Shown: piece by piece, positions 1-64,000 of the stretch
Layout of the letters: each line of letters begins with the position of its first letter
Numbering within the stretch: the first letter of the stretch is position 1
Origin: Paeniglutamicibacter psychrophenolicus
GTDB taxonomy: Bacteria; Actinomycetota; Actinomycetes; Actinomycetales; Micrococcaceae
DNA length: 64,000 nt
Direction: 5' to 3'
Assembly (NCBI RefSeq): GCF_017876575.1
Contig: NZ_JAGIOE010000001.1
Coordinates: 2,914,001-2,978,000 of the forward strand
The notes under the pieces: model-generated
Databases searched by the model: none
Told to the model about the DNA's origin: nothing
Seen by the model: the letters and a program-made list of their open reading frames with translations, nothing else
Position numbers and translations under genes: made by a program

Positions 1-701
1 CGATGATCGAGGCCGGCACCGCCCCGGCGATCGAACTGCGCGATCCGGTTGCCGCACTGCAGGCGATCAGCCACGACCCGACGCTCACGGCCAAGGTCGA
101 GCTGGTGGACGGGCGCAAGCTCACCGCGCTTGAAATCCAGTGGATCTACGCCGAGGCCGCGGCCCGGCACAGCGGCGCCACCGATGCGACCGATGAGGCC
201 ACCGTGGAAATCCAGCGGCGCTGGGAGGAAACCCTGCACCTGCTGGAATCCGACATCTTCGCAGCCTCCTCCACCGTGGACTGGGTGGCGAAGTACAAGC
301 TGATGAGCGCCTATGCGCAGCGCCACTGTGTGGACTTCACCGACCCGCGCATCGCGGCGATGGACCTGCAATGGGCGGATATCCGCCCGGAAAAGGGCCT
401 GTACCACCGGCTTGCCGCGCGCGGTCTGATGGAAACCCTGTACTCCCCGGCGCAGATCGCGCACGCCGCGACCAACCCGCCGGAGGACACCCGGGCATAC
501 TTCCGCGGGCGGGTGCTCAGCCAGTATCCGGAGCACGTGGTGGCGGCCAGCTGGGACTCGGTGTCCTTCACGGTTCCCGGGGGCCGGAAGCTGGAGCGCA
601 TCGCGACCCTGGAGCCGTTGCGCGGCACCAAGGCCCTGGTCGGGGGATTGCTGGACCAGCAGTTGTCGATCCACGAGTTCATTGCCACGCTGCGGAGCTA
701 A
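1..701 (+). CDS. dop: Dop, Pup deamidase/depupylase (5'-truncated by window edge)
   Basis: C-terminal part of Dop, which converts the C-terminal Gln of Pup to Glu and also removes Pup from conjugates. The first in-frame codon visible is at base 3 and the true start lies upstream of the window; about 230 residues are present. The C-terminal region resembles PafA from the same cluster (both contain the [16 protein letters not shown]-type segment and the [20 protein letters not shown] segment), as expected of the glutamine-synthetase-like Dop/PafA family. It lies directly before pup, prcB, prcA and pafA, the standard actinobacterial order. The identification rests on this family resemblance plus synteny. 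Confidence 0.95.
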   Translation, partial: MIEAGTAPAIELRDPVAALQAISHDPTLTAKVELVDGRKLTALEIQWIYAEAAARHSGATDATDEATVEIQRRWEETLHLLESDIFAASSTVDWVAKYKLMSAYAQRHCVDFTDPRIAAMDLQWADIRPEKGLYHRLAARGLMETLYSPAQIAHAATNPPEDTRAYFRGRVLSQYPEHVVAASWDSVSFTVPGGRKLERIATLEPLRGTKALVGGLLDQQLSIHEFIATLRS

Positions 702-807
702 AACCCCTACCCAGTGGCAAGATGTAAGTAACAGCACAACCAAGGGGCCCAGGCCGCGGCGTCGCCGCGACCGGCCCCCGGAACAGATGGAAGAGAGTGC
801 AACCGCC

Positions 808-987
808 ATGACACAGGAACACCACTCGGCTCAACGCCGCGAGGAAACCCAGGCGCAGGAGCAGGAAACCACTGCCGCCGCCGGCCAGGACGCCGGGGTT
901 GATGACCTGCTCGACGAGATCGACGGGGTGCTGGAGCAAAACGCGGAGGAATTCGTGCGCGGCTTCATCCAGAAGGGCGGGCAGTGA
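808..987 (+). CDS. pup: Pup, prokaryotic ubiquitin-like protein
   Basis: A 59-residue protein ending in the sequence FIQKGGQ. Pup ends in Gly-Gly-Gln or Gly-Gly-Glu; the Gln form must be deamidated by Dop before PafA can ligate it to lysines of target proteins. The middle is rich in Gln and Glu and the C-terminal half is acidic and helical ([19 protein letters not shown]), which is the proteasome-ATPase binding region in the family. ATG 808 was chosen because a GGAAGAGAG ribosome binding site lies about 10 bases upstream; an in-frame ATG at 787 would add seven residues. The stop codon overlaps the GTG start of prcB by 4 bases, suggesting translational coupling. Confidence 0.95.
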
Positions 988-1775
988 CCGAGCTCGGTCC
1001 CGGCCCCTCCTTCCTGGAGTACCTGAACCGGGACCGCCCCGACCTGTTGCCAGGCACCCGCGCCGCGCTGCCGGCGGATGCCGGCGCCCAGGTTCCGCAC
1101 GGAACCACCATCGTCGCCCTGGCCTACGCCGACGGCATCGTGATGGCCGGGGACCGCCGCGCGACCATGGGCAACGTGATCGCCAGCCGCCGGATCGAGA
1201 AGGTCTTCGAGACCGACACCTACTCGGTCATCGGGATCGCCGGCGCGGCGGGCCTGGCCATCGACATCGCCAAGCTCTTCACCGTGGAGTTGGAGCACTA
1301 CGAGAAGATCGAGGGCACCCGCCTGTCCCTGGACGGCAAGGCCAACCGGCTGGCCTCGATGATCCGATCCAACATGCCCATGGCCCTGCAGGGCATGAGC
1401 GTCGTCCCGCTATTTGCCGGCTTCGACACGTTCTCCGGCAGCGGACGGATCTTCTCCTTCGACATCACCGGCGGGCTCTACGAGGAGGTCGAGCACCATT
1501 CGATCGGCTCCGGCTCCCCGTACGCCCGCGGCGCGCTGAAGAAGCTCTGGCAGCCCGGCCTCGGCGCCACCGCCGCGGTGCAGGTCGCCGTGGAGGCGCT
1601 CTACGACGCCGCCGACGACGACTCGGCCACCGGGGGACCGGACACCGTGCGCGGCCTGTGGCCGGTGGTCTACACCGTTGATTCCAGCGGGGCCCACCGG
1701 GTCGAGGACGCCATCCTCGCGGACATGGCCGCGGACATCATTGCCACACGCACCGCCAGCGGGAGGGAGTCCTAG
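984..1775 (+). CDS. prcB: 20S proteasome subunit beta
   Basis: 263-residue precursor of the catalytic beta subunit. A propeptide of about 40 residues precedes the sequence [20 protein letters not shown]; cleavage before Thr41 would expose the catalytic N-terminal threonine, as in all proteasome beta subunits. The length and the [11 protein letters not shown] motif fit actinobacterial PrcB. GTG start 984 overlaps the pup stop (GTGA). The prcA start follows the stop codon with no gap, so both ring types are probably made stoichiometrically from one message. It degrades pupylated proteins in the cytosol. Confidence 0.97.
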
Positions 1776-2486
1776 ATGAGCGCACAATATTACGTATCGC
1801 CCGAACAACTCATGAAGGACCGGGCGGACTTCGCCCGGAAGGGCATCGCCCGCGGACGGGCCGTTATCACGGCCTCCTGCGCCGACGGGATCGCGCTGAT
1901 CGCGGAGAACCCCTCGGGTTCGCTGCACAAGATCGGGGAGATCTACGACCGCATCGCCTTCGCGGCGGTGGGCAAGTACAACGAGTTCGAGTCCCTGCGC
2001 CAGGCCGGGGTGCGCTACGCCGACACCCGCGGCTACTCCTATTCCCGCTACGACGTGACGGGCCGCGGCCTGGCCAGCGTCTACGCCCAGTCCCTGGGCG
2101 CGGTGTTCACTGCCGAGGCAAAGCCCTTCGAGGTGGAGCTCGCGGTGCTGGAACTCGGGGCGACCCCGCCGCAGGACACGCTGTTCTCGCTGAACTTCGA
2201 CGGGTCGATCGCCGAGCAACCCGGCTTCATCATCATGGGCGGGGACACCCCCGCGCTGCGCGAGGCCTGGAACGCGTACTGGTCCGGCAAGGACCTGGCG
2301 GCCGCCGGCATCGACGAGGTCATCCGCGCCGCTGCCCTGGTGTTGCCGGGCGTGGGGGAGAGCGCCGGGGACGCGCATCTCCTGGAGGTCGCCATGCTCG
2401 AACGGAGCACCTCCACCGGTTCGCACCGTCATTTCCGCCGCCTCGACGACCCGACCATTGCCCGGATACTGGGAGCAGGGAAGTAG
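1776..2486 (+). CDS. prcA: 20S proteasome subunit alpha
   Basis: 236-residue structural alpha subunit that forms the outer, gated rings of the proteasome. It begins with the typical [20 protein letters not shown] segment, whose residues form the gate and the first helix. It has no catalytic threonine, as expected. ATG 1776 directly abuts the prcB stop codon. The C terminus reaches within 8 bases of pafA, so pup, prcB, prcA and pafA look like one operon. Confidence 0.97.
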
Positions 2487-2493
2487 ACAGAAC

Positions 2494-3891
2494 ATGGACC
2501 GCAGAATCTTCGGCATCGAAACCGAATACGGGATCAACTACTCGGATCCCGAGGGGCGCCCGCTCACGCCGGAGGAATCGGCCCGCTACCTCTTCCGCCG
2601 GGTGGTGGCCTGGGGGCGCAGCTCCAACGTGTTCCTCACCAACGGCTCCCGGCTCTACCTGGATGTCGGCTCGCACCCCGAATACGCCACGGCCGAGTGC
2701 GACGAGCTGACCCAGCTGATCGCCCACGACCGGGCCGGGGAAGCGATCCTGAACGACCTGGTGCAAAGCGCCGAGGAACGCATGGCCGCCGACGGCTACA
2801 ACGGCCGGCTCTACCTGTTCAAGAACAACACCGACACCGCCGGGAACTCCTACGGCTGCCACGAGAACTTCCTGATCCCGCGCAAGCTGGAGTTCGCCCG
2901 GCTCGCCGAGATCCTGATCCCGTTCCTGGTCACCCGCCAGTTGATTGCCGGGGCCGGAAAGATCGTGAACATCGAGGGCGAGCCGCTCTATGCGTTCTCG
3001 CAGCGCGCCGACCACGTCTGGGAGGGCGTCTCCTCGGCGACCACCCGCTCCCGTCCGATCATCAACACCCGCGACGAGCCGCACGCGGATGCCGAATACT
3101 TCCGCCGCCTGCACGTCATCGTGGGGGACTCGAACATGTCCGAGACCACCCAGTTGGTCAAGCTCGGGGCCACCGACCTGATGCTGCGGATCATCGAGTC
3201 GGGCAAGATCATGGAGGACCTGCGGCTGGAAAACCCGATCCGTTCCATCCGCGAGATCTCCCACGACTTCAACGGCACCACCATTGTCAGGCTCGCCAAC
3301 GGCACCGAGCTTTCCGCCCTGGCCCTGCAACGCCGCTTCCTGGCCCTGGCCACCGACTTCGTGGAGCGCGAAGGGGCGCACCACGACCAGGTGCCGGCGG
3401 TGCTGGATCTGTGGACCCGGACCCTGGACGCCGTGGAATCGGGCAACTTCTCGGGCATCGACACGGAAATCGACTGGGCGATCAAGCACAAGCTGATCAA
3501 TTCCTACGCCAACCGGCACAACCTGGACATGGGCGCACAGCGCCTGGCCCAGCTGGACCTGACCTACCACGACATCGACACCAAACGCGGGCTCTTCCAC
3601 CTGCTGGCCGCCCGCGGGCGCGCTGCCACCGTGGTGGATCCCACGGACATCGCCTTCGCGGTGGACAATCCGCCGCAAAGCACCCGGGCGAAATTGCGCG
3701 GGGACTTCGTGCGCGCCGCCAAGAACGCGGAGCGGGACTTCACCGTGGACTGGGTGCACTTGAAGCTCAATGACCACCCCGGCCAAACGGTGCTGTGCAA
3801 GGATCCCTTCGTCAACAAGGACCCGCGGGTCCAGGAGATGATCACCTCGATGGGCGGGGCGCCGCAGGCGGCTTCCGGCCGCCTGCAATAA
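2494..3891 (+). CDS. pafA: PafA, Pup-protein ligase
   Basis: 465-residue ligase that joins the C-terminal glutamate of Pup to lysines of target proteins using ATP. The N terminus [16 protein letters not shown] is the family signature, with the Glu residues that coordinate Mg-ATP. ATG 2494 is preferred over earlier in-frame starts because the signature begins there and a GGGAGCAGGGAAG purine-rich site lies upstream. The gene follows prcA after 7 bases. In the family, PafA acts on many cytosolic substrates and has the same fold as Dop. Confidence 0.97.
3864..3886 (+). terminator. Hairpin at the 3' end of pafA
   Basis: A perfect 9-bp stem (GCAGGCGGC / GCCGCCTGC) with a 5-base loop lies in the last codons of pafA, 2 bases before its stop. 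There is no long T-tract. It may attenuate or terminate transcription between the proteasome operon and the FKBP genes. Confidence 0.45.
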
Positions 3892-3997
3892 GGAGATTCA
3901 CAGATTCGGCCCTTAGGCTGTTTGTAACCTGTTTCGAAAGCTCACCATTCAGTGTGGGTGTTTCCAGTCCCAAAATCCCCAACTGAAAGTTGATTTC

Positions 3998-4966
3998 GTG
4001 CGCAAAGTTATGGCACTCGTTGCAACGGCCTCGTTGCTGCTGGTGACGGCCTGTGGTTCAACCACGATGGCGTCCAGCGGCGACACCGCCCCCCTGGCTT
4101 CGATCAAGGTCACCCCGGGTTCGGATGACTCGTCCGATCCCACTGTCACCTTCGACACCCCGCTGGTTGCCACGGCAACCGCCGCCAAGGTCCTCGTCGA
4201 GGGCAAGGGCGAGGCGATCAAGGAAAACCAGAACATCAAGTTCAAGTCCATTGCCTACAAGGCAACGGATGCGAGCCTGCTCGGATCGGGCTTCGCCGGC
4301 GAACCGGTGACCCTGCCGACCAACGAGGAATTCAAGGCCCAGCTCCCGGCGCTCTACGAGACGCTGATGCAGACCAAGGTCGGCTCCTGGATCGCCATGG
4401 TCGAACCTGCAGCCGAAGCAGCGGCCACCGACGGCGCATCGCCTTCGGCAAGCCCGGAAGCGGCCCAGGCCGAAACCGTGGTCGTGCTGAAGGTCGTCTC
4501 CACCGAAGAGATCCCCCCGGCCGCACCGCCTTCCAAGAAGCTCGGCGCCGACGAGGTCAAGAAGCTCAAGGACGCCGGAGCGCTGCCGACCTTCGAAATG
4601 AAGGACGGCAAGCCGGCCATCACCATCCCGAAGGGCAAGGATGCGCCGGCCGGCCTGGTCGTTGACATCGTCAAGGAGGGCACCGGCAAGGTTGCCACCG
4701 CCACCTCGAAGGTCTCGGCCAACTACACCGGGGTGCGCTGGGAAGACGGCAAGCAGTTCGACTCCAGCTACGACCGGGGCAAGGCCTCGGACTTCGGACT
4801 CGATGGCGTCATCCCCGGCTGGACCCAGGGCCTGACCGGACTGAAGGCCGGCACCCAGGTCATGCTGACCATCCCGACGGATCTGGCCTACGGACCGGAT
4901 GCCGCGGCACAGGGAGCCCCCGAGGGCACGCTGGTCTTCTTCGTGGAGCTCAAGGAAGTAAAGTAG
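3998..4966 (+). CDS. FKBP-type peptidyl-prolyl isomerase lipoprotein
   Basis: 322-residue predicted lipoprotein. A short signal peptide ends in the lipobox LVTAC with lipidated Cys19. The C-terminal 100 or so residues form an FKBP-type domain (VSANYTGVRWEDGKQFDSS, then IPGWTQGLTGLKAGTQVML and IPTDLAYG), which catalyses proline cis-trans isomerisation. The middle region may be a second, diverged FKBP-like domain. GTG 3998 was chosen because it gives the signal peptide directly. It probably acts at the outer face of the membrane on exported proteins. A second FKBP gene follows after 39 bases. Confidence 0.88.
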   Translation: MRKVMALVATASLLLVTACGSTTMASSGDTAPLASIKVTPGSDDSSDPTVTFDTPLVATATAAKVLVEGKGEAIKENQNIKFKSIAYKATDASLLGSGFAGEPVTLPTNEEFKAQLPALYETLMQTKVGSWIAMVEPAAEAAATDGASPSASPEAAQAETVVVLKVVSTEEIPPAAPPSKKLGADEVKKLKDAGALPTFEMKDGKPAITIPKGKDAPAGLVVDIVKEGTGKVATATSKVSANYTGVRWEDGKQFDSSYDRGKASDFGLDGVIPGWTQGLTGLKAGTQVMLTIPTDLAYGPDAAAQGAPEGTLVFFVELKEVK

Positions 4967-5005
4967 CTAGGACGTTTCCAGCAAACAACTGAAAGGACCT
5001 CACCC

Positions 5006-5401
5006 ATGTCTTTTGGACAGCGTGAATACGACCGCACCAAGCCCGAGATCGATTTCCCCGGAACCGATGCCCCGACCGAGCTGAAGATCGAGGACATCGT
5101 CGTCGGCGACGGCGCCGAGGTCGTCCCGGGCTCCAACATCTCGGCCCACTACGTCGGCGTGGCCTGGTCCACCGGCGAGGAATTCGACGCCTCCTGGAAC
5201 CGCGGCACCCCGCTGGACTTCCGTGCCGGAGTCGGCCAGGTCATCCAGGGCTGGGACCAGGGCCTGATCGGGATGAAGGTCGGCGGTCGCCGCCGCCTGG
5301 AAATCCCCTCGGAAATGGCCTACGGTTCCCGTGGCGCCGGCGGAGCCATCGGCCCGGACGAAGCCCTGATCTTCGTCGTGGACCTGGTGGCAGTGCGCTA
5401 G
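5006..5401 (+). CDS. FKBP-type peptidyl-prolyl cis-trans isomerase, cytosolic
   Basis: 131-residue single-domain FKBP without a signal peptide. The family core is visible: ISAHYVGVAWSTGEEFDASW, then VIQGWDQGLIGMKVGGRRRL, then IPSEMAYGSRGAGGAIGPDE. It should speed proline isomerisation in the cytosol. A GAAAGGA ribosome binding site precedes ATG 5006. It probably shares a transcript with the upstream lipoprotein FKBP gene, and a strong hairpin follows. Confidence 0.93.
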   Translation: MSFGQREYDRTKPEIDFPGTDAPTELKIEDIVVGDGAEVVPGSNISAHYVGVAWSTGEEFDASWNRGTPLDFRAGVGQVIQGWDQGLIGMKVGGRRRLEIPSEMAYGSRGAGGAIGPDEALIFVVDLVAVR

Positions 5402-5422
5402 GCACGACTTCACCGATCGACG

Positions 5423-5470
5423 CCTTTGGCCGTGTTTTCCCATGTTGAACCGGGAAAACACGGCCAAAGG
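5423..5470 (+). terminator. Perfect 19-bp hairpin after the FKBP genes
   Basis: Arms 5423-5441 and 5452-5470 are perfectly complementary over 19 bp, with a 10-base loop. There is no T-tract afterwards, as is common for actinobacterial terminators. It separates the FKBP genes from the pafBC promoter. Confidence 0.8.
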
Positions 5471-5489
5471 CAGTTAACGCGGCGTTGCA

Positions 5490-5527
5490 TTGGCACGGGT
5501 TCGGCGGCACGGGGTAATCTTGCGGAC
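5490..5527 (+). promoter_or_regulatory. Likely leaderless promoter of pafBC
   Basis: TTGGCA at 5490-5495 and TAATCT at 5515-5520 are separated by 19 bp. The -10 hexamer ends 7 bases before the GTG start at 5528 and no ribosome binding site is visible. Transcription would therefore begin at or next to the start codon. Confidence 0.55.
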
Positions 5528-7483
5528 GTGGCTCAAATTAATTCCGGTGGTCCTTCCCGTGCCGAGAAACTCGTCAGTCTCACCTATGCGTTGATCAACA
5601 CCCCGCACGGGTATTCCAAGCGTGAGTTGCGCAAGATCGTGGACGACTACCAGGGGCTGAACGACGCCGCCTTTGACAGGAAGTTCGACCGGGACAAGAA
5701 GGACCTTCGCGAGATGGGTGTTCCGGTGAAGACCCTGGGCACCGGATCCGACGAACGGTACCTGATCACCCCCGAAAGCTACAGGCTGCCCGAGGTCAGC
5801 TTCAGCACCGAGGAAGCCGCGGTGCTGGGCCTGGCTGCCCAGCTGTGGAAAGACACCGACCTGGAATCCTCCGCCTCGCGGGCCAACGGCAGGCTCTCGG
5901 CCGGCCTGGAAGACACCGGCCGCGGGGTTCGGTTCACCGAATACGTCCCGCGGTTGCACGCCGCCGGGCCGGCCTTCGCTGCCTGCCTGGAAGCGGTCTG
6001 GGCACACCAGGTCGTCTCCTTCGAGTACTTCGATGCGCAGGGGCGCACCAGCGAACGGACCATCGATGCCTGGGGGATCGGATCCCGCTTCGGGAACTGG
6101 TACCTGGTGGGCATGGACCACAATCGCCGGGACGTGCGGATGTTCCGGCTCACCCGCATCCTCAGCCCCATCCACACCGGCAAGGCCCACGACTCCCGCC
6201 CCGCCGGGTTCTCCATGGCCCAAACCCTGGGCCGGCTTGACCCCGACATCGCCGGGCAGACCGCCCGGATCTCGGTGGCCAAGGACACCGGCTGGGCCTT
6301 GCGCTCCCGCGCCGCATCCATCACACCGGGCCGGGACCGCGACGAACTCTCCCTGCAATTCCACGACCTCATGGCACTGGCGGCCGACGTGGCCAAGCTC
6401 GGCGCCCACGCCCGCGTGCTGGATCCGGCACCGCTGGCGGCCGTGGTGCGCCGGAAACTCGACGGGGCGCTGGCAGCCTCGAACCTCCCGGTCCCCGACT
6501 ACAAGCTGGGCAAGCGCCGCAACGCCGGCCGTCCACCGTCCACCGAGGCCGTGGCCCGTAACCTGGACATCATTTCCTACGTGGCAAGCCACGGTTCACC
6601 CAGCGTTGTGCAAACGGCCACCCACTTCGGGTTGACTGAAAAGCAGCTGCTGGCCCACCTGCAAACCATCATGATGTGCGGGGTGCCCAACGGCTTGCCC
6701 GATGAACTGATCGACGTGGAATGGGAGGCCGGCACCATCAGCATCAACAACGCCGAGGCCCTCAACGCCCCGATCAGGCTCAGCCTTCCCGAGGCCGCCA
6801 CCATGCTCGCGGGACTGGCCTCGCTGCGCGGGCTACCCGGATTCGAACACGCAGGTGCCGTCGATTCGGCCTATTCGAAGCTTCAGGCCGCCGCCGTCGG
6901 ATTCGAGGGCCTGGAAGCGGTTTTGTCCATCACGCTGCGTTCCGCCGAGGAAAACGAGATCCATGCAACCCTGGCCCGGGCAATCCGCGAACGCCGGGTT
7001 GTCGAGCTGACCTACTACAGCGCCTCCAGCGATGCCGTCACGGTCCGGCGGGTCGAGCCGATCCGGCTGCTGGAGAACGCCGGCCGCCAGTACCTTCGTG
7101 CCTTCTCGATCCCCAACGACGAGATCCGGTCTTTCCGCATCGACCGGATCCAGTCCGCGACCCTCCCCGGGACGGGCTTTAACTTCGATGCGCAGCGGCA
7201 CGAGGACGATGCCGACATCTTCTTCACCCCCGGTCCCGCCGACGAACTCGTGGTGCTGGGCTTTGCCCCGCGGCTGGCCGCCCTGGTGGAGGAATACGCA
7301 CCGGAGAGCTGGGCCAAGGCCGGGGAAGAGCACATTGCCGAGATCCGGATGCCCTCCACCTCGACCATGCCGGGCATGGTCGCCTACCACGGAGGGGACC
7401 TGCGGGTCATCGGCCCCGATTCCTTGCGCACCGAGGTCGAGGCCTGGCTTCGTGCGGCAGTCGACTCCCTGGAAGTGAAGTAG
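5528..7483 (+). CDS. pafBC: PafBC, fused WYL-domain DNA-damage response regulator
   Basis: 651-residue protein with two tandem HTH-WYL units. The first half starts with a winged helix (SRAEKLVSLTYALINTPHGYSKRELRKI) and contains a WYL-type domain (VVSFEYFDAQGRTSERTIDAWGIG, WYLVGMDH). The second half repeats the plan, beginning around residue 325 (NLDIISYVASHGSPSVVQTATHFGLTEKQLLAHL) with a second WYL region (RRVVELTYYS, QYLRAFSIPNDEIRSFRIDRI). In mycobacteria PafB and PafC are separate proteins that together activate LexA-independent DNA-damage genes; in Arthrobacter a natural fusion is known. GTG 5528 is chosen over an upstream ATG at 5426 because that one lies inside the terminator hairpin. 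It lies between the proteasome genes and tatAC. Confidence 0.93.
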   Translation: MAQINSGGPSRAEKLVSLTYALINTPHGYSKRELRKIVDDYQGLNDAAFDRKFDRDKKDLREMGVPVKTLGTGSDERYLITPESYRLPEVSFSTEEAAVLGLAAQLWKDTDLESSASRANGRLSAGLEDTGRGVRFTEYVPRLHAAGPAFAACLEAVWAHQVVSFEYFDAQGRTSERTIDAWGIGSRFGNWYLVGMDHNRRDVRMFRLTRILSPIHTGKAHDSRPAGFSMAQTLGRLDPDIAGQTARISVAKDTGWALRSRAASITPGRDRDELSLQFHDLMALAADVAKLGAHARVLDPAPLAAVVRRKLDGALAASNLPVPDYKLGKRRNAGRPPSTEAVARNLDIISYVASHGSPSVVQTATHFGLTEKQLLAHLQTIMMCGVPNGLPDELIDVEWEAGTISINNAEALNAPIRLSLPEAATMLAGLASLRGLPGFEHAGAVDSAYSKLQAAAVGFEGLEAVLSITLRSAEENEIHATLARAIRERRVVELTYYSASSDAVTVRRVEPIRLLENAGRQYLRAFSIPNDEIRSFRIDRIQSATLPGTGFNFDAQRHEDDADIFFTPGPADELVVLGFAPRLAALVEEYAPESWAKAGEEHIAEIRMPSTSTMPGMVAYHGGDLRVIGPDSLRTEVEAWLRAAVDSLEVK

Positions 7484-7485
7484 CG

Positions 7486-7845
7486 ATGTTGCCTTGGTGG
7501 TTTTGGGTCCTGCTGTGGACGGTGCTGGTCTTGGCCACGCTGCTTTTCCTGGTGCTGGCCGGGATCAGGCTCTTTCGCGGCTTCATGGCGCTGGCCCACG
7601 AGGTCGGCGAGGCCATGGACCGCACCGGCGAATCGTTGGATGCCGACGCCGCCGACCGCGACTACCCCGAGCCCCCGGACAGGACCCCGGCAGGGGTGGC
7701 CGCGCTGTTCCAGGATCCCGATGCCGCACGCCAGGGATACGAGTCCGGCAAGCTTCGGCGGGCCACTGCCCGCCGCAACACACGTGTGAAGCGCAAAGCC
7801 CTGCGCGGACAACCCCAGCGCGTAGGCGATTTAGAACTGTTCTGA
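7486..7845 (+). CDS. Small single-pass membrane protein, unrecognised
   Basis: 119 residues. One long hydrophobic segment occupies residues 3-28 (LPWWFWVLLWTVLVLATLLF and onward), followed by an acidic, proline-rich stretch and a strongly basic C terminus (RRATARRNTRVKRKALRG). I do not recognise a family. It starts 2 bases after the pafBC stop and ends 34 bases before tatA, so it is probably co-transcribed. Its position between pafBC and tatA suggests an accessory envelope protein, but this is inference only. Confidence 0.8.
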   Translation: MLPWWFWVLLWTVLVLATLLFLVLAGIRLFRGFMALAHEVGEAMDRTGESLDADAADRDYPEPPDRTPAGVAALFQDPDAARQGYESGKLRRATARRNTRVKRKALRGQPQRVGDLELF

Positions 7846-7879
7846 CGTAGACTTAACTCGATTGAAAGGTAGGTTCCCC

Positions 7880-8104
7880 ATGGGTGGAATCCAAGGATGG
7901 CATCTCGTCATCATCGTAATTTTGGCGCTGCTGCTGTTCGGCGCCCCGAAGCTTCCCGGTTTGGCACGCTCCGTTGGCCAGTCCCTGCGGATCTTCAAGT
8001 CCGAGGTCCGCCAGATGAAGGACGACGACAAGGCTCCTGCTGCCGGCGACGAAACCGTCGAGGGCAAGATCGTTGATCCCGACCGTCGTGAGAACAACGC
8101 CTAA
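7880..8104 (+). CDS. tatA: TatA, twin-arginine translocase subunit
   Basis: 74-residue TatA/E-type protein. A short N-terminal membrane helix (WHLVIIVILALLLFGAPKLP) is followed by the hinge and an amphipathic helix (LARSVGQSLRIFKSEVRQMK) and a charged tail, the standard TatA plan. It forms the pore-like oligomer that exports folded proteins carrying RR signal peptides. ATG 7880 is preceded by GAAAGG at a good distance. tatC follows after 6 bases, so the two genes form one unit. Confidence 0.95.
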   Translation: MGGIQGWHLVIIVILALLLFGAPKLPGLARSVGQSLRIFKSEVRQMKDDDKAPAAGDETVEGKIVDPDRRENNA

Positions 8105-8110
8105 TATTTC

Positions 8111-8947
8111 GTGAGCGAACAAGAAGCTGCTGCCACCAAGGGGCGGAAGAAAAATCCCGAGGGCCGCATGGCCCTGAAGGAACACCTGGTCGAGGCCAGG
8201 AACCGTCTCTTCATCTCGCTGATTGCCCTGGTACTGGGAACGGTCGGAGGGTTCTTCCTCTATGACAATGTCCTCGAGCTGATCATCGCGCCGGTTCGCG
8301 CGTACGGCGGCGAAGTCAACTTCACCTCCGTGATGGCACCCTTCGACATCATGCTCAAGACATCGCTTCTCTTGGGCTTGGTCTTCTCCGCGCCCATCTG
8401 GATCTACCAGCTCTGGGCCTTCATCGTCCCGGGCCTGAAGAAGAAGGAACGCAACACCGCCATCGGCTTCGCCGCCGCGGCGGCACCGCTGTTCATCCTC
8501 GGCGTGGGCATGGCCTACTGGGTGCTTCCGCACGCCCTGAAGTTCTTCATCTCACTGACCCCGGAAAACGCGCAGTCCTGGCTGACCACGGACACCTACC
8601 TGCCGTTCGTCTTCCGCCTGCTGATCGCCTTCGGACTGGCCATGCTGGCCCCGGTGCTGATGGTCGGGCTGAACATGGTCGGAGTGCTCAAGGCCAAGCT
8701 GATCATGAAGCACTGGCGCATCACGGTCTTCCTGATCGCCCTCGTGGCCGCCATGGCGGCCCCCGGTGGCGATGCGATCACCATGTTTGCGCTGGCCGGT
8801 CCGCTGTTCGTGACCTTTGCGACGGCAACACTGATCTGCCACCTGAACGACAAGAAGCGCGACAAGAAGCGTGCACAACTTGAGGCGGAAAACGCCGCCA
8901 ACGCAGGCGAGGGGTCCAGCATTCCCGACTCGCCGGATCTTCCATAG
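8111..8947 (+). CDS. tatC: TatC, twin-arginine translocase core subunit
   Basis: 278-residue polytopic membrane protein with the family N terminus MALKEHLVEARNRLFISLIA and six hydrophobic segments. TatC recognises the twin-arginine signal peptide. GTG 8111 lies 6 bases after the tatA stop. The C-terminal tail is long, charged and cytosolic (DKKRDKKRAQLEAENAANAG), which is common in actinobacterial TatC. The gene order pafBC, small ORF, tatA, tatC, helY matches the mycobacterial pafBC-tatAC-helY order. Confidence 0.96.
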   Translation: MSEQEAAATKGRKKNPEGRMALKEHLVEARNRLFISLIALVLGTVGGFFLYDNVLELIIAPVRAYGGEVNFTSVMAPFDIMLKTSLLLGLVFSAPIWIYQLWAFIVPGLKKKERNTAIGFAAAAAPLFILGVGMAYWVLPHALKFFISLTPENAQSWLTTDTYLPFVFRLLIAFGLAMLAPVLMVGLNMVGVLKAKLIMKHWRITVFLIALVAAMAAPGGDAITMFALAGPLFVTFATATLICHLNDKKRDKKRAQLEAENAANAGEGSSIPDSPDLP

Positions 8948-9010
8948 GAACGCCCGTGTCCGCAACACGGACGCGGGCGCACCTACTACCCTCCTGAAAG
9001 GGGTCGCAGC

Positions 9011-11806
9011 GTGAGCATGCCGGCCGAGCGATACACCGCAGCCAAGGAACAACCACAGGAGGAAGGAACCGGACTTGCCGAGTTCCGGGCCACCCTGTGC
9101 TTCGACCTTGATCCCTTCCAGGAGGAGGCTTGCCGTGCCGTCGCCACCGGTTCCGGTGTGCTGGTCGCCGCCCCGACGGGCGCGGGAAAGACCGTGGTCG
9201 GCGAATTCGCCATCTTCCAGGCCCTGCGTTCCGGCCGCAAGGCCTTCTACACCACACCCATCAAGGCGCTGAGCAACCAGAAGTACTCCGACCTCGTGGC
9301 CACCTACGGCCCCGAGCGGGTCGGGCTGCTGACCGGGGACATGACCATCAACGGCGAGGCCGAGATCGTTGTCATGACCACCGAGGTGCTGCGCAACATG
9401 CTCTACGCGGATTCCGACACCCTGGATTCCCTGGGCTACGTGGTCATGGACGAGGTCCACTACCTGGCCGACAAGTTCCGCGGGGCCGTGTGGGAAGAAG
9501 TCATCATCCACCTGCGCGACGACGTCCAGGTGATCTCGCTTTCGGCCACGGTCTCCAACGCCGAGGAATTCGGCGGTTGGCTCGACACCGTGCGCGGGGA
9601 CACCAGCATCATCGTCTCCGAGCACCGCCCCATTCCCTTGTTCCAGCACGTCATGGTCGGTGGCCGGCTCCTTGACCTTTTCGCCGAGGATGTGTCCTTC
9701 GACCAGGTCGCCAACGCACCCGAGCGCGCCGCGGAGGTCAACCCCGAGCTGACCAAGATGGCCCACCGTTCCATGGCCGGCCCACGCTCACAGCGCGGTC
9801 GCTCGCGCCGTGGCGGGGGAACCTGGGGGGAGCAGCGTGAGCAGCTCAGCACCCGCGTTTCGCGACCCGACATGATCATGGCCCTTGACCAGGCGGGGCT
9901 GCTGCCCTCGCTGGTGTTCATCTTTTCCCGCAATGGCTGCGACGCGGCCGTTGCGCAGTGCGTGCGCTCGGGTCTGGCCCTGACCACCATCGCCGAAGCC
10001 ACCGAAATCGAACAGTCCATCGACCTGGTGGCACACAAGCTGCCGCCGGACGACCTCGAGGTGCTGGGCTTCTGGCCATGGCGCGAGGGCCTGATGCGCG
10101 GCTTCGCGGCCCACCACGCCGGGTTGCTGCCGATCTTCAAAGAAGTCGTCGAAGACCTCTTCGTCCGCGGCCTGGTCAAGGCCGTGTTCGCCACCGAAAC
10201 CCTGGCCCTGGGAGTGAACATGCCCGCCCGCTCGGTGGTCATGGAAAAGCTGGAGAAATTCAACGGCGAATCGCACGTGGCCATCACCGCGGGGGAGTAC
10301 ACCCAGCTGACCGGCCGCGCCGGGCGCCGTGGCATTGACGTCGAGGGCCACGCGGTGGTCCTGTGGCAGCAGGACACCGAACCGGCCGCGGTGGCCGGGC
10401 TCGCCTCGAAGCGGACCTATCCGTTGAACTCGAGCTTCCGCCCCACCTACAACATGTCGCTGAACCTGACCTCGCAATTCGGGCGGGAACGGGCCCGCGG
10501 CATCCTGGAGACCTCTTTCGCCCAGTTCCAGGCCGACCGCTCCGTGGTGGGCATGGCCCGCCAGGTCCGCTCCCGGGAGGAGTCGCTGGCCGGGTACAAG
10601 AAGTCGATGACCTGCCACCTCGGGGATTTCACCGAATACGCGGCGCTGCGTGCCGAATTGTCCACGGCCGAAAAGGATGCGGCGAAAACCGTTTCCCGGC
10701 TGCGCCGCGCGTCGGCGACCGAATCCCTGGAAGCGCTGGTGCGCGGCGACATCATCGAGGTCACCGGCACCCGGCGGCTCGGACGCTGCGTGGTCATCGA
10801 ACAGGATTCCGCCTGGAACGACCCGCGCCCGACGGTGCTGACCGAGGACAAGCACATCCGCCGTGTCGGGGTCCAGGACCTCAATGGCCCGGTCGAGGTC
10901 ATCTCACGGATCCGGATCCCCAAGGGCTTCACCGGGCGCAGCCCCAAGGAACGCAAGGACCTGGCCGCTTCGCTGCGCAACGCGCTGGACGAGGCCCGCC
11001 CGCCGCGCGATGACGCCCCGGAGTACAACTTCACCGGCAGCGACGAGGAGGAAGCCCGCATCAGCCAGCTGCGCGCCACCCTGAAGGCCCATCCCTGCCA
11101 CGGGTGCCCGGAGCGCGAGGACCACGCCCGCTGGGGTGAGCGCTACTCCAAGCTTTTGCGCGACACCAACAAGCTCCGCTCCCAGATCAGCGGCCGCACC
11201 AACACCATTTCCAAGACCTTCGACAAGGTGGCCAAGGTTCTGGAGGACTTCGAGTACCTGGTGCCCGCGTCCGACGACCTGGGCCAGGCGCAGATCACCG
11301 CTGCCGGGCAGCGGCTGCGCCGCATCTACGGCGAACGGGACCTGCTGACCTCGCTGGTCATGGAGACCGGGGCCATGAACGAAATGACCGCGGAGGAGCT
11401 GGCCGGTTTCATCTCCGCACTGGTCTTCCAGGCGCGGCGCGAAGACCACGGGCCCGATCCGCGCATGCCCACCGCGAAGATCCAGATCGCCTGGGAAGCA
11501 GCGGTGAACCTGTGGTCGCGGCTCTCGGATGTCGAGGCGAATGCCGGCCTGCCCGAGACCGCCGCCCCGGATTCCGGGCTGATCTGGCCGATCTACAAGT
11601 GGGCGCGCGGCTCGGACCTGCGCGAGTGCCTGCGCGGCACCGACCTGGCGGCCGGCGACTTCGTGCGCTGGGCCAAGCAGGTCATCGACGTGCTGGACCA
11701 GCTGGCCAAGATCCCCGACCTGGACGCGGGGTTGGCCAGCTCCTGCAACCGTGCGGTCCAGCGCGTCCGCCGCGGGGTCGTCTCCTATTCAAACGTTGTC
11801 GACTAG
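9011..11806 (+). CDS. helY: HelY, Ski2-like DEAD/DEAH-box RNA helicase
   Basis: 931-residue ATP-dependent helicase. Motif I is APTGAGKT at residues 54-61, motif II is DEVH (in VVMDEVHYLADKFRG), motif III is SAT and motif VI is QLTGRAGRRGID. The length and the C-terminal Ski2/Mtr4-type region (with CHGCPEREDH) fit the actinobacterial HelY family, thought to unwind RNA. GTG 9011 has a GAAAGGGG ribosome binding site. It lies 63 bases after tatC, as in mycobacteria. Confidence 0.93.
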   Translation: MSMPAERYTAAKEQPQEEGTGLAEFRATLCFDLDPFQEEACRAVATGSGVLVAAPTGAGKTVVGEFAIFQALRSGRKAFYTTPIKALSNQKYSDLVATYGPERVGLLTGDMTINGEAEIVVMTTEVLRNMLYADSDTLDSLGYVVMDEVHYLADKFRGAVWEEVIIHLRDDVQVISLSATVSNAEEFGGWLDTVRGDTSIIVSEHRPIPLFQHVMVGGRLLDLFAEDVSFDQVANAPERAAEVNPELTKMAHRSMAGPRSQRGRSRRGGGTWGEQREQLSTRVSRPDMIMALDQAGLLPSLVFIFSRNGCDAAVAQCVRSGLALTTIAEATEIEQSIDLVAHKLPPDDLEVLGFWPWREGLMRGFAAHHAGLLPIFKEVVEDLFVRGLVKAVFATETLALGVNMPARSVVMEKLEKFNGESHVAITAGEYTQLTGRAGRRGIDVEGHAVVLWQQDTEPAAVAGLASKRTYPLNSSFRPTYNMSLNLTSQFGRERARGILETSFAQFQADRSVVGMARQVRSREESLAGYKKSMTCHLGDFTEYAALRAELSTAEKDAAKTVSRLRRASATESLEALVRGDIIEVTGTRRLGRCVVIEQDSAWNDPRPTVLTEDKHIRRVGVQDLNGPVEVISRIRIPKGFTGRSPKERKDLAASLRNALDEARPPRDDAPEYNFTGSDEEEARISQLRATLKAHPCHGCPEREDHARWGERYSKLLRDTNKLRSQISGRTNTISKTFDKVAKVLEDFEYLVPASDDLGQAQITAAGQRLRRIYGERDLLTSLVMETGAMNEMTAEELAGFISALVFQARREDHGPDPRMPTAKIQIAWEAAVNLWSRLSDVEANAGLPETAAPDSGLIWPIYKWARGSDLRECLRGTDLAAGDFVRWAKQVIDVLDQLAKIPDLDAGLASSCNRAVQRVRRGVVSYSNVVD

Positions 11807-11894
11807 GACTTCCGCTACCGGGCGCGGCCCGGCACCCGTTGGTTCGAAGCACGCCGAGGGATTCGTGCGTGCCTGCTTAAAGCAAAGGTAAGAA

Positions 11895-13514
11895 ATGTCT
11901 GTTGAGTTGTACCGCAATGGTTCCATCTATTCCCCTGCCGATCCCTTCGCCACAGCCATGCTGGTCGAGGACGGCACCGTGGCGTGGATCGGCACCGAAT
12001 CCGCCGCCGGCGCGCTGCTTGATGCGCGGATGACGGAGATCGATCTGCAAGGTGCCCTCATCACCCCGGCGTTCGTGGACTCGCACGTCCACCTTGGCTC
12101 GCTCGGCGCCCGGCTCAACGGGCTGGACCTGGGCGGCGCCCGCAGCGTCGGCGAGGTGCTCGAGGCCGTTGCCGCCGCGGCAACGACGGGCAGCGGCATC
12201 CTCCTGGGTGCCGGGTGGGACGAATCGACCTTCGGCGACGGCACGTTGCCCACCTCCGGGCAGCTGCAGCAGGCGGCCCCCGACCGCGAGGTCTACCTGG
12301 CGCGCGTCGATGTCCATTCGGCCCTCATCAGCCCCAAGCTGGCCATGCGCTTCGGACTGTCCGAAGGTCCCGAATACACCGGCGCCCTGGTCCGCGGGAA
12401 GGCCCACGGGCGCATCCGGGATGCCATTTTCGCCTTTGACGAAGCCACCAGCTCCGAGAACCGCAATCGTGCCCTGGCACACCTGGCCTCCACCGGGCAC
12501 GGGACGGTCGTGGAGATGGCTGCCGGTCAGATCTCCGGCCGCGCGGACCTCGAGGCGTTGCTGGCCCGCACCGACGCGGAAAAGGCCGCAACCCCCGAGG
12601 TCTTTGCCTACTGGGCGGAACTCGTGGGCACCGAGGACGAAGCCCGCACGCTGCTGGCCTCGTTCAATTCCGGTGCAGTGGTCGGACTGGGCGGGGACTT
12701 GAACATCGACGGATCGATCGGTTCGCGCACCGCGTTGCTCCGGCAGGACTATGCCGACGCCGCCGGCGAACGGGGCACCTCCTACCTTGGCATTGAGCAG
12801 ATCAGCGCGCACGTGGCGGCTTGTTCCCTGGCCGGGATCCAGGCTTCGTTCCACGTCATCGGGGATGCAGGTCTCGATTTGGCTCTTGAGGGCTTTGCCA
12901 AGGCAGCCGAATCCGTGGGCCTGGCCAAGGTCCAGGCCGGGCGGCACCGTCTGGAGCACGTGGAAATGGTCGACGCGGCCGCACGCGCCCGGATGCTGGA
13001 CTTCGCCTTGACCGCATCCATGCAGCCGGGATTCGACGCGGCTTGGGGAGGGGAAGGCGGCCTGTACGCCCAGCGACTGGGCGATTCCCGGGCTGCCGGA
13101 ATGAACGGCGTGGGGCAGTTCCTCTCGGCAGGCGTCCCGGTGGTCATCGGCTCCGATGCACCCGTCACCGTGGCCAGCCCGTGGGCAGCGGTTAAGGCCT
13201 GCCTGGAATTGAGTGATCCGCAGGCACGCATCTCGGCCAGGGCGGCATTCATGGCCCACACCCGCTCCGGTTTCCGTGCCCTGGGGTCGCCGAATCCGAT
13301 GGCGGGGCAGCTGGTCAACGGCGCCGAGGCCACGTTTGCGATTTGGGATGCCGCCGAGCTTTCCGTGCAGACACCTGACCTCCGCGTCTCGTCGTGGAGC
13401 ACCGATGCCCGCGCCGGCACCCCGATGCTCCCGGTGCTGGAAGACGAACTGCCCAATTGCCTGCGCACGGTGCGTGCCGGCAACGTGATCTTCGACGCGA
13501 TGGGCGCGGCTTAG
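11895..13514 (+). CDS. Amidohydrolase family protein (YtcJ-like)
   Basis: 539-residue metal-dependent hydrolase of the amidohydrolase-3 type. The first metal-binding motif HxH is in VDSHVHLGS (about residue 60). Later motifs are DGSIGSRTALL, FHVIGDAGLD, RLEHVEM and the metal Asp in GSDAPV. YtcJ-like enzymes act on exocyclic C-N or C-O bonds of small molecules; the substrate here cannot be read from sequence. It is the last gene in the long plus-strand run from dop and is separated from ppm1 by about 535 bases. Confidence 0.88.
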   Translation: MSVELYRNGSIYSPADPFATAMLVEDGTVAWIGTESAAGALLDARMTEIDLQGALITPAFVDSHVHLGSLGARLNGLDLGGARSVGEVLEAVAAAATTGSGILLGAGWDESTFGDGTLPTSGQLQQAAPDREVYLARVDVHSALISPKLAMRFGLSEGPEYTGALVRGKAHGRIRDAIFAFDEATSSENRNRALAHLASTGHGTVVEMAAGQISGRADLEALLARTDAEKAATPEVFAYWAELVGTEDEARTLLASFNSGAVVGLGGDLNIDGSIGSRTALLRQDYADAAGERGTSYLGIEQISAHVAACSLAGIQASFHVIGDAGLDLALEGFAKAAESVGLAKVQAGRHRLEHVEMVDAAARARMLDFALTASMQPGFDAAWGGEGGLYAQRLGDSRAAGMNGVGQFLSAGVPVVIGSDAPVTVASPWAAVKACLELSDPQARISARAAFMAHTRSGFRALGSPNPMAGQLVNGAEATFAIWDAAELSVQTPDLRVSSWSTDARAGTPMLPVLEDELPNCLRTVRAGNVIFDAMGAA

Positions 13515-13677
13515 GCGGATCGGGGCTTCCCCGCCCATGGGTTCAGGGAAACAGCGTTTTGGCAAGGTCTGAATCGAAGTGTTTGCGCGACGCTTCGGCA
13601 AGTTACTCGAATGCCGGTCAGCCCGCCATATATCGGTTGACCTGATCGAATTCACGTAGCCAGTGGTCCGGAAACGG

Positions 13678-13712
13678 TTGACAGCTAAAAACTGGACGGT
13701 AGGCTGTAACCA
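13678..13712 (+). promoter_or_regulatory. Strong consensus promoter, leaderless configuration
   Basis: TTGACA at 13678-13683 and TAGGCT at 13700-13705 are separated by 16 bp. The -10 ends 7 bases before a GTG at 13713. This is the clearest sigma-A-type promoter I see in the window, yet no large gene follows for 337 bases. Confidence 0.65.
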
Positions 13713-13865
13713 GTGTCTGATCCTTCGATCCGGCTTACCGGTATTCCGGTCCGCAAGAACAAATTGACCCCGTTGGCATTAGATAACACCTTCTTGGCCG
13801 CTTGTCGGTCGGGAGGGACGGACCGAAGCCGCGGGGTCGATTTGTGTGCTCCGCCGATTGGTTGA
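13713..13865 (+). CDS. Candidate leaderless small ORF (50 aa), unknown
   Basis: GTG 13713 opens a 50-codon frame beginning VSDPSIRLTGIPVRKNKLTP, with a Cys at residues 31 and 45, ending in TGA at 13863-13865. It starts where a consensus promoter would begin its transcript. I do not recognise the product. It may be a small protein, a leader peptide, or the decayed 5' end of a lost gene (for example one between the amidohydrolase and ppm1). Codon use is less GC-rich at third positions than in neighbouring genes, so coding status is uncertain. Confidence 0.35.
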   Translation: MSDPSIRLTGIPVRKNKLTPLALDNTFLAACRSGGTDRSRGVDLCAPPIG

Positions 13866-14049
13866 ATCGTCTTGCGCATCACACGGCGGGGAGCCGGGTT
13901 TCGGGGGAGCGGTTGCGTATAATTGTGCACTGACCCCCACCCGATCCCTGAAGCCAGCCGCAGCGGGTTAACGCTATGCGGCATGTTGGCACTTGGCCCC
14001 TTGAGGCCCTCTTCCGCGGATCGTTCCATCAGCAGAAAGGGACTGCCGC
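13866..14049 (+). promoter_or_regulatory. Upstream region of ppm1 with a TATAAT -10
   Basis: A perfect TATAAT hexamer at 13918-13923 has no good -35 hexamer at the usual distance. GAAAGG about 8 bases before GTG 14050 is the ppm1 ribosome binding site. I see no coding sequence here. Confidence 0.4.
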
Positions 14050-14778
14050 GTGCGCGTAGTCACGATCATTCCGACCTACAACGAGCTTGAATCGCTGCCC
14101 ATCACCGTGGGCCGCTTGCGTGCCGCGGTGCCTGATTCGGATGTCTTGATCGTTGACGACAACTCCCCGGACGGCACCGGCGCCCTGGCAGACAAGATGG
14201 CCGCCGAGGACAAGTCCATCCACGTCATGCACCGCACGGGCAAGGCCGGCCTGGGCGCCGCCTACCTGGCCGGGTTCCGCTGGGCCTTGGACGCCGGATA
14301 CGACGTCCTGGTGGAGATGGATGCCGATGGTTCACACAAGCCCGAGCAGCTTCCGCTGCTGCTGGCGGAAATCCCCAAGGGCGCTGACCTGGTCATCGGT
14401 TCGCGTTGGGTCAAGGGCGGCTCGGTCGTCAACTGGCCGCTGCACCGCAAGATGATTTCCCGCGTGGGCAGCTTCTACTCCCGCACCATGCTGGGTGTGA
14501 ATCTGCGCGACATCACCGCCGGCTTCCGCGCGTTCCGCCGCGAGACCCTCGAGGCACTGGACTTCAATGCCATCGAATCGGTTGGCTACGGCTTCCAGGT
14601 CGACATGACCTTCCGCGTGGCCCAGCTGGGCAAGAAGATCGTCGAGGTGCCGATCACCTTCGTCGAACGCGAGCTTGGTGTCTCGAAGATGAGCGGAAAC
14701 ATCGTGGTCGAGGCCATGCTGAACGTGACCCGGTGGGGCCTGAGCGCCCGCTGGAAGAAGCTGACCGGCCGCAAGTAA
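14050..14778 (+). CDS. ppm1: Polyprenol monophosphomannose synthase (Ppm1, GT2)
   Basis: 242-residue family 2 glycosyltransferase, dolichol-phosphate-mannose synthase type. It starts with VVTIIPTYNELESLP and carries VDDNSPDGTG and the metal-binding EMDADGSHKP. It would transfer mannose from GDP-mannose to a polyprenyl phosphate, the donor for lipoglycan and protein mannosylation in actinobacteria. It lacks the N-acyltransferase domain that is fused to Ppm1 in M. tuberculosis. GTG 14050 has GAAAGG upstream. It converges with rbpA, the same pairing as in mycobacteria. Confidence 0.92.
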   Translation: MRVVTIIPTYNELESLPITVGRLRAAVPDSDVLIVDDNSPDGTGALADKMAAEDKSIHVMHRTGKAGLGAAYLAGFRWALDAGYDVLVEMDADGSHKPEQLPLLLAEIPKGADLVIGSRWVKGGSVVNWPLHRKMISRVGSFYSRTMLGVNLRDITAGFRAFRRETLEALDFNAIESVGYGFQVDMTFRVAQLGKKIVEVPITFVERELGVSKMSGNIVVEAMLNVTRWGLSARWKKLTGRK

Positions 14779-14787
14779 GCACCCCTC

Positions 14788-14853
14788 GGCCGCATCCCGG
14801 ATGCGGCCGGACATGGCGAGGGCCCGAATGGATGATCCATTCGGGCCCTCGCC
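14788..14853. terminator. Tandem hairpins between ppm1 and rbpA
   Basis: Two hairpins lie between the convergent genes: an 8- to 10-bp stem at 14788-14808 and a perfect 18-bp stem (14815-14832 with 14836-14853, 3-base loop). The long one is symmetric and can serve both strands. Confidence 0.85.
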
Positions 14854-14877
14854 CTTGCTGCAAAAAGAGGGGTGTTG

Positions 14878-15237
14878 TTAGCCCTTCAATGCTGCCTGGG
14901 CTGCACCACGAGTGGTACGCAGCTTATCCAAGCGATCCTTCAGAATCGTTTCCAATTCCTCGATGGAACGACGCTCGAGGAGCATGTCCCAGTGGGTGCG
15001 CACCGGCTTCTCGGTGCTCTCTTCTTCTTGGACTTCACCGTTGACCAGCTTGGCAACCTTGCCGGTCTTGGACATCCAGGTTGCCGGGATATCTGCCTCA
15101 GCGGCAAAAATCACGAACACCTGCTCGCCGTCTTCGCAACGATATTCAACGCGCTGGCGCGCTGCTGGCTCCACGCCAGCCTCAGTTTCCATGCTTTGTG
15201 CGCCAAGGCGCATTCCTCGCAGGCTGCGATCGCTCAT
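14878..15237 (-). CDS. rbpA: RbpA, RNA polymerase-binding protein
   Basis: 119-residue actinobacterial transcription factor that binds the sigma factor and RNA polymerase and stabilises open complexes. It shows the N-terminal tail (MSDRSLRGMRLGAQSMETE), the core beta-barrel (VEYRCEDGEQVFVIFAAEAD) and the C-terminal sigma-interaction helix (THWDMLLERRSIEELE). The core CxxC-type zinc site of some homologues is not present: only one Cys remains (YRC). It is read opposite to ppm1. Confidence 0.96.
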   Translation of the reverse strand: MSDRSLRGMRLGAQSMETEAGVEPAARQRVEYRCEDGEQVFVIFAAEADIPATWMSKTGKVAKLVNGEVQEEESTEKPVRTHWDMLLERRSIEELETILKDRLDKLRTTRGAAQAALKG

Positions 15238-15334
15238 GTTGTCTCCCTACTGCGATTACATACGGGTTCGGCTACCGATTTCAACGTCCCGGTTCAGCGT
15301 AAAATTCCCGCGGGGCGCAAGTCTCGAAGTTTCC

Positions 15335-15340
15335 ATTATA
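15335..15340 (-). promoter_or_regulatory. -10 element of rbpA
   Basis: A perfect TATAAT on the minus strand lies 98 bases upstream of the rbpA start. No -35 hexamer of sigma-A type is evident at the usual spacing, so another sigma factor or an activator could be involved. Confidence 0.45.
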
Positions 15341-15357
15341 CGGCCCAAACGCGGCTT

Positions 15358-15393
15358 CGGGCGGGCATCCTCGTTTGTGAGGTCGCCCGCCCG
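15358..15393 (-). terminator. Terminator of the SPFH/NfeD operon
   Basis: A 15-bp GC-rich stem (15358-15372 with 15379-15393, two mismatches, 6-base loop) lies 26 bases after the stop of the SPFH gene. It also sits just upstream of the rbpA -10. Confidence 0.7.
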
Positions 15394-15418
15394 ATATTTT
15401 GCCGCCTGAAACAGGTCG

Positions 15419-16354
15419 TTACATCAGGGTGTTGCTGGTGCCTTCCGGCTTCTGGTCGTCGCCCGGGCCTTCGTTGAAGTTGCCCAGCGCCCCGCCGATC
15501 CCCTTCAGGGCCTCGCCGACCTCGCTGGGAATGATCCACAGCTTGTTGGCGGAGCCTTCGGCGATCTTCGGCAGCATCTGCAGGTACTGGTAGGCCAAAA
15601 GCTTCTGGTCCGGCTTGCCGGCGTGGATCGCGTCGAAGACCTTCTGGATGGCCGCCGACTCGCCGTCTGCACGCAGGATCGCTGCCTTGGCGTCGCCTTC
15701 CGCCTTCAGGATGGATGCCTGGCGTTGGCCCTCGGCGGTAAGGATTGCCGACTGCTTGGTGCCTTCGGCCGTGAGGATCGCTGCACGGCGGTCGCGCTCT
15801 GCACGCATCTGCTTCTCCATGGAATCCTGGATCGACAACGGTGGATCGATGGCCTTGAGCTCGACACGGGAGACGCGGATGCCCCACTTGCCGGTGGCCT
15901 CGTCAAGGACGCCACGCAGCTGGCCGTTGATTTGGTCGCGGCTGGTCAGCGCCTCTTCGAGGTTCAGGCCGCCGACGACGTTACGAAGCGTGGTGGTCGT
16001 CAGCTGCTCCACTGCCTGGATGTAGTTCGCGATTTCGTAGGTTGCTGCACGCGGCTCGGTGATCTGGAAGTAGACCACGGTGTCGATGGAAACAACCAAG
16101 TTGTCCTCCGTGATCACCGGCTGCGGCGGAAAGCTCACAACCTGTTCGCGAAGGTCCAGCATCGGCAGCAAGCGGTCAACAAACGGAATCAAGATCGTCA
16201 GCCCGGGAAGCAGGGTGCGGTGGTACTTGCCCAGTCGCTCCACGATCCCGGCCCGCGCCTGCGGCACGATGCGCACGGAGCGCAGCAGCACGATGATCAC
16301 GAAGATTGCCAGTACTACCAGGACGACCGTGAGGCCAAGGCCCGATGTTTGCAT
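15419..16354 (-). CDS. SPFH/stomatin-like (slipin) membrane protein
   Basis: 311 residues. An N-terminal membrane helix (LTVVLVVLAIFVIIVLLRSV) is followed by the SPFH domain (VPQARAGIVERLGKYHRTLLPG, YFQITEPRAATYEI) and an Ala/Glu/Arg-rich coiled coil with repeated ILTAEG/ILKAEG/ILRADG units. Slipins assemble in ordered membrane domains. ATG 16354 is chosen because GAAAGAGAGAAGAG lies just upstream; an ATG at 16381 would add nine residues. It lies downstream of an NfeD gene, its usual partner. Confidence 0.92.
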   Translation of the reverse strand: MQTSGLGLTVVLVVLAIFVIIVLLRSVRIVPQARAGIVERLGKYHRTLLPGLTILIPFVDRLLPMLDLREQVVSFPPQPVITEDNLVVSIDTVVYFQITEPRAATYEIANYIQAVEQLTTTTLRNVVGGLNLEEALTSRDQINGQLRGVLDEATGKWGIRVSRVELKAIDPPLSIQDSMEKQMRAERDRRAAILTAEGTKQSAILTAEGQRQASILKAEGDAKAAILRADGESAAIQKVFDAIHAGKPDQKLLAYQYLQMLPKIAEGSANKLWIIPSEVGEALKGIGGALGNFNEGPGDDQKPEGTSNTLM

Positions 16355-16413
16355 CTCTTCTCTCTTTCGTTGGGGCGCCATGTTCCAGGCGCCGAAAACT
16401 TGTCTTGGAGTTG

Positions 16414-16881
16414 CTAGTCCAGGCCGGGCATTTGGGTGCGGAGCGTGATGTAGGCCGTTGCCCCTTCGATGCGGACCACCGAGCCATAGGTGCCCGGCTG
16501 CAGGGCGACATCGTCCTCGGTCCGTGCCGACCAGGTTTCCCCGCCGATCTTGGCACGCCCGTTCATCCTGGAGGTGGGCTCCAGGACCAGGGCGTCTTCG
16601 CCGATGAGCCGATCGACATTGGTGCGCAGCCCTTCGGGGTCCTTACGCAGGTGCCGCAGCGCGATGGGGCGCACCAGCATGATCATGAGCAGCGCCGTGA
16701 CGCTGAAGACCACCATCTGCAACCAGAATTCCCCGCCAAGCAGCGCAACGGTCACGCCGCCCAGGGCCCCGACCCCAAGCATGATGAAGTACAGGTCAAG
16801 GGAAATCATTTCGATGATGGCCAGCAAGAGGAAGAGCGCCAGCCAAACAACCCATGCGTTGGTTACGAGCCAGTCGTACAT
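16414..16881 (-). CDS. NfeD family membrane protein
   Basis: 155 residues with two or three N-terminal membrane segments (VVWLALFLLLAIIEMISLDL, FWLQMVVFSVTALLMIMLV) and a C-terminal OB-fold domain (LIGEDALVLEPTSRMNGRAKIGGETWSAR, GSVVRIEGATAYITLR), the short NfeD1b plan. NfeD proteins are regularly coded next to SPFH proteins and thought to act together in membrane organisation or quality control. The two genes form an operon here. Confidence 0.9.
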   Translation of the reverse strand: MYDWLVTNAWVVWLALFLLLAIIEMISLDLYFIMLGVGALGGVTVALLGGEFWLQMVVFSVTALLMIMLVRPIALRHLRKDPEGLRTNVDRLIGEDALVLEPTSRMNGRAKIGGETWSARTEDDVALQPGTYGSVVRIEGATAYITLRTQMPGLD

Positions 16882-17042
16882 TGTTGCCCCTTAAGTCCAG
16901 ATGTGTTGGATACACACCAACCTCTATGCCTTCCATTTTGCCCGATGGGCATGCCGAATCGAATCAGCACAAGGGACGATGTTCCGCTTCGGGCCCCTCA
17001 TCACTGCGATGAGGGGCCGCCCGGCGACGGCGTTTTGGGCGC

Positions 17043-17915
17043 TCAGCCGATCCGGCGGAATTCCTGGATGCGGAACGCCGCGGTGACAAGCGTGGCGGTT
17101 CCGGCATCCGCGAGTCGGCTGCGCAGGGTCTCGGGGTTCAGGTGGTGCCCGGCCGGGCCCATCATGGCCAGCTCGAAGGCGGCCTCCGGATCCAGCACGA
17201 GGGGGATCTTGACCTCTTCGGTGGCCCGAAGCTCGAAGCGCCCGCCCATCGATGCCACGACGCCCGCGGCCTTGTCGGCGGCGATCCCCAGCAGGCCCAG
17301 CAACGCCGCACCCTCGGCCAGGTGGCCGGGCAGCGGGGTCACGACCATGGCTGTTCCGCCCGGGCGCAGCACCCGGGCGAATTCGGCACCGTTGTGCGGG
17401 GAGAAGATGTTCAGCACGACATCGAAGGATTCGTCCTCCAGCGGCAGCTCGCGCCACAGGTCCCACACCAGTGCCAGGGTGTCGGGGAGTTTCGCCGCGC
17501 GGCGCATCGCGTAGCGGGAGATGTCCAGTGCCACGGCGCTGGACGCCGATGTCCCGGGCAGGGCCTGCAGGACCTGGCGGAGGTAGTAGCCGGTCCCGGC
17601 GCCCGCATCGAGAAGCCGGGGGCGCTCGTTTCCCCGCAGGGCGTTGCGGACCCGGTGGCCCAGGGCCTCGGCCAGGGATTCGTAGTGCCCGGCGTCCAGG
17701 AAGGAGGCCCGGGCAGCGACCATGGACGCCCCGTCCTCGGTGAAGTTGGTTCCCTTGCCGGTGAGCAGGTTGAAATAGCCCTGTTTTGCGGCGTCAAAGC
17801 GGTGCCCGGCCTCGCACCCCAGACGTGCCGGGCGGCCCGGCTGGTGCTGCAGGGACAGCCCCAACTTGCAGACGGGGCAGCGAAGTCCCTGGTCGAGAGG
17901 TGTTGGCTGCTGCAC
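17043..17915 (-). CDS. Putative 23S rRNA (guanine) methyltransferase, RlmA type
   Basis: 290 residues. A zinc finger opens the protein (CPVCKLGLSL, then CEAGHRFD), followed by the motif FDAAKQGYFNLL. The AdoMet-binding motif is LLDAGAGTGYYL. This architecture is that of RlmA(I/II), which methylate a single guanine in helix 35 of 23S rRNA. GTG 17915 with a GAAGGA site is preferred; starting further upstream would overlap the divergent S9 peptidase gene. The specific target base is inferred from the family. Confidence 0.85.
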   Translation of the reverse strand: MQQPTPLDQGLRCPVCKLGLSLQHQPGRPARLGCEAGHRFDAAKQGYFNLLTGKGTNFTEDGASMVAARASFLDAGHYESLAEALGHRVRNALRGNERPRLLDAGAGTGYYLRQVLQALPGTSASSAVALDISRYAMRRAAKLPDTLALVWDLWRELPLEDESFDVVLNIFSPHNGAEFARVLRPGGTAMVVTPLPGHLAEGAALLGLLGIAADKAAGVVASMGGRFELRATEEVKIPLVLDPEAAFELAMMGPAGHHLNPETLRSRLADAGTATLVTAAFRIQEFRRIG

Positions 17916-17942
17916 GTGTGTCCTTCGTCTCAGTGAATTCGA

Positions 17943-17954
17943 TAGGCTAGCGCA
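17943..17954 (+). promoter_or_regulatory. -10 element, leaderless start of the S9 peptidase
   Basis: TAGGCT at 17943-17948 ends 6 bases before GTG 17955, and there is no ribosome binding site, so the transcript probably starts at the GTG. The -35 region is not close to consensus. Confidence 0.5.
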
Positions 17955-19970
17955 GTGAAACCAGAGCAACTAGAACTACTGACTACTGTATCGGCGCCCA
18001 GCCTGAGCCCGGATGCAGGCCATGCCGTGGTGTCCGCCTCCCGGCCCAGCTTCGCCTCCGATTCATACGTGGGCCAGTTGTGGCTGCTGCAGCTCGACGG
18101 CTCCGCCCCGCCCCGGCGGTTGACCCGTGGAGAATCCGACAGCGGGCCGCGGCATTCCCCGGACGGCACCTGGATCGCCTTCCTGCGCGCCGATGCGAAG
18201 GGCGTCGCCCAGCTGGCCCTGGTCGAGGCCGCCGGCGGCGAGCCGAGGGTGCTGACCGAACGGGCGCTGGGCGTTGGGGGTTTTGCCTGGTCCCCGGACG
18301 GCGGCTCGATTGCCTTTGTCTCCCGCACCCCCGAACCGGGCCGCTATGGCTCCATCGACGATGTCGGCGCCGGGGCCGAGGCCCCGCGGCACATCACCAC
18401 CTTCAACTACCGCGGCGACGGGGTGGGCTTCACCGGGGACAAGGTCCAGGAACTGTTCACGCTGGATGTTCCGGACCATGAGAAGGAGCCGTTCATCCGT
18501 CCCCGGGGCCGGGCCGCCCACGGTCTCCACAAGGTGCCCAGCGGCCTGCCCGAGGTGACCGCGCGTGCACTGGCCGAGCAGGATGTGGCCGATCCCTGCT
18601 ACAGCCCCGATGGGCGGTGGATATACTTTGCCGCCGCGCTGCACCAGGGGCATGACACGGACCTGCGGTCTCAGGTCTACCGGGTGCCCGCCGGCGGGGA
18701 AGCCCCGGCGGCGCCCGAGCTGGTGTTGGGCGCCGCGGACTCCGAGTGGGCCTACCGGGCCCCGCGGTTCAGCAACGACGGGGCAACCCTCTTTGCCCTG
18801 GGCCAGTTCGTGGGGGAGTCGGGCACGGACTTCCTGGCGCGGCAGGTCGCCGTGTGTGCCGTTGACGCCCAGGCCACGGGCGTGCGCGGGGCCTCGGTGC
18901 TGACCGACACCGAAACCGTCGACTACACCGAGTGCGAGCAACTCGTGCCCCACGGCGACTCCGGGGTCCTGGCACTGGCCCGGGTGCGAGGCACCGGGGA
19001 ATTGCACCTGGTCACCGCCGGCGGCGAGAGCTCGGTGCTGGGAGCCGGCCCGCTGCTCATCCACGGGGCGGCATCGAGCGGGTCGAGGATCGTGGTGTCC
19101 TACTCTTCGGAGGAGTCACCGGGGGAGTGCGCCGCGCTGGAGGGCGGTTCGTTGCGCCGGCTGACGGAGTTCGGGAACGCACTGCGGCGGCAAACCACCG
19201 TCAGCGCCCCGCGCGAGGCCAGCTTCACCGCTCCGGACGGGTACCCGGTCCACGGCTGGATCCACCTGCCGCAGGGCCCCGGTCCGCACCCGGTGCTGCT
19301 GAACATCCACGGCGGTCCGTTCTCGCAATACGGGCCCGCCTACTTTGACGAGGCGCAGGTCTATGCAGCGGCCGGGTACGCGGTGCTGCAATGCAACCCG
19401 CGCGGCAGTTCGAGCTACGGGCGGGCACACGGGACGGCCATCAGGCACGCGATGGGCACCGTGGACCTGCAGGACGTCATGGCCTTCCTTGACGGTGCCT
19501 GTGCGAGCGAGCCGGAATTGGATGAGGGACGAGTGGGTGTCCTTGGCGGTTCCTACGGCGGGTACCTGACCGCCTGGACCATTGCCCATGAGCACCGCTT
19601 TGCCGCTGCCATGGTGGAACGCGGGTTCCTGGATCCGCTGTCCTTTGTGGGCACCAGCGACATCGGCTGGTTCTTCGCCGAGGCCTACACCGGATCGGAT
19701 CCCGAGCGGGTTGCCGCCCAGTCGCCGATGGCCAAGATCGGACAGGTGCGCACCCCGACGTTGGTCATGCACTCCGAGGGCGACTTCCGTTGCCCGGTGG
19801 AACAGGCCCAGCGGTACTACGTGGGCCTGAAGCAGCGCGGGGTGCCGGCAAAGTTCGTGCTGTTCCCGGGCGAGAGCCACGGGCTCAGCCGGGGAGGGTC
19901 CCCGTGGCACCGTCGCCAGCGTTTTGAGGCAATCCTGGAGTGGTTCAATCTGTATTTGCCGGTCAACTGA
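17955..19970 (+). CDS. S9 family serine peptidase (acylaminoacyl/prolyl oligopeptidase type)
   Basis: 671 residues. The N-terminal two thirds form a WD-like beta-propeller with repeated SPDG segments (RHSPDGTWIAFLRAD, AWSPDGGSIAFVSR, CYSPDGRWIYFA). The C-terminal alpha/beta hydrolase domain has the nucleophile elbow GGSYGGYL, an Asp in HSEGDFRCP and the His in GESHGLS. Such enzymes release acylated or proline-containing ends from short peptides in the cytosol. No signal peptide is seen. It is divergent from the rlmA-type gene with only 39 bases between starts. Confidence 0.93.
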   Translation: MKPEQLELLTTVSAPSLSPDAGHAVVSASRPSFASDSYVGQLWLLQLDGSAPPRRLTRGESDSGPRHSPDGTWIAFLRADAKGVAQLALVEAAGGEPRVLTERALGVGGFAWSPDGGSIAFVSRTPEPGRYGSIDDVGAGAEAPRHITTFNYRGDGVGFTGDKVQELFTLDVPDHEKEPFIRPRGRAAHGLHKVPSGLPEVTARALAEQDVADPCYSPDGRWIYFAAALHQGHDTDLRSQVYRVPAGGEAPAAPELVLGAADSEWAYRAPRFSNDGATLFALGQFVGESGTDFLARQVAVCAVDAQATGVRGASVLTDTETVDYTECEQLVPHGDSGVLALARVRGTGELHLVTAGGESSVLGAGPLLIHGAASSGSRIVVSYSSEESPGECAALEGGSLRRLTEFGNALRRQTTVSAPREASFTAPDGYPVHGWIHLPQGPGPHPVLLNIHGGPFSQYGPAYFDEAQVYAAAGYAVLQCNPRGSSSYGRAHGTAIRHAMGTVDLQDVMAFLDGACASEPELDEGRVGVLGGSYGGYLTAWTIAHEHRFAAAMVERGFLDPLSFVGTSDIGWFFAEAYTGSDPERVAAQSPMAKIGQVRTPTLVMHSEGDFRCPVEQAQRYYVGLKQRGVPAKFVLFPGESHGLSRGGSPWHRRQRFEAILEWFNLYLPVN

Positions 19971-19994
19971 TCCGCGAACCGAACGGGCTCGTAG

Positions 19995-20022
19995 CCACCC
20001 GACGGTGGTCACCGTCGGGTGG
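19995..20022. terminator. Bidirectional hairpin between S9 peptidase and def
   Basis: Perfect 13-bp arms (CCACCCGACGGTG and its complement) around a 2-base centre. It lies 24 bases after the S9 peptidase stop; the convergent def gene ends at 20297. Between 20023 and 20296 I see no gene. Confidence 0.75.
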
Positions 20023-20296
20023 AATGGATCCGGTGAATGCCGCCATGCCACCCTGGGGATTGACCGGCCTGGGAACGAATGCGGGCCATCGGCGCCCACA
20101 ACGTCCCTTGGAGTCCAGGTTCCCGGTTCCGGACGGCGGTCATGCAGCTTGCCCTGGCGGCACCGGGGTGTGCCCGGCGTTTCGGCCGGAACCCGACTCT
20201 GGCTAGGCGCGTTCCGGATCCGGGTCTTAATGGCGCAGCGGGCACCGTAATTGCCCGTGGGTGATCGTTCCGGATCGGTCGCCCATGGCTCAGCAG

Positions 20297-20974
20297 CTAA
20301 AAACCCAGCCCGACGCGTGCCTGGTCGATTCCGGGATTCGCCCAGCGCGGATACTCGTGGTTGGCGCACAGCGACCGGGTCAGTGCCTTGTCGATGTAGA
20401 CGGTGCCATCCAGGTGGTCGGTCTCGTGCTGGAAGATCCGCGCCTGCCATCCGGAGAAGTTCCTCCGCCGGGGGACTCCGTCGGCGTCAAGAAAGCTGGT
20501 GGAAATGTCGGCGGGCCGCTCCACCACGCCCTGGTATCCGTTGAACGACAGGCAGCCCTCGTAGAAAGCGGCCGTGCGGTCGCCGACCGGCCGGTAATGC
20601 GGATTGATGATCTCCAGGTAGTCCAGCGGCTCCCGCTCGCGTGCAGTTGCGATTTCGGGGTTGGTTTCGTAGAGATCCTGAAGCACGGCAATCCGCAAGG
20701 GGATGCCCAGCTGCGGTGCGGCCAGGCCGACGCCCGGAGCATCGAGCATTACCGTGCGCATGGCCCCCAGGAATCCTTGCAACAGTTCGGGCCCGAGTTG
20801 GCCGTCGAGCTCATTGGCCCGCATCCTCAATACCGGGTGCCCGAGCTGGACGATCGGCGGCATCTCGCCCGAGTCAACGAGGTCGACGAGGCGGGTAACT
20901 TCGCTGTGGATCCAGGCGGGGGAGTAGGGGGCCAATCCAGCGTTGTTTAAGTCGTCCATTGATTCTTTGCTCAT
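20297..20974 (-). CDS. def: Peptide deformylase
   Basis: 225-residue metal hydrolase that removes the N-formyl group from new proteins. All three motifs are present: GVGLAAPQ (81-88), EGCLS with metal ligand Cys141, and QHETDHLDG with His183, Glu184 and His187. An N-terminal extension of about 40 residues precedes the core. Its ATG overlaps the zapE stop by 4 bases (ATGA), so it is translated after zapE from one message. Confidence 0.95.
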   Translation of the reverse strand: MSKESMDDLNNAGLAPYSPAWIHSEVTRLVDLVDSGEMPPIVQLGHPVLRMRANELDGQLGPELLQGFLGAMRTVMLDAPGVGLAAPQLGIPLRIAVLQDLYETNPEIATAREREPLDYLEIINPHYRPVGDRTAAFYEGCLSFNGYQGVVERPADISTSFLDADGVPRRRNFSGWQARIFQHETDHLDGTVYIDKALTRSLCANHEYPRWANPGIDQARVGLGF

Positions 20975-22152
20975 GCGTTGGCGCCTTGGGTGGTTGGTTG
21001 TGTGGCGGAGGTTTGCAAGGCGTTCAGCCGGCTGGCCAGGCGTGCGGCGTCCAGCTCCGGCAGGTGGCCCAGCGACTCCGAGAAGTCGTCCTGCACCAGC
21101 AGGTCTAGGCGGATGTTGTGGTCGTACAGGACGTCGATGGCGTTGGCGAGGCGGCGCAGCCCAAACGGGGTCATGGCGGCAGCACCTGGCACGCCGGAAA
21201 CAACCCAGTGATTGAACTCCTTGGCCAGTTCGAGGTAGTCAAGCGTTGAAGTCAAAGATTCGCACAGATCGCCAAATTCGAACCAAAGTTGCCCGGGGAC
21301 AGCCCGGAGTGCACGGATGTGATGGCTGGTGGGCTTGAGGCTGGCCACCTCGTGCTCCGCCGGTGCGCTGAGTCCAATCCGGTGCAATTCAGCGGCGGCG
21401 GGGGCAACCAGGATGCTGCCGGTGTTGTAGCCGTGGCGCTGGGCATCGGCGACATCGATGCTGCGGTAGTCACGCTGGGCATCGAGCTCGTGGACATCCA
21501 TGTGCTCGCGGATCTCGGCAATCGTGGGCAAGATCAGGTGATGGTAGTACTCGTCGGCCAGAAGTTCCTCGGGAGGATAGTTCGAGGTGGTGACCAACAG
21601 AATCCGACGACCCATGATGAACTTGAACATCCGCGCCAGTAGCATCGCGTCGCCGGGGTCGTTGCAGTGGAACTCGTCGAAGCAAAGAACCTCGACGTTG
21701 CCCAGGATCGCCTCGATGGACTGCTCAATGGCGCTGGTTCGTGCCGCCACCCGGTCCATGCGTCCCCGGCCGTTGCCGAGCGCCCCTGGCTCCTCGATCT
21801 GGGCCAGGGCGGTCGCCGTGGCCTTGTGCGCGGTGGCGTGCAGCTCCCTGAAGAATTCATGGAAGTGGAATCGCCGCTTGTTGTTGGTTGGAAGGGCATC
21901 GAAGAAGGCGCCCAGGATCCAGGTTTTTCCCCGGCCGGGAGGCCCCCACAGGTAAACGTGGTCACCGGAGGGGGATTGGCGCTGCCGGGACAGGTGCCGC
22001 TGCGCCTTTCGTGCCAGCAAACCGATCGTGCCGCGTTGCTGCGGGTCGAGGCCCAAGCCCTCGGCCACGGCACGCTCGAGAATGACGTCCTGTATTCCTC
22101 GCGGGGCGCCGGCATGTGCACCTGCATGGACGTCTGAATATTGATGTGGCAT
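20971..22152 (-). CDS. zapE: ZapE/AFG1-like ATPase
   Basis: 393-residue AFG1-type P-loop ATPase. Walker A is GPPGRGKT (residues 70-77 from this start) and Walker B is VLCFDEFHCND; the family segment VTTSNYPPEELL follows. In proteobacteria ZapE associates with the Z ring; in mitochondria AFG1 supports protein quality control. The role in actinobacteria is inferred. ATG 22152 is taken as the start; a TTG at 22182 would add ten residues. It is the first gene of a two-gene operon with def. Confidence 0.85.
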   Translation of the reverse strand: MPHQYSDVHAGAHAGAPRGIQDVILERAVAEGLGLDPQQRGTIGLLARKAQRHLSRQRQSPSGDHVYLWGPPGRGKTWILGAFFDALPTNNKRRFHFHEFFRELHATAHKATATALAQIEEPGALGNGRGRMDRVAARTSAIEQSIEAILGNVEVLCFDEFHCNDPGDAMLLARMFKFIMGRRILLVTTSNYPPEELLADEYYHHLILPTIAEIREHMDVHELDAQRDYRSIDVADAQRHGYNTGSILVAPAAAELHRIGLSAPAEHEVASLKPTSHHIRALRAVPGQLWFEFGDLCESLTSTLDYLELAKEFNHWVVSGVPGAAAMTPFGLRRLANAIDVLYDHNIRLDLLVQDDFSESLGHLPELDAARLASRLNALQTSATQPTTQGANA

Positions 22153-22559
22153 ACCATCGAGTTTCCCTGAATAACTATGCAAGCGCCAAAACAGGCCGAA
22201 AAGTAGTTATGTCAACCAATAGTTATCCCTGCCAACGACGCGGAGGAGCGGCAGAAACACGCAGGTTCCACAGAGATACTCCAGGATTTTCCACTTTTGG
22301 TCGGCGCCTGCCGCCGGCGGGCACCGAAGTCCGTTGGCGCGCTCGGCGCGGGACCACGGGCGGTTGCCGACGCGCCGCACGCCGAAAACGAAAAAAGCGG
22401 TATTTTCGGGGGAGTCGGACACAATTGAGGCAGGCATCTGGATGTGCTGGAATGTGCGGATTTCACCACTTTCAGATCCCTGGGCATTGCGCCGATAATC
22501 TACATTATGTCAAGTTGGCTTTAGGGGGCACTCCCCAGCGAGTGAACTGGGCCCCGAAT
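22153..22559 (-). promoter_or_regulatory. zapE upstream region with three TAGTTAT repeats
   Basis: About 400 bases with no gene. Near zapE the 7-mer ATAACTA occurs at 22171-22177 and, inverted as TAGTTAT, at 22204-22210 and 22220-22226. A minus-strand TTGACA (22210-22215) lies between the last two copies. The copies could be operator sites for a regulator of zapE-def. The rest, up to the transposon, shows nothing I can name. Confidence 0.35.
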
Positions 22560-22564
22560 GTTGT
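22560..22564. repeat. Left copy of the 5-bp target-site duplication (GTTGT)
   Basis: GTTGT directly precedes the transposon's left terminus and is repeated directly after its right terminus at 27645-27649. Five-base duplications are the hallmark of Tn7-like transposition. Confidence 0.85.
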
Positions 22565-22590
22565 TGTCCTGTCTCATTACAGGTGAGGCA
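22565..22590 (+). repeat. Left terminal inverted repeat
   Basis: 26 bases beginning TGTCCTGTCTCATTAC and ending GTGAGGCA. The same 26 bases recur at 27647-27672 as the left end of the older relic element, and in partly matching form as the right end of this element. Confidence 0.88.
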
Positions 22591-22738
22591 ATCTCACTAC
22601 ACCCGAAGCATTAGGTGATTTTGTCTCACTACATCCGAAGCATCCGCTGGTTTTGTCTCACTACACCCGAGGCAAACATGCTTCTGTCTCACTACACCCG
22701 AAGCATCCGCCGCTTTTGTCTCACTACACCCGAAGCAT
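22590..22738 (+). repeat. Left-end array of five transposase-binding repeats, about 32-bp period
   Basis: Five direct copies of a 21- to 22-base unit resembling TGTCTCACTACACCCGAAGC. They start at 22590 (partial), 22622, 22654, 22685 and 22717, so the spacing is 32, 32, 31 and 32 bases. That equals three helical turns and would place bound TnsB on one face of the DNA. The last copy covers the -35 region of the tnsA promoter. Confidence 0.85.
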
Positions 22739-22754
22739 TCGGGCGTTCTCGGCT

Positions 22755-22767
22755 TACACTGGGTGCC
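22755..22767 (+). promoter_or_regulatory. Leaderless promoter of the tns operon
   Basis: TACACT at 22755-22760 ends 7 bases before ATG 22768. The same arrangement is kept in the relic copy (TACACT 27710-27715, ATG 27723). The -35 position falls in the last transposase-binding repeat, which predicts repression by the element's own TnsB. Confidence 0.6.
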
Positions 22768-23535
22768 ATGGGACGCGCGCTGTTGGCGTCCGACGTGGAA
22801 GCCGGGCCCAAGGATCCTGCAGGTTCCCTGATCTTCAGGGAGCAATTTTCCTCCGCCACGACCAGCGACCTTCTGGCGCACTGCTGGGCAACCGACTTCG
22901 AGAACTCCCCGCCGGTTCGCCGCGTTGCCGCGTACAAGGGACAACGCAATTTCTCCGGCCTCTGGTGGTGCGCCTCCACCAACCGGCATGTCGGCTTCGA
23001 GTCCTGGCTGGAACGCGACCACCTGATACGCCTGGATCTTGATGCCAAAGTCACGGGCATTGCCTCCCAGCCCTTCAGGATCAAGCTTCCGAAGCCACTC
23101 CCCCAAACCTGGCACGTTCCCGACTACTTTGTCCGCCGAGCCGACGGCACCTGCCTTGTGATCGATGTCCGACCAGACGCCAGGGTCAAGGCCGAAGACC
23201 AGCTCGTTTTTGATGCCACTGCAAACCTCTGCGCGACGGTGGGATGGGACTACCGCCGCCTGGGAGACCTTCCCTGCGTGGGGCGTGCCAACCGCCACTG
23301 GATTGCTGGATATCGGCATCCACGGTGCCGCAACCAGGAAACGGCCAACGCGGCATTGCGGCGCTTGAACCATGATGGGCCTTCCACCATCAGGGATACA
23401 GCCCAAAGATTGGGTGATCCGGTGCTCGTGCTTCCCACGATTTTCCACCTGATGTGGTGCCAAGAAGTCAAGGTTGACTTGGATTTTCACCGGTTGCACC
23501 TGGACAGCGAGGTTTGGGCAGGCGGGACGCCATGA
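22768..23535 (+). CDS. tnsA: TnsA-like transposase endonuclease subunit
   Basis: 255 residues. TnsA has a restriction-endonuclease fold and cuts the 5' strand ends of Tn7-like elements so that they are fully excised. Candidate active-site residues are Glu78 (GFESWLERD) and Asp119 (HVPDYFV). The third motif, normally E/Q-x-K, appears as D133-V-R135 in CLVIDVRPD. ATG 22768 follows a leaderless promoter. The stop overlaps the tnsB start (ATGA). The family assignment rests on these motifs and on the operon. Confidence 0.85.
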   Translation: MGRALLASDVEAGPKDPAGSLIFREQFSSATTSDLLAHCWATDFENSPPVRRVAAYKGQRNFSGLWWCASTNRHVGFESWLERDHLIRLDLDAKVTGIASQPFRIKLPKPLPQTWHVPDYFVRRADGTCLVIDVRPDARVKAEDQLVFDATANLCATVGWDYRRLGDLPCVGRANRHWIAGYRHPRCRNQETANAALRRLNHDGPSTIRDTAQRLGDPVLVLPTIFHLMWCQEVKVDLDFHRLHLDSEVWAGGTP

Positions 23536-25616
23536 AGCCAATACCCGGGGCGTTGAGCATTGGCCAGGACATCGAACTGCACGGCACCAGGTTCCAGGTG
23601 AATGCCTTTGACGGTGGTGCGGTGGTTCTCTCGGCGCCAGGCTCGGCGCCGGCGATGATCAAGATCGGCGCGCTTTACGCCGATCCAAGCTTCAAGATCC
23701 TTGACCAGCCAAAGGTCCGCCGACGGTTCACCGGATCATCGCCGCTCTTTGATTCCCTGCCGCCCGCCGTCCGGGATCGTGCCCGGTGGCTTGAAGGACA
23801 CATCACCGAGGTGCTGGATGGCGTTGCCCTTAATGAGGACGCCGAGCGCCCGCCTCGGAGCGAATACAGCGTCACCGTGCACTCCTTGCGGCAGCGGGAA
23901 AAGAGCAAATGCGCCGAGTTGAAGCTGTTGGGTGAAGACATCAGTTTCAGCACCTTCCAGCGGCTTCGCATTGCCTATGAGCGCGAAGGCATCATCGGGC
24001 TCACGGATCAACGACTGAGCAGGGCAACGCCCCTGAGCGGGCAAACAGACCCACGGGTCGTCGAGGCCCTCCAAACGATGTTGGAGAGGAACATCCACGA
24101 ATCCTCCGGAACGTTGGACCGCCTGATCCACCAGGTTCGCCATCAACTGGAGGAAGAACATGGGGTTGGCGTGGTGCCCGTTCCTTCCCGGGCCACCTTT
24201 CATCGACTGGTGAAGAAGCTTGCCCAGGGCAGGCATGCCACCGGGTCGGCCCGGACCCGAAGAACCCTGGCCCAGCAACCTGAGACCCCCTTTGGCAGCG
24301 TCTATCCCGTGCGTCCCGGGGAGTTGATGCAGATCGATTCGACTCCCCTGGATGTTGCCATCGAACTTGACGACGGGATCATCGGACGGGTTGAGCTGAC
24401 CGCCTTGGTGGATGTTGCGACCCGCACCATCTGCGCAGCCGTCGTCCAACCCACGACCAAGGCGGTTGATGCGGCGTTGCTCCTGGCCAGGTGCTTGACC
24501 CCGGAGATGATGCGTCCGGGTTGGCCCGAAGCGATCTCGATGGCTGCCTCGGCCCTTCCCTATCGGTCGATGAGGAGCATCGATGAGCGGCTTGAGGGCG
24601 CGGCCGACAAGCCCGTGATCACGCCCGAAACCATTGTCTGCGACCACGGCAAGGCCTACCTTTCGAACACCTTCAAAACAGCGTGCCGGTCCTTGGGGAT
24701 CAGCATTCAACCGGCGCACCCCGATACGCCCACGGACAAGCCCGTTATTGAGCGCACCCTCCAATCCGTGGGGACCTTGTTCTGCCAATATGTCACCGGC
24801 TACCTGGGCTCCTCGGTGGAACGGCGCGGCAAGAATGCCGAGGCCCAGGCGGTCTATTCCCTGGTGGAGATGCAGGATCTTCTGGATGAATGGGTCGTCA
24901 CCGCGTGGCAGAACCGCCCGCACGAGGGACTGCGCGACCCGCTCAGCCCGCAGCGGGTGTTCACGCCCAATGAAAAATATGCGGCGCTGGTCTCGGTGAG
25001 CGGATACGTCCCGGTTCCGTTGGGACCGGATGACTACATCGAGTTGATGCCCGCCGAAGCGCGGGTGATCAACAGCTACGGCGTCAAGATCAGGCATCGC
25101 GTCTATGACAGCACGGAGCTGAATCCCTACCGCGGGCAAGGATCCGGGATCAATGCCTTAAAGGACCGGTGGGAAATACGCTGGGACCCCTACGACGTGG
25201 GCAGGATCTGGGTCCGCAACCACCACGACGGCGGGTGGATCACCGCCTATTGGCGCCAGCTCCATGCATCGCCCCAACCCTTTGGTGAGGATGTCTGGGA
25301 ACGCGGCCGCCAAATCGTTGCCACCCGCACCGGGAACAGGGCATCGGAGGAGGCCATCAAGGCGGCCGTGGACGGGCTGCTGGCACGGGCAGCGGAGCCT
25401 TCTCCACGGGCCAGGAAGCCATCGGCGCAGGACCGGCGAACCGTGGCCAGAAACAAGGCCACCAGCAAGCACGACTGGGCACCGCCAGAGGCCGAAAAAC
25501 CAACACCGCCCATGGACAAGACAGCTCCAGAGAATGATTTGTCCGACGCTGAACTCGCGAAGATCGTTCCCTTGAAAATCTATGACGCCAGGGCCGAGGC
25601 GGAACGATGGTGGTAA
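23532..25616 (+). CDS. tnsB: TnsB-like DDE transposase
   Basis: 694 residues. The rve/DDE catalytic core is clear: Asp269 in MQIDSTPLDV, Asp371 in CDHGKAYLSNTF and Glu407 in DKPVIERTLQSVG, with 35 residues between the second Asp and the Glu. N-terminal helix-turn-helix regions (LRQREKSKCAELKLLGEDIS, REGIIGLTDQRLSR) should bind the end repeats. The C-terminal tail of about 100 residues is charged and contains a TnsC-contacting-type segment. TnsB joins the 3' ends to target DNA. It overlaps tnsA by 4 bases and tnsC by 10 bases. Confidence 0.95.
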   Translation: MKPIPGALSIGQDIELHGTRFQVNAFDGGAVVLSAPGSAPAMIKIGALYADPSFKILDQPKVRRRFTGSSPLFDSLPPAVRDRARWLEGHITEVLDGVALNEDAERPPRSEYSVTVHSLRQREKSKCAELKLLGEDISFSTFQRLRIAYEREGIIGLTDQRLSRATPLSGQTDPRVVEALQTMLERNIHESSGTLDRLIHQVRHQLEEEHGVGVVPVPSRATFHRLVKKLAQGRHATGSARTRRTLAQQPETPFGSVYPVRPGELMQIDSTPLDVAIELDDGIIGRVELTALVDVATRTICAAVVQPTTKAVDAALLLARCLTPEMMRPGWPEAISMAASALPYRSMRSIDERLEGAADKPVITPETIVCDHGKAYLSNTFKTACRSLGISIQPAHPDTPTDKPVIERTLQSVGTLFCQYVTGYLGSSVERRGKNAEAQAVYSLVEMQDLLDEWVVTAWQNRPHEGLRDPLSPQRVFTPNEKYAALVSVSGYVPVPLGPDDYIELMPAEARVINSYGVKIRHRVYDSTELNPYRGQGSGINALKDRWEIRWDPYDVGRIWVRNHHDGGWITAYWRQLHASPQPFGEDVWERGRQIVATRTGNRASEEAIKAAVDGLLARAAEPSPRARKPSAQDRRTVARNKATSKHDWAPPEAEKPTPPMDKTAPENDLSDAELAKIVPLKIYDARAEAERWW

Positions 25617-26617
25617 TCAACAACCTCCCCACCGACAGCCGTGCACCAACGACGACCCTCGAGGGCTGGCGCAGTTTCGTGGAGGACGAACCACACGCCT
25701 TCGAGCTCCTGCCCGAGCGCCAGTTCAAGGCATTGCCGGTGGCCCGACGCGAACTCTATGACGAAAACCGGATCAGCTACCACTCCGATCTCGGCGTCAT
25801 CCAAACCTCCACGGTCCGCAACATCATCCACCAGGGCCGGCTGCTGACCATGCTCAACCAACGCGAAATCAGTGCCCGGCGGGGAATGATCGTCTCGGGT
25901 CCGTGGGCCTCGGGGAAAACCACGGCCATCAAGCAACTCGGAAGGACCCATGAGCTGCGGATCAACCTGAGATACCCGGACCAGAACCGTATCCCGGTCG
26001 TTTACATCACCACCCCGCCCAAGGGATCCCCCCGCAAGCTGGCCAGCGAATTCGCCAACTTCCTGGGCCTGCCCCAACGCCCACGCCACAACGTCACCGA
26101 CATCACCGAAGCGGTCTGCCAGGTCCTGACCGCGGCACGCACCGACCTGGTCATCGTCGATGAGATCCACAACCTGAACCTGGCCACCAGCGCCGGGGAA
26201 GACATGTCCGACCACCTGAAATACTTCACCGAACACATGCCGGCAACCTTCATCTATGCCGGGATCAACGTGGAAAACTCGGGTCTCTTTGCGGGGCTTC
26301 GCGGACGCCAGATCTCTGCCCGCTCGATCCTCACCACCACCGGACCCTTCCCCTACGGCGAGGAATGGCAATCGCTGGTCGCCACCCTGGAAGCCGCGCT
26401 GCGCCTGCACCGGCACGCGCCCGGCACCCTGACGCGCGAGGCCAAATACCTGCATTACCGCACCAGCGGAGGGATCAGCAGCCTCTCGCACCTCGTACGG
26501 CAAGCCGCCATCAGCGCCATCCTGACCGGAAAGGAGCGCATCGACCGGGCACTGATGGAGGCCACCACCATCGACCATGCAGCCGAATCACACATCCACG
26601 GTGCGGCCAGGCCATGA
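25607..26617 (+). CDS. tnsC: TnsC-like AAA+ ATPase, transposition regulator
   Basis: 336 residues. Walker A is GPWASGKT (98-105) and Walker B is LVIVDEIHNL with Asp185 and Glu186. TnsC-type ATPases polymerise on target DNA, connect the target selector to TnsA/TnsB and provide target immunity. The segment TTPPKGSPRKLASEFANFLG (135-154) is also found, altered, in the relic at 27723-28331. The stop overlaps the tniQ start (ATGA). Confidence 0.93.
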   Translation: MVVINNLPTDSRAPTTTLEGWRSFVEDEPHAFELLPERQFKALPVARRELYDENRISYHSDLGVIQTSTVRNIIHQGRLLTMLNQREISARRGMIVSGPWASGKTTAIKQLGRTHELRINLRYPDQNRIPVVYITTPPKGSPRKLASEFANFLGLPQRPRHNVTDITEAVCQVLTAARTDLVIVDEIHNLNLATSAGEDMSDHLKYFTEHMPATFIYAGINVENSGLFAGLRGRQISARSILTTTGPFPYGEEWQSLVATLEAALRLHRHAPGTLTREAKYLHYRTSGGISSLSHLVRQAAISAILTGKERIDRALMEATTIDHAAESHIHGAARP

Positions 26618-27471
26618 ACCCCACCATGCCGGCCCCGGCTACCCTTCATCCTCTGGGCATACGGCCGCTTCCCATCAGGATCCGCTTGTTTCCGGATGAA
26701 ACCACCAAGTCGTTTCTGCGCCGACTGGAAGACGCCAACGCGGTGCGTCCGGGCGAGCTGAGGAAGGCCCTGCAGAAGATCCCCGGGTCCTGGATCGAGA
26801 CGATCTCGCTTTGGTGCGACCAACCACTTGTTTCCCTCGACTACGCCATGCCGCAGCTCGGGTTGCAGCAACATGGCCTGATCAACCCGAGGCACTTTGC
26901 CGGCCGCCGGGCCCACCGCGTCCACGGACTTGCCTGCCACCGCTGCGCCTTGGCACACGATGCGGGCAGTTTCGTGGAAATCTACACGACCCATCAACAC
27001 GCCATCTGTCCCAAGCACGGTCTCTGGATCGGCGAAGGAACTGCCACCCCGGAAGACCAGCTATCGATCGGTGCCTGCCCGGAAATACCCGCCGCCTGGC
27101 ACCACCACAAAAATATCATCCAACGCCAGGGGCACACCCGCACCCGCAAGGCCTTTGAAACCTCAAGAACCATCAACTGGCAGTGGTACGACCAATTCCA
27201 CCACTTCACCCACACAGCCGGCTTCTATGACGTTCTCGCCAGCAGCGGGTCCCACAGGGCAAGCCAGCAAGCACTGGTTGCCGCGTCGCTCTATCCCGCC
27301 ATCGTGGAACTAACCGCGGCCCTGGCCAGCCCCTACTGGGCCAAGATTGCGCACTCGGAGCACCCCGAGGCCTTCCTGGACCGCGTCAGCACCAGCATGG
27401 CCGAAGGCTGGCGGCCCGCCGGGGCCCACGATCCCCTCCGCAGCTGGATGGAACGAAACTGGGACACCTGA
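26614..27471 (+). CDS. tniQ: TniQ/TnsD-like target-selection protein
   Basis: 285 residues. The N-terminal TniQ segment is visible (PIRIRLFPDETTKSFLRRLE). A zinc-binding arrangement follows: CHRC (108-111) and CPKH (132-135). Short TniQ proteins recognise or adapt to the target in Tn7-like elements, some by binding a specific att site and some by joining another targeting complex. No second tniQ or CRISPR effector is present, so this protein alone should direct insertion. It ends 173 bases before the right end. Confidence 0.9.
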   Translation: MNPTMPAPATLHPLGIRPLPIRIRLFPDETTKSFLRRLEDANAVRPGELRKALQKIPGSWIETISLWCDQPLVSLDYAMPQLGLQQHGLINPRHFAGRRAHRVHGLACHRCALAHDAGSFVEIYTTHQHAICPKHGLWIGEGTATPEDQLSIGACPEIPAAWHHHKNIIQRQGHTRTRKAFETSRTINWQWYDQFHHFTHTAGFYDVLASSGSHRASQQALVAASLYPAIVELTAALASPYWAKIAHSEHPEAFLDRVSTSMAEGWRPAGAHDPLRSWMERNWDT

Positions 27472-27542
27472 ACCCGCGGATCCGGCCCCAAACGGCACAG
27501 GGAAAGACACCGCGGTGCCCAAAAACCAGACATCCTCCCAAA

Positions 27543-27644
27543 TGCCTCAGGTGTAATGAGACAAACCCCGATTTCCATCTCATTACATCTGAGGCAACCG
27601 CGGAAACCCGGGCCCATTTGCCTCACTTTAAACGAAAAAGGACA
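27543..27644. repeat. Right-end transposase-binding sites and terminal repeat
   Basis: Three sites. One inverted unit lies at 27543-27563 (TGCCTCAGGTGTAATGAGACA), one direct unit at 27578-27596 and the terminal 26 bases at 27619-27644, ending AAGGACA. The right end thus differs from the left in number, spacing and orientation of sites, as in Tn7, where end asymmetry controls orientation of insertion. Confidence 0.8.
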
Positions 27645-27649
27645 GTTGT
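27645..27649. repeat. Right copy of the 5-bp target-site duplication (GTTGT)
   Basis: GTTGT follows the right terminus. Its last three bases are also the first three bases (TGT) of the older element that starts at 27647, so the insertion hit the tip of that element. Confidence 0.85.
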
Positions 27650-28331
27650 CCTGTCTCATTACAGGTGAGGCACTCTCACTACACCCGCAGCATCTGGGTG
27701 TTTTTCTTTTACACTGGGTGCCATGGGACGCGCACTGTTGGCGTCCGACGTAGAAGCCGGGCCCAAGGATCCTGCCGGCTCCCTGATCTACAGGGAGCAA
27801 TTTTCCTCCGCCACAACCAGCGGCCGAGAGTCAGATTCCTCGAAGATTCCGTTCGAAGATGGCCCCCCAATCCACAACGTCACCGTCTCCACTGGCCAAC
27901 ACAAGTTTGCGGGTTCGTCGTGGGCGACGAATCAGCACCAGGTCGGGTTTGACTCTTGGTGCGAACGAGACCAACTGTTCCTGCTGGACGTTGATTCCGA
28001 AGTTACGGGCTTGGCGACCCAACCGTTCAGACTCACCATGCCAAGGATGCCCTGTCGACGCGAGATTAGTGACCATCGCGTCCAGGTCGTGTCCGACTCG
28101 TGGGCTTCCGGAATTAGAGCCACCATCATGCACCTGTGCGCTACACACGAGCTTCTGGCCAGGCACAAATATCCGACTTCACACAACGGGTTCCCAGTCG
28201 CCTGCTCCACCACTCCCCCGAAAGTATCCCCCGGGAAGTTGGCCAGCGAGTTCGCGGACTTCCTCGGCCCATCCCAAAGCCCCCGGCAAAACGTCACCGA
28301 TCAGCGCAACGTGTCAATGTCGCACTGTTGA
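27647..28331 (+). mobile_element. Relic of an older, related Tn7-like element
   Basis: It begins with the same 26 terminal bases as the intact element. One binding repeat follows (27672-27693) instead of five, then TACACT and an ATG 7 bases later, then a tnsA-tnsC chimeric frame. tnsB, tniQ and any right end are missing. I could not find a matching right terminus before the RibD-type gene at 28355, so the right boundary is uncertain. Confidence 0.8.
27723..28331 (+). pseudogene. tnsA'-tnsC' chimeric relic frame
   Basis: A 202-residue open frame. Residues 1-33 are almost identical to TnsA of the neighbouring element; residues 34 to about 112 are a diverged TnsA (VGFDSWCERDQLFLLDVDSE). From about residue 113 it matches TnsC residues 86-168 (WASGIRATIMHL, TTPPKVSPGKLASEFADFLG, NVTD). 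The Walker A lysine of TnsC is lost (GPWASGKTT has become SDSWASGIRA). A deletion that joined the two genes in frame explains the structure. The product should not work as TnsA or as an ATPase; whether it interferes with the intact system is unknown. Confidence 0.8.
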
Positions 28332-28354
28332 GTCAATTTATCTAAGGAGTCCCC

Positions 28355-28939
28355 ATGCGTGTTCTGGTCGTGAATCACGTCAGTCTCGACGGAGTTCTGC
28401 AAAGTCCGGGGCGAGCCGACGAAGATACCCGTGACGGTTTCCGGCACGGCGGCTGGGCCGAACAGGACAACGACCCGGCGATGCGTGCCGCCATGGGCGA
28501 GCGGATGGGTCAAGACTTCTCCTGGCTTTTTGGCCGACGCAGCTACGACGACATGCTCACCCACTGGAACCGGGTCGGCGGACCCTTCAAAGACGGCCTA
28601 AACCAGACAAGGAAATACGTCGCCTCCTCCACCCCCGACGCCGAACTCCCCTGGCCGAACTCCACGCTGCTGAGCGGCGACATTCCCGCTAAGGTGGCTG
28701 CGCTACGTGAGCAGCCCGGTGGCAACCTGGTAATCATGGGCAGCGGTCAACTGATCCGTTCCCTGCTCCCGCACGGTCTCGTCGACGAGCTGCTTCTCAT
28801 GATTCACCCGCTCGTGCTCGGCTCCGGCCACCGCCTGTTCGGTCCGGACGATGAGGCGCACCGGATGAGGCTGGTCGCCTGCACCCCCACCGCCACGGGA
28901 GTGCTGATGGCGACATACCAACCGAACCAGCTGGCGTGA
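28355..28939 (+). CDS. Dihydrofolate reductase family protein (RibD C-terminal domain)
   Basis: 194 residues of the RibD-C/DHFR-like fold: MRVLVVNHVSLDGVLQSPG at the start, LFGRRSYDDMLTHW, GGNLVIMGSGQLIRSLLPHGLVDEL in the NADPH-binding region and HPLVLGSGHRLFG near the end. AAGGAG lies 7 bases before ATG 28355. It would be an NADPH-dependent reductase of unknown substrate. Three relatives occur elsewhere in the window (at 41697, a pseudogene, 50349 and 52146). Confidence 0.88.
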   Translation: MRVLVVNHVSLDGVLQSPGRADEDTRDGFRHGGWAEQDNDPAMRAAMGERMGQDFSWLFGRRSYDDMLTHWNRVGGPFKDGLNQTRKYVASSTPDAELPWPNSTLLSGDIPAKVAALREQPGGNLVIMGSGQLIRSLLPHGLVDELLLMIHPLVLGSGHRLFGPDDEAHRMRLVACTPTATGVLMATYQPNQLA

Positions 28940-29365
28940 GAAGGCCAGGCATTCGCGAAACCCGTTGCCACGTGAAGGTATTCGCAAATTCTCGGTGGTG
29001 TCGTCGCCGGTTGCCATCTTTTTGAGTCCCATATGTTGCGCTTGGTACTGCATGCTGGCTGAATGCGATCGACACACGTCTCCCACCTGACTCAACAGAG
29101 GCTACGTAATCGGGATGGCCCATCAGTCTGAATAGATGAAGGCGTGCCGTCGGACTTGTACTGGGGGTTGATTGCGTATCAGTGTTTCCCCCAAGTCGTG
29201 GGGTGTCTTTTGCGAAAGCGGAGCCAATCCGGGGGCCCTTGAACTGGGCGTTTGCGCAGAACAGGTGGTGGTGGTGTGGCTTGGATCCGGGTATCGGAGT
29301 TTACGTAGCTCCAGGCGCAGCCGTTCACCTACTTTTCACCGCGGCTTTCCTGAAGCTGCGCCCGG
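28940..29365. other. Gene-free stretch between the RibD-type and GT4 genes
   Basis: Short overlapping frames exist on both strands but none has a ribosome binding site, a motif or convincing codon use. I see no transposon end here. Confidence 0.5.
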
Positions 29366-29407
29366 TGGCAACCTTCAACGCTCATGGTTGAGGCGTGAAG
29401 GTTGCCA
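29366..29407 (+). promoter_or_regulatory. 12-bp inverted repeat spanning the GT4 start codon
   Basis: TGGCAACCTTCA at 29366-29377 and its exact complement TGAAGGTTGCCA at 29396-29407 are separated by 18 bases. The right arm covers the second and third bases of the GTG start codon (29395) and the first codons. It could be an operator or an RNA hairpin that masks the start. Confidence 0.6.
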
Positions 29408-30528
29408 TAATTGCTGAATCGTTCCTTCCCGAGATGAACGGGGTTACCCATTCGCTGCTGAAAATCTTGCAGCATTTGGATGCGCGCGGGGACCAGGTCT
29501 TGGTCATCGCCCCATCGACGCTGGAGAACGCGCCGCCTACGGTGGAAGGCGCAGCTATCAGGCGGCTTCCGGCCGTTCCCCTCGCCGGTTACCGGAACAT
29601 CCGGGTTGCCATTGGCGGGGTGGCGCGGGTGAAGTCCCTGCTGGCTGAATTCAAGCCCGACGTCGTCCACTTGGCATCCCCCTTTGTTCTGGGCTGGCGT
29701 GCCGTCCGGGCCGCAGCGGCCCTGGATATTCCCTCCGTCGCCGTCTACCAAACCGACGTTCCCGGATATGCGGCCCGATACGGCATGCCATTCCTGGAAA
29801 ATTGGGCCTGGCAGCGTGTGAAGCAGATCCACTGTGCAGCGACGAAAACGCTCGTTCCCTCGAGCGACTCACTGCAAAAACTTCAGGGCCACGGCATCCC
29901 CAGGATGGAGTTGTGGCGCCGCGGCGTGGATACCCAACGCTTCCACCCCGGCAAACGCAGCGCAGGGTTTCGTGACACGGTGGCGCCCGAAGGGCAAAAG
30001 ATCATTGGCTATGTGGGGCGTCTGGCCCTCGAAAAGCAGGTGGAGGATCTGGCTGCCTTGGCCGAGATCCCCGGCACCCGGCTGGTTGTCGTAGGCGATG
30101 GACCGCAGCGGGAGATGCTCGAGTCACTTCTTCCGAAGGCCTACTTCACGGGCTTCCTTGCCGGTGACGAGCTGGCCGCCGCCATGGCCTCATTTGACCT
30201 GTTCGTGCATCCGGGAGAACTCGAGACCTTTTGCCAAACCATCCAGGAAGCCATGGCCTCAGGGGTCCCTGTCGTTGCCACCGGCCGCGGCGGCCCGGTG
30301 GATCTGGTGGATTCCTCCCGCACGGGCTGGCTCTACGCACCGGGCAACCTGGCCCAGTTGCGTGACTACGCCATGGATCTCATCGGTGACGACGCCAAAC
30401 GTGCGGCCTTTGCAGCCGCAGCCTTCCAGCAAGTCCAAGGCCGCAGCTGGCACGTTGTTTGCGAGCAGCTGATGAACCTCTACACCGAGGCCATTGCCGA
30501 GCACCCGCGGCTTCGGCTTGCCCTGTGA
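29395..30528 (+). CDS. GT4 glycosyltransferase (mannosyltransferase type)
   Basis: 377 residues, GT-B fold. The N-terminal domain begins VAIIAESFLPEMNGVTHSLL with the glycine-rich acceptor loop. The C-terminal donor domain has GYVGRLALEKQVEDL, VVVGDGPQREML and HPGELETFCQTIQEAMASG (the E-x7-E motif). Close relatives in actinobacteria are GDP-mannose-dependent alpha-mannosyltransferases that build membrane glycolipids and lipoglycans. The substrate is inferred. The start is GTG 29395, within an inverted repeat. Confidence 0.88.
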   Translation: MKVAIIAESFLPEMNGVTHSLLKILQHLDARGDQVLVIAPSTLENAPPTVEGAAIRRLPAVPLAGYRNIRVAIGGVARVKSLLAEFKPDVVHLASPFVLGWRAVRAAAALDIPSVAVYQTDVPGYAARYGMPFLENWAWQRVKQIHCAATKTLVPSSDSLQKLQGHGIPRMELWRRGVDTQRFHPGKRSAGFRDTVAPEGQKIIGYVGRLALEKQVEDLAALAEIPGTRLVVVGDGPQREMLESLLPKAYFTGFLAGDELAAAMASFDLFVHPGELETFCQTIQEAMASGVPVVATGRGGPVDLVDSSRTGWLYAPGNLAQLRDYAMDLIGDDAKRAAFAAAAFQQVQGRSWHVVCEQLMNLYTEAIAEHPRLRLAL

Positions 30529-30634
30529 AGATGAAAAAGAGAATTTCGGGTACCGGCGCAGGCTTCCAAGTCTCCGGGCATGCGCTCGCGGTGGCGCAAA
30601 GACATCGTGAGAACGATGCGGATTTGCGGTTCCT

Positions 30635-30676
30635 GTTGCCTTCGGTTGAGGCTCCGTTGCCGCAACCGAAGGCAAC
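30635..30676 (+). terminator. Perfect 14-bp hairpin after the GT4 gene
   Basis: GTTGCCTTCGGTTG at 30635-30648 and its exact complement at 30663-30676, with a 14-base loop. It lies about 100 bases after the GT4 stop and 28 bases before the next gene. Confidence 0.7.
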
Positions 30677-30704
30677 GGCGTCACGGGCCGCCGGGTAGCT
30701 TCAC

Positions 30705-31502
30705 ATGCTTGATCAGGAACCGGGCCGCTACGTTGCCCTGGGTGATTCCTTCACGGAGGGAGTCGGGGATATCAGCAAGCAGCGTCCCAACGGCGTCCGG
30801 GGCTGGTCCGACAGAGTGGCCGAGGGTCTCGCGAGCGATTCTCCGGGCTGGGAATATGCGAACCTCGCCATCCGCAGCAAGCGGCTACGGCACATCATCG
30901 CGGAACAGTTGGAGCCCGCCATCGCCATGGAGCCAACGCTCATCACGCTGTACGCCGGCGGCAACGACGTCATGGACCTTGGGACGAAGGTCGCTGACAT
31001 TCTGGCCGAGTATGAATTCTTGGTCGGCCGGCTGGCGCAGACGGGTGCAACGCTGATACTTTTTACCGGTTACGACGTGGAGGTTTCGCCGATCTTGGGG
31101 CCCTTGCGCCGCAAGAACCATGCCTACAACGACGGCGTCCGGCTCATCGCCGCGAAGTACGGTGCCGTCCTGGTGGATTACGCCACCTTTGCCGCCTATG
31201 CGAATACCCGCATGTGGGGGCCCGATCGGCTGCATATGTCCAAGGCCGGGCACAAGTACATGGCCGCGCGGGTCCTGGATGTCCTCGAGGTGCCGCACGG
31301 CATCACGCATCGGGACAAGCGGAAGGCACCGCGTGGCGTTCGGCAGCGGGCCCGGGAACACCATGTCTGGGTCACCGAGTGGGTGCTGCCCATGTTCGGG
31401 CGCAAACTCCGGGGCACCACGCTGGGCGACGCCCTGGGCCCCCGGTGGCCCGAGCCGGTGCGGGTGCCGCCGAAGAAGGGCCTGAAGAAACTGACCCGAT
31501 AA
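30705..31502 (+). CDS. SGNH/GDSL hydrolase family protein
   Basis: 265 residues. SGNH blocks are present: block I ALGDSFTEG with the nucleophile Ser, block III GGNDVMD with the oxyanion Asn, and block V DRLHMSKAGH with the Asp-His pair. There is no signal peptide, so it should be a cytosolic esterase or lipase of unknown substrate. The C-terminal 60 residues are basic. It may be co-transcribed with the GT4 gene if the hairpin between them is leaky. The 3' end is duplicated about 1.1 kb downstream. Confidence 0.9.
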   Translation: MLDQEPGRYVALGDSFTEGVGDISKQRPNGVRGWSDRVAEGLASDSPGWEYANLAIRSKRLRHIIAEQLEPAIAMEPTLITLYAGGNDVMDLGTKVADILAEYEFLVGRLAQTGATLILFTGYDVEVSPILGPLRRKNHAYNDGVRLIAAKYGAVLVDYATFAAYANTRMWGPDRLHMSKAGHKYMAARVLDVLEVPHGITHRDKRKAPRGVRQRAREHHVWVTEWVLPMFGRKLRGTTLGDALGPRWPEPVRVPPKKGLKKLTR

Positions 31503-31532
31503 GGCGGTGCCGGGACGGTGAACCCTTGCCGT
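31472..31532 (+). repeat. 61-bp duplicated segment, copy A (3' end of the SGNH gene)
   Basis: This stretch covers the last codons and the stop of the SGNH hydrolase gene and 30 bases beyond. It matches 32556-32616 at 54 of 61 positions. Confidence 0.8.
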
Positions 31533-31675
31533 TGGTGCTCTACCTGCCCCCGATCCAGTGGCGTCGGGCTTTCTTTACAGGGTCCTGCCCGTCGCGGCTC
31601 GGTTGCGCTTCGGTGAAGTTCCGCACGGCGACGCTCAGTCCCGCGGCAAGCCACCTTCTCCCGGGCCGTGAAATC

Positions 31676-32194
31676 CTACGCCGGGCGAAGTATTCCCATG
31701 ATGACGATATCCTCGTACTTTCCGCGAACCCAGGCGTGCTGGCGCTGACGACCCTCGACCACGAATCCCGCCTTCTCATACGCACGGATCGCGCCAAGGT
31801 TGGACTCGATCACTTGCAGGTGGACTCGACGCAGGTTGCAGCGCACGAAGGCAAACTCAACGATTTGTGAGATGGCTGCGCTCCCGATGCCTTGTCCACG
31901 AGCTTCGGGAACCAAGGCGATACCGACTTCCGCGTGGCGGGCGAGCTCGTCGAAATCGAAAAGCGAAACACTGCCGACGGCGGCACCGTCCACATCGATC
32001 ACGAAACGCACGTTCTTGCCTGTGTCATCAGCATCGCCCTGCTCCAGCCGATTCTTGAAGGCTTCCCTAGTCAGCGGCGCAGGCGATGCCGCGCTCCGTT
32101 CCTCCCATGTGGCAAGATCGTCAGCGATTCGGAACAAGACGTCAAAGTCGTCTTTGGAACGGGAACGAAGCATGGCGGCTCGCGGCTTGGACAT
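31676..32194 (-). CDS. GNAT family N-acetyltransferase
   Basis: 172 residues. The acetyl-CoA binding motif A is VPEARGQGIGSAAISQIVEFAF, and motif B follows (RVHLQVIESNLGAIRAYEKAGF). The C terminus GKYEDIVIMGIL is typical of RimJ/RimL-like enzymes. ATG 32194 with an AGGATCC site is used; the open frame continues upstream without family similarity. The acceptor is unknown. Confidence 0.87.
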   Translation of the reverse strand: MSKPRAAMLRSRSKDDFDVLFRIADDLATWEERSAASPAPLTREAFKNRLEQGDADDTGKNVRFVIDVDGAAVGSVSLFDFDELARHAEVGIALVPEARGQGIGSAAISQIVEFAFVRCNLRRVHLQVIESNLGAIRAYEKAGFVVEGRQRQHAWVRGKYEDIVIMGILRPA

Positions 32195-32753
32195 GTCCAG
32201 GATCCTATCAATCAACGCCAGCGGCCCGACAGCAATGGGCCTAAGCGCCGCCGACAAGCCCAAACTGCCAGCGGTTGGGTGGTGATAGTTGTCGGCAAGT
32301 TCTTTGACGTTGTCCTGACACACAACATTCCTGATCCCCCCGAACGGCAAAGGGTGGAGCCGCTTGTGTCGGAGCCACCATGGTCTCGGCCGTTGAGGCC
32401 ATCGGTGTTGGACCACGACGCTATGAAAACGCCGATCCCGGCCTCGTTCAAGACCAAGCCCACTTTCAACGGATAGTCGCCAACGAGGCATGGAACCGGC
32501 ACCGCTCCGCCGAGCGTTTCCGTAACGGAAACTCGATTCACGGTCCGGGAAATCTGAAGAAGGGGCTGAAGAAACAGACCCAACTAGGCCGTGCCGGGAC
32601 GGCGAACCCTTGCCGTGGCGTTGCCGTATTAGTTAGGCCCACTCCGAGGAAATCCGATCCCCGTGCACGGAGTCGTCCTCGAAGGTAGCCACCACCGTGT
32701 CGATCCCGTGTGTGAAGGTGTCGGCGGAAGCCCCACATCCACACACGGGTCAT
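32195..32753. other. Gene-free region with a decayed SGNH tail
   Basis: 560 bases with no frame I can support. It contains the copy B remnant of the SGNH gene tail (32556-32616). Other short frames lack starts and motifs. Confidence 0.5.
32556..32616 (+). repeat. 61-bp duplicated segment, copy B
   Basis: A diverged copy (54 of 61 identical) of the 3' end of the SGNH hydrolase gene at 31472-31532. The TAA stop is replaced, so the copy is not selected as a gene end. It is probably the remains of a tandem duplication. Confidence 0.8.
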
Positions 32754-34298
32754 TCACTGGTAGGAGACGAACCACGGCTTCGGGTCGATGTCAAAAGTCT
32801 TTTTCGGGGTGAACGTCGGCGAGTCCTCGTCGATGAAGTTCTTCCACCCCATCCAGATGCCGTCGGGCAGGTCGCGGCGCAAGTTCTTCCACGTGGCCAT
32901 CTTCATCCCCGGTGTCCCGTTGCCGTCGGCGTGCACGACCAGCGCCAGCTCGGGGTGCGATGTGTCCAGGGTCGAACGGTCGCGGATCATGCTCTGCGTG
33001 AACTGATGCAGGATGACGATCTTCTGCGGCAGTTTGTGCTTGCGCGTCAGCTCGGCCAACCAATCGTTGGCGCGGTTGAGCTCGGCGGCATCCACGGAAC
33101 CGATCTGGGCCAGGTGCCGCTGGCCGGGCTTGAGCCTCCACTCGGGGTCATAGGCGATGCCGACGTTGGGGTAGGTCAGCAATCGTTCGTAGTGCTTGGC
33201 CTGGGTCAGGAAGTCGTTGAGGCCCGGCTGCAGGTCAAGCACCACGTACACCCCCGCCTTCTGCGCCGCCTTCACCCAGGGCTCGAGTCGCTCCACGGGA
33301 ACGTAGCTGGAGTACTTGCCGTCCTTGCCGGCGGACGCCGAGGCAACGGTCGCTATGATTTCGAAGGCAGGCTGGACCTCTTCCTTGCTATGGGGCTGGT
33401 ACTTCGCCGCGTACTTCTTGGCGCGCTTGATCGCCCCGTCGACGTCCTGTTCGCCGAGCAATCCCAGGGAAGCCGTCCCCGGCGTCCCGTACAGCGCGAC
33501 CATGCGTCGGTCCGGGAACACGATCTGCCCGCCGCCCGGGAGCTGCTTTCCTGCGGCAGCCGTTGCCGCCAGGGCCGAGAAATCCTTGGTTTTCCCGAAC
33601 CCGTTTCCTATCGCATACAGGTCCGACTCCGCGTGGTTCTGGAAGAATTCCTGGTTCTTCGCAGCCCTCGGGTCACCCGATTCCATGGTGTGGAGGTCCG
33701 CACCGGCCGCCTGGGCCGTGGCAAGGGCGGGACCTGCCGCATCCCCCGCCTTCTCCCCCTCGCGCACGACGACGGCGAAGCCGGACTCGGTGGCGCCCTC
33801 GGCGGGTTCGATTTCAGGCAAGTCGGCGTCAGGTGCCGACCCATCGACGATTTCCAGGCCGCCCGCCAACGAAGCGGACAAGGATCCGTACGCAATGAGG
33901 GTGCGCGCACCCAAACGTTCCACCTCGGAGGCGAAGGCCTGCTGATCCGAAGACGTTTCCTCCGGCGCGCCCTCGGGTGCGACGAGCAGCGGGACACCTA
34001 GTTCGCGGGCTCGACCGGCGGCGGTTTCCTGCGCGCCGTCTTTGCCCAGCACGACGACGGCGGGTGCCTTTTCGAAGAACGCCTGGCTGGATTTCAGGGC
34101 CATGTCCTCGGCGTCGCCGCCGATCCGGCCGAAGCCAGGTACAGGGTCGGCCAACACCACGATGTCTTGGGTTTTCTGCGATTGTGAGCCGAAGGCTCCT
34201 GCGTCGTCCCTCGGCCCCACTGCCGTGCACCCGGCCACTACGAGAACGAGAGCCAGTCCGCAACTGGCTGCACGCAGACCGTTCTTGGACAACTTCAC
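32754..34298 (-). CDS. Large predicted lipoprotein, unrecognised
   Basis: 514 residues. The signal peptide ends in the lipobox VVAGC with lipidated Cys24. An N-terminal half of alternating alpha/beta segments (IVVLADPVPGFGRIGGD, APAVVVLGKDGAQETA, GVPLLVAPEGAPEETSS) resembles cell-wall-binding-repeat-2 style units. The C-terminal half (VYVVLDLQPGLNDFLTQA, NVGIAYDPEWRL, KIVILHQFTQSMIRDR) looks like a TIM-barrel hydrolase. I do not recognise the family. GTG 34298 is chosen because it opens directly on the signal peptide. It faces the neighbouring 2H gene head to head across about 375 bases. Confidence 0.8.
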   Translation of the reverse strand: MKLSKNGLRAASCGLALVLVVAGCTAVGPRDDAGAFGSQSQKTQDIVVLADPVPGFGRIGGDAEDMALKSSQAFFEKAPAVVVLGKDGAQETAAGRARELGVPLLVAPEGAPEETSSDQQAFASEVERLGARTLIAYGSLSASLAGGLEIVDGSAPDADLPEIEPAEGATESGFAVVVREGEKAGDAAGPALATAQAAGADLHTMESGDPRAAKNQEFFQNHAESDLYAIGNGFGKTKDFSALAATAAAGKQLPGGGQIVFPDRRMVALYGTPGTASLGLLGEQDVDGAIKRAKKYAAKYQPHSKEEVQPAFEIIATVASASAGKDGKYSSYVPVERLEPWVKAAQKAGVYVVLDLQPGLNDFLTQAKHYERLLTYPNVGIAYDPEWRLKPGQRHLAQIGSVDAAELNRANDWLAELTRKHKLPQKIVILHQFTQSMIRDRSTLDTSHPELALVVHADGNGTPGMKMATWKNLRRDLPDGIWMGWKNFIDEDSPTFTPKKTFDIDPKPWFVSYQ

Positions 34299-34674
34299 CA
34301 ATTCACCAATTCTTTACTCCCGCACCGACCATCAGCCATGGATTTTCACCTGCACCGTTTTATCATTCCTTGCTGACCAAAAAGCTTCCCGGAACCATTG
34401 GTGCGTCCTCGAACACGGCACCCCTGTACGAGGACGTTCACCATGCACGAGCCTAACAACAACGCCCCGGTGGTGCCCGAGTGTTCCGCACCGGCTCCGT
34501 CAGCGTGACGGCCACCGATGAACCGGCTGGATGGTCAATATGCAGCGGGGAGATCCCGCCGCCCGCGAACCGTCCTGCACGGTGCGCGCCATGGCTTGCA
34601 TGCCCGGCGGCCATGATCCCTCGCGTCGGATCATGACCTCCCTCGGGCCGGGGGCCGAGGTCGTATCCTGAAGC
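34299..34674. other. Divergent intergenic region, lipoprotein / 2H phosphoesterase
   Basis: About 375 bases without a gene. TATCCT at 34664-34669 ends 5 bases before ATG 34675 and may be a leaderless -10. Nothing else stands out. Confidence 0.4.
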
Positions 34675-35142
34675 ATGGGTGCATTTGTTCTCGTGGCCTT
34701 TGTGGTCCCCGTGCCGGCAGGCCTGGTCTTTCCCCGGACCAGCTGGCCGCTGCACATCACCTTGGCGCGTTTCGACTCCCGGGATACCGTCGACGTCGTA
34801 CGCGCCCGGCTGGATGTCGCGCTGCCGGTGTTGCTGGGCTTTGGCGTGCTGATCGGCCCGGACGCACAGTTCGGCCGCAACGCGTCAGTGCCGGTTTCCC
34901 TGGTGGATCCGGAGCCCGCCCTGCAGCGTCTGCATCTCGCCGCACTGGAGGCCTTGGGGCCGCAGGTGCACCTGCCCGGCGCGCAGCACAATGGTCCGAA
35001 TTACCGCCCGCACGTCACCCATGCCGATACGCGCTTGCGGCCCGGGGACAAGTTCCGCATCCGGCAGGCGGCGCTGGTGGACATGCGCCCGGACAACGAC
35101 CCGCGGCTGCGCCGGGTCCTGGCCGTCTGGGAATCGGCATAG
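34675..35142 (+). CDS. 2'-5' RNA ligase family (2H phosphoesterase) protein
   Basis: 155 residues with the two HxT motifs of the 2H phosphoesterase superfamily: HIT in WPLHITLARF and HVT in YRPHVTHAD. Such enzymes act on 2',3'-cyclic phosphates or 2'-5' linkages of RNA or nucleotides; the physiological substrate of the bacterial members is unclear. No ribosome binding site is seen before ATG 34675, in line with a leaderless start. Confidence 0.85.
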   Translation: MGAFVLVAFVVPVPAGLVFPRTSWPLHITLARFDSRDTVDVVRARLDVALPVLLGFGVLIGPDAQFGRNASVPVSLVDPEPALQRLHLAALEALGPQVHLPGAQHNGPNYRPHVTHADTRLRPGDKFRIRQAALVDMRPDNDPRLRRVLAVWESA

Positions 35143-35760
35143 GACACGATCCGCCGCGGAAGACCGCCATCCCGGCCTACCCCACGGAGCCGGTATTGGG
35201 AGCGGACGGCTTGGGTTGGACACCACGTGGGCCGTTCCTCGACATGGCAAATGGACACGGCCGGGGCGCAAGGCGTCGAACCGATCCCAAATTCGGCCGG
35301 ATTCGACGCTTCGGTCCGGCTGGGGTGGGATCACTGCAACAAGTTCCCCGTAGTGCAGACGGTCCGACCCGCCGGTTCCCCCACTTTCCGTGGATCAACT
35401 TCGCCGGGTACGGGCATTGCTGGCCAACCGCGAAGGCTGCGTGGGGCATTGCCACGACCGCGGAGGTTCGTCCTGGGTGGCGCATCACCGTGCACCAACC
35501 TTTGGTCTTCCCCGGGCCCGCAATATGTAGTAGCGCTCCCCCGCCTGCCGGCTGCCACATTGCACCACCGGTGCGGTTGAAAGGGCCTCGTTCGCCGATG
35601 TTTCACGAGGTTGGAGCCTGGTTTTGGGGTTTTGGCCCGAGCCTGCCGGTCCAGCACCGGATCACTGGCCTTGCCGGCAAAGGGGGCGCATCGCGGGGGC
35701 GGCCGGGCCGTATTGACCGAAAGCCCGCAGGGCTGCGGCGTCGGAGTGTTACCTCGGCCA
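35143..35760. other. Gene-free stretch before the biotin operon
   Basis: About 620 bases. Frames up to about 200 codons occur on both strands but they overlap each other, lack ribosome binding sites and look like random high-GC frames. I see nothing I can name. Confidence 0.5.
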
Positions 35761-35784
35761 TTGTGGCTTTCGCCATGGCGAAAC

Positions 35785-35831
35785 TATAGTAAACACCAAC
35801 CTCTGAACACCGTTCAATTGGACAGTGTTCA
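35785..35831 (+). promoter_or_regulatory. bioY promoter with two tandem BioQ-like operators
   Basis: TATAGT at 35785-35790 is a good -10; TTGTGG at 35761-35766 is a possible -35. Downstream are two 13-base boxes, TGAACACCGTTCA (35804-35816) and TGGACAGTGTTCA (35819-35831), 15 bases apart. The first is an exact TGAAC-N3-GTTCA palindrome. The BioQ repressor of corynebacteria and mycobacteria binds TGAAC-N3-GTTAC sites. Binding here, just after the transcription start, would block the operon when biotin is plentiful. Confidence 0.65.
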
Positions 35832-35874
35832 AGTGGGCTCCCGTCCAGGATTGAAACCTAGAAAGATCCTTCCC

Positions 35875-36504
35875 ATGACCAAGCACAGTCTCCCCTCAAA
35901 TCGCCCGGCCAAACGGCGTCTCGATGCCACCAGCCTCGCGCGGGTCGCCATCTTTGCGGCGATTGTCGCCGTGATGGGCATGCCGGGCGGGTTTGCTGTC
36001 GCGGGTGGCGTTTCCATCACCCTCCAGACCCTTGGCGTGATGATCGCGGGAGCCATTCTCGGGCCATGGCTTGGCGCCCTCTCGATGACGGTGCTGATGG
36101 CACTTGTCGCGATCGGCCTGCCCCTGCTGGCAGGCGGCCGCGGCGGCATCGGAGTGTTCTTCGGGCCGTCGGCGGGCTACCTCGTCGGCTGGATTCTCGG
36201 CGCCTTCGTCATCGGGCTGGTCGTGCACGCAGGGGGGCGCAAGCCGGTGCTGTGGCGGACCCTGGTCGGCATGCTGGTCGGCGGCATCCTGGTGATCTAC
36301 GCCGTGGGGGTCCCCGTGCAGAGCATGGTCACGCGCCTCCCGCTGGGCGAGACCGCTGTATTGAGCCTGGCCTTCATTCCCGGTGACCTGATCAAGGCGG
36401 TGACCGCGGCTCTCATCGTGATGACGCTGGTCCGGGCCTACCCGCGCGCCTTCAACCGGGTGTGGGCCACGAAGAAGACCCCGGTGCCGGAGCCGGCCAA
36501 GTGA
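35875..36504 (+). CDS. bioY: BioY, biotin uptake S component
   Basis: 209-residue membrane protein of the BioY family with six hydrophobic segments (ARVAIFAAIVAVMGM, TLGVMIAGAILGPWLGALS, GYLVGWILGAFVIGLVV and others). BioY binds biotin in energy-coupling-factor transporters. ATG 35875 follows AGAAAGATCC. The stop overlaps the next gene by 4 bases (GTGA). The operon also supplies the ATPase (bioM) and the coupling protein (bioN), so the transporter is complete. Confidence 0.95.
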   Translation: MTKHSLPSNRPAKRRLDATSLARVAIFAAIVAVMGMPGGFAVAGGVSITLQTLGVMIAGAILGPWLGALSMTVLMALVAIGLPLLAGGRGGIGVFFGPSAGYLVGWILGAFVIGLVVHAGGRKPVLWRTLVGMLVGGILVIYAVGVPVQSMVTRLPLGETAVLSLAFIPGDLIKAVTAALIVMTLVRAYPRAFNRVWATKKTPVPEPAK

Positions 36505-37586
36505 TCATCCCGGTCGACGGCGGGGCTCCGGGCCTGCTCGAGGACCTGAGGCGGATCCGCGAAGCGGGAAACGTTCCGCTGGTCACGGATCCCAGGTGGA
36601 CGCCGGCGCACCGGGACGCCATGGCCGCGGCCGCCGCAAAGGCGGAACTTCCCGAGGGAACCGCCTGGGCGACGCTCACCTCCGGCAGCAGCGGTGCGCC
36701 GCGGATCGTGTTGCGCAGCGCGGAATCGTGGGCGGCCTCGTTCGCTGCCGTCAGTGGATTCCTGGGCGCCGGAAGCGGGCAGAACGTGTCGCTTCCGGCG
36801 CCGCCGTCTTCCTCGCTCACCCTGTTTTCGCTCGCCCACGCGCTCTCGGGCGGTCCTCGGCCGTTGCTGCGCCCCACCCCGGAATCCGATGCCTTGCACG
36901 GCACCCCGCAGGCGCTTCGGGCCGTGCTCGACGGCGGCGCGCCGCCGCGGCTGCGTGCGGCGCTGGTCGGCGGTTCCCACCTCGACCCGGCGCTCCGCGA
37001 GCGTGCCGAAGCCGCGGGCATCCGGGTGACCGCCTACTACGGTGCGGCCGAGCTGTCCTTCGTGGCCTGCGACAAGGGCGACGGGCTGCGTGCCTTCCCC
37101 GGGGTCGAGCTTCAAATCCGCGATGGCGAGTTGTGGGTGCGCTCGCCCTTCATCGCCTCCGGCTATGCGGGTGCGCCCGGACCGCTGCGCCGGGACGGGC
37201 AGTGGGCAACGGTCGGGGACCGCGCGGAACTTATCGACGGCCGGCTGCGCCTGCTGGGACGGGCAGACGACGCGATCCTCAGCGCCTCGGCCACGATCGT
37301 GCCGGAGGAAGTCGAAGCGGTGCTGCGCTCGATCCCGGGCGTCCGCGACGCGCTCGTGTTCGGGCTGCCGCGCGGTCCCGTCGGCGCCCTGGTCTCGGCG
37401 TTGCTGGAACTGGATGGCGACGCACCGGTTGATGTCCGGCAGCTTGCCGCGGCGCGGCTGGGAACGGCGCACCGCCCTCGGCGCTGGTTCACCGGCCGGA
37501 TCCCGCTGACCGCGTCGGGCAAGCCCGCACGTGCCGAAGCCCTGCGCCTGGTCCTCGCCGGGGAGGTGCAGTCCCTTGCAAGCTGA
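36501..37586 (+). CDS. Short AMP-forming acyl-CoA ligase in the biotin operon
   Basis: 361 residues, shorter than typical FadD proteins (about 500) and similar in size to MenE. The adenylation motif is TLTSGSSGAPRIV, the A5 motif is AYYGAAELSFVA and the hinge region is ERGD-like (VGDRAELIDGRLRLLGRADD). The C-terminal catalytic lysine lies in PLTASGKPAR. It should activate a carboxylic acid as its CoA ester. B. subtilis yhfUTS has the same gene trio (bioY-like, ligase, thiolase), so a role in making or salvaging pimeloyl-type biotin precursors is a reasonable inference. The start is GTG 36501. Confidence 0.85.
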   Translation: MIIPVDGGAPGLLEDLRRIREAGNVPLVTDPRWTPAHRDAMAAAAAKAELPEGTAWATLTSGSSGAPRIVLRSAESWAASFAAVSGFLGAGSGQNVSLPAPPSSSLTLFSLAHALSGGPRPLLRPTPESDALHGTPQALRAVLDGGAPPRLRAALVGGSHLDPALRERAEAAGIRVTAYYGAAELSFVACDKGDGLRAFPGVELQIRDGELWVRSPFIASGYAGAPGPLRRDGQWATVGDRAELIDGRLRLLGRADDAILSASATIVPEEVEAVLRSIPGVRDALVFGLPRGPVGALVSALLELDGDAPVDVRQLAAARLGTAHRPRRWFTGRIPLTASGKPARAEALRLVLAGEVQSLAS

Positions 37587-38700
37587 CAACGATCCCGTCA
37601 TCATCGCAGCCCGGCGCACCCCGATCGGAACCCGCGGCCGTGCCCTGGCGCGCCTGCGCGTCGAGGAGCTGGCGTCCCCGGTGATCCGGGCGGCCCTGAA
37701 AGACGCCGAAGCGGTGACCGGCGCGCCGGTCACGGTGGCCGATGTGATCCTCGGGAACTGCATGGGACCGGGCGGAAACCCCGGCCGCATCGCCGCGCTG
37801 GCGGCCGGTCTGGGCCACGAGGTTCCCGGCGCCACCGTCGATCGGCAATGCGGCAGCGGACTGGCTGCCGTGCTCGACGCCGCGGCAGCGATCCGTGCCG
37901 GTGACCGGCGGATGCGTGTGGCAGGAGGTGTGGAAAGCGCCTCGACGGCCCCGGTGCGCTCGGTGGCCGGCGTGGCCTACGACCGGGCACCATTCGCCCC
38001 GGCGGGCTTCAGCGACCCGGGAATGCTCCAGGCGGCCGAGGACCTCGCCGCGCGCGACGGCATTTCGCGCGCCCGGCAGGACGCCCATGCCGCACGCAGC
38101 CACGCCCGCGCCCGGGCGGCACGGGATGCCGGCCGCTTCGATGCCGAGCTGGTGCCGTTGGCAGGGCTCCGGCACGACGATGCGATCGGCGGCGCCGAGC
38201 GCCTGCTCCCCCGGTTGCCAGCGCTCTTCCCCTCCGGCACGCTCACCGCCGGCACGTCCACGAGGATCGGGGATGGCGCCGCCGCCCTGGTGCTCGCGCC
38301 GGCCGGACTTGCGCCGGGCCTCGCGATCCGTGCCTCCGCAGTGGTCGGCTGCGACCCGGCACTTCCGGGCATCGGTGCCGCCGGTGCCATCCAGGCGGTC
38401 CTGGAATCGGCCGGATTGGACCTTGCCGACATCGATGCGCTGGAAATCGTGGAGGCGTTCGCCGCCCAAAGCCTGGCGGTGCTCGACCGGATCGGGCTCG
38501 CGGAGGACGACCCGCGGTTGACCGCCGACGGCGGCGCCCTGGCGCTTGGCCACCCGTGGGGCGCCAGCGGCGCGGTCGCCGTGGTGCGGCTCTTCAGCCG
38601 CCTCGTGCGCGCCGGGGCCCCGGCCGGGACCCGTGGCATTGCCGCAGCGTCGATCGGCGGCGGCATGGGGATCGCCGCGGTGCTGGAGGTGGTCCGATGA
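37576..38700 (+). CDS. Thiolase-family protein with a Cys-to-Ser change at the second active site
   Basis: 374 residues of the acetyl-CoA acetyltransferase family. The nucleophile Cys92 is in DRQCGSGLAAVL, and EAFAAQSLAVL and His326 in ALGHPWGASGA are present. The C-terminal motif that normally reads CIGGGMG reads SIGGGMG here, with Ser359 at the position of the acid/base cysteine. That should impair classical thiolysis. A TTG at 37576 with GGGGAGG just upstream is the likely start; it overlaps the ligase gene by 11 bases. It may carry out a decarboxylating or non-thiolytic reaction in precursor supply. Confidence 0.88.
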   Translation: MQADNDPVIIAARRTPIGTRGRALARLRVEELASPVIRAALKDAEAVTGAPVTVADVILGNCMGPGGNPGRIAALAAGLGHEVPGATVDRQCGSGLAAVLDAAAAIRAGDRRMRVAGGVESASTAPVRSVAGVAYDRAPFAPAGFSDPGMLQAAEDLAARDGISRARQDAHAARSHARARAARDAGRFDAELVPLAGLRHDDAIGGAERLLPRLPALFPSGTLTAGTSTRIGDGAAALVLAPAGLAPGLAIRASAVVGCDPALPGIGAAGAIQAVLESAGLDLADIDALEIVEAFAAQSLAVLDRIGLAEDDPRLTADGGALALGHPWGASGAVAVVRLFSRLVRAGAPAGTRGIAAASIGGGMGIAAVLEVVR

Positions 38701-39389
38701 GCATCAGCGGAATCCACCTCAAGGGTGTCGGGGTGCGCCTCGGGGACACGGACGTCCTGCAGGATGTCTCCCTGGATCTCGATGCACGCACCGTGGCCGT
38801 CATCGGGGAGAACGGCTCGGGCAAATCCACGTTCGCCCGGTTGATCGGCGGCCTGCTCCCCCGGACCTCCGGCGAGATGGGCATCCTGGGGATCGACCCG
38901 GCCCGCCGGGCCGCGGAGCTGCGCCGCCGCATCGCCATCGTCTTCAGCAACCCGGACGCGCAGATCATCATGCCGACGGTCGCCGAGGACGTCGCCTTCT
39001 CGCTGCGCGCGGACCGGCTCCGTCCGGCCGAGCTCGAGGAACGGGTGTCCGCGGCGATGGAGCGGTTCGGCCTCACCGAACTGGCCGAGCGCCCGTCCCA
39101 CGACCTCTCCGGCGGGCAGAAGCAGATGCTCGCGCTGTGCGGCGCGTTCGTGCGCAACCCGGAACTGGTGATCGCGGACGAACCGACCGCCTACCTCGAC
39201 GCGCGCAACGCCCGGCGCGTCGCCGACCACCTCTTCGAGGACACCGGCCACCGGCTGGTGCTCGTCACCCACGATCTCGCGCTGGCAGCGCGCTGCGACC
39301 AGGCAGTGCTTTTCGCCGGCGGACGCTTGGTTGCCCTCGGGGAACCGGATGAGATCATCGCCAGGTACGAGGCGGTGCTGGCATGCTGA
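38697..39389 (+). CDS. bioM: BioM, ECF transporter ATPase
   Basis: 230-residue ABC ATPase. Walker A is GENGSGKST, the signature is DLSGGQKQM, Walker B is LVIADEPTAYLD and the switch His is in LVTHDLALA. It powers the biotin transporter together with BioN and BioY. ATG 38697 overlaps the thiolase stop by 4 bases. A gene pair encoding just one ATPase next to bioN and bioY is the dedicated BioMNY type. Confidence 0.93.
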   Translation: MSISGIHLKGVGVRLGDTDVLQDVSLDLDARTVAVIGENGSGKSTFARLIGGLLPRTSGEMGILGIDPARRAAELRRRIAIVFSNPDAQIIMPTVAEDVAFSLRADRLRPAELEERVSAAMERFGLTELAERPSHDLSGGQKQMLALCGAFVRNPELVIADEPTAYLDARNARRVADHLFEDTGHRLVLVTHDLALAARCDQAVLFAGGRLVALGEPDEIIARYEAVLAC

Positions 39390-39994
39390 CGCTCTACAAG
39401 CCGGGCTCCGGTTGGCTGCATCGCATGCCCGCCGGCCCGAAGCTGCTGCTGGTCCTGTCGGTGGTGCTCCTTGTGTCGCTGCTGCCATCGCACTGGTTTT
39501 CGGCCGGCCTCGCCGCGGCGGTGGGCATCCTGGGCTACGCGGTTGCCGGCCTCGGCCCCGGGCTGCACGGAATCAAGGAACTGGGCCGCCAGGTGTTCGC
39601 CATCCGCTGGGTCATCGTGGTCACCGTCGTGAGCCAGCTGATCTTCATGGGCCCGGAGCCCGCTGTCGCCAACGCCGCCAGGGTCACCGCCGCGATCGCG
39701 CTCGCCGCACTGCTCGCGCTCACCACGCGGGTGACGGCGCTGCTGGATGCCATCGAGGCCGGGTTGCGCCCCCTGGAGCGGCTGGGCCTGGACCCGCAGC
39801 GGATCGCGTTGCTGCTCACGGTGACCATCAGCACCATCCCGGTGCTTGGCCGCAGGGCATCCGAGGTGCGCGATGCGCAGTGGGCGCGCGGGGCACGGAA
39901 CAACCCGCGCACCTTCGTGGTCCCGTTCCTCATCGTGGCGCTCAAGCACGCGGACGAGCTGGGGGACGCGCTCACCGCCAGGGGCGTGCGATGA
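39383..39994 (+). CDS. bioN: BioN, ECF transporter transmembrane (T) component
   Basis: 203-residue membrane protein of the CbiQ/BioN family with about five hydrophobic segments. The cytosolic coupling motifs characteristic of T components are visible as A-R-G triplets: WARGARN and TARGVR near the C terminus. It links BioY to the BioM ATPase. The start overlaps the bioM stop by 7 bases and the stop overlaps the next gene by 4 bases. Confidence 0.92.
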   Translation: MLTLYKPGSGWLHRMPAGPKLLLVLSVVLLVSLLPSHWFSAGLAAAVGILGYAVAGLGPGLHGIKELGRQVFAIRWVIVVTVVSQLIFMGPEPAVANAARVTAAIALAALLALTTRVTALLDAIEAGLRPLERLGLDPQRIALLLTVTISTIPVLGRRASEVRDAQWARGARNNPRTFVVPFLIVALKHADELGDALTARGVR

Positions 39995-40317
39995 GCCCGG
40001 ACCGGCCCAACGTCCTGGGTCCGGTCGTCGATGGCCAGACGCGCTGCGTCCACTATCGAAGCCCGCTGGACGTGATTGCGATCAAGTTCGCGTGCTGCGG
40101 CGAGTTCTACCCGTGCCATCTCTGCCACGCCCAGGCAGCCGACCACGTCGCGAAGCAGTGGCCGCTGGATTCCCGCGACGAGCCGGCCGTGCTTTGCGGG
40201 GTCTGCGGACACCTGCTGGCGATCACCGAGTACCTCGGCACCGACTCATGCCCGGTTTGCGCCGCGTCGTTCAACCCGGGATGCAAGCTGCACACCGAGC
40301 TGTACTTCCAGGGTTGA
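39991..40317 (+). CDS. CHY zinc-finger protein
   Basis: 108 residues, rich in Cys and His. The CHY signature is RCVHYRSPLDVIAIKFACC, followed by CHLCHAQAADH, CGVCGHLL and CPVCAASFNPGC. CHY proteins such as yeast Hot13 bind zinc; the bacterial role is not known. ATG 39991 overlaps bioN by 4 bases, so it is in the biotin operon, which is unexpected. It could be a zinc-dependent redox or metal factor, but this is inference. Confidence 0.9.
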   Translation: MSPDRPNVLGPVVDGQTRCVHYRSPLDVIAIKFACCGEFYPCHLCHAQAADHVAKQWPLDSRDEPAVLCGVCGHLLAITEYLGTDSCPVCAASFNPGCKLHTELYFQG

Positions 40318-40481
40318 TTCCCGGGAAATCGGCGAAATCCCCTGGCCGGATCCATCCGGATTCCCATGGCGGAGGAGGTTCCCCCGGGTGTAAACTCCCT
40401 GCGATTGATGTTGCCTGCATCGATTGACCATGCCGCACGGCTGGCCCGCTACGTTGGTTTCCAATGGCGGAAGGAAATTCG

Positions 40482-40829
40482 ATGCCAGACATCGTGAACT
40501 ATTTTGAGATCGGCTCGCCCGACCCGGATGCCACCCAGGCCTTCTACGGCTCGCTCTTCGACTGGAGCATTGGCGGGCCCTCGCCGCTCGGCTACCGGAT
40601 GGTGGACAAGGACAGGGGTGGCCTGTGGGACACCAACGCGATGGGCGGGAACTCCTGGGCGATTTTCTATGTTCAGGTCGACGACGTTAAAGCAGCAATC
40701 GCCAGGGCCGAGTCACTTGGCGCGAGTGTCGCCGTCCCGTTCGTTGACAACGGAACCATTGAGTTCGCCCACCTCCTCGACCCGCAGGGCAACCGCTTCG
40801 GCGTGTGGCGGCCACGGCAACCGGCCTGA
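40482..40829 (+). CDS. VOC family (glyoxalase-like) protein
   Basis: 115 residues forming one glyoxalase/bleomycin-resistance fold: IVNYFEIGSPDPDATQAFYG at the start and FAHLLDPQGNRFGVWRP at the end, with candidate metal ligands Glu in FEIG and His in AHLLD. GGAAGG lies 8 bases before ATG 40482. Substrate unknown. Confidence 0.88.
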   Translation: MPDIVNYFEIGSPDPDATQAFYGSLFDWSIGGPSPLGYRMVDKDRGGLWDTNAMGGNSWAIFYVQVDDVKAAIARAESLGASVAVPFVDNGTIEFAHLLDPQGNRFGVWRPRQPA

Positions 40830-40982
40830 GCCGATCGACGCTACTGCGCCGTACTGCACCTCCGGCGACCCATGGAAGGTCCCGACCGCGCAAACCCAGG
40901 CATGGCTGGCCACCATGGTTTCGGTGGCCCGGCGTGGCCGCTGCATTTGTCCGGCGAAGCGTTCCACTTCATGCATGCACGC

Positions 40983-41027
40983 GCACCCGGCTTGCGGTCT
41001 CGTTGCCCTGGACCGCAAGCCGGGTGC
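40983..41027 (+). terminator. Perfect 17-bp hairpin
   Basis: GCACCCGGCTTGCGGTC at 40983-40999 and its exact complement at 41011-41027, with an 11-base loop. It is about 150 bases after the VOC gene and about 100 bases before the DUF2199 gene. Confidence 0.75.
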
Positions 41028-41129
41028 TGCCCCCCATGCGCGGAACGGCTGAAGCACCATGCAGGGTTCCAATTTTCCTGATTCCGGTTAGAGTTCAAGC
41101 AGGCGCCGAATGACAGGGGGGCATGGTTC

Positions 41130-41624
41130 ATGGCAGCCGAACATTCTTGCAGCACCTGTGGTCGCGAGGTCAGCGACCACGATCGGCACATCCGCTTTGC
41201 GCTTCCCGATCCTGTCCTGAACACCGCCGAACAGCACCACGCCCCGGGGTCCTGGCTGAGCCATGACGAACCGAACACCTCGGTCATGATGCAGATCCAG
41301 GGAATCGGTGCGTTCGTCAGGGCGCTGCTGCCGGTCTCACTCAGCGAAGGACACCGGCTCACCTTCGGTGTGTGGGTGGCCATCAACCCCGCGGAATTCT
41401 TGCAGACCTTTTCGACCTGGTGGGCACCTGAATACGCGGATCTGCACCTTGAGGGTTACCTGGCCAATGCCGTCGGCCCGTGGGGACTGTTGGGCGCGCC
41501 GGTTGTCCTGGAAGTCAAGGACATTGAACATACCCCCTATTGCGTGGACAGCGAGCAGTTGGATCTCGCAGACGTCCTGCACAAGGAATGGCCGCACGAA
41601 ATCCTTGACGGGTTCCCCGCGTAG
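41130..41624 (+). CDS. DUF2199 domain protein
   Basis: 164 residues with an N-terminal CSTCGRE zinc-ribbon-like start and the conserved regions HDEPNTSVMMQIQGIGAFVRA and LTFGVWVAINPAEF typical of DUF2199. The function of this family is unknown. The ribosome binding site AGGGGGG lies 8 bases before ATG 41130. Confidence 0.85.
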   Translation: MAAEHSCSTCGREVSDHDRHIRFALPDPVLNTAEQHHAPGSWLSHDEPNTSVMMQIQGIGAFVRALLPVSLSEGHRLTFGVWVAINPAEFLQTFSTWWAPEYADLHLEGYLANAVGPWGLLGAPVVLEVKDIEHTPYCVDSEQLDLADVLHKEWPHEILDGFPA

Positions 41625-41696
41625 GGAACCGGATCCCCGCTTCGGCCGCTCGACGGGCCGGCAGCCCTTGGCTTGGGTAGGTTTTTGTGCCGAGAA

Positions 41697-41999
41697 TTAC
41701 CGTGGCCAAGAGCACCCAGCGCGCCACCTGGGCGGCAAGCTGCCGGAGAACACCACCTTGGGCAGCGGATTCCAGATTGCGGCCCACTCGCGCCTGGCGG
41801 GATCAAGCGACGGATCCTTCGTTGAGCTCTCCCAGTACAACATCGTGTCGTACGGCAGTCGTCCCGACAGGTGGATGCCAACCTCTCTAACCTCGTCGGT
41901 GACGAGGCGAAAGATTTCGTCGCCGGGCGCCGTCCAGTCGAAACGGCCGTCCGGCCCGACGATGTAGCCGTCAAGCGAAACGCCCATCGAAGAGGCCAC
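41697..41999 (-). pseudogene. Truncated RibD/DHFR-family reductase
   Basis: The first 90 or so residues of a dihydrofolate-reductase-family protein are clear (MGVSLDGYIVGPDGRFDWTA, IFRLVTDEVREVGIHLSGR, WAAIWNPLPKVVFSGSLP). After that the frame turns into unrelated sequence and the NADPH-binding and C-terminal half are missing. The usual start codon appears to have become GTT (VREVASSMGV). It is most likely dead. Confidence 0.75.
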
Positions 42000-42144
42000 C
42001 TCGCGAACCGGAGTCCCACCGGTATCGGTTCCACGGCACCCGCGCGAGATGCCGGCGGTAGGGACAGCCAAGGAATCCGCTTCACGCTGAGCCGACGCCC
42101 CGATGGCCCGCAGACATCCGGCCGGGCGAAGACAGCAGCGCTCC

Positions 42145-42825
42145 CTACTTCCTCGTCGTGAACTCGATGCGGATTCGCCCAAGCTCGGCGCGCGGAAGCA
42201 CCGCGGTCACCACCGCTCCCCCTTCCAGCTCGGCGCCAATGCCATAGACGAATGGATCCGTGTCGATCTCCGCGGCGGGGACCTCGACTCCATCGACCAG
42301 GACCTTGACCCTGCTGTTCACCGAACGGGCGGTTACCTCGGGTGCCGGGTGGTCCCATGGGTTGCCGCCAAGGCCGCGTTCCTGCCGGTACTGGTTCATG
42401 AGGATGTAGTTGACGTGCTCCACCAGCACGCTGCCGACCGACGAGCGGTCGGAGGAGTCGCGGTTCCAGGTGGTTCGCACGGCCTCCCAGAGCTGCGGAT
42501 ATCGCATGCGTTCCACGTGCTCCAGCAGCCATGCGGGACGTGGCCATGGCGGGACGTCCTCGATGGCCATGCGCGTCTGTTCGTCGAGGTCCGCGAGGTT
42601 GCCCGGGTCCGAGCGGTCATCCGGGTTCCGCCAGAGAACATAGGTGAGACTCGCCGTCATGTCGCTGTACCCGCGATCGTCCAGGCCGGATGCCAGGCCG
42701 ACCCAATCAGGGTCCTCCAACGAAGGTTGGGGCACGAGCCCCATCACCGGAACGGGCATGAGTTTGAGTTGTTCCGCCTGCTCGATACGAGGGTCGGGTG
42801 CGTCTTCGGGAAGGATGCCATCCAT
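42145..42825 (-). CDS. Hypothetical protein, unrecognised
   Basis: 226 residues. There is no signal peptide or membrane segment. The middle part is rich in Trp and Arg (RPAWLLEHVERMRYPQLW, TTWNRDSSDRSSVGSVLVEHV) and the C-terminal part looks like a beta-rich domain (VKVLVDGVEVPAAEIDTD, FVYGIGAELEGGAVVTAVLP, IRIEFTTRK). Codon use is typical of the genome. ATG 42825 has GGAG 7 bases upstream; an ATG at 42831 is the alternative. It is divergent from an MFS gene. I do not recognise the family. Confidence 0.75.
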   Translation of the reverse strand: MDGILPEDAPDPRIEQAEQLKLMPVPVMGLVPQPSLEDPDWVGLASGLDDRGYSDMTASLTYVLWRNPDDRSDPGNLADLDEQTRMAIEDVPPWPRPAWLLEHVERMRYPQLWEAVRTTWNRDSSDRSSVGSVLVEHVNYILMNQYRQERGLGGNPWDHPAPEVTARSVNSRVKVLVDGVEVPAAEIDTDPFVYGIGAELEGGAVVTAVLPRAELGRIRIEFTTRK

Positions 42826-43103
42826 TCTCATACTCCGATTATGGGCCACGGGCGTGCCCCCGGTCCGAAATGCGGAAAAGAGGTCTCCGGCACCGTTCGG
42901 TCGGTTGGCCGTTCCCCGAATTGCGCTGGCACAATTCCGGAGGAGCAATTCGGGTGTTGCCCGACGTTCAGTCTTGGGCTCGTGCGTAACCGGTCCCCCC
43001 GATGCCCGGGTTCTTCTCCGGAGAGCGCTAGACTGGCGATTTTGCACTCGAGGTCCTTGGATCGCCGGATTCCCAGCCAACCGGAGAAAGCACAGCCACC
43101 TGC

Positions 43104-44372
43104 ATGAAGAGCATGTCCTCACCTCGGCGAACGTCGGCCATTCCGCTCATCGCGTTGGTGGTCATCTCCTCGCTTGCCATCATCGGCGACGAGGCCGCGT
43201 CCATGTCCATGGTGCTGACCGCAGTGGACCAGGGGCAGCCCTGGATGGTCACCTGGTTCTCCCTGTCCCTGGCCATCCCCGCGATGGTCCTGGCTCCCCT
43301 TGGCGGGGCAATCGTGGACCGCTACGACCCCCGCAGGATTTGGGTGGCATATCTGGCACTCCAGAGCCTCTGCCTCGGAGCCGCCTCGCTGCAGGACGAT
43401 TTCTGGGCTCGTCTCTCGCTGCTGGCGGCCTCGAATGTCATCAACATCCTCTCCGGCAGCGCCGCGTTCGCCTTGCTGCCCGCATTGATTGGTCCCGTCC
43501 GCATCGAGCGGGCGAATTCCCTGATGGCCATCGGATCGTCCTTGGCCTACATGCTCGGGCCGGCCCTCTCGGCCTGGCTGTTCGACATCGTTGGTGCTTC
43601 CCTGATGCTCGGAGCCAATGCCGGGACCACCGCGATACTCGCCGCCACTGCCTTGGCCCTTGTGCTTCGAGTCGAACGACCGGAAACCACCGATGCCACC
43701 TCCAGGAGCCTGTGGGGTGGCGTGCGCAGCGGCTGGCAGGCGATCCGTTCGGCTCCGGTCGTTGCCGCCACGATGCCATTGCTGATTCTCATCATGGTTG
43801 GCACCTCCATCGAGGCCGTGGCAGGTATGTTCTGGCTCCGGCAGATCTCGGGCACCGACACACTCTATGGCCTGGTCCTGTCCTGCTGGGCGATCGGCTC
43901 GATCATCGGCGCCTACCTCGCCGGCACCAAACGCTTGTCACCTCGAACCATGCTCCTGATCGTGGGTGGCGGGCTGTGCATGGCATTGGCAATACTGGCC
44001 GAAGGCCTGGTGCCGATTGCCATCATCATCGGCGGGGCCTTTGTCATTGGCGGGCTGGGAAACGGCACGCACAACGTCGGCGTCCGAAACCTCATCTTCC
44101 AGCAGATCCCCCAGGCGCATATCGGCAGTGCCTGGGCCTACTACCGGATGCTTGCGAGCACATCGGTGGCGATCGGATACGTCGTTGGCACCCCGCGGAC
44201 GCCGAACGATGCCCAGGGAATGGTGATCGTCGCCGGCATCTGCGCACTGGTCGGCGTCCTGATGGCCATCGTCGCCCTGCGACTGCCCAAACCCCGCGCA
44301 ATATCCTCCAAGGCGCGGGATTCTCCAGAGCCAGCCACGGGGGACGACACCATGGCGACAAGGACACGTTAA
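43104..44372 (+). CDS. MFS transporter
   Basis: 422 residues with about twelve hydrophobic segments and the loop 2-3 motif region (GGAIVDRYDPRRIWVAY). It resembles the MFS-3/enterobactin-exporter-like group of multidrug or siderophore exporters. The substrate cannot be told. An alternative ATG at 43113 would shorten it by three residues. It converges with the VOC gene at 44394. Confidence 0.88.
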   Translation: MKSMSSPRRTSAIPLIALVVISSLAIIGDEAASMSMVLTAVDQGQPWMVTWFSLSLAIPAMVLAPLGGAIVDRYDPRRIWVAYLALQSLCLGAASLQDDFWARLSLLAASNVINILSGSAAFALLPALIGPVRIERANSLMAIGSSLAYMLGPALSAWLFDIVGASLMLGANAGTTAILAATALALVLRVERPETTDATSRSLWGGVRSGWQAIRSAPVVAATMPLLILIMVGTSIEAVAGMFWLRQISGTDTLYGLVLSCWAIGSIIGAYLAGTKRLSPRTMLLIVGGGLCMALAILAEGLVPIAIIIGGAFVIGGLGNGTHNVGVRNLIFQQIPQAHIGSAWAYYRMLASTSVAIGYVVGTPRTPNDAQGMVIVAGICALVGVLMAIVALRLPKPRAISSKARDSPEPATGDDTMATRTR

Positions 44373-44393
44373 GGTGGCACCCGCGGGCCGGCG

Positions 44394-44831
44394 TCAGTGG
44401 ATCCTTTCGGTCAGGGACACAATGATCCCCTCGGGTCCCCGCACGTACGCCATGCGCCAGTAATCCTCGTACTCGCCGACGCCGCCGACCAGTCCGTATC
44501 CCTGCGCTGCCAGCCGATCGACAAGCACCAGAAGTTCATCGACCTCGAAGCACACATTGCGCAGCCCCAACTCGTTGGCCATCGCGGTCGGGGACCCCGG
44601 CACGTGGTCGGGCCGGACAAAGCGCGCCAATTCCAGCCGAGCGCCGTCCGGCGACTGCAACATGACAATTTCCGTGCGGGAGTCGGGAATGCCGCATACC
44701 GTGTCGAGGAACTCGCCCTCGACGAACGTGCGGCCCTCGACCTCGAGACCGAGGTCGACGAAGAACTTCGTCGCAGTGTCGAGATCGGCGACGGTGATGC
44801 CGACGTGGTCGAAACGTTGTATCCGTGCCAT
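44394..44831 (-). CDS. VOC family (glyoxalase-like) protein
   Basis: 145 residues. The VOC fold is clear: QRFDHVGITVADLDTATKFF, LELARFVRP and RMAYVRGPEGIIVSLTERI, with metal-ligand candidates His in DHVGI and Glu in LELARF and near the C terminus. Substrate unknown. Confidence 0.9.
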   Translation of the reverse strand: MARIQRFDHVGITVADLDTATKFFVDLGLEVEGRTFVEGEFLDTVCGIPDSRTEIVMLQSPDGARLELARFVRPDHVPGSPTAMANELGLRNVCFEVDELLVLVDRLAAQGYGLVGGVGEYEDYWRMAYVRGPEGIIVSLTERIH

Positions 44832-45024
44832 TGGATGAAACCTCCGGTGTTCGTCGCCTCGAAGCTTTTAGGGTCATCATGCTACGCATCGGCGCGGACC
44901 CCCGTCCACGGTTGCGGCGGCATTGGTTTGCGCATCCGGAGCGCGCGCGGGCGCTGTGTCGTGGACGGCTGCGCAGACCACGCCCTCGGGCGAAGAGGTC
45001 TCCGCCTCCCCACCCGCCATGGTC

Positions 45025-45458
45025 GGCAGTTGATGGCCATCGCCCGGCGTCGGTGAATTGCGTTGCCCGGTCGTAGGGGTTGACCTCGAACAGGGTGCGG
45101 GACCTCCAGCCTCGCGCGCTACCGGGCTCCGGAACCCCGGCCTGGACTGCGGGTCCCCGGAGCGCAAGGCGTTCCTGACAGAGGCCGCAGGGGGCAAGGT
45201 GGCAATGCCGCCGCGACCGGGTTCCGTGCTGACGCACACCGATGCCGTCACTTATCGGTCCAGTTTTCAGGCCCGGCAGATGGCAGCGGTTCCTGCGCAC
45301 AGGTTCGCCGCCGCATTGAAGTCGTCGAGACCGACACTGGAAAGTATCCGGCCATCCTCGAGATACGGCGCCGTTGCCACCGCTTGGCTTGCCTCGGGTC
45401 AGCGACGGTCCAGGTGATCGATGGCGGCGTCGACAAGCTGCTGGTCCAGGTTCATCAT
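45025..45458 (-). pseudogene. Decayed cytidine deaminase
   Basis: Read across frames, the sequence gives a cytidine-deaminase-like chain: MNLDQQLVDAAIDHLDRR, then APYLEDGRILSSVGLDDFN and AAANLCAGTAAICRA ending in an in-frame stop near 45267, then VTASVCVSTEPGRGG, and after another frame change HLAPCGLCQERLALRG and LFEVNPYDRATQF. PCGxCQ is the zinc site of the family. An in-frame stop and at least two frameshifts show that it is dead. It sits upstream of the intact VOC gene. Confidence 0.72.
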
Positions 45459-45653
45459 GGCAGTTCTGCACGGATCACCGGATTCAGGCGTTGGCATTCG
45501 AAGCCGCGAGGCCAACGGCGCCGGGCGCACCGGGCGCCCTCGCGATTGGTGGCCGCTGGGATCCGGTCGGTGCTCGCCCCCCTCAGGGGGCTCCGGGGGG
45601 ATCCGCACAATTGTTCGTGTGGTTCTGCTGTTGATCACTGGCCCCGACAGGCC

Positions 45654-45683
45654 TACACTCTAAAATTACCGCTGGTATTTTTA
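45654..45683 (+). promoter_or_regulatory. Promoter-like TACACT with adjoining AT-rich palindrome
   Basis: TACACT at 45654-45659 is followed at once by a 23-base inverted repeat (45661-45683, arms TAAAATTACC and GGTATTTTTA, one mismatch). This is the pattern of a repressor operator over a transcription start. No intact gene starts nearby on the plus strand. Confidence 0.5.
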
Positions 45684-46143
45684 GTGATTGCGTCCTCGGT
45701 CCCGCCGTGTCGACGCTGACCGGAGAAGGGAAAGCCCATGTTCCGTCCACTGAGCGCTTGCGCACCCTTCGCGGCAGAGCCACCTTCCGAACCGTGGGGC
45801 GTTCGGGCCTTGAGCATGACTTCAACACGCAACGTTGCCGCCAAGCCCGGACGCTCACCACCATGGGCGGGCCAAAACCTGTTCATGGTGCCGTCGGGCA
45901 GCCAAGCTCGAAATAGCGGGCAACGGCACCGCCCATGGCGCCGCCCGCCCTGCTGCCACCGCCCCGCGGCAGCGAGGCCCCGAAGGTGCCCCGGCCTCGG
46001 GAACCCGGGTGCCAGCTCAATCAAGGCGGGCAACGGCCCCCTGAACGCCCGGGGCACCTTCTCCCGGATTCGAAGAACCATCCATCACACGAAGCAGGCC
46101 CGGGCATGGGCTTGCATTCCAAACCTTCAAGGAAGTGGTCTTC
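45684..46143. other. Gene-free stretch, possibly a decayed gene
   Basis: GGAGAAGGGAAAGCCC precedes an ATG at 45738, a good ribosome binding site. The frame that follows runs for 287 codons but has an unlikely composition and overlaps the secreted-protein gene. I read it as a lost gene or chance. Confidence 0.4.
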
Positions 46144-46782
46144 ATGAAGATCAATGTCAGACCGAGTACCGGAACCCTGTGGAAGCTGCTGATCGCCTGG
46201 GTGGCATCCATCGGGCTGATCATGACTCTCGGTGTTGGTGCGGCGCGGGCCGCCACCGACATCGGAGTCGGAACTCCGCATCCCGCCACGAACGTAGCCG
46301 TCGACGCCGGGTGGCAGGAGTTCATCACGCTCGGCATCGGAATCGGCAGCGAGAAGGGCCCCTACAACTTCACGAGCACTTCTCTCGTCAAGATCACCGT
46401 GACGGATGCGTTCTGCCACGGAGACCAGTTCGGCGTATACGACAACAACGTCCTGCTCGGCGACACCAGCGAAGTTGCCCCCGACGTTGTTTGCGTGTTC
46501 AAGCTCTACATACCCGCGGTCGCCCGCGCCGACGCGGCAATCCTGGATCCCGGCTACAGCCAGGGCACGTTCTTTGTCGCACCGGGCGAGCATTCCCTTG
46601 ACTTCGTCAACCGGGTGCTGTGGAACGAGACCGCGGCCGGAACCGGCGCCTACTTCCGCCTGGACAGCGTTCAGCTGACCAAGAGCGACTGCCTGGACGG
46701 CGGGTGGCAGGACTTCGGCTCCGTGTTCAAGAACCAAGGCAGCTGCGTCAGCCTGGCGCAGCAACCGGTCGCAGGAAGCTGA
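46144..46782 (+). CDS. Secreted protein, uncharacterised
   Basis: 212 residues. The Sec signal peptide has a basic start (MKINVRPSTGTLWK), a hydrophobic core and a cleavage site near AARAA. The mature protein has a beta-rich region (YNFTSTSLVKITVTDAFCHG, QFGVYDNNVLLGD, VFKLYIP) and ends with the motif DCLDGGWQDFGSVFKNQGSC, which recurs at the C terminus of many secreted bacterial proteins of unknown function. ATG 46144 has GGAAGTGG upstream. Confidence 0.82.
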   Translation: MKINVRPSTGTLWKLLIAWVASIGLIMTLGVGAARAATDIGVGTPHPATNVAVDAGWQEFITLGIGIGSEKGPYNFTSTSLVKITVTDAFCHGDQFGVYDNNVLLGDTSEVAPDVVCVFKLYIPAVARADAAILDPGYSQGTFFVAPGEHSLDFVNRVLWNETAAGTGAYFRLDSVQLTKSDCLDGGWQDFGSVFKNQGSCVSLAQQPVAGS

Positions 46783-47272
46783 TGGGAGGACGTCGCGCAC
46801 CGGGTCCGGCTCGTGACATCGGCCATCACGATGAAGTTGGCTTCGGAGCCAGAACCGGTCGCAACGGTTGAAGCATCGGGGAGGTTGCCACCAGCTTGGT
46901 CCCGCCGCCGTGCACTGCATGCATGCAGTGCACGGCGGCCCGGCCGCTGCGAAGTCTGCCTCGCAAGCATGGGAAAAACACCATCCCTTCCGCGCATCCG
47001 GAACAAGTCGGCCTTAGCCCGGTGCGTGGCATGGCGGCCCACACGCTGTGGCCTGCAATGACCAGCCACACGTCCAAGGTTTTCCACACGCTCGCAGCTC
47101 GCCGCCGAGCCAGGGGCTTCATGGCCCTCGGTGCACGCAAAGCACCGAACCCCTTGGACTTCGCGCCGATATCAATCCGCGATCGACCGGAACATGGACA
47201 ACGGCTCCACGATCGACAGCCGACATGCCGCGGGTCCCTCCCGGGTCGCCCGGGTTCCAGCCGCTGGCCGCA
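46783..47272. other. Gene-free stretch between convergent genes
   Basis: 490 bases. The only notable structure is the 36-base palindrome at 46904-46939. No supported gene. Confidence 0.5.
46904..46939. repeat. Perfect 36-base palindrome
   Basis: The sequence starting GCCGCCGTGCACTGCATG reads the same on both strands over all 36 bases, with no spacer. It lies between a plus-strand gene ending at 46782 and a minus-strand gene ending at 47273. It may be a bidirectional terminator or a binding site. Confidence 0.85.
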
Positions 47273-47797
47273 TTACCGCGAGCCGCCCGGCATTGATGCC
47301 GCAGCGCCCTGCACCAGGAATCCTTTCGCCCGGCGTCGCACCACGATGATGGCAGCAAGCCGATTGACGCCGAAGGACAACAGGACCAGGCCGGTGGCGT
47401 CGGCAAGATTTGCACCAAGCACGCTCGCCAGGGCGAAGTTGCCCACGCGGATCGCGACGAACACGGCCCACAGAACGAGCCCGATGCCCGTCAGGCGGTA
47501 CTGCAGCAGCCCCGCGACCGTGCGGAATCGGGTGACGTGGCCCATGGCGGTTCCGGTGACGGCGACAAGCCCCAGCTCGGCGACTACCAGCCAGTCCCCC
47601 GCGACCCATTGGAACCCGCCCCACAGTTCGATCGCCAGGTAGGCGAGCCCGGCGGCAACCACCACGACCGGCATGCGCAGCATCCGCTTGAGCTCCCCGG
47701 AACGCCAGATGAATTGCCTGGCGATCAGCCACGCGATTCCCGCCGCAATGATCACGTTGTCCGCAACCTGGTTGATTGCGCCCCAGTTCCAGTTCAT
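47273..47797 (-). CDS. Membrane protein controlled by the adjacent MarR gene (putative)
   Basis: 174 residues with four or five membrane segments (VADNVIIAAGIAWLIARQFI, MPVVVVAAGLAYLAIELWGG, WLVVAELGLVAVTGTAMG, GIGLVLWAVFVAIRVGNFAL). It resembles DUF1453-like integral membrane proteins, but the family is uncertain. ATG 47797 has GGTGGA 3 bases upstream. It is divergent from the MarR gene, with shared operator sites between them. Confidence 0.8.
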   Translation of the reverse strand: MNWNWGAINQVADNVIIAAGIAWLIARQFIWRSGELKRMLRMPVVVVAAGLAYLAIELWGGFQWVAGDWLVVAELGLVAVTGTAMGHVTRFRTVAGLLQYRLTGIGLVLWAVFVAIRVGNFALASVLGANLADATGLVLLSFGVNRLAAIIVVRRRAKGFLVQGAAASMPGGSR

Positions 47798-47811
47798 GTC
47801 CACCAAACTCC

Positions 47812-47849
47812 ATCACTTGTGATGTTTTTTAAAACGTATCACAAGTGAT
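47812..47849. promoter_or_regulatory. Two MarR-type operator palindromes
   Basis: ATCACTTGTGAT at 47812-47823 and ATCACAAGTGAT at 47838-47849 are complementary to each other and each nearly palindromic. Their centres are 26 bases apart. They lie between the membrane-protein gene and the marR gene, so one repressor could control both. Confidence 0.7.
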
Positions 47850-47860
47850 TGAATGTGTAT

Positions 47861-48301
47861 ATGCGAGCAGCAGACCTACATCGATTGGCCCGGGCGGTGC
47901 GAGAAATCGCCCTGCTTTCCACAGAGAACACCGGCGAGGACCGGGTCAATGCCGGTGAGCTGGCAGTCCTCGAGGACATCGCGCGGAACCCGGGGGCCAC
48001 CATTGGCGAGATCACCGGCCGGACCGGCCTTGCCCAGAGCCTTGTCTCACGGATCACGCACGCGATGGCAGAAGCCGGCGTCGTCGTCACCGCGGTGGAC
48101 GACCTGGACCGACGCAAGATCCGTGTCGACCTCGACCCAGCGGCCCGCTCGCAGATCATCGAACGGGCCGGCAACGCCATCACCCCCGCCCTCCGGGCGC
48201 AGACCCCCTCGCTCACACCGGCCGAGCGGAGCACGCTCGAGCACCACCTGGAGGAGGCCGAGCGCCTGCTGCGCGTCAACGCCGAACGATCGAATCCATA
48301 G
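47861..48301 (+). CDS. MarR family transcriptional regulator
   Basis: 146 residues. The winged helix is ELAVLEDIARNPGATIGEITGRTGLAQSLVSRITHAM followed by the wing VDDLDRRKIRVDL. Dimerisation helices flank it. It should repress its own gene and the divergent membrane-protein gene through the ATCAC-GTGAT palindromes. ATG 47861 is used; TTG 47849 and GTG 47855 are in-frame alternatives. It ends 15 bases before the convergent MFS gene. Confidence 0.85.
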   Translation: MRAADLHRLARAVREIALLSTENTGEDRVNAGELAVLEDIARNPGATIGEITGRTGLAQSLVSRITHAMAEAGVVVTAVDDLDRRKIRVDLDPAARSQIIERAGNAITPALRAQTPSLTPAERSTLEHHLEEAERLLRVNAERSNP

Positions 48302-48316
48302 GGGCAGGCGGTCCAC

Positions 48317-50182
48317 TCAGCGTCCGGACCCGCCGGGGCCCCGGCGCCTGAGGGCGTTGGGTGCGATCCCCGGGTTTGGTTCCTGCGCCCCGGTCGCCGG
48401 CGTCGCGTCCGCCCCGGCCTGGGGCAGGGCGGACGGGCCGTCATCACCGGCGGCTCCCTGACCGGGAACATCGGCGTGGGCGTACTTGCCCCCGCGCAAC
48501 GCCGAGGCCACGGCCGCCACCAGGCAGGCAACGATGGCAAACCCGAACGCCACAGCCAGCCCGTCCGAGAATGGCCCGGAAATCAGTGTCGGGAAGAATC
48601 CCCGGCCCGTCAGATAGGCCGAGTCCGCCGGCGGGAGCTGCGCCAGCGCGGATGGCCCCAAGAGCGATTGGACCGGGTTGTATCCCAGCAGGGAGGCGAA
48701 CAGCACGGAGACCGGCGGCAGGCCGGCAACCCGGTTCGCATCGACAATGCCGACCCCGTGGGCGGTCAGCCCCGCGGCCAGGGTGCTCGGCAGGGCGCGC
48801 GCCAGGCCGGTGATCATCAACGAGAAGAAGATCCCGATGGACAGCACCATGGCCGAGTTCTGGAAGGTGGTGCTCATGCCCGCACCGACGCCGCGGCGGT
48901 TGGCGGGCAGGCTGTTCATGATTCCCGCGCGGTTCGGGGCGGCGAACAATCCCATGCCGATGCCGTTGAGCAGCAACGCCAGGGCAAAGGTCCAGTAACT
49001 GAAGTTCACCGGCAGCACCAACAGCCAACCGAAGCTCACCGCGGCCACCACCATTCCCCCGGTGGCCAGCAGCCTGGCCCCGCGCTTGTCCGAGATCGCC
49101 CCGGAGACCGGACCGGCCACCAGGAAGCCCGCGGTCAGCGGCAGCATGTAGATCCCTGCCCAGAGCGGGGTCTCGGCGAACCCGTAGCCGTGGCGCGGCA
49201 GCCAGATGCCCTGGAGCCAGATGATCAGGATGAACATCAATCCACCCCGCCCGATGGCGGAGAGCAGGCTCGCCAGGTTCCCGGCGGTGAACGCCCGGAT
49301 CCGGAACAACGAGAGTTCAAACATGGGCTCGGCGACACGGTGTTCCACGAAGATGAACACCACAAGCATCAACGTGCCGCCGACCAGCGCCCCCAGCACC
49401 CACGGGTTCTCCCAGCCCATGGTGTGCCCGGCATAGGGCTGGATTCCGCAGGTGATCCCGACCAGCACGGCGATCAGCCCCGCCGCGAAGCTGACGTTCC
49501 CCCACCAGTCGAGCCGGGCAGGTTCGCGGATTCCGTTGTCATGCAGCTTCAGGTAGGCCCAGACCGTTCCGAAGATGCCCACCGGAACCGACACCAGGAA
49601 CACCAGGCGCCAATCGATCGGGCCCAGCAAACCGCCGATGACCAGCCCCAGGAACGAACCGGCGATGCCCGCGACCTGGTTCAACCCCAGGGCAAGGCCC
49701 CGCTGGTCCACGGGGAAGGCGTCGGTGATGATGGCGTTCGAGTTGGCGAAGAGCAGCGCCCCGCCCACGCCCTGCAGGATCCTCATGATGATCAACCAGT
49801 ACACGGCCGCAACGCCGTGCATCCAGGTCACCGCGAGCAGGATGGAGAACACCGTGAAGATGGCAAATCCCGCGTTGTACATCCGGACCCGGCCGTACAT
49901 GTCCCCCAGCCGGCCAAAGCTGACCACCAGCACCGCGGTGACCACCATGTACCCCATGATCAGCCACAACAGCAGGCTCGTGTTCCCCGGCTGGAGCGGA
50001 TCGATGCCGACCCCGCGGAAGATGTCGGGCAGCGCGATCAGCAGGATCGACGCGTTGATCGAGGCCATGAGCACGCCCAAGGTGGTGTTCGACAGGACGA
50101 TCCACTTGTAGCGTGGATTCTCGACGTTCTGGGTACGCCGGTTCGATGTGCGCTCGCCCGCTCGAACCTTGTCCTGAAACAC
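48317..50182 (-). CDS. MFS drug:H+ antiporter, DHA2 (EmrB/QacA) family
   Basis: 621 residues with 13-14 predicted membrane segments. The N-terminal half shows the MFS A motif (GRLGDMYGRVRMYN) and motif C region (GLNQVAGIAGSFLGLVIGGLLGP). The C-terminal tail is Gly/Pro-rich and cytosolic. EmrB/QacA proteins export drugs or cations. The start is GTG 50182 with a weak ribosome binding site. It is possibly a target of the MarR protein, but the operator lies on the far side of the marR gene. Confidence 0.9.
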   Translation of the reverse strand: MFQDKVRAGERTSNRRTQNVENPRYKWIVLSNTTLGVLMASINASILLIALPDIFRGVGIDPLQPGNTSLLLWLIMGYMVVTAVLVVSFGRLGDMYGRVRMYNAGFAIFTVFSILLAVTWMHGVAAVYWLIIMRILQGVGGALLFANSNAIITDAFPVDQRGLALGLNQVAGIAGSFLGLVIGGLLGPIDWRLVFLVSVPVGIFGTVWAYLKLHDNGIREPARLDWWGNVSFAAGLIAVLVGITCGIQPYAGHTMGWENPWVLGALVGGTLMLVVFIFVEHRVAEPMFELSLFRIRAFTAGNLASLLSAIGRGGLMFILIIWLQGIWLPRHGYGFAETPLWAGIYMLPLTAGFLVAGPVSGAISDKRGARLLATGGMVVAAVSFGWLLVLPVNFSYWTFALALLLNGIGMGLFAAPNRAGIMNSLPANRRGVGAGMSTTFQNSAMVLSIGIFFSLMITGLARALPSTLAAGLTAHGVGIVDANRVAGLPPVSVLFASLLGYNPVQSLLGPSALAQLPPADSAYLTGRGFFPTLISGPFSDGLAVAFGFAIVACLVAAVASALRGGKYAHADVPGQGAAGDDGPSALPQAGADATPATGAQEPNPGIAPNALRRRGPGGSGR

Positions 50183-50348
50183 TCTTGACGGCCCCTCTTC
50201 CAGATGACGGGGCAGGGGCGTTCACGCGCCACTGTCACCATCCAACGTTAGTCCCGCCATCTGGCGATGAACCCAAGAATCACCTGTGCGATCCGCAACC
50301 GCTGCCCGGCCCGTGGGAGCGGGCATCCGCGGACCGGCGTCCCGGTCC

Positions 50349-50879
50349 TCACCGGTGCACGCGGTACCGCAGGTCAACGACGTCCGGACCGGAGGACAGG
50401 CCGATGCGCTCGAGCCGGTGCAATGTTCCGCCCCGGTGTTCAAACATGCGCACGCCATCGCCCAGCAGCACCGGCAACACGTGAACCAGGAGCTCGTCAA
50501 TGAGGTCCATGTCCATGCACCGTGCGGCGGTCTTTGCGCCGAACACCACGACGTCCTTCTCCCCCGCCGCGGAGGATGCCAGTTCGAGGGCTGCGGCAAG
50601 CCCTTCCCGGACAAAGGTGAACCCGGGTGCTGCCGATTGCGGGTCTTCCCGGGTCGGGACGAACATCGGACCGCTGAAGGCACCACCATATGGCCGCCCG
50701 GCATCCGTCCGCGCCAGAGAATACGTGCGGCCTCCGATGACCAACGCACCGATGCGCTGCACGATGTCAGGTGCGGACGCCTCGGGCAGGGCATACCCGG
50801 CCATCCATCCCATGTCATCGCCGACCCCGGCAATGAATCCATCAAGGGACATCGAAACGTGCCACAGCACCTTGGCCAT
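50349..50879 (-). CDS. Dihydrofolate reductase family protein (RibD C-terminal domain)
   Basis: 176 residues with the family start VLWHVSMSLDGFIAG, GALVIGGRTYSLA, the NADPH-binding region KDVVVFGAKTAARCMDMDLI and HVLPVLLGDGVRMF. ATG 50879 with GGGAG just upstream. Substrate unknown. Confidence 0.87.
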   Translation of the reverse strand: MAKVLWHVSMSLDGFIAGVGDDMGWMAGYALPEASAPDIVQRIGALVIGGRTYSLARTDAGRPYGGAFSGPMFVPTREDPQSAAPGFTFVREGLAAALELASSAAGEKDVVVFGAKTAARCMDMDLIDELLVHVLPVLLGDGVRMFEHRGGTLHRLERIGLSSGPDVVDLRYRVHR

Positions 50880-51100
50880 TGCTCCCGCTTCCTTTCCTGC
50901 CCTGCCAAATTTTTCCCGGACCGGCAGATCCCTCTCCGGATACCCGCAAAGTAGCCCTTCGGTCGCCCCCGGGCAAGACCCCGGGTCCGGCGTCGGCATC
51001 CGCTGCACCTTGCCATGTCCGCCGCCGTCATCCAAGGTGGGGCATGGGGACAAAGCGGCAGCAGGGAACGGCTCCCTGTCCATGAAAGGGAACAGGAATC

Positions 51101-51979
51101 ATGTGTCGACTCTTTGGATTGCATGCCGGGCTGGACCGGGCCAAGGCCACCTTTTGGCTGCTCCAGGCACCCAACAGCCTGTCCCTGCAAAGCCATTACG
51201 AACCGGACGGCACCGGCATCGGCACCTTCGACGCCCGGGCGAGGGCCATGGTCAGCAAGCAGCCGCTCACGGCCTGGCAGGACCGGGAATTCGCGGCCGA
51301 GGCCCGGCACCTGGAAAGCACGACGTTCCTGGCACATGTGCGCTACGCCAGCACCGGCGGACACACCCGGGTGAACACCCACCCGTTCGAACAGGACAAC
51401 CGGCTCTTCGCCCACAACGGCGTGCTGGGAGGCTTGGCCATGCTCGAGGCGCGACTCGAAACGGTCGGGACCCGGGAACTGGTCCGGGGGCAAACCGACA
51501 GCGAACGGATGTTCGCATTGGTCACCGCGGAAATCAGGCTTGCTGACGGGGACGTCGCTGCCGGCATCACCGCTGCCGTGAACTGGATTGCGCAGAACCT
51601 GCCCGTCTACAGCTTGAACTTCATCCTCACCACCGCCACGGACCTGTGGGCCCTGCGCTATCCCGAGACCCACGAGCTCTACATCCTGGACAGGCCGCCC
51701 GGTCCCGTGACCGGCGCCGAACCACTGGTCGCCCACAGCCACAGGATCCGAGCCCACAGCCACGAACTGGCCACGCGGCGCGTCGTGATCGTGGCCACCG
51801 AAAAGATGACGGCCCATCCGGATTGGCGGCTCCTGGAACCGGGCGAATTGCTTCACGTCAACCAAGACCTGGCGATTGGCTCGCACCTTTCGTTCGGGCA
51901 GCCTCCACGCCGGATGATCAAGCTTGAACAGCTCGGCGCCGCGGCGGCCGCATCACAACATCCCCAGGTGCCCGCATGA
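51101..51979 (+). CDS. Class II glutamine amidotransferase
   Basis: 292 residues. Cys2 directly after the start Met (MCRLFGLHAG) is the N-terminal nucleophile of class II (Ntn) glutaminases, and HVRYASTGG and NTHPFEQDNRLFAHNGVLGG are the substrate-binding segments. The protein has only a glutaminase-like domain and no second synthetase domain, similar to EgtC or YafJ-type proteins. It releases ammonia from a gamma-glutamyl amide; the partner is unknown. A GGGAACAGGAATC region precedes ATG 51101. Confidence 0.88.
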   Translation: MCRLFGLHAGLDRAKATFWLLQAPNSLSLQSHYEPDGTGIGTFDARARAMVSKQPLTAWQDREFAAEARHLESTTFLAHVRYASTGGHTRVNTHPFEQDNRLFAHNGVLGGLAMLEARLETVGTRELVRGQTDSERMFALVTAEIRLADGDVAAGITAAVNWIAQNLPVYSLNFILTTATDLWALRYPETHELYILDRPPGPVTGAEPLVAHSHRIRAHSHELATRRVVIVATEKMTAHPDWRLLEPGELLHVNQDLAIGSHLSFGQPPRRMIKLEQLGAAAAASQHPQVPA

Positions 51980-52145
51980 GCCGCATGCCGGAAGCCGGAG
52001 ACGCTGTGTCGCGGGACGTGCCTTGGGTCGTGCACGAAGGACCGTTGCCGGCAATCCCCCGCGACGGGTTCCCATGCGGCCTGCCAAGTGGAAGCCTTGT
52101 GGATATCAGATGCGCGTTCGGCATCATCCAAGGAGGCCCTTCCCC

Positions 52146-52703
52146 ATGCGGAAGATCATCAATTCCACCTATGTCACGCTCGAGGGGATCATCAGCAACC
52201 CGCAGGATTGGCCCGCCCTGGATGACCCCCGCGGCGAGAGTGCCGAGATCCAGCAGGCGTTGATCGACCAATGCGATGCCCTGTTGCTCGGCAAGGACAC
52301 CTATCTCAGCTTTGCCGGGGTCTGGCAGGGGCGGTCGGGGGATCCGTTCACCGACCGCATCAATGCCATGCGCAAGCATGTGGTCTCCGCGACCCTGGCG
52401 GAGGCGAGCTGGGAGAACAGCAGCATCATCCGAGATGACGTCCCCGGCGCCGTTGCCGTGCTCAAGGCCGAACCCGGACAGGACATCCTCACCTACGGTT
52501 TCGGGCGCCTTGCCCGCACGCTGATGGACAACGGGCTGCTGGACGAGATCCGGCTCTGGATCCACCCGTTCTTCATCGGCCCGGTCCCCGGCTCCGTGTT
52601 CCTGCACGACCAGGCACCGGCAGCCCGGCTCCGGCTGAAGGATTCCCGGGCGATGGCCAACGGGACTGCCATCCATTCCTACGGCGTGGAGCCCCGGGAG
52701 TAG
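52146..52703 (+). CDS. Dihydrofolate reductase family protein (RibD C-terminal domain)
   Basis: 185 residues: MRKIINSTYVTLEGIISNPQ, CDALLLGKDTYLSFAGVW, ILTYGFGRLARTLMDNGLLD and HPFFIGPVPGSVFLHD give the RibD-C/DHFR-like pattern. AAGGAGG, the strongest ribosome binding site in this part, lies 10 bases before ATG 52146. Substrate unknown. Confidence 0.88.
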   Translation: MRKIINSTYVTLEGIISNPQDWPALDDPRGESAEIQQALIDQCDALLLGKDTYLSFAGVWQGRSGDPFTDRINAMRKHVVSATLAEASWENSSIIRDDVPGAVAVLKAEPGQDILTYGFGRLARTLMDNGLLDEIRLWIHPFFIGPVPGSVFLHDQAPAARLRLKDSRAMANGTAIHSYGVEPRE

Positions 52704-52830
52704 GAGCTGAGCCTGCCGCCCTTCCCTGCTGCCGGTGTTCCCCTCCCCCGTGCCCGCGCCGGGCCGGAATGAGATCGTGTTTTAGCCCGCGCCGCGGAGC
52801 CAGGTGACGAACCACCTGTTTTACCAGCGG

Positions 52831-52842
52831 TAGAATCGATGC
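52831..52842 (+). promoter_or_regulatory. -10 element, leaderless start of the DUF3054 gene
   Basis: TAGAAT at 52831-52836 ends 6 bases before ATG 52843, with no ribosome binding site, so the message probably begins at the ATG. Confidence 0.5.
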
Positions 52843-53226
52843 ATGACCTCTCGTAAGACCTGGATCGCGTATTTCGCGATCGACGTGGTCCTCGTCCTGA
52901 TCTTCGCCTTGAGCGGACGGGGTTCCCACCAGCATTCATTGACCGTCCTTGGAGTGCTCCAGACCGGTGCCCCGTTCCTACTGGCACTGGCGGCGCTGAC
53001 GTTGCTCTCCCGCCCATGGACCAACCATTCGCGGATCTGGCCCACCGGCGTGCTGGTCTGGCTCGGCACCGTTGCCCTGGGACTGGCGCTGCGTGTGCTG
53101 TTCGGCGCCACGGCCGCCGTGCCGTTCATCATCGTGGCAACGATTGTGCTCGGGGTGTTCCTGCTGGGCCGCCGTGTCGTCACCTCGCTCGTTGCGCGCC
53201 GCCGCGTGCGCAACCTCGCGTCCTGA
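52843..53226 (+). CDS. DUF3054 membrane protein
   Basis: 127 residues with four membrane segments (WIAYFAIDVVLVLIFALSGR, GAPFLLALAALTLLSRPW, GVLVWLGTVALGLALRVLFG, FIIVATIVLGVFLLGRRVV), the actinobacterial DUF3054 pattern including the ALSGRGSH loop. Function unknown. It lies 57 bases before the Lrp/AsnC-type gene. Confidence 0.87.
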   Translation: MTSRKTWIAYFAIDVVLVLIFALSGRGSHQHSLTVLGVLQTGAPFLLALAALTLLSRPWTNHSRIWPTGVLVWLGTVALGLALRVLFGATAAVPFIIVATIVLGVFLLGRRVVTSLVARRRVRNLAS

Positions 53227-53283
53227 ACTAGGCTCAACGCAAGTTCGGGGAACCACCACCCATAACCATCTGGAGGTACCAAC

Positions 53284-53562
53284 GTGGTCACTGCATTCGT
53301 CATGATCCAAACCGCTTCTGACAGCATTCCCGAGTGCGCCGAAAAGATTTCGGACATCGAAGGCATTTCCGAGGTCTACTCGGTCGCCGGCGACTGGGAC
53401 CTGATCGCCATCGCGCGGGTCCGCCACCACGAGGACCTGGCCGAAGTCATTGCCAACAAGCTGTCCAAGGTTCCCGGAATCACCGGAACCCAGACGCATA
53501 TCGCGTTCCGTGCATATTCCAGCCACGACCTGGACGCGGCGTTTTCGCTCGGTCTCGAGTAG
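53284..53562 (+). CDS. Stand-alone Lrp/AsnC ligand-binding (RAM) domain protein
   Basis: 92 residues consisting only of the RAM effector domain, with the ferredoxin-like fold: VTAFVMIQTASDSIPECAEK, EGISEVYSVAGDWDLIAIAR and TQTHIAFRAYSSHDLDAAFS. There is no helix-turn-helix. Such proteins bind small molecules such as amino acids and may modulate an Lrp partner. GTG 53284 has GGAGG upstream. Confidence 0.9.
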   Translation: MVTAFVMIQTASDSIPECAEKISDIEGISEVYSVAGDWDLIAIARVRHHEDLAEVIANKLSKVPGITGTQTHIAFRAYSSHDLDAAFSLGLE

Positions 53563-53594
53563 CACCGAGGCATCCACACGGCGCGGCAAACTCC

Positions 53595-53641
53595 CGGCGG
53601 GTGTCTCGCGGTCCCTCAACAGGGCTGCGAGACACCCGCCG
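53595..53641 (+). terminator. Perfect 15-bp hairpin after the RAM-domain gene
   Basis: CGGCGGGTGTCTCGC at 53595-53609 pairs exactly with 53627-53641 across a 17-base loop. It lies 32 bases after the gene's stop. Confidence 0.8.
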
Positions 53642-54004
53642 CTGCGTTAAACACCGACCTTCGTGGCCGCGCGAAAGCCGCCCGAAGGGAACGGGGCCAG
53701 GCGGTTTGCACGAAAGTGGGCAACGGGCCCGGAAACGATCTCCAAAATATTTCCGCGATGGCCCTTTGTTACGCGGGTTTCGCTTCGGGCTCCCCGTCGA
53801 GCCGCCTTCTCGCTCAACCGGGCCGTCTGCCGGCGAGCGACACGAAGGCGCCCCGCGGGGCCGCCAGCGACCGCAAAACAGTTCCCCGGGCCCGTTGGGG
53901 CTAAACGGCCCCGCGGGCCGCAGAAACAGCACTGGCGCCCCTGCCGTCCCATGGGGATGGCCGAGGCGCCGGTACGCGTGCACGGGTACACGCAGGAATT
54001 GAGG
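53642..54004. other. Gene-free stretch before the trpD 3' end
   Basis: 363 bases. Frames on both strands look like random high-GC frames. A GC-rich imperfect hairpin near 53897-53927 could terminate trpD. Confidence 0.4.
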
Positions 54005-55057
54005 CTAGGCAGTCGCCTGGATCCACTTGTCCAGGACCTGGCGGGCGGAGCCGGAGTCGATCGACTCCGCCGCCCGGACAACCGCACGCTCAAGGCGCTC
54101 GGACAGGGAACCCGATCCGTCCGGGTCGAAGGCGACCAAGCCGGCAGCGGCATTGAGCAGCACCGCGTCGCGCACCGGGCCCCGGGCTCCGTCGAGCACG
54201 TCGCGCACCACCTGGGCGTTGTACTGGGCGTCGCCGCCGCGCAGGTCCTCGATCGTGACCCGCGGCATGCCGATGGCCTGCGCATCGAACCTCGTTTCCA
54301 CGACGTTCCCGTCGCGGATCTCCCAGACCCGGTTCTCGGCCGTGGTCGTCAACTCGTCCAGCCCGTCCTCACCGCGGAACACCAGGGCACGCACGCCGCG
54401 GGCAGCCAGGACCCCGGCCATGAGCGGCGCCATGCGCAAGTCGGAGCAGCCGATGGCCGAAGCGGTTGGCTCTGACGGGTTGGTGAGCGGACCCATGAAG
54501 TTGAACGCGGTGGGCACGCCCAGCTCGCGCCGCGGCACGGCGGCGTTGCGCATCGAGGGATGGAAAAGGTTGGCGAAGCAAAATGTGATGTTGGCCGCGT
54601 CCAGCACGTCGTGAAGGCGTTCGATCGGGACGTCCAGCCTGACGCCCAGCGCTTCCAGGACGTCGGCCGAACCCGACGAGGACGAGGACGCCCGGTTGCC
54701 GTGCTTGACGATCCGGGCCCCGGCGCCGGCGCAGACCATCGATGCCATGGTGGAGATGTTCACGGTGTTCTGCCGGTCGCCTCCAGTGCCGACGATGTCC
54801 AGGCATTCGCCCTCGACCGCCAGGGGCATGGCGTTGGCGATCATGGCCTCGACCAGGCCGGTGAGCTCGTCAACCGTTTCGCCCTTGGAGCGGAGCGCGA
54901 CGAGGAAACCGGCTACTTGCGTATCGGTGGCATTGCCCGTCATCACCTCGCCCATGGCCCAATACGCTTGGTCCCGGTCCAGGTCGCCGCCGGCGATCAG
55001 GATTGAGAGAATTGTTGGCCATGTGGGGAACTTTTGCTTCGTTCGAATCGTTGACAC
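54005..55057 (-). CDS. trpD: Anthranilate phosphoribosyltransferase
   Basis: 350 residues. The enzyme joins anthranilate to phosphoribosyl pyrophosphate in tryptophan synthesis. Motifs: [17 protein letters not shown] (PRPP binding), [40 protein letters not shown] and [16 protein letters not shown] 55057 has no ribosome binding site and a TAACCT -10 ends 6 bases before it, so it is likely leaderless. It is not in a trp operon here but is divergent from ctaE, as in mycobacteria. Confidence 0.96.
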
Positions 55058-55063
55058 GCCACA

Positions 55064-55083
55064 AGGTTATCTACGAATCGTAG
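55064..55083 (-). promoter_or_regulatory. trpD leaderless promoter with a palindrome in the spacer
   Basis: Minus-strand TAACCT (55064-55069) is the -10. Right upstream is CTACGATTCGTAG (55071-55083), a perfect 6-bp inverted repeat around one base. It sits between the -10 and the expected -35, where a bound protein would control initiation. Confidence 0.5.
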
Positions 55084-55203
55084 AAAGTCTGAAATGTTAA
55101 TCCCGCGTGTTTCCGCGGCTGTAGGCGTGAAGCGGTGAAATTTCCCGCCACGCGGGGCCCAATGCATTGGTGTCAGAGGGACTTTTATAGACATAATGGC
55201 TCT

Positions 55204-55842
55204 GTGACAACTGCGACTCATGCCCTAAATGCCCCGGCGCAAGCTGCGCCGAACCGTCCCAACATGGTGTCGGTAGGAACTGTCGTCTGGCTTGCCAGCG
55301 AGCTGATGTTCTTTGCCGCGCTTTTCGCCATGTACTTCACACTCCGTGCTGCATCGCCGGAGATGTGGGCGACCGAAACCGAGAAACTCAACGTTCCGTT
55401 CGCACTCGTTAACACGATCATCCTGGTCTCGAGCTCATTCTCCTGCCAGTTGGGTGTCTTCCGTGCCGAGGATCTTAAGCCTCGCCGCACCGGCGGACTG
55501 TTCAACTTGAAGGAATGGGGAATGGTGGAATGGTTCGTCCTGACCGTCATCCTCGGTGCCATCTTCGTTTCCGTGCAGGCCTACGAGTACACCGAACTGG
55601 TTGCTCACGGCATTGCCATGAACTCCAACGCCTACGGCTCCGTCTTCTACATGACCACCGGCTTCCACGGCTTGCACGTGGCTGGCGGCCTCATTGCCTT
55701 CATGATGATCATCGGACGTGCGCTCATTGCACGTAAGTTCGGTCACTACGAGGCAACCGGTGCGATCGTTGTGTCTTACTACTGGCACTTCGTCGACGTC
55801 GTGTGGATCGCACTGTTCGCGATCATCTACTTCCTGAAGTAG
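55204..55842 (+). CDS. ctaE: Cytochrome c oxidase subunit III
   Basis: 212 residues with five membrane segments and the subunit III core ([58 protein letters not shown]). It supports proton uptake and stability of the aa3 oxidase. GTG 55204 has CATAAT ending 6 bases upstream and no ribosome binding site, so it is likely leaderless. It heads the ctaE-qcrC-qcrA-qcrB operon. Confidence 0.96.
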
Positions 55843-55908
55843 CGCAACCCACATGGTTGCCTACCAATGGCAACTCCCCGTTCTAAGAAATAAGTGAGGA
55901 ACCAGCAA

Positions 55909-56697
55909 GTGAAGGCTCTTTCGCAAAGGCGCCGCCATCCACTCGCCGCCGTCGCACTGCTGTTGATGGGTTTGCTCATCACTGGAGGCCTGTACATGGC
56001 CGCCGGCAGCGTCAACGAGGCCAAGGCGGCCACAGGATACAGCGCAAGTGACATCGAGGCGGGCAACAAGCTCTTCATCGCAAACTGCGCTACCTGCCAC
56101 GGTTTGAATGCTGAAGGATCGGCTGACGGTCCTTCGCTGATTGGCGTTGGCGCCGCTGCAGTCGACTTCCAGGTCGGAACCGGCCGTATGCCGATGCAGA
56201 TGCAGGGGCCGCAGGCTCAGGCCAAGCCGGTACAGTTCGATGACGCCCAGATCTCCCAGCTCTCCGCATTCGTGGCCAGCCTGGGCGCCGGACCGGCTAT
56301 CCCGTCCGAAGACATGCTCGATACGTCCCATGGCAACTCCGCCGCGGGCGGTACGGTATTCCGCGTGAACTGCGCAATGTGTCACAACGCCGCCGCTGCC
56401 GGCGGCGCACTAACGCGCGGCAAGTTTGCCCCGGCCCTGGCCGGCGTATCGGAAAAGCACATCTACGAGGCCATGATCACCGGTCCGCAGAACATGCCCG
56501 TCTTCAACGACTCGAACATCACCCCCGACGAGAAGCGTGATGTCATCACCTTCCTGAAGGAAATTGAATCCCAGGGTTCGCCGGGCGGAGCCAAGCTTGG
56601 CTCCCTTGGTCCGGTCGCTGAAGGTCTCTTCATCTGGACCGCTGGTTTGGGCATCATCATTGCCTTCACCATCTGGCTCACTTCGCGTCCTTCATAG
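55909..56697 (+). CDS. qcrC: Cytochrome bc1 dihaem cytochrome c subunit
   Basis: 262 residues. An N-terminal membrane anchor (LAAVALLLMGLLITGGLYMA) is followed by two cytochrome c domains with haem motifs CATCH (about residue 60) and CAMCH (about residue 157), and a C-terminal membrane helix (LFIWTAGLGIIIAFTIWL). This dihaem subunit carries electrons directly to the oxidase, replacing soluble cytochrome c in actinobacteria. GTG 55909 with GAGGA upstream is preferred over GTG 55894. Confidence 0.95.
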   Translation: MKALSQRRRHPLAAVALLLMGLLITGGLYMAAGSVNEAKAATGYSASDIEAGNKLFIANCATCHGLNAEGSADGPSLIGVGAAAVDFQVGTGRMPMQMQGPQAQAKPVQFDDAQISQLSAFVASLGAGPAIPSEDMLDTSHGNSAAGGTVFRVNCAMCHNAAAAGGALTRGKFAPALAGVSEKHIYEAMITGPQNMPVFNDSNITPDEKRDVITFLKEIESQGSPGGAKLGSLGPVAEGLFIWTAGLGIIIAFTIWLTSRPS

Positions 56698-56766
56698 GCC
56701 GCTGGCGGCTAGCGCTGCCAACATCACTACGTACTAATGAATCTTGAGAAAAGGATGAGAGACAAC

Positions 56767-57810
56767 ATGGGCGACCATAGTCACGGCAGTCCGGACGACT
56801 CGGGCACCGTTGCTAAGGCTGGCACGGGAACCCTGGATAAATTCCAGGACCCCGGCCTTCCGCCGCATCGGAAGCGCTTGGCAGATACCGACCCGCATGC
56901 AGAGAAGCGAGCAGAGCGTCAGGTAGCGCTGCTGTTCATCATCTCCATCATCGGAACACTGTCGTTCTTTATTGCTTACTTCGTTCTCGGACGTCCGGAA
57001 AACATCTCGGAAATCCGTGTTCAGAACGCGATGCTCGGCCTTGGCACCACATTTGCCATGCTCGGCATCGGTATCGGCATCGTTCACTGGGCAAAGACCC
57101 TGATGCCGGACCACGAAATCTCGGAGATGCGCCACGAGATCACCCCAGAGGCTGATCGCAAGGACGCCGAGGAAATCATCAACCAGGTGATCGAAGAGAC
57201 CGGCATCAAGCGCCGTCCGCTCATTCGCAACACCCTCATTGGTGCCATTGCCTTGGCCCCGATCCCGGCCATCTTCATGTTCCGCGACCTCGACCGCACC
57301 GGCAAGAACGCCGGTGAAATGGTTGAGCAGCTGCGCCACACCATGTGGGACAAGGACGTTCGCCTCACCCGCGATCCCTCCGGAACCCCCATCAAGCCCT
57401 CGGACGTGCAGATCGGTTCGGTCTTCCACGTCATTCCCGAAGGCCTTGACGAGGCAGAAGACGTACTCAACGAAAAGGCCAAGGCCGTTGTTCTGTTGAT
57501 GCGCCTGGATCCCGACAAGATGCACATCTCCGAAGGCCGCGAGGACTGGCACTACCAGGGAATCGTTGCCTACTCGAAGATCTGCACCCACGTTGGTTGC
57601 CCCGTTGCACTGTACGAGCAGCAGACGCACCACCTGCTGTGCCCGTGCCACCAGTCGACCTTCGACCTCACGCGTGAATGCAAGGTCATCTTCGGCCCGG
57701 CCGGACGCGCATTGCCGCAGCTGCCAATCACGGTTGACTCCAACGGCTTCCTGGTCGCCCAGAGCGACTTCCACGAGCCTGTTGGCCCGAGCTACTGGGA
57801 GCGTGGCTAA
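56767..57810 (+). CDS. qcrA: Cytochrome bc1 Rieske iron-sulfur subunit
   Basis: 347 residues with three N-terminal membrane segments, the actinobacterial form, and a C-terminal Rieske domain. The 2Fe-2S ligands are in CTHVGC and CPCHQS. It takes electrons from menaquinol and passes them to the dihaem subunit. ATG 56767 is used; ATG 56755 and 56737 are in-frame alternatives. Confidence 0.95.
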   Translation: MGDHSHGSPDDSGTVAKAGTGTLDKFQDPGLPPHRKRLADTDPHAEKRAERQVALLFIISIIGTLSFFIAYFVLGRPENISEIRVQNAMLGLGTTFAMLGIGIGIVHWAKTLMPDHEISEMRHEITPEADRKDAEEIINQVIEETGIKRRPLIRNTLIGAIALAPIPAIFMFRDLDRTGKNAGEMVEQLRHTMWDKDVRLTRDPSGTPIKPSDVQIGSVFHVIPEGLDEAEDVLNEKAKAVVLLMRLDPDKMHISEGREDWHYQGIVAYSKICTHVGCPVALYEQQTHHLLCPCHQSTFDLTRECKVIFGPAGRALPQLPITVDSNGFLVAQSDFHEPVGPSYWERG

Positions 57811-57813
57811 ACC

Positions 57814-59490
57814 ATGAGCACCACTACCAACTACACTCCGAAGACCTCGACCGGACGGATCGCGCACTTCGTCGACCAGCGTGTCGGCGGATCGGGAATC
57901 GTCAAGGAATTCGGTCGCAAGATCTTCCCTGACCACTGGTCATTCATGTTCGGTGAGGTGGCGCTGTACACCTTCGTACTGCTGCTGATCTCCGGAACGT
58001 TCCTGACGTTCTTCTTCGACCCGTCGATGGCACACGTCATCTACAACGGTTCGTACAACCCGCTCAGGGGCATTGGCATGTCCGCCGCCTACTCGTCGAC
58101 GTTGGACATCTCCTTCGACGTGCGTGGCGGCCTGTTCATGCGCCAGGTCCACCACTGGTCCGCGATCCTCTTCGTCGCGGCCGTGTCGGTCCACATGCTC
58201 CGCGTGTTCTTCACCGGCGCCTTCCGCAAGCCCCGCGAACTGAACTGGGTTGTCGGTGGCGTGCTGCTGATCCTGGCAATGGCTGCGGGCTTCACCGGCT
58301 ACTCGCTCCCCGATGACCTGCTCTCCGGCAACGGCCTGCGTATCATCGACGGCGTCGTGAAGTCGATCCCGCTGGTTGGCACCTACATTTCCTTGTTCCT
58401 CTTCGGTGGGGAATTCCCGGGCGGCCTGATCATTCCGCGCCTGTACTCGCTGCACATCATGATCGTTCCGGCGATCATCCTGCTGATGGTCGGCATCCAC
58501 CTGTTCATGGTGGTCGTGCACAAGCACACCCAGTACCCCGGCCCGGGCCGCACCAACGACAACGTCGTTGGCTTCCCGATCGGCCCGGTCTACGCAGCGA
58601 AGGCCGGCGGCTTCTTCTTCATCGTCTACGGCATCGTCGCGGCGATCTCCGGATTGCTGACGATCAACCCGGTCTGGAACTACGGGCCTTACGACCCGTC
58701 ACCGGTTTCGGCCGGTACCCAGCCGGACTGGTACATCGGATTCGTTGATGGCGCCTTGCGCCTGATGCCCGGCGTGCTGGGGAACTTCTCCTTCGAGTGG
58801 AACATCCCGTTCCCCTGGGGAGTCAACACGCTGAGCCTCAACGTCCTGATTCCGGCGCTCATCCCGGCCGGCATCATGTTCACGATCATGTTCGCATGGC
58901 CGTGGATCGAAAGCTGGGTCACCAAGGACAAGCGCGAACACCACCTGCTGGACCGCCCGCGCAACGCCCCGTTCCGTACGGGCATGGGTGTTGCCGGTGT
59001 CGTCTCCTACTGCGTGATGTGGGCAGCTGCCTCCTCCGACTTGATCGCCACGCACTTCCACGTCTCGCTGAACGACGTCACCTACTGGTTGCGCGTGCTG
59101 TTCTTCCTCGGCCCGATCCTCGGCTTCGTCATTGCCCGCCGCATCGCATTGTCGCTGCAGCGCAAGGACCGCGAGATCGTCCTGCACGGTCGCGAGACCG
59201 GCGTCATCGAGATGTCACCGGAAGGCACCTTCTCGGAACGCCACGCGGACCTGGACGTGTACAAGTTGCACCAGCTGGTGAACTACGAAGACCGCAAGGT
59301 CATCCCCGCACAGCCGAACGCCGCCGGCCACATCAGCCGCAGCGAGAAGCGCCGCGGCGCCCTGTCGAAGTTCTTCTTCGAGGATCGCGTTGCCCCGGTG
59401 ACGCCGACCGAGTTGGCGGCACTGAAGGCAGAGCACGGACACGGTCCGGCAGAAATCGAAGGTTCCTCCACGGAGTCCATCGAGAAGTAG
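57814..59490 (+). CDS. qcrB: Cytochrome bc1 cytochrome b subunit
   Basis: 558 residues, with the long C-terminal tail typical of actinobacteria. Haem-ligand His pairs lie in RQVHHWSAILFVAAVSVHMLR and LHIMIVPAIILLMVGIHLFM. The quinol-site motif appears as PDWYIGF. It contains the menaquinol oxidation site. ATG 57814 lies 3 bases after the qcrA stop, and a terminator follows. Confidence 0.96.
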   Translation: MSTTTNYTPKTSTGRIAHFVDQRVGGSGIVKEFGRKIFPDHWSFMFGEVALYTFVLLLISGTFLTFFFDPSMAHVIYNGSYNPLRGIGMSAAYSSTLDISFDVRGGLFMRQVHHWSAILFVAAVSVHMLRVFFTGAFRKPRELNWVVGGVLLILAMAAGFTGYSLPDDLLSGNGLRIIDGVVKSIPLVGTYISLFLFGGEFPGGLIIPRLYSLHIMIVPAIILLMVGIHLFMVVVHKHTQYPGPGRTNDNVVGFPIGPVYAAKAGGFFFIVYGIVAAISGLLTINPVWNYGPYDPSPVSAGTQPDWYIGFVDGALRLMPGVLGNFSFEWNIPFPWGVNTLSLNVLIPALIPAGIMFTIMFAWPWIESWVTKDKREHHLLDRPRNAPFRTGMGVAGVVSYCVMWAAASSDLIATHFHVSLNDVTYWLRVLFFLGPILGFVIARRIALSLQRKDREIVLHGRETGVIEMSPEGTFSERHADLDVYKLHQLVNYEDRKVIPAQPNAAGHISRSEKRRGALSKFFFEDRVAPVTPTELAALKAEHGHGPAEIEGSSTESIEK

Positions 59491-59512
59491 CACCTGCCAG
59501 GATTCATTCCTG

Positions 59513-59548
59513 ACCGCTGGGGTCCACCATTGGGTGGGCCCCAGCGGT
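59513..59548 (+). terminator. Terminator of the ctaE-qcrCAB operon
   Basis: A 16-bp stem with one mismatch (59513-59528 with 59533-59548) and a 4-base loop, followed by a mildly T-rich stretch. It lies 22 bases after the qcrB stop. The remaining bases to 59820 show nothing I can name. Confidence 0.85.
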
Positions 59549-59820
59549 GTTTAAGCCGCTTTTCCCATCTCGGATCTCGCGGGCCCTTTCACGCTGGCCG
59601 AGTGCACTGCCACGCGGGGCGCGCTCCCCCGGTCCGGGCCCGGTGTCGTTGGTGGCATCGGGATTCCCCCGGTCGCACGGGGTCACCTGCGGCGTGCTCG
59701 GTGACAAGATGGGATGAGGGGCAACATCCACCCCCCACCCGGCGGTGGTGCACGGTCGGCCCTCGGGCCCGGGCACGGCATCCACAGACCGGGGCACCAG
59801 CACGAAATGGAACAACGAGA

Positions 59821-60219
59821 ATGGAACACGCAAGCATCCGCTATATCGTTCACGACGTCGATGCCGCGATCGGCTTCTACGTCGGTGATCTTGGATTCTC
59901 CACGGTGATGCACCCGGCACCGGGTTTCGCGATCCTCGATCGCGGCGCCTTGAGGCTGCTGCTCAGCGCTCCCGGGTCCCGCGGGCCCGACGGGTCTCCC
60001 GGTGGAGGCGGCCACGCCATGGCCGACGGGACGATGCCCTCCCCCGGCGGCTGGAACCGGATCTCGTTGGAGGTCGAGAACCTGGAGGCCCTGGTTCGCA
60101 GGTTGGTGGCGCGGGGCGTGCCCTTGCGCATGGATGTGGTCGTCGGCGTCGGCGGAAGCCAGGCCCTGGTGGAAGATCCCTCCGGGAACCTCGTCGAACT
60201 CTTTGAACCGCTTCGCTGA
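59821..60219 (+). CDS. VOC family (glyoxalase-like) protein
   Basis: 132 residues: ASIRYIVHDVDAAIGFYVGD, GFAILDRGALRLLLSAPGS and VEDPSGNLVELFEP mark one VOC domain. The usual metal His at the start is missing (SIRYIV), so it may not bind metal in the standard way. Ribosome binding site weak. Substrate unknown. Confidence 0.82.
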   Translation: MEHASIRYIVHDVDAAIGFYVGDLGFSTVMHPAPGFAILDRGALRLLLSAPGSRGPDGSPGGGGHAMADGTMPSPGGWNRISLEVENLEALVRRLVARGVPLRMDVVVGVGGSQALVEDPSGNLVELFEPLR

Positions 60220-60435
60220 GGCCGACTGGCTGGATACACCGCGACTTGGTCCCGGCGGGGCACCCGACCGCTGCCGGGGAGGGCAACGCCGCCCGCACGG
60301 CACGTGGCAGCCGGTTGGCGGGCGCTCCCCGGGCTTGTCTCGGGCCGCAAACGCGCCCACGGCCAACTGAACTGCCCGCGTCCCCTGCCGGATGGCCCGT
60401 GCGCGGCCGTCCAGGGCCCCGCGGGCGCGCTGGAA

Positions 60436-61221
60436 CTACCTCAGGGTGGTGTAGCGCGGGCTGCGGCTTCCCTGCCGCTCCAGTGGCACGAAGAGCTTGT
60501 AGCGGTCCGAGCGGTAGAGCGAGATCGAATAATCCACCAGCCCCTCGCCCACGAAGGCGTACCGGGTGATGCGCAGCAGCGGGAATCCGACATCGACCTG
60601 CAGCAGCCCGGCGTGCTCGCTGGTGGCAGCGGTGCTTTCGATCTGGTCCTCGCCCCACTCCAGGATCAGGTTGTAGCGTTCGTGCAGCGACTGGTACAGG
60701 GAAATCGGCGGCGGGTCGTTCAGGAATCCGGGCACCAGCTCGCTGGGCATGAAATTTTCATCCAGGCTCATCGGCTTGCCGTCGGCCAGCAGCAGGCGGC
60801 TGAAGCGGATCACCGGGGCGCCCTCGTCGATCTCCATGTGCCGCGACAGCGAGCCCGAGGCGGGGACCTCCTCGAAGCGCAGCACGTGCGCATCGGGGAC
60901 CATGCCGCGGCGCACCATTTCCTCGCTGTAGGAGTTCAGCCGAACCTGCAGGTCCACCTTGGGGTGCGCGACGAAGGTTCCAACACCGACGACGCGCTTG
61001 AGGACCTGGTCCTCCACCAGGGAGTCGATGGCCTGGCGCAGGGTCTTGCGCGCAACGTTGAATCCCTCGGCCAGCTCGCGCTCGGGCGGGAGCCGGTAGC
61101 CGGGTTGGCAGACGGTCCGGGCATGGGTGCGAAGGATCTCTCGGATCTGCCGGTACTTGCCCAGCGGTGAATCCGGTTCCAAGACGCCCTCGACCTTGGG
61201 TTGCGGCGCGTAGGGTTTCAC
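60436..61221 (-). CDS. GntR family (HutC subfamily) transcriptional regulator
   Basis: 261 residues. The N-terminal winged helix is REILRTHARTVCQPGYRLPPERELAEGFNVARKTLRQAIDSLVEDQVL; the C-terminal UTRA ligand domain follows (LNSYSEEMVRRGMVPDAHVL, ESTAATSEHAGLLQVDVGFP). HutC-type regulators respond to sugars, amino acids or phosphonates. GTG 61221 has GGAG 6 bases upstream. There is no obvious target operon beside it; it follows the cta terminator. Confidence 0.88.
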   Translation of the reverse strand: MKPYAPQPKVEGVLEPDSPLGKYRQIREILRTHARTVCQPGYRLPPERELAEGFNVARKTLRQAIDSLVEDQVLKRVVGVGTFVAHPKVDLQVRLNSYSEEMVRRGMVPDAHVLRFEEVPASGSLSRHMEIDEGAPVIRFSRLLLADGKPMSLDENFMPSELVPGFLNDPPPISLYQSLHERYNLILEWGEDQIESTAATSEHAGLLQVDVGFPLLRITRYAFVGEGLVDYSISLYRSDRYKLFVPLERQGSRSPRYTTLR

Positions 61222-61300
61222 TTTTGCTCCAAAGTCCTCGGGCCGTCTTCCGGCCCATCCTGCTTCCATTCTCCCGCATCCTGGCCCGGAGCTTAAATGC

Positions 61301-61350
61301 CGGAAGCGGTGTTCCGTTTCCCCTTCAGGGGGAACGAAACACCGCTTCCG
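61301..61350 (-). terminator. Terminator of the cta operon
   Basis: A 23-bp stem with two mismatches (61301-61323 with 61328-61350) and a 4-base loop, 30 bases after the ctaF stop. It separates the oxidase operon from the GntR gene. Confidence 0.88.
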
Positions 61351-61380
61351 ATGATTTGGCGTGTGTGCGCCGGGCCCGTG

Positions 61381-61782
61381 TTAGTGGGCGTGGTTGCCGC
61401 GGCTGAACTCGTAGACCCAGCCAACGAGGCCGATGATCGTGAAGCCGACCCCGATGTACAGGACCCAGAAGCCCACGGCCAGGCCGAGGAAACCGACTGC
61501 GGCACCGGTGCCGAGGATCAGCGGCCACCAGCTCCACGGAGCGAACAGGCCAATGGTGCCCGCGTTCTCGTGGATGTCGCCGTCAACGCGGTCCTCGGGA
61601 CGAGCACCGACCCGACGCGATGTGTGCAGCAGGTACCAACCGACCATGAGCGTCATGCCCACGAGCATGAACGTTGCCAGTACGCCGACGGGCTCATTCC
61701 ACTTGGTCATGATCCCGTAGACGATTGCCACCGGCAGGAAGAAGAATACGCCGCCGAGGAAGAGCCAAGATTCTACTTTCAT
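61381..61782 (-). CDS. ctaF: Cytochrome c oxidase subunit IV (actinobacterial)
   Basis: 133 residues with four membrane segments (WLFLGGVFFFLPVAIVYGIM, LATFMLVGMTLMVGWYLLHT, GAAVGFLGLAVGFWVLYIGV, GLVGWVYEFSRG). The HTSRRVGARPEDRVDGDI linker and the FAPWSWWP motif are typical of the actinobacterial subunit IV. Its start lies 2 bases after the ctaD stop, so they are translated together. Confidence 0.95.
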   Translation of the reverse strand: MKVESWLFLGGVFFFLPVAIVYGIMTKWNEPVGVLATFMLVGMTLMVGWYLLHTSRRVGARPEDRVDGDIHENAGTIGLFAPWSWWPLILGTGAAVGFLGLAVGFWVLYIGVGFTIIGLVGWVYEFSRGNHAH

Positions 61783-61784
61783 CT

Positions 61785-63503
61785 CTACTTGTCCTTCTGG
61801 TCTGCCGGGCCGAAGATCTTGGCCACCGAGGAATCCGGGGTCGAGCGTGCGCTCAGTTCCGGGTGGTGGAGGTCAAGAGCCGGACGCTCGGAACGGATGC
61901 GCGGAATCGAGTGGAAGTTGTGGCGCGGCGGCGGGCAAGAGGTTGCCCATTCCAGCGATGCACCGAAGCCCCACGGATCATCCACGGTGACCTTCTTCGC
62001 GTGGCGGTGCGTGGTCCAAACGTTCCAGAAGAACGGGATCATCGACATGCCAAGGATGAAGGCGAATACGGTGGAGAACTGGTTCATGGTGGTGAACCCG
62101 TCTTCGGGCATGTAGTCCGCGTAGCGACGCGGCATGCCGATGACGCCCAGCCAGTGCTGGATCAGGAAGGTGCCGTGGAAGCCCACGAACAGCATCCAGA
62201 AGTGGATCTTGCCCAGGCGCTCGTTGAGCATCTTGCCGGTCCACTTGGGCCACCAGAAGTAGAATCCGGCGAACATCGCGAACACGACGGTGCCGAAGAC
62301 CACGTAGTGGAAGTGCGCGACCACGAAGTAGGTGTCCGAGACGTGGAAGTCCAGCGGCGGGGCCGCCAGGATGATGCCGGTCAGGCCGCCGAAGAGGAAG
62401 GTCACCATGAAGCCGATGCTCCAGAGCATCGGGGTCTCAAAGGTGATCGATCCCCGCCAGAGCGTGCCGATCCAGTTGAAGAACTTCACGCCGGTGGGCA
62501 CCGCGATCAGCATCGTCATGAAGCCGAAGAACGGCAGCATGACCTGGCCGGTGGCGTACATGTGGTGGGCCCACACCGATACGGACAGCGCCGCAATCGA
62601 GATGGTCGCGAAGATCAGGCCCTTGTAGCCGAAGATCGGCTTGCGGGAGAACACCGGGAAGATCTCCGAAACGATGCCGAAGAACGGCAGCGCAATGATG
62701 TAGACCTCGGGGTGTCCGAAGAACCAGAACAGGTGCTGCCACAGCATCGGGCCGCCGGCTTCGGGATCGAAGACGTGCGCGCCGAAGCGGCGGTCCGCGC
62801 CCAGTGCGAACAGCGCGGCTGCCAGCGGCGGGAAGGCCATCAGGACCAGGATCGAGGTGATCAGCGCGTTCCAGGTGAAGATCGACATGCGCCACATGGT
62901 CATGCCAGGTGCACGCAGGCAGATGATCGTGGTGATGAAGTTGACCGCGCCCAGGATGGTGCCGAAGCCCGACAGTGCCAGGCCGAAGACCCAGAGGTCA
63001 CCGCCGACGCCGGGGCTGAAGGTGGTGTTCGACAGCGGTGCGTAGGCGAACCAGCCGAAGGAGGCTGCACCCTGCGGGGTCAGGTATCCGGCCAACGCAA
63101 TGGTCGAGCCGAAGGAGAAGAACCAGAAGGCCAGGGCGTTCAGTCGCGGGAAGGCCACGTCCGGTGCGCCGATCTGCAGCGGCATCATGACGTTCGTGAA
63201 CCCGGCGAAGAGCGGGGTGGCGAACATCAACAGCATGATGGTGCCGTGCATGGTGAACAGCTGGTTGTACTGCTCCTTGGTCTGCAGGATCTGCATGCCC
63301 GGTTCGAACAGCTCGGCGCGGATGACCAAGGCCATCACACCGCCGATGCAGAAGAACACGAAGGAGGAAATCAGGTACATGTACCCGATGGTCTTGTGGT
63401 CCGTGGAGGTGATCCAGTTGACGAAGATCCGTCCCTTGGAGATCGGAACCACGCGAGGCGCAAGTGTTTTGGCCTCGTCTGTAGCGTATTCATAGGTAGT
63501 CAC
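61785..63503 (-). CDS. ctaD: Cytochrome c oxidase subunit I
   Basis: 572-residue catalytic subunit of the aa3 oxidase, with about twelve membrane helices. It binds haem a, haem a3 and CuB. Visible landmarks are the CuB His region [31 protein letters not shown], and [13 protein letters not shown] with the haem ligands. It reduces oxygen to water while pumping protons. GTG 63503 lies 6 bases after the ctaC stop. Confidence 0.97.
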
Positions 63504-63509
63504 GACGGA

Positions 63510-64000
63510 TTACTTTCCTTCCGAGGTGTGGGCCGAAACCTGGTTGACCTCGCCCGGCTTGCGGTCTTGGTCTTCACCGATGTGGCCATCCTTGAGGGTG
63601 GCCAGGTGGTTCAGGAATTCGCCTTCGGAAACTACCTTCACGTTGAAGAGCATCTCGGAGTGGTATTCGCCGCAGAGCTCAGCGCACTTGCCGTCGAACT
63701 GTCCTTCGACCTGTGGGGTGAGGTAAATGTAGTTGGTGTGGCCCGGGAACATGTCCATCTTCTGCAGGAACGCAGGAACCCAGAACGAGTGGATGACATC
63801 ACGGCTGTTCAGCTCTAGCGTGACGGTCTTGCCCACGGGTAGGACCAAGGTCGGAAGCTCGGCCTTGCGGCCTTCTGCGCCGGTCAGGTGGGCCTGAACG
63901 GTCGCGTCGTACTTTTCCTGGCCCTTGTAGCTGTAGTTGTAGTCCCATGCCCATTGCTTGGCACGGACATCAACCACGAGCTCGGAATCCACGGGGGCGT
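63510..64000 (-). CDS. ctaC: Cytochrome c oxidase subunit II (truncated by window edge)
   Basis: C-terminal 160 or so residues; the start and the two membrane helices lie beyond base 64000. The CuA domain is present: VIHSFWVPAFLQKMDMFPGH and the copper ligands in GKCAELCGEYHSEM. It accepts electrons from the bc1 dihaem subunit. It is the first gene of the ctaC-ctaD-ctaF operon visible here. Confidence 0.96.
   Translation of the reverse strand, partial: APVDSELVVDVRAKQWAWDYNYSYKGQEKYDATVQAHLTGAEGRKAELPTLVLPVGKTVTLELNSRDVIHSFWVPAFLQKMDMFPGHTNYIYLTPQVEGQFDGKCAELCGEYHSEMLFNVKVVSEGEFLNHLATLKDGHIGEDQDRKPGEVNQVSAHTSEGK

Follow-up and report, generated by a model that had tools for sequence, protein, structure and literature searches.

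The window analysed here, a 64,000-nucleotide stretch of DNA from Paeniglutamicibacter psychrophenolicus, holds a 5,080-bp Tn7-like transposon (22565-27644) with tnsA, tnsB, tnsC and tniQ genes. A sequence-only reading of this DNA had placed the insertion upstream of zapE and away from glmS, which raises the question of what the element uses as its attachment site. Our analysis indicates that this compact Tn7-like transposon very probably uses dif, the chromosome-dimer resolution site of XerCD, as its attachment site, with a target complex of TniQ and TnsC as the presumed selector. In bacteria, chromosome copies that have become joined are separated at dif, which is, to our knowledge, near-universal in circular bacterial chromosomes.

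The element, the adjacent dif site and an older remnant

The features of the locus, with coordinates in the window and strand, are as follows.

22488..22515, +, chromosomal dif: XerC arm TGCGCCGATAA, centre TCTACA, XerD arm TTATGTCAAGT
22516..22564, +, 49-bp spacer between dif and the element, closing with the left copy of GTTGT (22560-22564)
22565..22738, +, left end with six TnsB-like sites; terminus TGTCCT
22768..23535, +, tnsA, actinobacterial TnsA-like endonuclease (NF033179, TnsA_like_Actin, E 8.4e-74)
23532..25616, +, tnsB, DDE transposase (Mu-transpos_C, 4e-10)
25607..26617, +, tnsC, AAA ATPase of the TniB family (TniB, 3.5e-18)
26614..27471, +, tniQ, 285 aa, presumed target selector (Pfam TniQ, 2.7e-4, under the cut-off)
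27543..27644, -, right end: TnsB-like sites and ACA-3' terminus
27645..27649, +, right GTTGT copy; its last three bases double as the first three of an older left end
27647..28301, +, older related element, now a remnant: left end, then tnsA codons 1-123 and, past an internal deletion, tnsC codons 82-165

The left terminus, TGTCCTGTCTCATTACAGGTGAGGCA (22565-22590), and the right terminus read inward, TGTCCTTTTTCGTTTAAAGTGAGGCA (27619-27644), form TGT...ACA ends that are identical at 20 of 26 positions (P ~4e-8 by chance for one random pair of 26-mers). These ends, the GTTGT target duplication on both sides and the length of the element, all proposed by the sequence-only reading, were borne out. 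The four frames are open and each overlaps the next (we chose the ATG start codon in tnsA and in tnsB); no other forward frame of at least 200 aa was found inside the element, in agreement with the earlier description of four overlapping frames and nothing else.

The tnsA product passes the NF033179 cut-off, and two Pfam TnsA models match it under theirs; the Mu-transpos_C match of TnsB and the TniB match of TnsC both exceed the cut-off. Residues D269, D371 and E407 of TnsB occupy acidic columns that are invariant in a six-row alignment, and by analogy we take them to be catalytic. Assignment of TnsB to the IS481, IS21 or IS3 transposases was rejected, as these models match partially and far under the cut-off. 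In an alignment of window-type TniQ proteins, all five members, that of the element included, match Pfam TniQ (best 1.6e-7), and a single member of five does so, weakly (0.022), in the alignment of a second clade. An AlphaFold2 model of TniQ built from three rows reached a pLDDT of 38 and a pTM of 0.25, and the TniQ profile, searched against PDB sequences, gave no match up to E 1. The locus thus includes the Tn7-like hallmarks of a TnsA endonuclease, a TnsB/Mu-type DDE transposase, a TnsC/TniB ATPase and a TniQ/TnsD-family protein, together with TGT...ACA ends, several TnsB sites, a 5-bp duplication, and an attachment site, here dif, to which distance and orientation are nearly fixed.

The dif motif is present in all 15 genomes of the window's genus, and the window's own genome has one match. 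With up to 1 mismatch allowed, 376 of 395 family genomes have the motif at least once, which makes dif a safe site in almost any host of the group. It lies roughly opposite dnaA, since dnaA is at 0.609 Mb and the two are separated by 0.48 of the 4.82-Mb chromosome. The XerC and XerD arms were assigned by comparison with E. coli dif and with the description of dif in PMC10132070. The sequence-only reading had overlooked this dif, 49 bp from the insertion.

The proximity to dif could also be explained by integration of an IMEX-like element through XerCD recombination rather than by transposition, and elements exploiting Xer are known. An IMEX has a dif-like core at both junctions; none was seen at the junctions of this element. 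Moreover, the junction is 49 bp off dif and is formed by transposon ends and 5-bp repeats, the genome has that single dif match, and the four genes include no site-specific recombinase. We consider the probability of such an origin negligible.

A second, decayed left end begins at 27647 (repeats D1 and D3, 88-89%), and therefore the right GTTGT contains the first three bases of the older end. No right end of this remnant was found. The adjoining older relative was also missed in the sequence-only reading. In the sister genome G003 a matching remnant adjoins dif without the 5-kb element, which provides the empty site sought in related strains. When the flanks of the window's element are joined with a single GTTGT, they align to G003 across the junction (80% over 523 nt), so the duplication is real. 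The description of the element as Tn7-like and cargo-free with a 5-bp duplication is supported. The open frames, the perfect duplication and the pre-insertion locus in G003 make the claim of recent activity plausible. As to the proposal that the element may be among the smallest of its kind, six related elements followed from end to end span 4,845-5,346 bp and are filled by frames in the same four-gene layout, so compactness is a trait of the group and not special to the present copy.

Insertion beside dif recurs in several TnsB lineages and genera

Relatives at dif come from eight further genera, of which two belong to different families. In the window's genus, a left end lies on the XerD side of dif in 11 of 15 genomes, and no XerC-side left end was found in any of the 15 (window-type TnsB-site motif, within 260 bp). 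The spacings compiled for 21 XerD-side left ends range from 35 to 61 bp from dif, 19 of them from 35 to 49; these ends were picked by eye, the least sure being G513, G361, G029, G679 and G049. When the regions upstream of 56 TnsB loci were scanned in both orientations, the XerD arm faced the element in 12, to which G004 was added by way of overlapping contigs, and the XerC arm faced it in one, plus one weak case with 3 mismatches. dif is located in the terminus, and Peters and Craig reportedly observed in 2000 that Tn7 inserts also where replication terminates; the terminus might then simply tolerate insertions, or the enzymes might favour it in general. The spacing, the fixed orientation and the restriction to one side in the genus are too precise for such a regional preference, which we regard as very improbable.

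A TnsB tree was built from 55 rows chosen from the loci, leaving out the duplicate L062 as well as fragments and near-copies (e.g., L009, L084, L086, L087 and L092-L094). In the two clades richest in cases (5 and 10 rows), 12 of 15 rows are at dif, two are cut by contig ends and one is elsewhere. L129, from another family, is likewise at dif.

Comparison of 13 targets showed that dif alone is conserved: the arms are 83-89% identical, while both flanks are 24-33% identical, which is the level expected by chance. The region upstream of zapE, the gene adjoining the element in the window, is rejected as the attachment site because these flanks are not conserved. In addition, G008 has a second dif-like site, with a different centre and different flanks, and a left end is found 43 bp from it. 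We hold zapE targeting to be extremely improbable; the earlier statement that the target is unlike glmS stands, and its location upstream of zapE gives way to dif, 49 bp away.

Five complete elements with perfect 5-bp duplications were found at chromosomal dif sites.

Window element, 5,080 bp, duplication GTTGT, at dif
G571 element, 4,967 bp, duplication ACGGC, at dif
G789 element, 5,019 bp, duplication GCCCG, at dif
G004 element, 4,952 bp, duplication GTGTC, at dif
G779 element, 5,346 bp, duplication AATTG, at dif, XerC side

In G004 a newer element has come to lie next to dif, separating it from an older one whose distance to dif was formerly 48 bp. Pre-insertion sites spanning the junction were found in G003 for the window's element, in G779 for that of G571 (80% over 144 nt), and in G803 and G656 for that of G789. 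Empty dif sites occur within occupied genera, among them sites in near relatives that carry the flanks of an occupied one. Some copies were inherited, because G014 and G009 have flank and remnant in common and the older remnant in the window has its match in G003. We give very little credence, nonetheless, to a single ancestral insertion near dif, vertically inherited and decayed, as the source of all copies. The TnsB proteins at dif span several lineages that are 36-67% identical to that of the window, the spacings and duplicated 5-mers vary between copies, the same genera include empty dif sites, junction-spanning empty sites were found, and the second dif-like site is occupied as well.

Copies away from dif and the proposed targeting mechanism

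Among the 24 left-end matches scored, a lower bound because two candidates were scored per genome, 12 are at a primary dif, one is at the second dif-like site and 11 are elsewhere. The window's own genome has one additional copy away from dif. The complete element of G796, with an AGAAC duplication, has just a weak dif-like site (3 mismatches), which was not counted because its contig is not established as a plasmid: 7 of 10 scanned proteins match Pfam and look metabolic or biosynthetic. The stretches examined around the more distant TnsB relatives of Streptomyces and Micromonosporaceae contain no dif. TnsB matches occur in 177 of 72,556 plasmid records; 12 plasmid regions with TnsB relatives showed no dif within 4 mismatches, and hence no common plasmid target was found. 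In another genus, g10, a left end was seen, by eye, at one of the 30 dif loci listed (G789); G583 and G779 of that genus, outside those 30, are also occupied, the latter being an exception with its element on the XerC side. In seven elements beside dif, the search for a right end accompanied by a matching 5-mer was negative. The exact dif-plus-left-end pattern, too strict for diverged ends, retrieved the window's genome alone among 337 genomes of the order.

In the mechanism that we propose, the target complex of TniQ with TnsC would recognise dif, or a Xer recombinase on dif, and would then direct the TnsA-TnsB transposome to insert nearby, usually at a distance of 35-61 bp beyond the XerD arm and with the left end facing dif. 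The insertion would generate a 5-bp duplication and leave dif untouched. We infer that TniQ is the target selector because it is the only TniQ/TnsD-type protein of the element. The chances are about even that the targeting signal is Xer-bound dif, and we put those of the bare dif sequence a little lower. In a more specific version, offered tentatively, the XerCD-dif complex may be sensed through docking of TniQ (or TnsC) on XerD, and plasmid sites bound by Xer proteins or resolvases may form a second class of targets. Minakhina reportedly found in 1999 that Tn5053-type elements sense their res target when the cognate resolvase is bound. If the proposal is true, a Tn7-type transposon would use the chromosome-dimer resolution machine as a landing beacon, the tyrosine-recombinase counterpart of that resolvase sensing.

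Relation to known transposition systems

Like Tn7 (TnsABCD, attTn7 downstream of glmS), the element combines TnsA, TnsB and TnsC with a TniQ-family selector, has TGT...ACA ends, several TnsB sites and a 5-bp duplication, and keeps a near-fixed distance and orientation to its attachment site. It differs in having one short TniQ (285 aa), no TnsE and no cargo, and in that its site is dif and not a gene end. The right end of Tn7 faces the attachment site; here it is the left end.

The element possibly belongs to clade 2 of Benler et al. 2021, which PMC8649781 describes as Actinobacteria-dominated Tn7-like transposons, none characterised experimentally. As whole words, dif is absent from the text available of that paper, dif, XerC and XerD from that of PMC10293859, and dif and XerD from that of PMC11406308. 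No report of a Tn7-like element at dif was found in the literature searched, which consisted chiefly of open-access papers without bioRxiv preprints; as a landing site, dif was found described there for simpler elements. The Tn7 attachment sites named in PMC11406308 are glmS, comM, yhiN, parE, tRNA and res, and a TnsABC-TniQ system at dif adds to them the chromosome's own resolution site. It also raises a testable question, namely by what means TniQ, a protein of 285 aa, locates a site of 28 bp that is normally bound by XerC and XerD. Tools for inserting DNA at a specific site in Actinobacteria could take a cargo-free, dif-directed system of 5 kb as a simple point of departure.

Two other families come close. 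Members of the Tn5053/Tn402 family, called res site hunters in PMC11406308, share the single TniQ and the choice of a resolution site. They have no TnsA, and a recombinase of their own resolves their cointegrates. The presence of tnsA and the lack of a resolvase or any other recombinase gene of its own set the element apart from this family, as does its target, which is dif, the site of tyrosine recombinases, and not res, the site of a serine resolvase. The IS1202-family insertion sequences (ISAjo2, ISAba71), named 'dif site hunters' in PMC10132070, resemble the element in their insertion beside pdif/dif in a fixed orientation, TGT...ACA ends, 5-bp duplication and TnsB-like transposase. However, as described there, they are 1.5 kb long, with one gene and no TnsA, TnsC or TniQ, and insert 5 bp from the XerC arm, whereas the element has four genes in 5.08 kb and is separated from the XerD arm by 49 bp, its kin being found 35-61 bp from that arm; membership in the family was therefore rejected. 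The same target is reached by a different architecture, and we read the element as a Tn7-like 'dif hunter', with precedents in Tn5053 as a res hunter and in the IS1202-family insertion sequences as dif hunters.

The window element and an older remnant beside it

The complete Tn7-like transposon claimed at 22565-27644 from sequence alone is real: its ends, TnsB-like sites (six at the left end and more at the right end), GTTGT flanks on both sides and four overlapping frames were all found, and the family assignment was also right. The frames were assigned by family matches as tnsA, tnsB, tnsC and tniQ. The whole genome contains one tnsB of this kind, the second match being weak (27%, about 100 residues). 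Repeats D1 and D3 revealed a second left end, missed in the sequence-only reading, that starts at 27647, just past the right junction. Therefore, the first three bases of this older end, preceded by GT, make up the right GTTGT, and the newer element inserted across the older element's outer tip.

Features of the window at this locus
22488-22515: site with the form of dif
22565-27644: window element, 5,080 bp, TGT...ACA ends with a 20/26 match
27647 to near 28301: remnant of the older element, tnsA codons 1-123 fused to tnsC codons 82-165

In genome G003, from the same genus, this locus lacks the newer element. The window flanks joined with one GTTGT align with it across the junction (80% over 523 nt), and, further to the right, another stretch of 761 nt aligns at 85%. 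Immediately right of the array, a frame at 28355-28939 resembles by eye a dihydrofolate-reductase-like protein, in a region that aligns with the corresponding part of G003.

Complete elements compared (genome: length, flanking 5-mer, location)
Window: 5,080 bp, GTTGT, at dif
G571: 4,967 bp, ACGGC, at dif
G789: 5,019 bp, GCCCG, at dif
G004: 4,952 bp, GTGTC, at dif, assembled from three contigs
G779: 5,346 bp, AATTG, at dif on the XerC side, 39 bp (own count)
G796: 4,845 bp, AGAAC, not at a chromosomal dif
G797: 4,867-bp contig that starts and stops at transposon ends, flanks beyond the contig

The four-gene layout fills all seven elements (forward frames of at least 200 aa), leaving no room for cargo. 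Joining the flanks of the G571 element gives a sequence that G779 matches across the junction (80% over 144 nt). The joined flanks of the G789 element likewise find junction-spanning matches, in G803 (79% over 487 nt) and in G656 (80% over 136 nt); a shorter G789 query aligned with G803 (96% over 68 nt), stopping 16 nt short of the junction. Once the newer element and one GTGTC are removed from G004, dif and the older, window-type left end are separated by 48 bp. Recurrent insertion at a single place next to dif accounts for the stacks in G004 and in the window's genome. Within the stretch, G583, G643, G013, G679, G513, G655 and G361 showed no right end followed by a matching 5-mer; their elements may be decayed or longer. 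The contigs L139 (G797:C42, 4,867 bp) and L140 (G004:C58, 4,952 bp) are bounded exactly by transposon ends, as if the sequenced DNA held several copies or sites. The dif contig of G797 (L163) breaks about 36 bp past the XerC arm.

dif as the probable landing site

The motif at 22488-22515 was present in 15/15 genomes of the genus, and the zapE-side flank also matches over >340 nt in three of these 15 (G004, G003 and G010). With at most one mismatch, the dif pattern occurred at least once in 376 of 395 family genomes and once in P. psychrophenolicus, where one XerD was over the cut-off. The DnaA domain (0.609 Mb) and dif (2.936 Mb) lie 0.48 of the circle apart on the 4.824-Mb chromosome. We infer the name dif from the sequence, copy number and position of the site.

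The two dif arms showed identities of 0.83 and 0.89 across 13 targets and the centre 0.79; all flank bins on both sides fell within 0.24-0.33. A second dif-like site in G008 (L172, L212; G008:C29 near 81338) lies 54 kb away from the primary dif. Its arms are intact, its centre (ACGAGA) and flanks are different, and a left end sits 43 bp from it.

The 21 left ends measured, all on the XerD side for which the table was compiled and two of them from G008, lie 35-61 bp from dif (19 at 35-49 bp). Beyond the window's genus, the family's genera g6, g8, g10, g13, g16 and g277 are represented, as are two further families (G361, G049). Within the genus, left ends occur in 11 of 15 XerD-side flanks, ten with window-type TnsB sites and one, in G004, belonging to its other element type; the dif sites of G002, G005, G007 and G012 look empty. 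Window-type TnsB sites were found within 260 bp of dif on the XerC side in 0/15 genus genomes, with a motif that could miss other end types. In genus g10, 1/30 dif loci was occupied.

TnsB lineages and insertions away from dif

TnsB matches were found in 12/59 genomes (E 0.001), at least 36/395 family genomes (E 1e-30) and at least 10/396 phylum genomes (E 1e-20), P. psychrophenolicus included each time, and at 18 loci in genome_contigs. Two candidates per genome were scored in the family, phylum and left-end searches, making their counts lower bounds. In a quick maximum-likelihood tree built from 55 matches, the window TnsB and four others form a clade with 5/5 at dif. Of ten rows in a second clade, seven are at dif, one (L138) is elsewhere and contig ends truncate the other two (L139, L064). 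L129 stands apart in the tree and is at dif, as is the XerC-side insertion L136 (G779). No dif was seen within the fetched stretches of the other rows, mostly from Streptomyces, Micromonosporaceae and a more distant clade. Therefore, these placements spread dif adjacency over several TnsB lineages (36-67% identity to the window's). In L081 and L089, from a Streptomyces sister clade, the TniQ-like frame runs into a different C-terminal tail, helix-turn-helix-like by eye, which suggests exchangeable selectors.

At least 24 left-end matches were found. Of these, 12 are at a primary dif (G004:C38 placed through contig overlap) and one is at the second dif-like site of G008; the other 11 lie away from these, some of them as two matches at a single place. 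Decayed left ends at L024 (G000:C1:1993476-1993662, in the window's genome), L179, L182 and L183 have a common flank by eye and probably represent one inherited insertion at a non-dif place; this flank has a TetR-operator-like palindrome (by eye). Other targets may exist, because an end in G753 (L210, G753:C5) and elements in two Rhodococcus plasmids (L196, L197) lie near an M23-type metallopeptidase gene, whose neighbourhood is possibly a second recurrent target. An FtsK-family gene also lies alongside L210. dif was absent from the 12 plasmid regions fetched, out of 177 plasmid records with a match. At plasmid loci L191, L192 and L193, related elements adjoin integrase genes, adjoin parAB, or lie within a cluster of several TnsA/TnsB gene sets.

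A possible route to dif

On the Tn7 model, TnsB of the window element would bind its end arrays, TnsA/TnsB would cut and join, and TnsC would bridge to TniQ, the likely site selector because it is the sole such protein in the element. Tn5053 is said to sense resolvase-occupied res sites, according to a reference title in PMC11406308, and Harmer et al. suggest that the ISAjo2 transposase may contact XerC (PMC10132070). TniQ could bind the dif sequence itself or, alternatively, XerD (or XerC) sitting on dif. The Tn5053 precedent, the ISAjo2-XerC suggestion and the normal occupancy of dif would favor recognition of Xer-bound dif. As far as searches of dif-related literature go, dif is a new target for the Tn7-like family, and dif hunting itself is known from IS1202-family insertion sequences.
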